34,478 nucleotides of DNA, taken from NCBI GenBank assembly GCA_022340745.1, contig JAJDNL010000024.1, positions 1 to 34,478 of the forward strand, read 5' to 3'. The stretch is from Deltaproteobacteria bacterium (lineage in GTDB: Bacteria; Desulfobacterota; Syntrophobacteria; BM002). Shown here piece by piece: positions 1 through 34,478 of the stretch (the first letter of the stretch is position 1; the number at the start of each line of letters is the position of its first letter). The position numbers and the translations under genes were made by a program. The notes under the pieces are model-generated. The model searched no databases. It saw nothing but the letters and a program-made list of their open reading frames with translations, and had not been told where the DNA came from.

Positions 1-460
1 CTATGTACAACCGCTCATCATCATGCTTTCAATTCCCTTTGGGATCGTTGGGGCGGTGATCGGTCACCTGCTCATGGGCTACAGTCTGAGCGTCATGAGC
101 CTGTTCGGCGTTGTCGCCCTGTCCGGGGTGGTGGTCAATGACTCCCTGGTGCTGATAGATTTTGCCAACCGCAAGCAAAAAGCCGGCTTGGGCAAACACC
201 AGGCTGTTCGTGAGGCCGGCATCCACCGCTTTCGGCCGATTCTGCTCACAAGCCTTACCACTTTTGGTGGGCTGGCGCCCATGATTTTCGAAACCTCCCG
301 CCAGGCCAGATTTCTGATTCCCATGGCCGTCTCACTGGGATTCGGCATCATTTTCGCCACCCTGATTACCCTGCTGCTGGTTCCGTGCTTTTATCTGATA
401 GTAGAAGACATCACAAGACTCTTCAGGGCAGACCAGTTATCGGATCAACCGGTTGCCTGA
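1..460 (+). CDS. RND-family efflux transporter permease (AcrB/AcrD/AcrF-like), C-terminal part, truncated by window start
   Basis: Frame is open from base 2 ([22 protein letters not shown]...). Contains [39 protein letters not shown] and C-terminal TM motifs typical of RND permeases. Confidence 0.93.
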
Positions 461-478
461 TGGCGTCCCCCAATTATG

Positions 479-613
479 AGGTTTCAGGTTTCAGTGTTCA
501 GAGTACATAATTTAGGAATTGCGAATTTAGAAATTTAGGGATTGAAGGTATTCTATCGCTCTTATACGTGAATGTTTGAATTCCTCAATTCCTTAATCCC
601 TCAATTAATTCTT
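479..613. repeat. Degenerate heptad-phase repeat locus with inverted arms
   Basis: AGGTTTC AGGTTTC AGTGTTC AGAGTAC ATAATTT AGGAATT GCGAATT ... then GAATTCCTCAATTCCTTAATCCC ... CACCTGACACCTTGA (reverse-complement-type words). Confidence 0.7.
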
Positions 614-686
614 GCTGGCACCTGACACCTTGAGACTGAGTGCTTAGAGGTTGGGATCTCATCTACTACATTTCTTTATTCTACCC

Positions 687-1235
687 CTATGTGCCTTTGA
701 CCCAGGCGCGGACAAATTGCGCCTGTATCTCCGTCTCCGGGGAACCAAGATGTGAAATGGGATCATCCTGACGAAGTGTGCTGAGCAAGTCCAGGGCAGC
801 CTCCCCGACCCCCATGCCGTGGCGAGCCAGGTAACAACCAACCACGGTTCCTGTCCGCCCCCGACCTCCCCAACAGTGGAGATAGACGCGGGGATTTTGC
901 TGAATCGCCCCATCGATTTCATCCAGGATTGCAATCATACCCTCAACAGTTGGAACATCAGTATCCCGAATGGGCATATGAACCAGCTTTATGGGAATGT
1001 CGGCCGTTGCTGCAATGTCTTCCAGCTGTTGTTCATAGGGAACAAATGTCTCGCCGCTGAAGTTGTGTTCATGTTCTTCCATGAGATTGATAACGTGACG
1101 GACCCCATGTTCAAGGAGTCCCTCAAGCTTTCTTTGGGCGGTTGAGGGATCCCGACTGCCGGGGTAGTAGCCTGCGAGAAATTTCCCAGGAACCACCCAG
1201 TAAGAGCGAGGGAAGGGGACCGTCTGTTTTTTCAT
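687..1235 (-). CDS. Dual-specificity / protein-tyrosine phosphatase family protein
   Basis: HCWGGRGRTGT = HCX5R P-loop; upstream NLMEEHE and DxD loop region. Confidence 0.85.
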   Translation of the reverse strand: MKKQTVPFPRSYWVVPGKFLAGYYPGSRDPSTAQRKLEGLLEHGVRHVINLMEEHEHNFSGETFVPYEQQLEDIAATADIPIKLVHMPIRDTDVPTVEGMIAILDEIDGAIQQNPRVYLHCWGGRGRTGTVVGCYLARHGMGVGEAALDLLSTLRQDDPISHLGSPETEIQAQFVRAWVKGT

Positions 1236-1258
1236 AGGTTATCACCAATACCTTCATT

Positions 1259-1497
1259 GTCATTAGGGCTTAAGCCCGTCATTAGGCTACGCTGTCAATA
1301 TGCCTTCGGCGTCATGTGAGCTGGCGCCAGTCATTAATGGTCATTTGTAGTTATTTGCTCCATTCATGATCAGCAATTAGAATGACCCAGTGACAACAAG
1401 TGACAGCAAAGCGTAATGACAGCCACTTTTGTGGCATAATGACTACCTAATGACGCGTAGCGCCCATGCGCGAAGTGTGATGACTTGTGGGTGCCTT
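1259..1497. repeat. GTCA...TGAC string element with interspersed mini-hairpins
   Basis: Left half has repeated GTCAT words, right half repeated (A)ATGAC words. Between them: GGGCTTAAGCCC, GCCTTCGGC, TGGCGCCA, GCCACTTTTGTGGC. End sequence GCGCGAAGTGTGATGACTTGTGGGTGCCTT recurs at 9282. Confidence 0.65.
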
Positions 1498-1512
1498 GTT
1501 CCTGGTGCCTGC

Positions 1513-2289
1513 TTATCTCCGGAGGAGATGCGGCTTGCGGTCCTTGAGGAACGGCATTGAGGAGCGAACCTCCGCTACCATGGCCGGATCGATGTCGGCC
1601 AGCAACAAAGTTTCCCTGCCCTCGGCGTGGGCCAGGACCTGACCAAGAGGATCGACAATGGCCGAGCCCCCGAGAAAGGTGAGATCGCCGCCTTCTCCAA
1701 CCCGATTCACTCCCACCACAAAACACTGACTCTCCACGGCACGGGCTCGGAGTAATAAGTCCCAGTGGGGTTGGCGAGCAGCCGGCCAGGAAGCGATAAC
1801 CAGGATGAGCCCGCACTGGTCGACCACAGTGCGGAAAAGTTCGGGAAAGCGCAGATCATAGCAAACGAAACAGGCAGCATCCATTTCTTCCAGTTTAAAA
1901 ACCACGGGCCAGTCACCAGGGTCATAGCTTCCGTCTTCTCCCAACAAAGCAATCTGATGAATCTTGGCGTAGAGCGCGAGATCGTTTCCCTTGCGGTCTA
2001 CAGCCAGAGAGACGTTTTGTGGACCACCGTTGTCTCGCTTCAAGACAAAGCCACCAACGACCACCATGTCCAGGTCGCGGGCCAAAGTACGCAACAGGGT
2101 GGGCGTAGGTCCTTCCAAGGGTTCAGGCGTGATGGAGGTGTCCATGGAAAATCCGGTGGAAAACATCTCCGGCAAAACAAGCAGGTCGGCACCCGCCTCC
2201 CTGGCTTGAGCCGCCATACGTTTGGCTTTATCGTGGTTAGCTGGTCGGTCGTGCCAGGCTATGTCCATCTGTACCGCCGCCACTTTCAT
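1513..2289 (-). CDS. Carbon-nitrogen hydrolase (nitrilase superfamily, omega-amidase-like)
   Basis: Catalytic triad context: LLVLPEMFSTGF (E), YAKIHQ (K), CFVCYDLRFPE (C). Confidence 0.9.
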   Translation of the reverse strand: MKVAAVQMDIAWHDRPANHDKAKRMAAQAREAGADLLVLPEMFSTGFSMDTSITPEPLEGPTPTLLRTLARDLDMVVVGGFVLKRDNGGPQNVSLAVDRKGNDLALYAKIHQIALLGEDGSYDPGDWPVVFKLEEMDAACFVCYDLRFPELFRTVVDQCGLILVIASWPAARQPHWDLLLRARAVESQCFVVGVNRVGEGGDLTFLGGSAIVDPLGQVLAHAEGRETLLLADIDPAMVAEVRSSMPFLKDRKPHLLRR

Positions 2290-2302
2290 CTTAGCAACCT
2301 CC

Positions 2303-2508
2303 TAAGCCTGCATTATTCATCACGAACCGTCTGCTACGACCGAGGATATGGCCGTCCTTCCAGGCGTCCTCGGGTGTCGGACCCTGCGACGTACTGTTCA
2401 AGTACGCCTCGGCTCCAACCCCCTGCGGTTGCCCGGTGGCACGCCCATCTTCGCGGTCTCGCGACACCGTTTCGTGAACAATGCAGGCTAGCCTGCATTA
2501 TTTATCAC
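2303..2508. mobile_element. MITE-like intergenic element with terminal inverted repeats plus an extra terminal half copy
   Basis: AGCCTGCATTATTCATCACGAA at left; right end TTTCGTGAACAATGCAGGCT is its near inverted copy; a second AGCCTGCATTATTTATCACG follows immediately. Internal hairpins include CGTACTGTTCAAGTACG. Confidence 0.55.
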
Positions 2509-2519
2509 GCCACGGCTTC

Positions 2520-2671
2520 GATCTTGGATTTCCGATTTCGGATCTCGGATTTTTTACTACAATTGATGATATAGAACTTGACAGTTCAGATTTCACCATT
2601 CGATCTTCGGTTCTCACGAGCTTTACAGTAAATTTTCAATCCGCATTCCGCAATCCGCATCTCGCAATCGT
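2520..2671. repeat. Heptad-phase repeat locus (GATTTCG / CAATCCG words)
   Basis: GATCTTG GATTTCC GATTTCG GATCTCG GATTTTT (2520-2554); CAATCCG CATTCCG CAATCCG CATCTCG CAATCGT (2637-2671). Confidence 0.75.
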
Positions 2672-2912
2672 CGACCCGCTAGTCCCTATATCATAACAGG
2701 AGAAAGCCTTGCTATTCAAAAAGGTACTGTTGTGGTCATTTCTATCTTCCTTGACACCGTAAGACAAGGTTGGTATGTGTTCTTTGTAAATTATCCAAAA
2801 TGTCAGAGTTTCAGCAGGGGCAGAAGCGTCAACAAGTTGCGAACAAACTGCTTAGAGCCGGGCTCGCTGGCCGGGATCAATGGAAAGTAAACCATCTGGA
2901 TCATAAGGAAAG

Positions 2913-3392
2913 ATGATGTTCAGGACGGATGATAATTACAACCTTTACTATGACGGGACAATAGCAGGAGATCAAGAGACTGCCTTTCAAACGCTGATTG
3001 AAAAACACCAATTGTCACCGGAATTTAGAGACCTCCTCAAAAGAGATTATAACTTTCAGATCAAGAATTCATACGATGACCATAAGAAACTTCTTTGGAT
3101 TTTCTATACGGTTTTTGGCTCTTTCGCGATCACCATTTTTTTCGCCGAGGAAGAGCATCCACCCGGATGTGAGTATCAAGCGAGAGTTGATTATTTCGTC
3201 GATCAAAGTGGGAACTACGAGTATGAAATGAAAAACCATCTCTTTAAGTACGGTAACTATGGAATATCTGACGAATGCAACGAAAGAATTGAAAAGGAAA
3301 CCATTGGCTTTGCAAAAGACTGTAAAATAAAAGGAAACATGCGGGAGATGCAATTAGAATCTTTCCTGAAGAGCTTATCAGCCGACTTTTAG
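2913..3392 (+). CDS. Hypothetical protein
   Basis: 159-aa ORF between non-coding segments, start preceded by AAGGAAAG and followed by a terminator-like hairpin. Confidence 0.6.
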   Translation: MMFRTDDNYNLYYDGTIAGDQETAFQTLIEKHQLSPEFRDLLKRDYNFQIKNSYDDHKKLLWIFYTVFGSFAITIFFAEEEHPPGCEYQARVDYFVDQSGNYEYEMKNHLFKYGNYGISDECNERIEKETIGFAKDCKIKGNMREMQLESFLKSLSADF

Positions 3393-3401
3393 GAGAATAA
3401 G

Positions 3402-3436
3402 ACCCACGTCCATGGCATTGGGGTGTGGGTTTTTTC
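3402..3436 (+). terminator. Putative intrinsic terminator
   Basis: ACCCAC ... GTGGGT followed by TTTTTC just after the stop of the 2913-3392 ORF. Confidence 0.6.
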
Positions 3437-3634
3437 TTTGAAGCCTCACTGTTCGTAAACCGGTTGTTCTGCCCTTCATACTTTCCAATATGTACGTTCT
3501 CTGCTAAAATGCGGTCCAGATTTATTCAGCATCTGTGCCTCAATCCAGCCACCATATTGAAAACGGGCGCATAACAAGATCACACATTGCTGTGGCTGAG
3601 AGAGAGATCCATCACTTTAGAAAGGGGCATCCAC

Positions 3635-3988
3635 GTGTCGGTTCGAACGGAAAGAAGGCGGCATCCAAGGATAGCGGTTAACTGGCCTGTAATCGTGGTA
3701 ACGCCTCAACTTTACATAGGCGGAGAGGCGACAAATATCAGCATAGGGGGTGCGACTATTCGTTGTACGACAGATCCGGAACGTACCGGCCCCCTCCGCA
3801 TGGCCTTTAAAATTCCCGCACGAGAAGAATTCTTGCAAGTGACCGGCGTTGTGGCTTGGTCAAATTCATACGAGCAGATGGATGATTTTTATTCCTGGGA
3901 AACGGGTGTAAGGTTCACGAGTTTTATCGGCGATAGCAGAAAGCATCTTTCTCAAGTGATTTTAAATATCTGTGGCCAGAGTGAGTGA
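3635..3988 (+). CDS. PilZ domain protein (likely c-di-GMP binding)
   Basis: RRRHPR (RxxxR) and NISIGG (NxSxxG) motifs. GTG start at 3635 preceded by AAAGGGG is favoured over the track's 3587 start. Confidence 0.85.
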   Translation: MSVRTERRRHPRIAVNWPVIVVTPQLYIGGEATNISIGGATIRCTTDPERTGPLRMAFKIPAREEFLQVTGVVAWSNSYEQMDDFYSWETGVRFTSFIGDSRKHLSQVILNICGQSE

Positions 3989-4115
3989 AAAAGCCATTGT
4001 CGATTGCAACTTTGGCTGCGATTTGATAGATACAACAGTTCATGAAGCAATCGGGCTAAAATGATAAGAGTTGCACCGGTTGTTGGGACCGAGAAAGTTA
4101 CATAGGATTTAAAAC

Positions 4116-4526
4116 ATGGCTACTCTTTTGGGCAGACGCCAGTATTCTAGGACTAGTGTCAAATGGCCCGTAACTGTACTGACCTCTCAGGATAAAACAG
4201 AGGGGGAGACAGAAAATGTGAGTCCCACAGGGGCGTTTATTTCATGTACAGTTGTACCACTATCGGAGGGTAGCATTCGTCTGGTCATTAAGGTCCCAGG
4301 TCACCAGCCAATAAATGTTGCCGGTAAAGTGGTGTGGTCGAAAGTTTTTAACCCCAATACGGGTGCTCCATCTTTCGGCGTGGGTGTCCAATTTACCAAG
4401 ATTTCCGAAAATGATAGCCACTTCCTGCGAGAGGTAATTTTAAAGCGCTATGGCAAAATGATTAACCGCTTCATCGCCAAGACCGAGCAACCACAAACTA
4501 ATCAAGAGGACAAGTCTATACCCTAA
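4116..4526 (+). CDS. PilZ domain protein
   Basis: RRQYSR and NVSPTG motifs; VAGKVVWSKVF. Confidence 0.85.
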   Translation: MATLLGRRQYSRTSVKWPVTVLTSQDKTEGETENVSPTGAFISCTVVPLSEGSIRLVIKVPGHQPINVAGKVVWSKVFNPNTGAPSFGVGVQFTKISENDSHFLREVILKRYGKMINRFIAKTEQPQTNQEDKSIP

Positions 4527-4556
4527 CATTGCAGGCCCACACCGGCAAAAATCGCT
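4521..4556 (+). mobile_element. Partial copy (left end) of the TIR element seen at 32587-32778
   Basis: CCCTAACATTGCAGGCCCACACCGGCAAAAATCGCT vs CCCTAATGCTGCAAACCCACACCGGTAAAAACCGCT (29/36 identical by eye). Overlaps the PilZ gene stop codon. Confidence 0.6.
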
Positions 4557-4716
4557 AGGCCCCCGCCACCACATCCTTGCCCTTGTTCCCTCTGGTTCAA
4601 GATAAGAGTTGGAAAAACAAGAATATTATGACGACTTGGACTGCAGCTTTATAGTATAGTGGGTGCTGATCTACGTCGAAAACCTCGTTTTTAGGGCGAG
4701 TGTGTGTATAATTTGT

Positions 4717-4809
4717 GATTTAAGAATGCAGATTTAAGATTGAAGAGCTTCGTGCCTTGTCTTACGGAATGCATGCAGCCTCAATCTACAATCTGAAATC
4801 TTCAATCTA
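4717..4809. repeat. Heptad-phase repeat locus (GATTTAA / CAATCTA words, inverted arms)
   Basis: GATTTAA GAATGCA GATTTAA GATTGAA (4717-4744); CAATCTA CAATCTG AAATCTT CAATCTA (4782-4809). Confidence 0.75.
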
Positions 4810-4837
4810 GAATGCCCTTACTCGGAAAGAGGAGGAC

Positions 4838-5341
4838 ATGGGAAGCGCGGACGAAGTTGTAATCATTGTAGACCAAGAAAACAATGAAGTTGGAGCTGTG
4901 CCCCGGCATGAGATGAGGGCTGGGCGGCTTCCTCATCGGGCAACCTATATCCTGGTATTTAACTCGAGGGGAGAGCTTTATCTCCAGAAGCGCACACAGA
5001 CGAAGGATGTTTTCCCTGGTTACTATGACGTGGCCGCAGGGGGAGTTGTGCTCGCAGGAGAGAGCTACGAAGAGGGAGCTGGGCGCGAGCTTGCGGAGGA
5101 ACTTGGAATTCGGGGGACACCACTGGCGACGCTCTTCGATTTTTTCTATGAAAATGAATATATTAGGTTATGGGGTAGGGCTTTTTCCTGCGTGTATGAC
5201 GGGAACCTCGTGTTGCAAGAGGAGGAGATTGAGAGCGGCAGGTTTATGAAAGTTGACGAGGTACTGCGGCTGGCCGAAACCGAGCCATTCACTCCTGACT
5301 GTCTTTATGTGTTGCAGCGGTATCTCGGTGCCAGGATGTAG
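4838..5341 (+). CDS. NUDIX hydrolase (IDI/YfcD-like)
   Basis: NUDIX box-like GGVVLAGESYEEGAGRELAEELGI; RLPHRATYILVFNSRGELYLQKR; SD GGAGG before ATG. Confidence 0.9.
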   Translation: MGSADEVVIIVDQENNEVGAVPRHEMRAGRLPHRATYILVFNSRGELYLQKRTQTKDVFPGYYDVAAGGVVLAGESYEEGAGRELAEELGIRGTPLATLFDFFYENEYIRLWGRAFSCVYDGNLVLQEEEIESGRFMKVDEVLRLAETEPFTPDCLYVLQRYLGARM

Positions 5342-5501
5342 GGTCCCCACTCTGCACTGGCCTGGCTCAAGAACGTAAACATTGGGAACAGATGAATACA
5401 GATTATCAGGGAGTATCTCTAAGGGTAATCAGCGTGAATGCAGACAACTTCGAGATCTGCGTGCTAATTTACGAAGCTAGTGGCCTAGAGGTGGCTGGAG
5501 C

Positions 5502-5903
5502 ATGACCGAGAAAATACAGATTGAAACATTACCCATAACAGATAAATTCAGGCGACAGAAGAGGCTCATTCAAGACAGAGGTGAGCTCGCTCTCATAGAA
5601 GATGGTGCGGAGTTTCAGCATCTCGGCTATTTCAGCCTAAAAAAGGGAAAAGGTTATTACCGGGGAGGCCACTATCACCGCAGAAAAGTGGAGCATTTCT
5701 ACATGGTGAGCGGTAGGATTCGCATTCACCTTGTTGATCTGGACACCGGGAAAAAATCTGAGGCTGTCATTAGGGAGGGGCAGCGAGTTGTTATCTATCC
5801 AAACTGCGCCCATCGCTTTGAAGCCGAGAAAGAAGCTCAGGTGATAGAATACTACAACTCAATGTACGACCCTGAGGATGATATTCATTACTCTGAGTTC
5901 TAA
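5502..5903 (+). CDS. Cupin-fold protein
   Basis: KGYYRGGHYHRRKVEHFYMVSGRIRIHLVDLDTG ... VVIYPNCAHRFEAE fits the two cupin motifs. Confidence 0.75.
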   Translation: MTEKIQIETLPITDKFRRQKRLIQDRGELALIEDGAEFQHLGYFSLKKGKGYYRGGHYHRRKVEHFYMVSGRIRIHLVDLDTGKKSEAVIREGQRVVIYPNCAHRFEAEKEAQVIEYYNSMYDPEDDIHYSEF

Positions 5904-5953
5904 GTTTCATCGACCTGGCAGCAAAAAGTCAGATAGTGCTAAGAGACAAAGAC

Positions 5954-6045
5954 TGAGGTTTCAGTTTTTTTGTTTTTCTTCTCTGACACCTGACACCCGA
6001 AACCTGAAACCTCAGTTTTGCGGTTTGCGATTTAAGAATTTTATT
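5954..6045. repeat. Heptad-phase repeat locus (AGGTTTC family)
   Basis: GAGGTTTCAG at left; CTGACAC CTGACAC CCGAAAC CTGAAAC CTCAGTT TTGCGGT TTGCGAT TTAAGAA TTTTATT in constant phase (5983-6045). Confidence 0.75.
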
Positions 6046-6174
6046 TTTGCTTCGCTTCATCTGCAAGATGTGAGCTGGATATTTCCTGGCGGTTTTGGCT
6101 AAGTTAAAAATGAATAGAGGACAGAAAGGTATTTTTCTGATACTGTCGACCAGTTCGTGTGAGGTGTCATTACT

Positions 6175-7365
6175 ATGACCGCGTCTAATCTTTCCAATTC
6201 TGAGTCACTTCTATTGATGATAGCCGGAGCCAAAGGAGCTGTCGGATCCACCGTCGCGGTGGCCTCTGCGGCCATGCGGTACCAGCCAGAATTGGTCTTG
6301 CCAAGCTTGACCACGAAACAAATGTTGCCCGGTTTAGATCCTTCCGAGCCAGTTCAGGTGGCGGGCTGGGATGCAACAGATACGACGCTGCCTTCAGCCA
6401 TAGGGGCCCAGGGGGTGCTATCGGAAGAAATATGGAAGCCTTACGCGGACGAACTCGAACAGGTACAGGTGCGGACACCACCTTCAGACAGCCTGGACTT
6501 AAAAGGCCAGGTTCAACAACTGACCCAGGACATCAAGGAGTTTAGAGGACTCTATCCCAATGCAAGGGCTGTGCTCATCAACCTGCTGCCCGCGACAGTC
6601 ACAGAGAATCTACATCGCTTTAAGAGCCTTTCCCAACTGTATTCTGAATTCGACCCTATAAATCTTCCTGATCTCGCCTACGCCATCGCTGCGATACTCG
6701 CTGGTGTTCCGGTGGTTAACTTTACCCCAAATGAGGTGGAAATCCCTGTGGTAATAGATGAGGCTGTCAAGCGAGGTGTCCCACTATCAGGGCGCGACGG
6801 CAAGACCGGCCAGACCTATTTAAAAGTTGTATTGGCTTCAGCCTTGAAGGCCAGAAATCTGTTCGTCGATGGCTGGTACAGCCTGAACATCCTCGGCAAT
6901 CAAGATGGGAAAAACTTGATGGATCCCAAAAGGGCTGCAGGGAAGTTGTCAAACAAGACCGAAATTCTCAATGAAATTCTTGGTTATCCCGTGGGTGAGC
7001 GATATGGAGCTTCTTCCCACCAGGTTAAAATCGATTACTATCCCCCCCGCGGTGACGCCAAAGAAGCGTGGGATGTGATTGATTTTCTCGGCTTGTTCGG
7101 ACTGCCCATGAGTATCCGGTTGAATTTGCAGGGCAGGGATTCAATTCTTGCGACTCCCCTTGTCTTGGACCTGGCCCGTTGGATGGTTGTCCTTCAAAGG
7201 GCGGGTCGCTCCGGCCCGATACCCGAACTGGCATTCTACTATAAACAACCACTGGGCGATGATGCTCCTGTGACCTTCCAAGACCAGCTTTCCAGGCTTC
7301 GCCAGTTGGCTACTGGACTGCGAGAAGAGATCAGCAGGCAGAAGGCAGTGCGCAGCGGGCGGTAG
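6175..7365 (+). CDS. ino1: myo-inositol-1-phosphate synthase
   Basis: GAKGAVGSTVAVA, NFTPNEVEIPV, GRDGKTGQTYLK, NILGNQDGKNLMDPKRAAGKLSNK motifs. Confidence 0.92.
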   Translation: MTASNLSNSESLLLMIAGAKGAVGSTVAVASAAMRYQPELVLPSLTTKQMLPGLDPSEPVQVAGWDATDTTLPSAIGAQGVLSEEIWKPYADELEQVQVRTPPSDSLDLKGQVQQLTQDIKEFRGLYPNARAVLINLLPATVTENLHRFKSLSQLYSEFDPINLPDLAYAIAAILAGVPVVNFTPNEVEIPVVIDEAVKRGVPLSGRDGKTGQTYLKVVLASALKARNLFVDGWYSLNILGNQDGKNLMDPKRAAGKLSNKTEILNEILGYPVGERYGASSHQVKIDYYPPRGDAKEAWDVIDFLGLFGLPMSIRLNLQGRDSILATPLVLDLARWMVVLQRAGRSGPIPELAFYYKQPLGDDAPVTFQDQLSRLRQLATGLREEISRQKAVRSGR

Positions 7366-7394
7366 ACAGCAGGCAGTTAGTAGCGGGCAATCGG
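7333..7394 (+). repeat. Heptad-phase array overlapping the 3' end of the inositol-phosphate synthase CDS
   Basis: AGCAGGC AGAAGGC AGTGCGC AGCGGGC GGTAGAC AGCAGGC AGTTAGT AGCGGGC AATCGG in strict 7-bp phase; the TAG stop is at 7363-7365 inside GGTAGAC. Confidence 0.8.
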
Positions 7395-7426
7395 TTCTGT
7401 GTGTCCGGCGAACATCGTTACAGGAA

Positions 7427-8281
7427 TTGCTGATGATAATAGGCTACAGCACGAATGCCTTTGTGAAGTTCTCTGTTTTCGAGGCAGTGGAAAAGATCGG
7501 TCGCTTGGGCTTTCGGGGGGTAGAGATCATGTGCGACAGGCCCCATCTCTATCCCCCAGACTTCGACGAGGAAAACCTAACCCGATTGAAAACCTTAATC
7601 GATGCTCAGGGTCTCATCGTTACCAACCTGAACAGCTTCACCTTGTTCGCAGTCGGAGATACCTACCTCCCATCCTGGATTGAACCCCAGGAGGAAAGGA
7701 GGGAAATGAGGATCGAGCACACCTTACAATGCTTGAAAGTGGCCGATTTTTTCGGTTGTAAGAATATATCCGTGCCACCCGGCGGCCCAGTGGGTGAGAT
7801 CTCGCGCAAAAAGGCCATGGCCCTGTTTCATCAAGGATTAGAGATGGTTGCTCCTTTGGCGCAGGAATTGGACATAATGATACTGGTGGAGCCCGAGCCA
7901 GATCTTTTGATGGAAAACACCAGGGACTTCAAAGAGTTCATTGTAGATGTCAGATCACCTGCAATCGGGGTAAATTTCGATATTGGACACTTTTTTTGCG
8001 CAGGGGAAGACCCCAGTGGAGCCTTTGAAGAACTTTTTGAATGGATAGGTCACGTTCATCTCGAAGATATTGCCTCGAGCCGGGAACACAATCATCTAAT
8101 TCTCGGCCATGGGGCCATTCAATTTCCCGAGATTTTCGAAACCATGCTCAGGCTCGAGTACCAGGGCAATGTCAGCCTCGAACTCTACCCATACGTTGAT
8201 GAACCTGAAAAAGCCGGAAGAGAAAGTCTCGAATATCTCCGCGCCTTGCTCCGAGATGGCGGCCTGGATCTGGCTATCTAA
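7427..8281 (+). CDS. Sugar phosphate isomerase/epimerase (xylose isomerase-like TIM barrel)
   Basis: LGFRGVEIMCDRPH, ILVEPEPD, VNFDIGHFFCAGEDP, HVHLEDIA, VSLELYPYVDEP. Start may be TTG 7427 or ATG 7433. Confidence 0.85.
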   Translation: MLMIIGYSTNAFVKFSVFEAVEKIGRLGFRGVEIMCDRPHLYPPDFDEENLTRLKTLIDAQGLIVTNLNSFTLFAVGDTYLPSWIEPQEERREMRIEHTLQCLKVADFFGCKNISVPPGGPVGEISRKKAMALFHQGLEMVAPLAQELDIMILVEPEPDLLMENTRDFKEFIVDVRSPAIGVNFDIGHFFCAGEDPSGAFEELFEWIGHVHLEDIASSREHNHLILGHGAIQFPEIFETMLRLEYQGNVSLELYPYVDEPEKAGRESLEYLRALLRDGGLDLAI

Positions 8282-8383
8282 CTTGCTCGCAGTTTAGTCA
8301 AATCAACTTCTCAGATACTCCCTTTTCCACAACTGTAGCCACTTTTGTTTATTTTAGCCGTTTGTCCTAAAGGAGGAGATGCA

Positions 8384-9148
8384 GTGAAGCCTGATCTAGC
8401 CAAACTCTCGGATGCACTGACAAAACATGTGCGTTTAGGAAATTTCCCAGTGGCGGTCCGGATGGTGAAACCTGGCGAGCAGTTGCCAGAACGGGTAAAA
8501 CGCCCGGCCCAAGATCTCAAAATCAAAGTCGCTACCTGTCAAGCTATCGCCATGGCTCGGCGCTACGGTTGGGTTGTGGCTGTGGGGGATGAGGATATCT
8601 CCTGTCCTTTGACTGCCGTAATTTTTGGTTTTCGCAAGGCAAGTGATTTTTATATGAAAGGTCAGGCTTGCGCCGGGATGTACACTGAAACGAGAGAGGC
8701 CGGCATCCGCTCAGAAGAGCAGGTTGCAAAATTTCCCTTCGGAGAATTCAAGTACATCCTGGTGGCGCCGCTGCATCGAACCGCCTTCGAACCGGAAGTG
8801 ATCATTGTCTACGCCAATCCAGCGCAGATACTAAGACTTTTAGCGGCAGCACTGTGGAAATCCGGCGGTAGATTGACCTCAAGTTTCGGGGGGCGGATTG
8901 ATTGCGCCGACGAGATCATCGTTCCTATAGGTTCGGGAAAATGTGAAGTTATTCTCCCTTGCCTCGGTGACCGTGTTTTTGCCCAAACCCAGGATAATGA
9001 GATGGCTTTTTCCATTCCAGTCACCCGGGTGGAAGAGATCATCGAGGGTTTTGAAGGAACGCATAAAGGTGGGGTGCGTTATCCGATTCCTTCGTTCTTG
9101 CGATACACGGGTGAGTTTCCAGAACACTATACTAAGGTTGTGGATTGA
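8384..9148 (+). CDS. DUF169 domain-containing protein
   Basis: PVAVRMVK, CQAIAMARRYGWVVAVGDEDISCP, ASFGGRIDCADEIIVP-type pattern. GTG at 8384 with AGGAGG upstream preferred over track start 8345. Confidence 0.75.
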   Translation: MKPDLAKLSDALTKHVRLGNFPVAVRMVKPGEQLPERVKRPAQDLKIKVATCQAIAMARRYGWVVAVGDEDISCPLTAVIFGFRKASDFYMKGQACAGMYTETREAGIRSEEQVAKFPFGEFKYILVAPLHRTAFEPEVIIVYANPAQILRLLAAALWKSGGRLTSSFGGRIDCADEIIVPIGSGKCEVILPCLGDRVFAQTQDNEMAFSIPVTRVEEIIEGFEGTHKGGVRYPIPSFLRYTGEFPEHYTKVVD

Positions 9149-9149
9149 A

Positions 9150-9201
9150 GGCGAGCTGGCAGTGGGCAGCTTGCAGTAGGCAGCGGGCAGATGGCAGTAG
9201 G
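9150..9201 (+). repeat. Heptad-phase array (GGCAGTG words)
   Basis: GGCAGTG GGCAGCT TGCAGTA GGCAGCG GGCAGAT GGCAGTA (9158-9199), directly after the DUF169 stop. Confidence 0.8.
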
Positions 9202-9310
9202 TCATTGTGGCGTTGAAACAACTTAATGACGGCCGCAAGGCCTAGAGACGGGCGCAGCCCTCGTGACAACGAAGCGCAAACGCGCGAAGTGTAATGACCT
9301 GTGGGTGCTT
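9202..9310. repeat. TGAC string element with mini-hairpins (second copy)
   Basis: AATGACGGCCGCAAGGCC, GGGCGCAGCCC, GTGACAACGAAGCGC; ends in GCGCGAAGTGTAATGACCTGTGGGTGCTT, matching the end of the 1259-1497 element. Confidence 0.6.
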
Positions 9311-9322
9311 AGTGCCTACTGT

Positions 9323-10435
9323 TTAGTATCTAGTTGAACCGATAGTTACTTGGTCTAGATATCGCAAAATGGTTTCAGCACAGACTTCGGCACCATTGCA
9401 TGGAAGGGCGGGCGCCACCCGGGGCTGTCTCTCGAGTTCTCCTATGGCAGCTTGCCATTTTCCCGCATAAAGATCTTCGGAGGAGATGTATACGGTAGTC
9501 AAGTGTTTGGCCATCTCCCGTACCAGGATGTCGTATTCGGGGAAAAAGCCTCTGTCCGTGTATATAACTGAAGTGCCATGGGCAAGGCAGTCAGAAACAA
9601 TGCCGTAACCCGGCTTGGTGACGACACCATCAACCGCGGCGACTACATCCTCGTAGCTAAGGGGGTACTCATCCAGGCAAATACCGTTGCGAAAATGAAA
9701 GCTCAAGGGGTGTTTGAAAAGAAACATTGCATCGGTGATTTCCTCTAACCGCTTTTGCGCAGTCTCTCCCAGGTCGAACCAACCGAAAGAGATAAGATAG
9801 ACTTTCTGATCTAGACGTAATCCAAGTATTTTCAGGGTCTCCTCGCGTTCTCGTTTGGCCCGACGAGCCACGAGTGGGACATCTTGAATGGTAGGACAGG
9901 CCGAGCAATCCCCGTGCATGGGTAATTGGAGGAGAAGCGGGCATGTATGGTATGATTTTCGGATCCAGTCCACCAGGGGTGCCCAACGGGAGTCTGCGGA
10001 AGCGTATGCCTGATATATCCAGTCCCAGGTGAAGTTTCCCATCCCTATAGCTGGGATGGAAGCCTGAGATGCAGCCTCAAAAGGCAAGAAGGGAATATCG
10101 CAGACTACGGCCTGAACCTCTTGGGTTTTGAGAAAATGAATTTCATCTGCCACCAGAGCTTCCCGATGGTCATGAAGGAATTGCAATCGGTCCAAGGTGG
10201 CGCTTAGATCGAACTGGATGCTATCTCGTTGAACCAGACCAATGTCGAGCTGTTTTCTCCTGAATGACACAGAGTCGCCCAGGCTCTGGTTCACCAGGAA
10301 CTCAGGGAGGGTGGAGACGATCACAATGTCTACAGTCGGCGCTCGCACCAGCAGATGGCGTATCACCTCAATGGAACGCACCGCGTGTCCAAACCCGTGC
10401 GGGGTGATGTAATAGGCGAGCCGCCTGTTTTTCAT
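9323..10435 (-). CDS. Glycosyltransferase-like protein (MurG-like / N-terminal domain of L-arabinokinase type)
   Basis: YYITPHGFGHAVRSIEVIRHL, AVVCDIPFLPFEAA, TKPGYGIVSDCLAHGTSVIYTDRGFFPEYD. Confidence 0.8.
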   Translation of the reverse strand: MKNRRLAYYITPHGFGHAVRSIEVIRHLLVRAPTVDIVIVSTLPEFLVNQSLGDSVSFRRKQLDIGLVQRDSIQFDLSATLDRLQFLHDHREALVADEIHFLKTQEVQAVVCDIPFLPFEAASQASIPAIGMGNFTWDWIYQAYASADSRWAPLVDWIRKSYHTCPLLLQLPMHGDCSACPTIQDVPLVARRAKREREETLKILGLRLDQKVYLISFGWFDLGETAQKRLEEITDAMFLFKHPLSFHFRNGICLDEYPLSYEDVVAAVDGVVTKPGYGIVSDCLAHGTSVIYTDRGFFPEYDILVREMAKHLTTVYISSEDLYAGKWQAAIGELERQPRVAPALPCNGAEVCAETILRYLDQVTIGSTRY

Positions 10436-10468
10436 GCTAATACCTCTATCAGTTTGATTAAGCTGAGG

Positions 10469-10548
10469 AGCGGTGGATGTGAGATTATTTGGCGGCGATA
10501 AGGTCCACTACATAACCAGAATCCCACATCCCACTTCCCACATCTCAT
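10469..10548. repeat. Heptad-phase repeat locus (ATCCCAC words)
   Basis: GTGGATG TGAGATT at left; ATCCCAC ATCCCAC TTCCCAC ATCTCAT at 10521-10548. Confidence 0.65.
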
Positions 10549-10588
10549 ATCGTTTTTCGCAACTGAACGAATACTCAGGGAACGTGAT

Positions 10589-11620
10589 ATGTCCAACCCG
10601 GAAATCTTAGATATTAAAAATTTTCAATTTCGTGGCCTCCACCCGAATGTATTCATGGGAACGGCCAGTGATCGGTATGCGGGGTGGATTGGTCAGATCT
10701 ATTCAGAAAAACTTTACTCTGATCGAATGACCCGCAGAAAAAAAACCGTGGGTGGCCAATCATTCGTGGAGGAAGTTCTCCCGGTTGAGAGTGTTCAGGA
10801 GTACTTCCACCATTTCCGGGTCCTCGAGCTGGATTTTACCTTTTATCGGCTCTTGTTGGAAGAGGATGGAGAGCCAACCCCAAACTATCACGTACTGCAA
10901 AGATATCGCCAGTATCTACAAGAAGGTGACAGCCTCATACTCAAAGTCCCCCAAGCGATCTGTGCGCAGAAGGTATGGCGTAGGGGCCGGTATGTTGTTA
11001 ATGAGCGTTATCTGAATGGTGAAATCTTTACCAGTCAATTCTATGATCCGGCAGTTGCCATCCTTGGCCCCTACCTTGGCGGCCTCATTTTTGAACAGGA
11101 GTATCAACGCAAAAAGGATCGCATTTCTCCACAAGCGTTGGCGACAGCCCTTGATCTATTTTTCAAGGAGATCCCAAAAGAGAATCGTTATCACCTGGAG
11201 TTGCGCACCGAGCCTTACCTCACGAATCAGGTTTTCCAGGTGATGGAGAAATACGGTGTTGGTCAGGTGCTTTCGCACTGGACCTGGCTCCCTTCACTTA
11301 GAAAGCAGTTTGCTAAATCAGGAGGAAGATTCTTCAACTCGGGTGGCCAGGCCATAATTCGTTTGATGACTCCTCGCGGAGCGCGCTATGAAGAGGCTTA
11401 TGCCCAAGCCCATCCTTTTGATGCCTTGGTTGAAAAAATGGTGAATCCGCACATGGTGGAGGAGACAGCTGAGTTGATGTGGGAAGCAGTTGATAGCAAT
11501 ATTCGCATCAACATCATTGTGAACAATCGCGCCGGTGGTAATGCGCCCCTCATGGGACGACAAATTGCCCTGCGATTCTTAGAGATGGGTGATCTAGGTG
11601 AGACACCAGGAGATGTGTAA
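10589..11620 (+). CDS. DUF72 domain-containing protein
   Basis: GTASDRYAGWIGQIYSE N-terminus and INIIVNNRAGGNAPLMGRQIALRFLE C-terminus resemble DUF72. Confidence 0.75.
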   Translation: MSNPEILDIKNFQFRGLHPNVFMGTASDRYAGWIGQIYSEKLYSDRMTRRKKTVGGQSFVEEVLPVESVQEYFHHFRVLELDFTFYRLLLEEDGEPTPNYHVLQRYRQYLQEGDSLILKVPQAICAQKVWRRGRYVVNERYLNGEIFTSQFYDPAVAILGPYLGGLIFEQEYQRKKDRISPQALATALDLFFKEIPKENRYHLELRTEPYLTNQVFQVMEKYGVGQVLSHWTWLPSLRKQFAKSGGRFFNSGGQAIIRLMTPRGARYEEAYAQAHPFDALVEKMVNPHMVEETAELMWEAVDSNIRINIIVNNRAGGNAPLMGRQIALRFLEMGDLGETPGDV

Positions 11621-11622
11621 AA

Positions 11623-11646
11623 AGCCACGCCCGAAAGGGCGTGGCT
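11623..11646. terminator. Bidirectional-type terminator hairpin between convergent genes
   Basis: AGCCACGCCC GAAA GGGCGTGGCT, perfect 10-bp stem, 3 nt after the DUF72 gene stop. Confidence 0.85.
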
Positions 11647-11652
11647 CTGTTG

Positions 11653-11832
11653 TTAACCCTTCATTTTGAAGAGACAGGAGGCCATAGTCTGGCTGCCGCT
11701 TTCGTGGCGATACGAGCAATCCTTGACTTTCCAACCGTCTCTTCGCCTCTCATTCAGATACTTGGTAAACTCCTGATCGAAACTCGTCTGATCGGAGCTA
11801 AACGTTTCAAATTGATACTTGTTATGCATCAT
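11653..11832 (-). CDS. Small (59 aa) protein, DUF4177-like; absent from the ORF track
   Basis: MMHNKYQFETFSSDQTSFDQEFTKYLNERRRDGWKVKDCSYRHESGSQTMASCLFKMKG*, preceded by GTGAGGTGAACC; flush with the shared terminator. Confidence 0.6.
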   Translation of the reverse strand: MMHNKYQFETFSSDQTSFDQEFTKYLNERRRDGWKVKDCSYRHESGSQTMASCLFKMKG

Positions 11833-11963
11833 GGTTCACCTCACGGTTCTATGCATTGATGCAGGGTCAACTGCGCTGTACCCCTCAATAACCCCAAGCA
11901 TAACCGGGTGACAATGAGAGTCAAGGGTTGAAACAGGAGTCCTGGGTGATGTATCTCTGCAGT

Positions 11964-12650
11964 TTAAAAAAAGGTCTCCGCATACACCAGGGATCCCGGA
12001 AATCTCTCGTCCACCAGCAGGGTGACATCTCGGATCATTTCCTGTCGGCCGCACAAGTAGAAATCATAGGTGTCGGGCGGAAAATACTCTTTGAGGTAGT
12101 GGGTAACTCGTCCGTCAAAACCATTTTCTATTGTCCCTGCCTGGTCCGGAGATGCTGACAGGCACGGAACATACAAGCGAGCAGTGCTACGCAAGAAGTC
12201 CTGGTAATGGAGGTCGGAGGCTGTACCTACTCCATGCAGCAAAGTAAACTCGGTCACTCCTGAACGGCTGATGGAGAGAAAAGGTGCTATGCCGGTGCCA
12301 GTGGCGACGAAGACCGCAGGTCGCGCAGAGGGACGATAGGTGAAATACCCATGGGGACCTGTGAAGCTGAACTTGGTGCCAATTTCAGCTGCCGCAAGTA
12401 CAGGTGAGAATTGCCCTTTTTCCACGTTGAATAAACAGAGTCCAAGGGTTGAATCAGATGGGGTTGTGAGCAAAGAGTAATCCCGTTGCCTGGTCTCAGG
12501 GGAAAAGCGGATGCGTTGGCCGGGGGTGAACTGGAATGAGGAGGGTCGCGTCAGCTCTATTTCAAAAACCTTCTCCGTTAGCCAGCGGCGAGCCAGCAGC
12601 GTAGTTGAGTAACTCTTTGCTGCGATCCTGTCTGTATTGAAAGTTTTCAT
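11964..12650 (-). CDS. Ferredoxin-NADP(+) reductase-type flavoprotein oxidoreductase
   Basis: RQRDYSLLTTPS (RxYS-type FAD motif), GPHGYFTYR, AVFVATGTGIAPFLSI, DFYLCGRQEMIRDV. Confidence 0.9.
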   Translation of the reverse strand: MKTFNTDRIAAKSYSTTLLARRWLTEKVFEIELTRPSSFQFTPGQRIRFSPETRQRDYSLLTTPSDSTLGLCLFNVEKGQFSPVLAAAEIGTKFSFTGPHGYFTYRPSARPAVFVATGTGIAPFLSISRSGVTEFTLLHGVGTASDLHYQDFLRSTARLYVPCLSASPDQAGTIENGFDGRVTHYLKEYFPPDTYDFYLCGRQEMIRDVTLLVDERFPGSLVYAETFF

Positions 12651-12670
12651 ATGGCAAACGGCAAAGGTTG

Positions 12671-12757
12671 AGGTTTCAGTGTTCAGGTTTCAGGTTTCAG
12701 CTTTTTTTGTTGTATTTCCCTGACACCCGAAACCTGACACCTAAGAAACTGAAATTT
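12671..12757. repeat. Heptad-phase repeat locus (AGGTTTC family, inverted arms)
   Basis: AGGTTTC AGTGTTC AGGTTTC AGGTTTC / T-rich core / CTGACAC CCGAAAC CTGACAC CTAAGAA. Confidence 0.8.
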
Positions 12758-12758
12758 C

Positions 12759-12797
12759 TCCTTCGGAGTCCCCACCCTCCGGGCGGGGCCCCGGTTT
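12759..12797 (+). repeat. 39-nt GC-rich hairpin repeat, copy 1
   Basis: TCCTTCGGAGTCCCCACCCTCCGGGCGGGGCCCCGGTTT; 35/39 identical to 21311-21349. Confidence 0.65.
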
Positions 12798-12883
12798 GAT
12801 GCTTGGGACCTATATTTTGCATTGATGCAACGCTCCACTACTCCATTCCTCCCGGAGAGAACTGTGTTCTCTCGGCATGCTCT

Positions 12884-13453
12884 TTACTTCCTCCAAATCG
12901 TATCTGGCTGACCCTGAACCTTGTTGCAGTATCTGGCGAGCACAAAAAGATAATCGGAGAGGCGGTTGAGATAGGTTACTACACCTCGAAGTTGCAGGGA
13001 GGTCTCATCCTCATCGTTTCCAGCCAGCAACCGGACCACATGTCTTTCGGCTCTGCGGCATACGGCTCTGGCCACGTGGGCCCAGGCAGCAGAGACATGT
13101 CCACCCGGGAGGAGGAAATCTTTTAGAGTCGGCAATTCCTGCTCCATTTTGTCAATGGCCGTCTCCAGGCCCTGTGCGTGCTCTTCAGTGATGGAGGGTA
13201 ATTCGCTGGAGGCTGGCGACCCAGGAGTGACTGCCAGCCAAGCGCCGACGTGCAAGAGATCTGACTGAATTCGCTGTAATTCCTCTGCAAGGGCTGCCTC
13301 CCCTGATGGTAAAAAGGCCACGAGAGCACCGAGAGCGCTATTCAGTTCATCAACGTCCCCGTAGGCCTCAACGCGGAGATCAGATTTATTCACTCGCTCC
13401 CCACTGAAAAGGCTGGTTTTGCCGCGGTCTCCACCACCCGTGTATATTTTCAT
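12884..13453 (-). CDS. pduO: Cob(I)yrinic acid a,c-diamide adenosyltransferase (PduO type)
   Basis: MKIYTGGGDRGKTSLFSGERVNKSDLRVEAYGDVDELNSALG; C-terminal VVTYLNRLSDYLFVLARY. Confidence 0.95.
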   Translation of the reverse strand: MKIYTGGGDRGKTSLFSGERVNKSDLRVEAYGDVDELNSALGALVAFLPSGEAALAEELQRIQSDLLHVGAWLAVTPGSPASSELPSITEEHAQGLETAIDKMEQELPTLKDFLLPGGHVSAAWAHVARAVCRRAERHVVRLLAGNDEDETSLQLRGVVTYLNRLSDYLFVLARYCNKVQGQPDTIWRK

Positions 13454-13792
13454 CTTCTCCTCCGTTGTATCGAGTAGCTTATTTCATATTAAGGAGCACG
13501 TTGTTGAAGTCAAGCGCTCACTAGAACCATGAGCAAAGTCCTGCCCCAAGAAGAGGCCTGGATTTGCTTACCATATGGTGGTCAGTCGTATACAATTTTT
13601 CCTCTGACTGGGAAAAGCTGGAGACGACCTCTTTTTTTGGTAGCAATTCATAGTGATATGGTGGTTTTTCTTATTGAATAGTTGTAACGTCGTAGTTATT
13701 TTCTAATGATTATATGGGCGTAAAAGGAAAAAAGTGAGGGCGAGTTAGTTCAGTCTAGATTGGTGCACCCAGTCTAGGAGGAGACAAAAACC

Positions 13793-15406
13793 ATGACGAC
13801 ATCCGATCGGCTTTTCTTGCGTGAGCTCGATGAAGATGCAGCTCTGCGCACTATCTTGGAAGGAACGGCCACTGAAACCGGAGAGAAGTTCTTTGCTGCA
13901 CTGGTTGAAAACCTCGCCAGAGCCCTGAGCACACAAGGGGCGTGGGTCACCGAATACATCGAAGAGACCCGGAGACTGAGGTCACTTGCCGCTTGGATGG
14001 GTGGGCGATTTCTCAGTGACTACGAGTATGACATTATCGGAACGCCATGCGAGCAGGTGATTGATGAAGCTCGCCTTGTCCATTTTCGGGAAAATCTTGC
14101 GGAACTGTTTCCGGGGGATTCTGATCTAAAGGGAATTGGTGCTGTCAGCTATATGGGCGTGCCTCTGATGGACCTTGACGGCAAGATTCTCGGCAACTTG
14201 GCAGTTCTTGATACTCGGCCCATGCCGGAGGAACCAGGCGGTCTCGCCTTATTCCGCATTTTTGCTGCCCGTGCTACTGCCGAACTGCAACGGTTGCGCG
14301 CCGAGTCAGAAGTTCGGCAAAGCGAGGAAAAATACCGCCGCATAGTAGAAACTGCCGGGGAAGGTTTTTTGCTGATGGATAAGGACCTGATCATTACAGA
14401 CGTAAATGACGCCTACTGCAGGATGGTCGGCTACAGTCGACAAGAACTTATAGGCAAAACAGTTTTCGATATCGCCACGCAAGAATACAAGCAATCCTTG
14501 GTGCAGAAAAGAGACGAGTTATTATCAAACGAATACGGGGAGTTCGAGGGAGCAGTGGTTGCCAAAGACGGTCGACAAGTGCCGATTCTCGTGCACGGTA
14601 GTAGACTAACGGATGACCGGGGAACCGTAATAGGGAACATGGCGTTTATCACGGACATGACCGAGCAGAAAAAGTCCCTGGAGCTTGCCGGAGAGGTACA
14701 AAAAAGCCTCCTGCCCCAAAAGAATCTCCGATTTGACGGCCTCGATGTAGCAGGGAAGAGCATCCCCTGTGAGGAAATCGGAGGAGACTATTTCGATTAT
14801 CTGTTGGGTGAAGAGTACCCAGAAAGGCCTTTTTCCGTGGTGGTTGGTGATATCACCGGCCACGGAGTTGATGCGGCTCTTCTGATGACCTCGGCTCGCG
14901 CTTTTCTTCGCATGCGCTCCTCTCAGCCTGGGAGTATTTCCCAAATTGTCAATGAGATGAACCGTCACTTAACCCGAGATGTCCTCGATACAGGTAGGTT
15001 TATGACTTTGCTGTATATGACTATTGATACGGACAAGAGGCATCTGCGCTGGGTTCGAGCCGGTCATGATCCGGCCATAGTATACGACCCGGTTCAAGAC
15101 AGATTTGAGGAACTAAAAGGCAGCGGGCTGGCGCTCGGCCTCGATGAAAAATTTATCTACGAGGAAAACGTGAAGACAGAACTTGCCAGCGGACAAATCA
15201 TCGCCATCGGCACCGATGGAATATGGGAGGCCTTCAACGGCGATGGAGAGATGTATGGTAAGAAGCGCTTCCATAGCATCATTCGCCATAACGCCAGTTT
15301 AGAAGCCAACGAAATTCTCAACGCCATCTATTACGATTTAGATAGCTTTAGATCTGGCCGCAAACCCGAGGATGACATCACTCTCGTGGTCATTAAATTC
15401 GTCTAA
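13793..15406 (+). CDS. GAF-PAS-SpoIIE/PP2C family serine phosphatase (RsbU-like)
   Basis: PAS: YRRIVETAGEGFLLMDKDLIITDVNDAYCRMVGYS; phosphatase: EEIGGDYFDY, VVVGDITGHGVDAALLM, GHDPAIVY, DDITLVVIK. Confidence 0.92.
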   Translation: MTTSDRLFLRELDEDAALRTILEGTATETGEKFFAALVENLARALSTQGAWVTEYIEETRRLRSLAAWMGGRFLSDYEYDIIGTPCEQVIDEARLVHFRENLAELFPGDSDLKGIGAVSYMGVPLMDLDGKILGNLAVLDTRPMPEEPGGLALFRIFAARATAELQRLRAESEVRQSEEKYRRIVETAGEGFLLMDKDLIITDVNDAYCRMVGYSRQELIGKTVFDIATQEYKQSLVQKRDELLSNEYGEFEGAVVAKDGRQVPILVHGSRLTDDRGTVIGNMAFITDMTEQKKSLELAGEVQKSLLPQKNLRFDGLDVAGKSIPCEEIGGDYFDYLLGEEYPERPFSVVVGDITGHGVDAALLMTSARAFLRMRSSQPGSISQIVNEMNRHLTRDVLDTGRFMTLLYMTIDTDKRHLRWVRAGHDPAIVYDPVQDRFEELKGSGLALGLDEKFIYEENVKTELASGQIIAIGTDGIWEAFNGDGEMYGKKRFHSIIRHNASLEANEILNAIYYDLDSFRSGRKPEDDITLVVIKFV

Positions 15407-15442
15407 TGAATCAACTCTTCTCAGGGAGCCAATCAACGTATC

Positions 15443-15480
15443 AGGTTTCAGGTGTCAGGGATGAAAAAAACTGAATCCCG
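15443..15480. repeat. Short heptad-phase locus (AGGTTTC family)
   Basis: AGGTTTC AGGTGTC AGGGATG AAAAAAA CTGAATCCCG. Confidence 0.55.
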
Positions 15481-15640
15481 TAATTGGTTGCATACCCTAA
15501 GATTTTAGATATTCCTACCATGTGTGAACCTCTCTAAGATTTAACAACTTGGGCAAGTGCCAAGACCAGCAAAAGTTTAGATTACGGGAATCAACAATTT
15601 CACCCTGCTTCTGCAACAAAGAAATATACAGAAGAAAAAA

Positions 15641-15659
15641 AGCGGGCGTAAAGCCCGCT
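15641..15659 (-). terminator. Intrinsic terminator of the Hsp20 operon
   Basis: On minus strand AAGCGGGCTTTACGCCCGCTTTTTTTCTTC (stem plus T-run). Confidence 0.8.
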
Positions 15660-15696
15660 TAACATACCTAGTAGGGTTTAGCAAAATCCCTGTTTA

Positions 15697-16107
15697 TCAA
15701 TCTGACTTAACCTCAATTCTCCTAGGCTTTGCCTTTTCTACTTTCGGCAATACCAGCCGCAGGACACCATCTTTCATGGAGGCACTGATTTTATCCTGAT
15801 CAATGCGGTCAGAAAGACTAAAATGACGATGGAATCTACCGGTTTCATACTCACGAACCAAGGGTGTTTCATTCTTAGACCCTTGAGACTCAACCTCTCC
15901 CATAACCTTCAACTCGTCATTATGCAGATCGATGGTTACACCATCACTGGGCACTCCAGGCATGTCAGCGAGCAAGGTAATTGCTACCTCTGATTCAAAT
16001 ATATCCACTGCGGGAGTAAAAACCGCACCCGGCATGGTATGTTCTGCATCAGTCTGCACTTCCTGCTTTTCTCTGACCTGTAGCTCTTTTTCTGCCATGG
16101 TGTTCAC
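15697..16107 (-). CDS. Hsp20/alpha-crystallin family small heat shock protein
   Basis: FESEVAITLLADMPGVPSDGVTIDLHNDELKVMGE ... FHRHFSLSDRIDQDKISASMKDGVLRLVLPK. Confidence 0.93.
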   Translation of the reverse strand: MNTMAEKELQVREKQEVQTDAEHTMPGAVFTPAVDIFESEVAITLLADMPGVPSDGVTIDLHNDELKVMGEVESQGSKNETPLVREYETGRFHRHFSLSDRIDQDKISASMKDGVLRLVLPKVEKAKPRRIEVKSD

Positions 16108-16134
16108 CTCCTTTATTAGCGAACCAAGGTGCGC

Positions 16135-16593
16135 TTAGGTAGACGCTACCTCGATCTTACGTGGTTTCAGTTCGGCTGCCCTGGGTAAGGTTACGGTGAG
16201 CACTCCGTTCTTGCATACCGCAGTGACCTTCTCGGCATCAACCCGAGTGGGCAGAGAGATAATACGCCTGAATGAGCCTGCTTCTCGTTCCCTGCGGTGG
16301 TAGGAGACTTTTTCGCCTTCAGCGGCAATCTTCCTCTCTCCCTTTATGATGAGGTTGTTTTCCTTGGTGGTAATTTCGATCTCTTCAGGCACTACCCCGG
16401 GCAATTCAGCCCGGACATAGAGATTGTCCTCATCCTCAGATAGGTTGAGCGCTGGAAAGACGCCAGCGGTAGAGGCGATCCCTCTCCCATGTGCACCGAA
16501 AAGGTTGTCCACTTCCCTTCTCAGACGATCCACTTCAGTGAAGGGATCACGATGCCAGCCAAAAAAACCAGGTTTCCATCTTACAACTGCCAT
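16135..16593 (-). CDS. Hsp20/alpha-crystallin family small heat shock protein
   Basis: LYVRAELPGVVPEEIEITTKENNLIIKGER ... GSFRRIISLPTRVDAEKVTAVCKNGVLTVTLPR. Confidence 0.95.
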   Translation of the reverse strand: MAVVRWKPGFFGWHRDPFTEVDRLRREVDNLFGAHGRGIASTAGVFPALNLSEDEDNLYVRAELPGVVPEEIEITTKENNLIIKGERKIAAEGEKVSYHRREREAGSFRRIISLPTRVDAEKVTAVCKNGVLTVTLPRAAELKPRKIEVAST

Positions 16594-16694
16594 GGCTTAT
16601 CCCTCCTTTCGGAACTTGTAAATCATTGAAAGTTTCACTGTCCGTTCGCCGTATTACCCGCTCGAAGCCGGACAAAAGTGTTTGATATGAGCAA

Positions 16695-16723
16695 AAATTA
16701 AGCAGTCCTTCCAACCTTGTCAA
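16695..16723 (-). promoter_or_regulatory. Possible promoter of the Hsp20 operon
   Basis: Minus strand TTGACA -17 nt- TAATTT; the -35 lies in a 9-bp inverted repeat TTGTCAAGC...GCTTGACAA (16717-16758). Confidence 0.3.
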
Positions 16724-17037
16724 GCATTGCATGAGACTGATTTTTTTGAGCTTGACAATCATGAAATCGGCACTAGCCCAAATCCTCTCGATTAATGCCA
16801 GAGAACAATCTTTAGCAATTTATAATGATTACCATTCCCCCGAAAGCTACGAAAGGAAATGATGGACTAAACCGCATATCCAGGGACTTGACGAAGTGGC
16901 GCGAACAGCTTATTTTTTTGACGACATCAAATAGTAAAGACTTCAAAAAGACCAACAATCAGATATTTTGATTAGTATCTGTGACTTTAGGGAGCTATTT
17001 TCCCCGTGATCTCAATTAGTTGTTCTGGGGGAATACT

Positions 17038-17127
17038 ATGGCTAGAGATTACTATGTCATTTTGGGGGTCAGTCGAGGGGCCGACCACAAGAGAATCCTC
17101 TGTAAGCGTGCCCCCCAGAGTGAGTAA
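17038..17127 (+). pseudogene. Truncated J-domain (DnaJ N-terminus) remnant
   Basis: ATG...TAA encodes MARDYYVILGVSRGADHKRILCKRAPQSE; the first ~17 residues match the J-domain start (DYYxILGVSRxAxxxxI), no HPD follows. Confidence 0.6.
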
Positions 17128-17260
17128 TGGGATGGAAATAGAACCATCAATGGAGGACATAGGCTTGAGGGATGTGGAGTTGCATATAACGGTCCTCATT
17201 GATAGATTATCTGAAGATGAAGAATGGTAAGTCTGTTTCTCTGCTGGAGAGGGCTTCGAG

Positions 17261-17602
17261 ATGCCAGATGAGACTATCCCAGGAAAGAGTAAGAAGTTCG
17301 AAATTCAAGCATACAAGAGACCACAGAACATTAGGGACCTGATCAATACCCATGTTCCTTTCTCTGGCGCACCACAGAGACATCCCTATGAGCCTGAAAA
17401 GGTCATCTTAATACCAGATCCGTTCAGCACCCACACATTCTATTACGAATTTGAGGCTGAAGATATTTCTTATGTGGAAGAACTGCCAAGTCTGGTGGAT
17501 ATAGAAGGGAAAACCATTTCAATGGCACGAATTTGGGTCGAGAAAAAGAGTATGGGGCTACGCTGTTCGCCGTTTGTCGTGGAAGATACTGCGAGAAAAT
17601 GA
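17261..17602 (+). CDS. Conserved hypothetical protein
   Basis: 113-aa ORF with GGAGAGGG SD; FEIQAYKRPQNIRDLINTHVPFSGAP ... YYEFEAEDISYVEELPSLVDIEGKTISMARIWVEKKSMGLRCSPFVVED looks like a genuine conserved protein. Confidence 0.7.
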   Translation: MPDETIPGKSKKFEIQAYKRPQNIRDLINTHVPFSGAPQRHPYEPEKVILIPDPFSTHTFYYEFEAEDISYVEELPSLVDIEGKTISMARIWVEKKSMGLRCSPFVVEDTARK

Positions 17603-17690
17603 GTGTTACGGAAGAAACCTTTACAACTTCATCTGAATGCTTCTTATTTTTCAGTCCGCGAAAAACTTCTTTGGCAATGGCGTACATTTA

Positions 17691-17807
17691 CTAGCCGCAA
17701 GCGTATTGCTTGAGGTACAGTTTAAGTCGAGCATCAGGTGCAATCTTTACCCACGCTTCCGAAGAATCAATAAGCTGTTCTTCACGAGCCCGGCTGCAGT
17801 GGGTTTT
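17691..17807 (-). pseudogene. Possible C-terminal gene remnant
   Basis: Minus-strand frame KTHCSRAREEQLIDSSEAWVKIAPDARLKLYLKQYACG* is protein-like but lacks a start and is cut by an upstream stop. Confidence 0.3.
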
Positions 17808-18061
17808 TTAGAAGTAAAGTTTGGAGCAAGGGATGTAACAAAAAGTCAACTCCCACCCCTCCATGCGGCTCTACTCACATTCTCCCTGGCTGCCTACCTG
17901 TTGGAAAAACCTACTATTTATGTTTATGATTACTACTATAGTGGTGGTTCTTCGTATTGACTATGATTTTTCTAGAGTTACCTTTCTTAAGTCAAACGAA
18001 GGTTTTTTCAAGCACTTAGTGGCTGATTACTGGGAATATCCGAAGACAAGGAGTTGAGACA

Positions 18062-18631
18062 ATGGCAGAACAAACAGCAGAAAAAAGCAAAACAATCCTA
18101 AACGGTGTGGATGTGGATGCGGTTTTAGGTTTGATTGACGCCGTAAAAGAAAAACCTGACCTTGCCGAGTCCAAATTTCGAGCTAACAATGAGTGGATCG
18201 ACGGTGGCCATAATCGTACTACCATCACCGGCTTTTACGGTGCTGGTCAGGAGATTGCTCATACCGAACCGTTTGTCCTGGATGCAGACGAACCCCCTGT
18301 TCTGGCGGGACACGATAAAGGGGCCAATCCCGTGGAGCACCTTCTGAACGCTCTGGCGTCTTGTATGACTACCACCATGGTCTACCATGCCGCGGTTCGT
18401 GGCATAAAGTTGGAGGAAGTGGAATCAGAGTATGAGGGCGATATTGACCTGAAGGGCTTCTTGGCAATCTCAGATAAAGTGAGGCCAGGTTATGAAGAAA
18501 TCCGGGTAAAATTCAAGGTCAAGACCGATGCTGAAAATGTGGAAAGACTAAAGGCGCTAAGCAGACTATCGCCAGTGTACGATGTTGTAAGTAAAGGGAC
18601 ACGAGTAAAAGTCCAAATAGAGAAGAAATAA
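18062..18631 (+). CDS. OsmC family protein
   Basis: HDKGANPVEHLLNALASCMTTTMVYHAAVRGIKLEEVE; DKVRPGYEEIRVKFKVK. Confidence 0.93.
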   Translation: MAEQTAEKSKTILNGVDVDAVLGLIDAVKEKPDLAESKFRANNEWIDGGHNRTTITGFYGAGQEIAHTEPFVLDADEPPVLAGHDKGANPVEHLLNALASCMTTTMVYHAAVRGIKLEEVESEYEGDIDLKGFLAISDKVRPGYEEIRVKFKVKTDAENVERLKALSRLSPVYDVVSKGTRVKVQIEKK

Positions 18632-18711
18632 AGGCAGATGGGGTAGTTGGTCTCGCTGGATTCGAAAGGAAGTTAGGAAAATAAATAGGTTAATACTCCT
18701 GAATCTAAAAA

Positions 18712-18735
18712 GGCAGAGTCATCTTCGACTCTGCC
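18712..18735 (+). terminator. Intrinsic terminator after osmC-like gene
   Basis: GGCAGAGTC ATCTTC GACTCTGCC, 9-bp perfect stem. Confidence 0.65.
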
Positions 18736-19191
18736 TCCTTTCGATCCACCCACCGAATTCTATGCTGAACCGAGAAAAAAAGTTATGAACGCCTACCATT
18801 CTATTCGGCGTAAGCAATGGCTCTGCGTTTTCTTTGATTATCTCAAGCCAGGCTGGGATAGAATCCAACGGCTCATTTTCCCAAATCTTCATGTGCTAGA
18901 GCCCCCATTCCGAACCAGCCACACCCTTGATCAAACTGTAACTATTTCACTGCTCAAGCGACAAACCAAGCGACAAACTAGGTTAAGCGGTCCGCAATGT
19001 AATAGAAGTCGGAGAAGCGAGACTCATTCCCACAATTGTATTACCTCTATACCGGGAAGACTGGAATATCCGCTCGTTTAGACTACTTATAAGGGTCCCA
19101 AGTAGATTCTTGTTGGAATATACTATAAGGTCTGGCCAACGTTTCTGCAGATACTGCCCAATCGGATTATTCGGGGACAGGAGAAAAGTTC

Positions 19192-20823
19192 ATGTCAGAT
19201 ATTCTGAGAGAGCTAAAGGAAGTACCGACAGCCCGCTTATCCCGCCGTATCGTGTTCTGGGTTTTTGTAAGCGTTATTGTGATTGAAACTATTATTCTTA
19301 TCCCATCCTACAACAATCGTAAGCAAGAGCTTCTCTCGCAACTGCGAGAGACTACTTCAGCGAAAATTGCTGTCATTATGGAGCTAACCAGTCCACGTGT
19401 CTCTGATGAAGAACTCCTGGATCAAGTGAGAAAGCTGCAAACTCATCCTCCTATCCTGGGAGGAGCGCTTTACAGTTCAGACGGAAAGAAGATTGGGATA
19501 TTTGGCGAGGAGCCTGAACTAGCATTTCCCAAGATTACTACCTCTGATTTCATTGATTTCCAAAGCCCAAATGGCTCCCGATACGATGTGGTGTGGTCAG
19601 CGGCTCAGCTAGGACGGGATTACACCTTGATCATTCGCCATGATGCATCTTCAGTTAAGCAAGATTTAAATGCTTTCATTCTGCGGATTGCCGGTCTGGT
19701 TGTCATCATCTCAATTTTTGTTACCCTGGGGGCGTTGATTGCCTTGAAGCCAATCGTGGTTACTCCCATTCTCAAGCTAAGAGGTGATCTGATCAGTGCG
19801 GGTGATGCAATTGAACGGGATCAAAAAGCTCCGGCATTCTACTCTGCTTCCATTCAACGCCAAGATGAGTTGGGAGAGGTCATAGCGGCGTTTATGAAAA
19901 TGTTCAACCAAATTTCAGAAGCGATCAGTGAACGGAAACAGGCTGAACACTCACTGCAAGAGAGTCTCGAGCAAGTTGAAGCCTATTCGATAGCTCTCAA
20001 CAACGAATTGGAACGGGGCCGGCAGATGCAGACAAACTTTCTACCCACTGAATTACTGCATAAACCCGGATGGGAAATTACTGCTTTCTTCAAACCGGCA
20101 CGCCAGGTGGCGGGCGACTTCTACGACGTCTTCGAGCTTCCCGGTGACCGAATAGGTTTAGTTATTGCTGATGTGTGCGACAAAGGGGTAGGTGCGGCAC
20201 TCTTTATGGCTCTGTTCAGAAGCTTAATCCGGATATTCTCGGGTCAGATTTCCCAGGATGGAGTGTGTGTTCTAGGCGACCAAGCGCTTGCCAGTCTCTT
20301 CAGTTCAGCCTCGGATGAGACGGAGGGAAATTCCTGCAAGATGGAGGCCCTGGAAGCCGTTCAACTCACCAATAATTACATCTCCAAAAATCATGGCGAG
20401 ACGGGTATGTTTGCCACGCTCTTTTTCGGTGTGTTGGACCCGGCTTCAGGCGTGCTGAGATACATTAATGCTGGCCATGAACCTCTTTATATCATTGGCC
20501 CAGTTGGCGTGAAGGAAACTCTCAGTCCAAGTGGGCCAGCAGTAGGCGTGATGCCTCACACCGAGTTCAAAATTCAGCAAACTCAGCTTGGAGCGGGTGA
20601 CACTTTGGTTGGCTATACAGACGGAATCCCTGACGCTCGTTCTTCCCACAATCAGCCATTTACCAAAGAGCGACTGCAATTATTATTGGAGCAACCTTTC
20701 TCTTCAGCATCAGACTTACTGGAGCAGATCACAGCTAGCTTATCTGCCCACATTGACAACGCGCCACAGGATGATGATGTTACCATATTGGCTGTGCGGC
20801 GGACATCCACAGCTGAAGGATAG
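19192..20823 (+). CDS. Membrane-anchored HAMP-SpoIIE/PP2C family phosphatase
   Basis: Two TM segments, HAMP-like region, METNFLPTE-type linker, GDFYDVFELPGDRIGLVIADVCDKGVGAALFM, NAGHEPLYII, DDDVTILAVRR. Confidence 0.92.
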   Translation: MSDILRELKEVPTARLSRRIVFWVFVSVIVIETIILIPSYNNRKQELLSQLRETTSAKIAVIMELTSPRVSDEELLDQVRKLQTHPPILGGALYSSDGKKIGIFGEEPELAFPKITTSDFIDFQSPNGSRYDVVWSAAQLGRDYTLIIRHDASSVKQDLNAFILRIAGLVVIISIFVTLGALIALKPIVVTPILKLRGDLISAGDAIERDQKAPAFYSASIQRQDELGEVIAAFMKMFNQISEAISERKQAEHSLQESLEQVEAYSIALNNELERGRQMQTNFLPTELLHKPGWEITAFFKPARQVAGDFYDVFELPGDRIGLVIADVCDKGVGAALFMALFRSLIRIFSGQISQDGVCVLGDQALASLFSSASDETEGNSCKMEALEAVQLTNNYISKNHGETGMFATLFFGVLDPASGVLRYINAGHEPLYIIGPVGVKETLSPSGPAVGVMPHTEFKIQQTQLGAGDTLVGYTDGIPDARSSHNQPFTKERLQLLLEQPFSSASDLLEQITASLSAHIDNAPQDDDVTILAVRRTSTAEG

Positions 20824-20829
20824 AAACAT

Positions 20830-21096
20830 TCAGGCTAGCATTGTCATCTGGGTATCACCAAGGACCCGGCATGTACAGACAACCTTCTGTGCCTTTTCCT
20901 TGAGAGTCCACGAGAAGAGTAACAGGTTTATTGAGACTACACCTCCTATCTCAAGAATATGGGGTTCCGTGCCCTCCTGCGCAAACAAAATGAAAAGATC
21001 CAGCAATACGCGGGCTAGCCTATTTTTGCGCTCCGAAAAATCGCCAAGGTTCTGGTAGAGAATTTTGATATCAAAACCATCGGCGAACTTTCTCAA
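20830..21096 (-). CDS. Small hypothetical protein (88 aa, TTG start), convergent with the SpoIIE gene
   Basis: ORF MRKFADGFDIKILYQNLGDFSERKNRLARVLLDLFILFAQEG...; plausible composition, no recognised family. Confidence 0.35.
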   Translation of the reverse strand: MRKFADGFDIKILYQNLGDFSERKNRLARVLLDLFILFAQEGTEPHILEIGGVVSINLLLFSWTLKEKAQKVVCTCRVLGDTQMTMLA

Positions 21097-21310
21097 TAGG
21101 CACTGTCAGTTGCAATCCAGAGTGCAGGTTGGTATATTTTCAAAGCACTCCTTTTAGCCCGGTGTCCCACCGCAGTTACCTGAGAACATGGCAGTAAGAA
21201 TCCGGGTGCAAAGAAACCTGCTTTGCACTGGTTCTTGAGGGGGCTTCAATAGTCTTTCCCCCTTGCGGCAGTCTGCTGGAGTGATGGAATGCTGTAAAAT
21301 ATCAAATTGG

Positions 21311-21349
21311 TCCTTCGGACACCCCACCCTGCGGGCGGGTCCCCGGTTT
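21311..21349 (+). repeat. 39-nt GC-rich hairpin repeat, copy 2
   Basis: TCCTTCGGACACCCCACCCTGCGGGCGGGTCCCCGGTTT. Confidence 0.65.
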
Positions 21350-21361
21350 CCAAGCACCAAG

Positions 21362-21434
21362 TCTCAGAGTTTCAGGTGTCGGGTGTCAGGTGTCAGGAAA
21401 AAAGAAAAAAACTGAAACCTGAACACTGAAACCT
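21362..21434. repeat. Heptad-phase repeat locus (AGGTTTC family in reverse orientation)
   Basis: AGTTTC AGGTGTC GGGTGTC AGGTGTC AGG / A-rich core / CTGAAAC CTGAACA CTGAAAC CT. Confidence 0.8.
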
Positions 21435-21524
21435 CCACAAAAGCTCGTTACCTGTATTGGCAAAGCCATTGAACTTTGAATAAATCCATTTCTTTTATGA
21501 TTTGAAAACAGGAGGAATTTAACA

Positions 21525-23387
21525 GTGAATACAATGGTGGTTGTAACCCAAGCAGAGTCCGCCACTGCCCTGGTGCGTTGGGCAGCGAGGCTTGCAATAA
21601 TGCGCGGAGAAACCCTCACCGTTCTCTGCTGTCTTTTGGGCGAGCCGATTCTTCCTGTGGAACCTGTCAGTGCAGAGCACCCTGAGGGGACTGAAGAATT
21701 ACTCCAGGTCGCTTCTGAAGCGGTGAGTGAAGTCCAAGATATGGAAGTCCCCCTGTTCATTATGCGCCATCCCACTCCGGCTGGAGCAATTATCGACGTA
21801 ATACAGGACAAGGAAATAGAACTTCTTTGTGTTGGCATGGATTTTACCCTGCCCAGAGACGCCATGATCAACAAGCTGGGTCGCCGGCTTCTGCGCTTTG
21901 CTCCCTGCAAAATGTTTGTCTTGGACCCGGGGGATCAAGACGGTTCACGCTGTGAGAGCATTCTCCTGCCCATGGGCTTGCATCTGGGAGACTTTGCCCT
22001 GCGCACGGCCGCAAGTCTGGCAGAAAAATTGGATTGCACCCTAACGCCATTCGAAGTGGGCTCTTACTTTGGCACCGATTCCCGTGAGGTTGCCCACCAC
22101 TCACTGCTATCCAAGCTCAAAGAAGCTGGGATAGAAGCATCCAAGTGGATTAAACCCATGGTCACCCTAACCGGTGAAACCTGGAAGTCAGTCGTGGACA
22201 AGAGTCGCTACAGCGATATCATGCTTACGGAGGCAACAGCAATTCGCAACATGCGCAAATTCCGAGCCGAAGAGATAAAACAATTGGGCCCCGAGACCTC
22301 GAGGGTAGCTATCGGTGTAGTCCGTCGCTGGACCTTGAAACACAAGCCTTCATGGCTGGGAATAGTGACAACCCATGTTTTTAGCTGGCTGCCGACGCTC
22401 GAGGCCACGGATCGGATCGACTTGTTTGATCGGCTTCAGGTGGGGGCACGCTGGGATATTGACTTTATCATGATGATCTGCCTGTCCACAGCAATCGCTT
22501 CCCTCGGGCTCATACAAAATTCAACCGCAGTGGTGATAGGAGCCATGGTCGTGGCCCCGCTGATGACACCGCTCATTGGGGCGGGTCTAGCCCTTGTCCA
22601 AGGGAACACCATATTCTTTCGGGATTCCATCAAAGCAATGGCTTTCGGCATCGGTGCGGCTCTGCTTATCTCGCTGTTTATTGGCTTTCTTACCCCCATG
22701 GAACAATTGACTCCAGAATTACTTGCCCGCGGAGGTCCCACTATTATTGATTTAGGAGTGGCATTTCTTTCCGGAGTTGCTGCCGCGTATGCAGTGGCCC
22801 GACCTTCACTGCTGGGAGCCCTCGCCGGTGTGGCAATCGCCGCAGCTCTGGTTCCCCCCCTGGCCACAGTAGGGATTTCTCTTACAGCGGCCGAGTGGAA
22901 AGTCTCAGAAGGTGCCGCCATTCTTCTTGCCACCAACCTAGTGGCTATTATTCTCGGTGCGGCGTTTATCTATCGCCGTCTTGGTATCCAGGGCTCCAGG
23001 TCAGGAGGGCGCCTGCCGGTTTGGGGCAGGCGTACGGTTCTCTTGCTTTGTCTCCTGGCGGTGACATTGACGGCGCCGCTGGGATATAGGCTGGCAAACC
23101 AACTCCGAGAAGGGCAGATTCGGCCGTACACCTTACCTGTCAGCCAGTCAGTTGGACAGGCTATCAAAGAACGGGTGCACCAAGAATACGGGGTCACCCT
23201 CATCGCTGCCTCTCGTTTTGGAATGAAGTCTGATATTGATGTTAGAATTGTGTTAAGTGCAGCCAAGCCTGTATCAGTTAATCTGATATCTGATCTGAAA
23301 AAGCTGGTAAACCAAGAAATGGAGGAAGATGTGAATGTAGCAGTCGATGTGCTTAAGGAAGCAGGCGTTAAGAAGATGAAATTTTGA
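21525..23387 (+). CDS. USP-like N-terminus fused to DUF389 (TIGR00341-type) membrane protein
   Basis: C-terminal MMICLSTAIASLGLIQNSTAVVIGAMVVAPLMTPLIGAGLALVQGN and ALAGVAIAAALVPPLATVGI; N-terminal USP-like segments. GTG start with GGAGG SD. Confidence 0.88.
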   Translation: MNTMVVVTQAESATALVRWAARLAIMRGETLTVLCCLLGEPILPVEPVSAEHPEGTEELLQVASEAVSEVQDMEVPLFIMRHPTPAGAIIDVIQDKEIELLCVGMDFTLPRDAMINKLGRRLLRFAPCKMFVLDPGDQDGSRCESILLPMGLHLGDFALRTAASLAEKLDCTLTPFEVGSYFGTDSREVAHHSLLSKLKEAGIEASKWIKPMVTLTGETWKSVVDKSRYSDIMLTEATAIRNMRKFRAEEIKQLGPETSRVAIGVVRRWTLKHKPSWLGIVTTHVFSWLPTLEATDRIDLFDRLQVGARWDIDFIMMICLSTAIASLGLIQNSTAVVIGAMVVAPLMTPLIGAGLALVQGNTIFFRDSIKAMAFGIGAALLISLFIGFLTPMEQLTPELLARGGPTIIDLGVAFLSGVAAAYAVARPSLLGALAGVAIAAALVPPLATVGISLTAAEWKVSEGAAILLATNLVAIILGAAFIYRRLGIQGSRSGGRLPVWGRRTVLLLCLLAVTLTAPLGYRLANQLREGQIRPYTLPVSQSVGQAIKERVHQEYGVTLIAASRFGMKSDIDVRIVLSAAKPVSVNLISDLKKLVNQEMEEDVNVAVDVLKEAGVKKMKF

Positions 23388-23440
23388 TGAGGGATACCTG
23401 ATCTTTTAGTAGTGTTACACAGTTTTGAGGGAGATGTGCC

Positions 23441-24682
23441 ATGTCAGAACCAGAAATCACCGTTTACGGTGCCCACTGGTGCCCCGATTGCCGACAAAGC
23501 AAACAGTTTCTGGGCGAACACCAGATCCCATACAATTGGGTTAACATCGCAGAAGACAAAGAGGCCGAAGAATTTGTCATTAAAACAAACAAAGGCAAAC
23601 GAATCATCCCCACCATAACGTTTCCTGACGAAACTTTTTTGGCTGAACCCAGCAACGCTGAATTGGCGGCTAAACTGGGGTTGAAAACCACTGCCAGCCG
23701 CAGCCATTACGACCTCATCGTTCTGGGCGGCGGTCCCGCAGGTCTCACCGCGGCACTTTACACGGCTCGGGAATTCATAGACACTCTGGTGATCGAGCGC
23801 GCCGCCTTTGGTGGACAGGCTGCCGGCACAGAGAAATTGGACAACATGCCCGGGTTTCCTCAGGGCGTGGCGGGAATAGAATTCTCTCAACGGTTGCGCC
23901 AGCAGGCTGAACGCTTTGGGGTGGAGTTGCTCCAGGCTCAGGACGTTGTGGGGATTCATACCCACCAAAACTATCACTGTGTCCAAACTGGGGACGGGAC
24001 AGAGTACAGTGCGCGTGCCATCCTCATCGCCACAGGGAGCCGCTACAAGAGGTTGAATGTGCCTGGGGAGAACGAGTTCATTGGCGTCGGTGTCCATTTT
24101 TGCGCAACCTGCGATGGCCCGTTTTACAAAGGCAAGCGCGTGGTAGTGGTTGGGGGAGGCAACAGTGCCACCGAGGAGAGCCTTCTCCTGACCAAGTTTG
24201 CCGACTCCGTGACCATATTGGTGCGAAGCGGAGAATTCCGGGCCACGAAAATCATTCAGGAAAGTGTACTCAGCCATCCCAATATTGAAGTGCTGTGGCA
24301 TACGGAGGTAAAGGAATTCATTGGCGAGGAGGCCAAACTAACTAAAGTCAGAATCGTCAACAATCAAACCGGTGCAGAGGAAGAACTACCAATCGATGGG
24401 GTGTTTATCTTTATCGGTCTAGATCCAAACAGCGGATTTCTTGAAGGAAGCGAGGTTCTGCTGAATGACTGGGGTTTTGTGGTCAGCGGTCACGACTTGG
24501 TCCATAACGGTAAGCGAATAAGCGGCTACGAAAATCGCGATCCTCATCTGCTGGAAACCAGCGTGCCGGGCATTTTTGTCGCGGGGGATGTGCGAGACAA
24601 AAGCACCAAACAGGTGGCCAGTGCTGCCGGTGAAGGAGCCAGTGCTGCCCTGATGATTCGCGAATATTTGAAGACTGTTTAG
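23441..24682 (+). CDS. trxB: Glutaredoxin-domain / thioredoxin reductase fusion flavoprotein
   Basis: N-terminal YGAHWCPDCRQSKQFL; GGGPAGLTAALYTARE; CATCDGPFYKGKRVVVVGGGNSATEESLLL; GIFVAGDVRDKSTKQVASAAGEGASAA. Confidence 0.95.
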   Translation: MSEPEITVYGAHWCPDCRQSKQFLGEHQIPYNWVNIAEDKEAEEFVIKTNKGKRIIPTITFPDETFLAEPSNAELAAKLGLKTTASRSHYDLIVLGGGPAGLTAALYTAREFIDTLVIERAAFGGQAAGTEKLDNMPGFPQGVAGIEFSQRLRQQAERFGVELLQAQDVVGIHTHQNYHCVQTGDGTEYSARAILIATGSRYKRLNVPGENEFIGVGVHFCATCDGPFYKGKRVVVVGGGNSATEESLLLTKFADSVTILVRSGEFRATKIIQESVLSHPNIEVLWHTEVKEFIGEEAKLTKVRIVNNQTGAEEELPIDGVFIFIGLDPNSGFLEGSEVLLNDWGFVVSGHDLVHNGKRISGYENRDPHLLETSVPGIFVAGDVRDKSTKQVASAAGEGASAALMIREYLKTV

Positions 24683-24690
24683 GGACAAAC

Positions 24691-24767
24691 AGCATAGGGC
24701 ATGGAGCATAGAGCATAGAGCATGGGGCAGAAAACAGCTGGCGGCTAGTAGCGGGCAGCAGGCAAAT
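24691..24767 (+). repeat. Heptad-phase array with word drift (AGCATAG to GGCAGCA)
   Basis: AGCATAG GGCATGG AGCATAG AGCATAG AGCATGG GGCAGAA AACAGCT GGCGGCT AGTAGCG GGCAGCA GGCAAAT. Confidence 0.8.
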
Positions 24768-24801
24768 TGGTTGATGAGAAAATGAGGTAAATAGATAAAT
24801 T

Positions 24802-24899
24802 GTTTGCCGTTTACCGCTTACAGCTTACTGCTCACCGCTTACCGTTTACCGTTTACCGTTTACCGCTTACTGCTCACCGCTTACCGCTTACCGCTCACC
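24802..24899 (+). repeat. 14-unit heptad array (GYTTACC)
   Basis: GTTTGCC GTTTACC GCTTACA GCTTACT GCTCACC GCTTACC GTTTACC GTTTACC GTTTACC GCTTACT GCTCACC GCTTACC GCTTACC GCTCACC with no phase slip. Confidence 0.95.
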
Positions 24900-24927
24900 C
24901 TAGATTACTACAGGAGCAAGAGACGAG

Positions 24928-25104
24928 ATGGCCGAGATTAAAAGACAAGTCTTGTCAGAGAAGATCCAAAATCTGAAAGAAAAGCTCCGTGATCGAGAGG
25001 CTGCGTTACCGCCTCATTCCGTGAGGCCGCACCAGATTCAAGAGATTGAGGAACTTGAAGAAGAAATCGCTGCGCTCGAGGAGAAACTGGCTAGCCTGGA
25101 TTGA
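24928..25104 (+). CDS. Small (58 aa) coiled-coil protein; absent from the ORF track
   Basis: MAEIKRQVLSEKIQNLKEKLRDREAALPPHSVRPHQIQEIEELEEEIAALEEKLASLD*; SD AGGAGC upstream, strong heptad charge pattern. Confidence 0.7.
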   Translation: MAEIKRQVLSEKIQNLKEKLRDREAALPPHSVRPHQIQEIEELEEEIAALEEKLASLD

Positions 25105-25124
25105 AAATGCTTCAGCGAGAGCAA

Positions 25125-27254
25125 TTACATCGTCATCTCAACCCCTTCTTCCTGGATAAGGGGGATAATGTCGTAGGAGGGGAGTGGCGGACTAAAAAGG
25201 TAGCCCTGGATTATATCACAATCTCGTTCTTTCAAGAATTCCAGCTGTTTTTCTGTCTCCACCCCAACGGCGATCACTTCCAGTTTTAAGCTATGCGCCA
25301 TGGCAATAATTGCAGATACAATGGACTCACTATCCTCATTGCCTGGGATGTCCTTTATGAATGAGCGGTCTATTTTCAGGGCATCCAGAGGATAATTCTT
25401 GAGATGGTAAAGAGAGGAGTAACCAGTACCGAAATCATCCACTGCTATCCGAACCCCCGTCTCTTTCAAATATTGCAGCGCCGCCTTGGTACTCTTGCCG
25501 ATTTGAAGCAAAGAACTCTCGGTAAGTTCTATCTCGAGAAATGAAGGATCCATGCCGGTATCGTCCAGGACCCGAGGTATCAATCTTACGAGTTTCTGCT
25601 GCTTGAATAAGAGGGTTGACAGATTTACAGCCATGCGCATCGATGCCAAACCGGCCTTATGCCAAGCCAGGTGCTGCATGCAGGCCGTCCTGAGTACCCA
25701 CTCACTGATAGGCTCTATGAGACCGCATTCCTCAGCCAACGGTATGATTTGTGCCGGAGTCACCACCCCCATATCTGCATGTTGCCATCGTATCAGAGCT
25801 TCTATGCCAATGATCGTCTTGGTACCAGTTGCTATTTGCGGTTGGTAGTAGAGCGTTAACTCCTCTTCTTCCAGGGCCGTACGCAGGTCTTTCCTTAAAG
25901 TAACTCTCTCAGGAGTAGTACCTTCCAGCGAGTCCGCAAAGAACTGGTAATTGTTCCTCCCCAGGTTTTTCGCATGATACATTGCTTTGTCAGCGTTCTT
26001 GATCAGGGCCTCTGGTTCTTCGCCGTCAGCAGGATACAAACTGATGCCAATGCTGGTGGTTACGGAGAGTTCGTGACCATCTAACATAAAAGCATCCGAG
26101 ATGGTGTAAAGGATGCGGCGAGCTACTTTAGACACGTCCTGAACATCCTGAATATTCGTCAGCAACAGTACAAATTCATCCCCGCCAAACCTGGCCACAT
26201 TAGTGCTGCAAATATCTTCAACATTACGAGCGAGAATGTCGCTCTTGCGGATAATTCTAATCAAACGTTCACCCACGGCCCGCAGCAGCATATCGCCTAA
26301 GTGATGGCCATGGGTGTCGTTAACCCTTTTGAAATAATCAAGATCAAGAAACAGTGTTGCCAGTTGACTCTTCGTGCGCTTGGCATATGCAAGCGCTTGG
26401 TTCATGTGTTCATTAAACATCAAACGATTCGGTAAGCCAGTCAAACAATCATAAAAAGCGAGAAAACGCATCTCTTCTTCGGTTCGCTTTCGCGCCGTTA
26501 TGTCAGCTATGAAATGGAGTGTTGCGGGCTTGCCGTCCCAGTCAATCAGGACCCCTTTTGCCTCTACCCATTTGATATTGTCGTTTCTGGAGGCAATTCG
26601 GAAAGAATACGCTGGACACGCTCTTTTTCCAGACAGGATTCTGGCGTGGTACTCAAAGACTACTTCTCGATCTTCTACGTGGACGAATTCGACAAAGGGA
26701 TTAGAGGTCAATTCACTTTGTGGATAATCCAAGAGTTCTAAAGCAGTAGGATTGAAAAATGTAAGTATTCCATCCTGGATTACCAACATGGCTTCATTGG
26801 CATTTTCGACTAGTAAGCGGTACTTTTCTTCCGAGAGAATCAATTTGTCATAAATCTTTTTCGACTCCAGAACGGAGTTTATTTTTGCCTTTAATTCCGG
26901 CATGAAATAGGGTTTCGTAATATAGGCAATTGCTCCGGCCTCAAAGCTTTTTACAATATCTTCTTTTTCTTCAACTGCCGTCCCCACCACTATGGGGATA
27001 TGGCTGGTGGCATGATCGGTTTTCAATTCTTTAATGGCTTGGATACCGTTCATCACCGGCATCATCAAATCCATAACAATCACGTCAGGTTTCAGGCTTC
27101 GAGTTTTACTGACTGCTTCCTCACCATTCGTTACACTTACGACCTGAAATCCCTCAGACTCGAGTTCAGTACTGACGAGTTCTCTGAGATCACCGTCATC
27201 CTCTGCGATCAGGACAACATTGGACCTGTTACTCATATCTGAACCCTTGTTCAT
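25125..27254 (-). CDS. REC-PAS-GGDEF-EAL response regulator (c-di-GMP turnover)
   Basis: DVIVMDLMMPVMNG (REC), PAS region, RFGGDEFVLLL, IGIEALIRWQH, DDFGTGYSSL. Confidence 0.95.
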   Translation of the reverse strand: MNKGSDMSNRSNVVLIAEDDGDLRELVSTELESEGFQVVSVTNGEEAVSKTRSLKPDVIVMDLMMPVMNGIQAIKELKTDHATSHIPIVVGTAVEEKEDIVKSFEAGAIAYITKPYFMPELKAKINSVLESKKIYDKLILSEEKYRLLVENANEAMLVIQDGILTFFNPTALELLDYPQSELTSNPFVEFVHVEDREVVFEYHARILSGKRACPAYSFRIASRNDNIKWVEAKGVLIDWDGKPATLHFIADITARKRTEEEMRFLAFYDCLTGLPNRLMFNEHMNQALAYAKRTKSQLATLFLDLDYFKRVNDTHGHHLGDMLLRAVGERLIRIIRKSDILARNVEDICSTNVARFGGDEFVLLLTNIQDVQDVSKVARRILYTISDAFMLDGHELSVTTSIGISLYPADGEEPEALIKNADKAMYHAKNLGRNNYQFFADSLEGTTPERVTLRKDLRTALEEEELTLYYQPQIATGTKTIIGIEALIRWQHADMGVVTPAQIIPLAEECGLIEPISEWVLRTACMQHLAWHKAGLASMRMAVNLSTLLFKQQKLVRLIPRVLDDTGMDPSFLEIELTESSLLQIGKSTKAALQYLKETGVRIAVDDFGTGYSSLYHLKNYPLDALKIDRSFIKDIPGNEDSESIVSAIIAMAHSLKLEVIAVGVETEKQLEFLKERDCDIIQGYLFSPPLPSYDIIPLIQEEGVEMTM

Positions 27255-27585
27255 GCCTTTACCTCTCTCTACTCTCGTATTCTACGAATCGTCCGCTGCC
27301 AGAGCGGATATGCTCTTGCTTCTCCCCGAGCCGTAGTCACTCTTTATGAAATATCAGGGCTAATACGGAGTTCATCTCTGGGATGATAAGCACATCCTGT
27401 GCCAAGTTTCGTTGAGCCATCCTGGAAATGGTCAAATCCATAATTCTCACCAACTCTAACGCCACTTTATAGTTGGAGATATGATCTATAATTGTTTTTT
27501 TGAAGAAATATCAAACAGGTATGATGACTATTGATATTAATGGAGGTTTTCAGGGACTTGGGAGGGATGATCTGGCTCTTTCGGT

Positions 27586-28401
27586 TCAGGACAGGTTCAC
27601 TGTGAGGTATAGGTCGCCATTCTCGGGAGTGTGGTGTCTGCCTTTTCCTGTAAGTCGCAAGCGCGTTCCTGACCGAGTGCCTGGAGGTATTCTCACTTTT
27701 AACCTCTCGTTTCCTTGGCCGCGGTCAATGGCGATTGTCACCCAGGTGCCTCGCTGTGCTTCCTCAGATGGCAGGGTTAGATTATAGGTAAGATCCTGTG
27801 GTCTGACAGTGATTTCTTGAGTGTCGTGGGATAGGGTCTTTTGGCCGCCTGACAAGAGGCGACCGATCTTCTGCCCCAGCTGCTGCAAAAACCCAGGGGA
27901 CTTGACTCTCCGGGTTTGATGGGTATCAAGATGTGACCGTTGCCGCGGCCTGCCGAATTTCATCCGTCCTGAACCAAAAGGCCCCCAGACGAAAATACCC
28001 CCAAAAAATACGCCACGACCGCCGAAAAAGACTTTATCGAAAAAACGTTGGTCGAAGCGAAAGCCAGCCCTCTCAAATTCCCCGAAAAGATCCTGGAAAA
28101 CGCGTCTGAATCTAGGGTCCCTGAAAAGGTCTTGAAAAATCTCCTCTTGAGAGTAGGGAAAACCTTGGCCTGCCACCCTCTCCTGGGGTCCAGCTCTCAG
28201 CCATTTGTCATACTCATTACGTTTTGCAGGATCTGTCAGAACCCCATAAGCTTCGGCAATTTCCTTAAACCTCTCCTCTGCGCTTGGATCACCAGGATTG
28301 CGGTCAGGGTGGTACTTGAAGGCAAGGCGGCGATAACTCTTCCTAATGTGCTCTTCGGAAGCGTCTTGATCGACCCCGAGAATCTTGTAGTAATCTTTCA
28401 T
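27586..28401 (-). CDS. J-domain chaperone (CbpA/DnaJ-like with C-terminal substrate-binding domain)
   Basis: DYYKILGVDQDASEEHIRKSYRRLAFKYHPDRNPG; LKVRIPPGTRSGTRLRLTGKG. Confidence 0.92.
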   Translation of the reverse strand: MKDYYKILGVDQDASEEHIRKSYRRLAFKYHPDRNPGDPSAEERFKEIAEAYGVLTDPAKRNEYDKWLRAGPQERVAGQGFPYSQEEIFQDLFRDPRFRRVFQDLFGEFERAGFRFDQRFFDKVFFGGRGVFFGGIFVWGPFGSGRMKFGRPRQRSHLDTHQTRRVKSPGFLQQLGQKIGRLLSGGQKTLSHDTQEITVRPQDLTYNLTLPSEEAQRGTWVTIAIDRGQGNERLKVRIPPGTRSGTRLRLTGKGRHHTPENGDLYLTVNLS

Positions 28402-28412
28402 GGTCCTTGTTT

Positions 28413-28497
28413 AGGTTTCAGGTTTCAGTGTTCAGGTTTCAGTATTTTAATTTTTTTCCCTGACACCTGATCCGCCTCCGGCGGAACACCTGAATTC
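28413..28497. repeat. Heptad-phase repeat locus (AGGTTTC family) with an embedded GC palindrome
   Basis: AGGTTTC AGGTTTC AGTGTTC AGGTTTC / T-rich core / CTGACAC CTGA[TCCGCCTCCGGCGGA]ACAC CTGAA. Confidence 0.8.
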
Positions 28498-28498
28498 T

Positions 28499-28909
28499 TT
28501 ACTTTCCATCAAGCCACTCGGAAAGCTTCTCTGTAACCAGCCACTCTATGTCGTTTCTCGTCTGCCTGAAAGAATCCAGACCTTCCGAGAAGGGATCCCT
28601 CACATGCCAGGGTATCACCTTGCCTTCAAAAGAAGGGGGGATCATACCTTCGAATGGGTAAAGGACAAGATCCAGAATGAGATGAAAACCATCGATATCC
28701 ACCTCACTCAATCCTTTAGAATAAAGGCCTTCGGTGGAGACCCCTAGCTCCGCAAGAACGTTTTTGGTCTCTTCAGGTATGTAGCCCAGAGCACTTACCC
28801 CAGCAGAAGCCACCTCGAGCTTGTCACCCCAATGGTGCCTGGCCAACGCCTCGGCCATGATACTTCTACAGGCGTTTCCATAACAGACGAAAAGCACACT
28901 CTTTTTCAT
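28499..28909 (-). CDS. Low-molecular-weight protein tyrosine phosphatase / ArsC-like
   Basis: VLFVCYGNACRSIMAEALARHH (CX5R). Confidence 0.88.
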   Translation of the reverse strand: MKKSVLFVCYGNACRSIMAEALARHHWGDKLEVASAGVSALGYIPEETKNVLAELGVSTEGLYSKGLSEVDIDGFHLILDLVLYPFEGMIPPSFEGKVIPWHVRDPFSEGLDSFRQTRNDIEWLVTEKLSEWLDGK

Positions 28910-29071
28910 GATGTGCTCCAGCGGGCAGATGTGGAGCGAAAATAGTCCACAAAGAGCAACAAGACGGAGGCAGCCGCAAAGGCAACAATGGGAAGATAAT
29001 CACTATTTAAAGTTCGGCAAGGGTCTAATATTATTCAATATCGAAAGCCAGGTCCTTTGGGTCCGGATTCT

Positions 29072-29887
29072 TTACTTCACTAGCTTGTTGAGGCGGGAGA
29101 AAAGCTGGTCGACCCTTTGCTCTGCGCTCCTGTACTCCGCACGAGACCGAAACCTGGAGCCCAGACAGGCGAACATCATATCTAAGGCCGCAGGAGATTC
29201 CTGCCCATCAATGGCTTGGTCTATTCTGGAAAAAGGAGCAGAACTACAGGGTACTGGGTTGTGGTCATGGTTTCGGTAAGGCCAGTCTATTTTCCAATGA
29301 AAGAATTCATGTACCAATCTCGAAGCCGGGGGCGCCACGAGATTTACCGAATCTATCTGCCGCCCCACTCTCTCCTCAACCAGCCGAAAAAAGGCCCTGG
29401 CATAGTCGGAATCACTGATTACCATACCATAGAGGTACCAGTCATGGATTGTTCCGAGAATGACCCGCTTTTCGGTGCTACTCAGGTCCCGATAAGAGCG
29501 ACAGAAAAAGCCCTGGCACGCCATAGCGCCGTGAAATGAAAGTCCACGCCAGTCTATGGACTGATTACCTGGTGCAAGGGGGTGCAGCATACAGCCAACC
29601 CGGGTTTCTCCACTGTCCAAAAAACCGACAAATTCACAGGAATAGAATTCTGAATCGAAAAGCCTGGAGTTTTCGTTTCGTATGGTTTTTTCTGAAAAGC
29701 GTTGAATGGCTGTCAGATTTCTGCCTGTTGTAGCGAACTCCTTGGTTCTAGCTCGCAGTTTACGGACCAGGTCATTTCTGCTCGCATAATGGGTATTGTA
29801 TAAACCACAGCACCAGCCACATGATTTTTGTGATTCTGGTTGGCAAAGATGAAGATCAGATGGTGATGCGTCCATGTGCTTTTTCAA
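29072..29887 (-). CDS. Cysteine-rich protein, possibly YkgJ-like metal-chelating domain
   Basis: CGWCCGLYN, CEFVGFLDSGETRVGCMLHP, CQGFFC spaced cysteines. Confidence 0.6.
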   Translation of the reverse strand: MKKHMDASPSDLHLCQPESQKSCGWCCGLYNTHYASRNDLVRKLRARTKEFATTGRNLTAIQRFSEKTIRNENSRLFDSEFYSCEFVGFLDSGETRVGCMLHPLAPGNQSIDWRGLSFHGAMACQGFFCRSYRDLSSTEKRVILGTIHDWYLYGMVISDSDYARAFFRLVEERVGRQIDSVNLVAPPASRLVHEFFHWKIDWPYRNHDHNPVPCSSAPFSRIDQAIDGQESPAALDMMFACLGSRFRSRAEYRSAEQRVDQLFSRLNKLVK

Positions 29888-29889
29888 TC

Positions 29890-29979
29890 CCTCAATGCCT
29901 AAAATGTCAAAAGTGTCTAAAATGATCTAAAATCTGAAATCAAAGAATCCAGAATCCAGGAGTCAGAATCCAGGAGCCA
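29890..29979. repeat. Heptad-phase array (GAATCCA words)
   Basis: GAATCCA GAATCCA GGAGTCA GAATCCA GGAGCCA (29945-29979), preceded by looser AAAATGTC/AAAATCTG words. Confidence 0.75.
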
Positions 29980-30041
29980 AAATTAATAATTTCGCTTCTA
30001 CCTATTACAACAAATGACAGCGAAGCCAAATGACCATTCCC

Positions 30042-30076
30042 CAATCTGCAATCTGCGATCTCAAATCTCCAATCCG
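30042..30076. repeat. Heptad-phase array (CAATCTG words)
   Basis: CAATCTG CAATCTG CGATCTC AAATCTC CAATCCG, ending 2 nt from the stop of the 30079-30462 gene. Confidence 0.75.
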
Positions 30077-30078
30077 CG

Positions 30079-30462
30079 TTACTCCTCTGGTAATAGGGGG
30101 AATAGTCTACTGGCGATGTCTATTCTCTTTTCGTTACCATACTTGCGGTCAAACTCTTCTGGGTCATCCTTCCAGAGAATGGAATTATAGACAGCGGCCT
30201 GAATGACGCTTTCCAGACTCACGGTATGATCCACAGAGCAAGGGTTTTTTGTTTCTAGAATTTTGCTATCCCCAATGATAGTACCACGTTCGTCGAAGGG
30301 GCGCAGCACCACACAGCCACAATCAAGGTAGGTCAGAGTGGTCCCGATTGCTGCTGGTTGCTTCTCATACAATTCGCTGGTACTTTCAGCTATTATTTGA
30401 CCATGGAGTTCCTCTACATCAGCGGCTATTCTTGCTCGTTCTTCGCTCGTCAATTCCTTCAC
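30079..30462 (-). CDS. Hypothetical protein
   Basis: 127-aa ORF 21 bp downstream of the aldolase gene, same strand (probable operon). Confidence 0.65.
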   Translation of the reverse strand: MKELTSEERARIAADVEELHGQIIAESTSELYEKQPAAIGTTLTYLDCGCVVLRPFDERGTIIGDSKILETKNPCSVDHTVSLESVIQAAVYNSILWKDDPEEFDRKYGNEKRIDIASRLFPLLPEE

Positions 30463-30483
30463 TTCCCTCTCCTCTAGACTGGA

Positions 30484-31143
30484 TCAACACCTTTTACTCT
30501 GACGTTGCATACACTTGAGTTTTTCTGCCACGGCCTCCATTTCACTAGCAGAGATGATGACTGGCTCGCCGATACATTTGCTTCGATAATAAATTTCTGC
30601 ACAAAATTCTATAATTTCTGCGAGATCAAAAGCAAAAGGCAAATCCTTTCCACCTGCCAATAGACCATGATTCGCAAGCAGCACCGCCTTTCTATCCTTC
30701 ATGGCCTCCAAAGCGCTTCGAGCCAATTCTTCCGATCCGAAGGTGGCGTATCGAGCACACTTCACCTCATTTCCCGCAAATGCCACTAGATAGTGAACCG
30801 CTGGCAAGTCCCAGTTCAGACAGGACAGGGTGGTGGCGTGCTTGGAATGTACGTGAACCAGAGCATTGATATCTTTCCGATGCTGATAGAAGATTCTGTG
30901 CATTGGCAGTTCGCTGGAAGGCTCCTGCTTGCCTTCCACAATCTCTCCATCAACCTGCAGCACAACGATATCTTCCGGCCTGGTGTGGAAATAATCGAGC
31001 CCAGTAGGAGTAATGGCGAGGAGTCCCTTCTCACGATTGAAGATACTCAAATTCCCCCCAGTACCGGTGGTAAGTCTGCGGTTTATTAGTTTCCTGCCGT
31101 ATGCAACCAGGAGCTCCCGCTCGTTTTCCAGAAGCATGGTCAC
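30484..31143 (-). CDS. Class II aldolase/adducin family protein (fuculose-phosphate aldolase-like)
   Basis: GTGGNLSIFN, ITPTGLDYF, SSELPMHRIFYQHRKDINALVHVHSKHATTLS, VLLANHGLLAGG. Confidence 0.93.
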   Translation of the reverse strand: MTMLLENERELLVAYGRKLINRRLTTGTGGNLSIFNREKGLLAITPTGLDYFHTRPEDIVVLQVDGEIVEGKQEPSSELPMHRIFYQHRKDINALVHVHSKHATTLSCLNWDLPAVHYLVAFAGNEVKCARYATFGSEELARSALEAMKDRKAVLLANHGLLAGGKDLPFAFDLAEIIEFCAEIYYRSKCIGEPVIISASEMEAVAEKLKCMQRQSKRC

Positions 31144-31362
31144 CTCTCATTGGCTATCAAGGAAGTGCTCACACAAGGCTCGCAGCTGACGAAAAGCATA
31201 CTTTTGAGGAACCTTAAAAGTCAACCCTTGCGCATTCTGATATATCATGATTGAGAGCAGGAAGTTAGGGAAAACGGTTTACTTTTAGGGCCTGATGGTG
31301 TAATAAGGCTACAGCTGGCAATAAATTGTAATTACTATGTTTTTAGGATAGGAACCTTAGCC

Positions 31363-32586
31363 GTGAAAGAGACATCGATGCTTGCATTTGAGGAGAATCC
31401 CGCGCAGGTGGAGCAGGCTGATTGGGTGGTTGGCATATCCTCGCACAACAACGCTGCCACTATCACTCATCCAGCGGCTCAGGCTGCTCAAGGACTTCTG
31501 GATCATTTTGGTGACAAGAATTCGGTGATTATCAACTGTGACAATCACTCAGAGGATGGAACGAAGGAAGCATTCTTACAGGCTCCCGGTGAAGTTCCGA
31601 AGATCTACCTGTCTACTCCTCCAGGAGTCATAGGCCGCGGCTATAACATGAGAAACCTCTTAGTCAAAGCAGTGGAACTTCAGGCCCAAGCGGTGATCGT
31701 GCTAGACGCTGATATAGAGAGCGTCACACCCCAGTGGATCAAGAATCTCGGGGAGCCCATTTCCGCCGGCTTCGGCTTTGTTGCCCCACTCTACGTGAGA
31801 CACAAATACGATGGCTCAGTTGCCAATGGGATCGTTTATCCACTGACCCGAGCCCTTTATGGTCGTCGAGTCAGACAACCAATTGGTGGTGATTTTGCTT
31901 TTGCCGCAAATCTGGCCGAGACCTATCTCAACCATCCCAGTTGGAATGATATGGTGGGCCAACACGGTATCGACATTTGGATGACTACCCTGGCTATTTG
32001 TCAAGGTATTCCCATCTGTCAGTCCTTTGTAGGGAAGCCAAAAATTTGCCAGAACGACCGAAACATCGTGCCTTCTGGACAGGTTTTTTCTCAAATCGTG
32101 GGCACTTTGTTGAACCTTATGATACATTTTCAGGATTTCTGGGAAAGGGTGAAGTGGAGCAAGCCGACCGCAATCTACGGTTTCGGCATGGGCGAAGTTG
32201 AGACACCCACGTCTCTCGACATTGCGGAGGATGAGTTGCACCAAGTTTTTATCCAGGGCTTTTCCCAGTATAAGCAACTCTGGGAGAGCTTTCTGGAGAA
32301 TAACATCTACAATAAATTGGGAGAGATCAGGGAACTTCCTCTAGCCCACTTCAGTTTTCCTTCGGAAATCTGGGCTCGTATTCTTTACAGTTGCTCAGTT
32401 GCCTACAAGAACGAGGTGGTTGAGCGCGAATCTCTATTGCAGTCACTGGTGCCTCTCTTTGTAGGCAAGACCTTATCGTATGTAAATAAAACGGAAAGAA
32501 TGTCAATTCAACAGGCTGAGGAATACATTGAAAACGAATGCATGATCTTCGAGGAAGCGAAGCCTTATCTGCTCAGTAAATGGTGA
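31363..32586 (+). CDS. GT-A fold glycosyltransferase (mannosylglycerate / glucosyl-3-phosphoglycerate synthase-like)
   Basis: NCDNHSEDGTKEAF, GVIGRGYNMRNLLVKAV, AVIVLDADIESVTPQWI (DAD), QPIGGDFAF. Confidence 0.8.
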   Translation: MKETSMLAFEENPAQVEQADWVVGISSHNNAATITHPAAQAAQGLLDHFGDKNSVIINCDNHSEDGTKEAFLQAPGEVPKIYLSTPPGVIGRGYNMRNLLVKAVELQAQAVIVLDADIESVTPQWIKNLGEPISAGFGFVAPLYVRHKYDGSVANGIVYPLTRALYGRRVRQPIGGDFAFAANLAETYLNHPSWNDMVGQHGIDIWMTTLAICQGIPICQSFVGKPKICQNDRNIVPSGQVFSQIVGTLLNLMIHFQDFWERVKWSKPTAIYGFGMGEVETPTSLDIAEDELHQVFIQGFSQYKQLWESFLENNIYNKLGEIRELPLAHFSFPSEIWARILYSCSVAYKNEVVERESLLQSLVPLFVGKTLSYVNKTERMSIQQAEEYIENECMIFEEAKPYLLSKW

Positions 32587-32778
32587 CCCTAATGCTGCAA
32601 ACCCACACCGGTAAAAACCGCTGAACTCGCGCGATAGTCCCGCCCTTGGCGGGACGACCGTGCTCGGAACAGGATGTCACGTACAATCAAGTACGCTCCA
32701 TCCTCTCCAAGCCTCTGCGTGGCCACATCTGGCGCACTCTGACGCGTTTTTCCACGGAGTAGGTCTGCAACATTAGGG
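32587..32778. mobile_element. MITE-like element, 192 bp, with 17-bp terminal inverted repeats
   Basis: CCCTAATGCTGCAAACC at left, GGTCTGCAACATTAGGG at right (15/17 inverted match); internal hairpins GTCCCGCCCTTGGCGGGAC and CGTACAATCAAGTACG; no ORF. Confidence 0.7.
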
Positions 32779-32850
32779 TATCCTAAACACTTGACTGAGT
32801 TACTCACGGCTCAACGAAAGAGAGTTTCTTGCAGTTTGGAGGGAAATAGC

Positions 32851-33216
32851 ATGGCCAAGATCCTGGTTGTTGATGACGAAGAGCATATCCGGTTACTCTA
32901 CTCTGAGGAACTGAAAGAAGAGGGCTACGATGTTATCACCGCGGAAGGTGGGCATGGGTTACTAGAACGCATTGAACAGGATAAACCCAACCTGGTTGTC
33001 CTGGACATCAAAATGGTGGACTATGATGGTTTAGATTTATTACAGGATATCCGTAATAAATTCTATGACTTGCCCGTAATACTTTCCACCGCTTACGATA
33101 CTTTTAAGGAAGACATGAAATCCATTGCCGCCGATTTTTATGTGGTGAAATCTTTTGATCTCACTGAACTTAAAAAGAAAATCCAAATGGCTCTGGAAGC
33201 AAGAGACGCATCGTGA
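32851..33216 (+). CDS. Single-domain response regulator (CheY-like)
   Basis: MAKILVVDDEEHIRLLYSEELKEEGYDVITAEGG ... LVVLDIKM; ATG at 32851 with GGAGGG SD preferred over track start. Confidence 0.93.
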   Translation: MAKILVVDDEEHIRLLYSEELKEEGYDVITAEGGHGLLERIEQDKPNLVVLDIKMVDYDGLDLLQDIRNKFYDLPVILSTAYDTFKEDMKSIAADFYVVKSFDLTELKKKIQMALEARDAS

Positions 33217-33471
33217 GAGAATTGTTCTCGCCTCTCCGTCTAAGTCAAGCAAACAGACCCCTCCCATTCATTGCCGCCGGGGAACTCGTTGCCAAACATC
33301 CCCACAAGGTAGCCCGGACTATTCACGCATCAGCTAGAGTGGCCTGTCAGTCTCCCCTGGGCTGCGGAAAACTTCATGCCACAGCTACCATTTGTTGATC
33401 TGTGAGTCTTCTTGTGTGCCCACTATTTTCTTGCATGTTCCTAAATCATCTTATAATTTACGAAAAATCCT

Positions 33472-33981
33472 TTGTCGGATATAGAGATGAGAAGTTTTAA
33501 TAAAGTTATTTTAACTGGATTCATTTCTGTTTCTTTGCTTTTTGGCTGTGCCAGCCACGAGATATCAGAATTTCACTCTGACACAATAAAGACAATTACC
33601 GGATGGCATCTTTGTCTTACTGATGAGATGGAGATATACGAAAAGGCGTTGGATAGTGAGGAGGCAGGCAAAACAAGATCGAAAAAATCAGTGCTCCTAA
33701 AATGTGACGTTACATTGCGCGATGACGTAGCCTTCTATCTTACCACCAAGCATAAAATCAATCTGGTAAAAGAAGTAAAGCCAACAATTGGATTGATTCG
33801 CGCCGATGCTGAATGTCGATGGGAACATTATGTAACTGTTAACATTGTGATGTATGATTGGAAGCGTAATCGTCTGGCTAAAATTGAAGTTAAAAATGGT
33901 GAAGATGTCATGGTAAAGGACGACCAGGAATTTGCTGAGTATTGTGCTGACGTTATCGCCAAAGTCATTCTCGGCCAGTAA
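33472..33981 (+). CDS. Putative lipoprotein, hypothetical
   Basis: MRSFNKVILTGFISVSLLFGCAS: signal peptide with LLFGC lipobox. Confidence 0.6.
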   Translation: MSDIEMRSFNKVILTGFISVSLLFGCASHEISEFHSDTIKTITGWHLCLTDEMEIYEKALDSEEAGKTRSKKSVLLKCDVTLRDDVAFYLTTKHKINLVKEVKPTIGLIRADAECRWEHYVTVNIVMYDWKRNRLAKIEVKNGEDVMVKDDQEFAEYCADVIAKVILGQ

Positions 33982-33999
33982 AGAATCAGGCCAAGGCAA

Positions 34000-34099
34000 T
34001 TTTAGATTTTAGATTGCAGATTGTAGATTGAGGTTTATGGAATCTTTATCTTAACGTATTGAGTTTTTAAATCTGAAATCCACAATCTACATTCTTAAA
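34000..34099. repeat. Heptad-phase repeat locus (TTGTAGA / TCTGAAA inverted arms)
   Basis: TTTTAGA TTTTAGA TTGCAGA TTGTAGA TTGAGGT (34000-34034); TCTGAAA TCCACAA TCTACAT TCTTAAA (34072-34099). Confidence 0.75.
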
Positions 34100-34105
34100 T
34101 GGTAT

Positions 34106-34478
34106 TTAGTGCCTTGCATGAATAAAGAGAAAGATGCTGGCAATGCCAAAGAAAACATTGGGTATCCAGGCGGCCAGCAGTGGTTGTAGGTTGCCCGTGT
34201 AACCAATGCGGAGAACAAACTGAAAAATGAGTAAATAGATGAACGCTAGAGAAACACTTATGGCAACTCCCACTGCAATTCCACCATGTTTACCCTGGTA
34301 AAGAGCGACACTAATGCCCAGGAGCGCCATAATGAACGATGTAAATGGAAAAGCGATTCTGGCGTCGAAGTCTACCTGGTAACGGGTTGCATCGTATCCT
34401 TCACTTTTTATTTTGGTAACATAGCGGCTAAGCTCACCGAGGGTCATCTCCTCAGGGGCTTTTTCGAGATGCTGAAAA
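34106..34478 (-). CDS. lptG: LptF/LptG (YjgP/YjgQ) family LPS export permease, C-terminal part, truncated by window end
   Basis: FQHLEKAPEEMTLGELSRYVTKIKSEGYDATRYQVDFDARIAFPFTSFIMALLGISVAL ... GNLQPLLAAWIPNVFFGIASIFLF. Confidence 0.9.
   Translation of the reverse strand, partial: FQHLEKAPEEMTLGELSRYVTKIKSEGYDATRYQVDFDARIAFPFTSFIMALLGISVALYQGKHGGIAVGVAISVSLAFIYLLIFQFVLRIGYTGNLQPLLAAWIPNVFFGIASIFLFIHARH

Follow-up and report, generated by a model that had tools for sequence, protein, structure and literature searches.

Degenerate heptad repeats at the end of an inositol-phosphate synthase gene in an uncultured Desulfobacterota lineage

The myo-inositol-1-phosphate synthase gene (ino1) described here ends inside a degenerate tandem repeat of seven-base units, which encodes the tail of the protein and supplies its stop codon. 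Tails of this kind are restricted to one lineage, and the interval from the conserved core to the stop is exactly one heptad shorter than in a close relative, with one extra base upstream. We propose that a degenerate AGCAGGC-type tract has lain at the junction between ino1 and the next gene since before the genus diverged, and that it provides the last ten codons and the stop of an enzyme whose conserved part would end at about residue 382-386. The remainder would be repeat-derived and is probably functionally neutral. Units seem to have been gained, lost, and mutated, probably through replication slippage or unequal recombination, which we infer from the exact heptad difference, and other short repeats may have been inserted alongside. 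Since seven leaves a remainder of one on division by three, every unit change shifts the reading frame, and since pure units lack stops, termination relies on variant units such as GGTAGAC. For the ino1 tract, turnover of units and the insertion of further short repeats are enough to account for the data, and we put the probability of the reading as a whole, in which an old heptad tract supplies tail and stop and unit turnover moves the frame, at roughly 0.82.

The ino1 gene and its heptad tract

The window, by which we mean the whole stretch of 34,478 nucleotides analysed, comes from a 3.9-Mb draft genome of 301 contigs (G000), that of an uncultured bacterium of sulfate-reducer type. The nearest named relatives of this genome are uncultured Desulfobacterota (Desulfobacteraceae and Deltaproteobacteria MAGs). 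On the forward strand, ino1 occupies 6175..7365 (an ORF of 396 aa with TAG at 7363-7365). Its product matches Pfam PF01658 (E 3.7e-30) and PF07994 (E 1.7e-23) and qualifies as a synthase by its Inos-1-P_synth and NAD_binding_5 domains (104.7 bits against a cut-off of 27, and 84 against 25). Relatives of the gene were found in 54 of the 60 genomes searched. The next gene, also on the forward strand (7433..8281), encodes a xylose-isomerase-like TIM barrel (PF01261, E 2.8e-42).

The AGCAGGC-type array extends over 7333..7394 of the same strand and reads AGCAGGC AGAAGGC AGTGCGC AGCGGGC GGTAGAC AGCAGGC AGTTAGT AGCGGGC, followed by AATCGG. The sequence-only reading from which this work started had the letters and coordinates right but counted nine in-phase heptamers; there are eight full units and six bases. 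It likewise recognized that the array encodes the C-terminal end, though it assigned about 11 residues (ISRQKAVRSGR) to the repeat. The array begins at the first base of codon 387 (7333) and encodes ten, SRQKAVRSGR, the I lying upstream. Positions 7333-7362 are coding; the unit GGTAGAC then yields the TAG at 7363-7365, which had also been proposed and is confirmed in both the ORF and the sequence, and 7366-7394 is intergenic.

AlphaFold predictions for the ino1 product had a pLDDT of 34 from the single sequence and 74 with 11 sequences. In the latter the tail extends the last helix at low confidence (57-68), and this modelled extension tells little about function. No Rfam families were found across the whole window. 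We rejected an RNA hairpin at the array, where folding was not above that of shuffled sequences (fold z-score +1.19), and a transcription terminator, there being no terminator-like site.

Orthologue tails and changes of frame

An AGCAGGC-type tract is present at the end of ino1 in five other members of the genus and in one sister-genus genome, and every readable tail among the array-bearing orthologues is different. The window protein ends ...LRQLATGLREEISRQKAVRSGR, and those of its relatives end ...LRELALECEKVLADKGREAEGSKQ (L032, about 91% identical), ...LELALDCEKVLADSRQETASSSEPTLGTSGQ (G006), ...LRELGLWCHERILKDRKEEAADSGQ (G002), ...LRELELECNQKIEADSPSTRLRTS (G007), and ...LGELELECDEKIAARTTAGTKQ (G010). 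All six ends enter or adjoin the tract, and the tails at the tracts of relatives are DKGREAEGSKQ, KDRKEEAADSGQ, ADSPSTRLRTS, ARTTAGTKQ, and DSRQETASSSEPTLGTSGQ. In G009 the gene stops just before the tract (...CRERIL*) and the heptad array is then noncoding; the L033 contig breaks off at the tract, where the tail is unreadable. The orthologue in G011, an array-poor genome of the same family, ends ...LKLEKECTSMM. Two more distant orthologues, whose loci of about 7 kb are free of arrays, end ...ECDRTLKGRSSSN (L037) and ...ECAGPVVR (L039). These last three proteins finish at the core helix or just beyond it. Given differing tails in the array-bearing genomes and short ends in the others, the tail is confined to the array-bearing lineage.

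Some of the tails include short palindromic repeats and are thus not wholly heptad DNA. Short palindromes (CCGAGCCTACGCTCGGGACA or CCCGCGGCTAAGCTCGGGACAGG) also occur inside heptad tracts at gene ends of L040, L182, L183, and L033, where they add tails such as SEPTLGTSGQ and SPAAKLGTGWQQAAG.

The clearest comparison of length is with L032. Between TGCGAGAAG and TAGACA lie 35 nt in the window but 42 nt in L032, which leaves the window exactly one heptad short; the interval upstream, from TTGGC to TGCGAGAAG, measures 8 nt in the window and 7 nt in L032. Changes of -7 and +1 sum to -6, and so both genes stop at the homologous TAG. A difference of exactly one heptad, clean in this one close relative only, would arise from indels of random length with a chance of 1 in 7. 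The added base is a T at 7311 (forward strand; its placement is ambiguous with neighbouring bases) that is missing from all seven relatives aligned. It is therefore derived in the window lineage unless it is an assembly error, which it could be. The extra T moves the later codons by one frame and removes a near-invariant cysteine (C382), present in ten of the 11 aligned proteins and missing in the window only. Without the T, the computed ORF stays in frame and continues into the TIM-barrel gene downstream (701 aa), which makes a compensating pair of frame changes a natural reading. From these alignments we suggest that the change of -7 and that of +1 offset one another, in whichever order they came about.

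These comparisons bear on several points raised by the sequence-only reading. It had stated that gain or loss of a unit would alter the C-terminus and the stop position, which agrees with the core-to-TAG lengths and the 1-nt insertion upstream, and which holds in other genes too. It had also expected close relatives to carry absent or different tails if the array had invaded the gene, as the alignment of C-termini bears out, and had treated an identical tail in array-free genomes as contrary evidence; G011, L037, and L039 all lack it. Array invasion of the coding end is supported, but the tract predates the window's species and is old in the genus, so the species did not acquire it by recent invasion. 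On the present alignments the repeat-process reading of the ino1 end is supported: tails differ where repeats occur and are absent where they do not, so this protein's end is rewritten by the repeats while its core function is probably unchanged.

Other array-end genes and the heptad landscape

The ino1 gene is one of many. In a sample from the genus, 44 of 544 genes (about 8%) have their stop in or at an array. TAG is the stop in 22 of these 44 and in 160 of the 500 others (one-sided Fisher p = 0.013), a modest enrichment among genes that are not fully independent. We refer to three examples as pgsA, PBP2, and ThiF-like, names that were read off translated sequences and not taken from a family-library search. 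In G007, pgsA ends ...EDSAGSRGQKTEDRGQRTEIRGQDEN; its CDS takes in 81 nt of the array-scored stretch, and its orthologues have other tails or short ends. PBP2 in the window's genome ends ...EAGTWRQAAGR (tail GTWRQAAGR); its tails within the genus are of repeat type and differ, and in G011, G014, and G030 it ends short. The ThiF-like protein of the window's genome ends ...RSRMIYDLRMQI inside an array, whereas in G004 and G008 the gene has an earlier TAA and the array beyond is kept noncoding. The ThiF-like gene of G000 has thus lost its stop and been extended into an existing array, a second route to a repeat tail.

The same route may apply to ino1, and we give it a little under even odds. The gene would have entered a pre-existing intergenic array after its core-helix stop was lost by mutation or frameshift. 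This fits the stops of ino1 at or near the core end in G009 and G011, the TAA of G009 where G002 has AAA, and the loss in the ThiF-like gene of the TAA that G004 and G008 use. However, the ino1 tract is already coding in four readable array-bearing relatives, and the change of unit length happened within the coding part, so both processes are needed for ino1.

Heptads of several other families occur in the window. TTTCAGG/CCTGAAA heptads lie at 5946-6020, 12666-12740, 21369-21420, and 28409-28443, and often flank a T- or A-rich loop as inverted arms. For the hairpin copy at 5946-6020 there are at least 40 matches in the genome; in three array-poor relatives (G011, G030, and G014) no match was found. 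At 9156-9335, GGCAG heptads are followed by a dispersed element bounded by GGTCATT...AATGACC and then by heptads in the inverse sense (GCTTAGTGCCTACTGTTTAGT); the part of the element from 9201 has many copies in the genus. The GTTTACC/GCTTACC heptads at 24802-24893 are organized into a higher-order repeat of 42 bp (2.2 copies, 92% matches), which points to block duplication. We compared the array sites at 5954, 9148, 10507, 24672, and 28390 with G004, G008, G006, and G007. These orthologous intergenic sites hold different heptad families in sisters that are about 90% identical in their coding flanks, and replacement of one family by another would accordingly seem to be very fast.

It is also possible, if unlikely, that the ino1 array is an arm or remnant of a dispersed mobile hairpin element with heptad-periodic arms, inserted at the gene end, with slippage secondary. 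The copy numbers of the TTTCAGG-type hairpins in G000 and the three array-poor genomes fit such an origin, as does the frequent occupation of orthologous intergenic sites by different heptad families. Moreover, inverted pairing of arrays is frequent: 84 of 225 lie near an inverted partner, where the control pairing gives 20. The ino1 array itself has no inverted partner (14/24) and, as noted above, does not fold better than shuffles, on which grounds we rejected it as a palindromic-element arm or miniature inverted-repeat. A high-copy dispersed element containing the tract was also rejected, as a search of its own genome turned up nothing beyond partial matches of lower identity (at most 46 nt, 83%). 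No target-site duplication was identified.

Genome-wide, the inverted pairs, hairpin copies, and family replacement suggest that, besides slippage, elements that are mobile or actively generated contribute to the arrays. A genus-wide process other than simple slippage, one that lays degenerate multi-family arrays at gene ends, often as inverted pairs, and swaps their families, seems to us improbable. If true, the C-termini of many proteins would be continually rewritten. For the wide landscape of families turning over between sister species we have found no explanation.

We also computed the consequences of changing the number of units at ino1. Removing one heptad gives a 699-aa in-frame fusion with the downstream gene, whose ATG sits in the frame left open by the array after such a loss. 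With one heptad added, the product has 421 aa and terminates at a TGA overlapping the ATG of the next gene (TGATG). Pure tandems of AGCAGGC, AGAAGGC, AGTGCGC, or AGCGGGC have no stop in any frame of the coding strand; stops within the array come from variant units, e.g. GGTAGAC and AGTTAGT. A phase-variation-like switch, with heptad number selecting the array stop, the overlapping stop, or the TIM-barrel fusion, could be read into these outcomes, but we think it very improbable. Degenerate units lower slippage, no natural fusion was found in the relatives, and the outcomes follow arithmetically from the frame with no need for selection. They are arithmetic consequences and no evidence of a switch.

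Lag-7 identity in the ino1 array is 31/55 (0.56), compared with 12/61 at lag 1 and 12/54 at lag 8. The best lag-7 stretch reaches 31/55 in three of 200 shuffled windows, so the array by itself is weak evidence. With a threshold of 26/42 matches, a 258-kb sample of G000 contains 67 lag-7 regions and its shuffles contain 0; lags 5, 6, 8, 9, 10, 11, and 13 gave 0, 1, 10, 1, 0, 1, and 2 regions. Called ORFs hold about 81% of bases, and forty-seven of the 67 arrays are intergenic. G000 thus has the period-7 excess over neighbouring periods, mainly intergenic, that marks bacterial heptanucleotide tandem repeats in the broad sense. The orthologous L032 tract passes the threshold alone (L032:4156-4233, stop at 4195-4197). 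Lag-7 density per 100 kb is 26 in G000, 22 in G002, and 26 in G007, and in small samples from the same genus it is 22 (G004), 13 (G006), and 12 (G008). It falls to 6 in G010 (sister genus), 1 in G011 (another genus of the family), and 0 to 2 in three genomes from other families of the class. Chance periodicity within an ordinary C-terminus, which the three shuffled windows would allow, is the least probable reading of all, and we rejected it because of the orthologous tracts at the same position and the genome-wide lag-7 excess.

Comparison with known heptamer repeats

Direct repeats of the heptamer TAACTGA have been described in marine Beggiatoaceae and other bacteria (MacGregor 2015, PMC4679880). 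Like the arrays here, they are mostly intergenic, and some run over the stop of the upstream gene and add C-terminal residues. They differ in being one fixed heptamer, whose variants are seldom or never repeated, where we see many degenerate families, and in being enriched just upstream of start codons (PMC4679880). In addition, forward TAACTGA repeats stop all three frames, while AGCAGGC-type units leave every frame of the coding strand open. Neither TAACTGA nor its complement is the unit of the ino1 array, and TAACTGA is not among the common consensus units listed for the window's genome. GGGNATC repeats in Xanthomonas and Nostoc (Rehm et al. 2015, PMC4692102) are likewise genome-wide heptameric arrays, preferring the sense strand and positions within 50 bp of stop codons or over them. 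They form a single G-rich, quadruplex-forming family with four units preferred, in contrast to the many families here. A run of three or four Gs marks every GGGNATC unit; only two of the eight ino1 units contain GGG.

The heptanucleotide repeats of Calothrix that PMC4692102 cites and the long simple sequence repeats that PMC4679880 cites from Mrazek et al. 2007 share, in these second-hand accounts, the seven-base unit, several families per genome, and a proposed origin by slippage. Their units are described there as perfect, unlike the degenerate ones here, and the same accounts do not report lineage-restricted protein tails. Rickettsia palindromic elements are a further parallel, as short repeats that become part of many unrelated protein genes (review PMC10969869). 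They are palindromes of about 150 bp inserted in frame, whereas ours is a 7-bp tandem tract at a gene end that changes frame. No study of heptamer repeats from Desulfobacterota came up in our literature search.

Heptamers over stop codons are therefore already known from Beggiatoaceae, Xanthomonas, and Nostoc, as are repeats that enter protein genes. What this work adds is a set of degenerate arrays of many families in an uncultured Desulfobacterota lineage, evidence from one orthologue after another that tails derive from repeats, and the -7/+1 relation. Gene by gene, comparison with repeat-free relatives shows that a non-triplet repeat can be raw material for protein ends, and a unit loss together with a single-base indel can hold termination at the same stop. 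For annotators, repeat-derived C-terminal tails and stop positions in this lineage should not be taken as conserved or functional.
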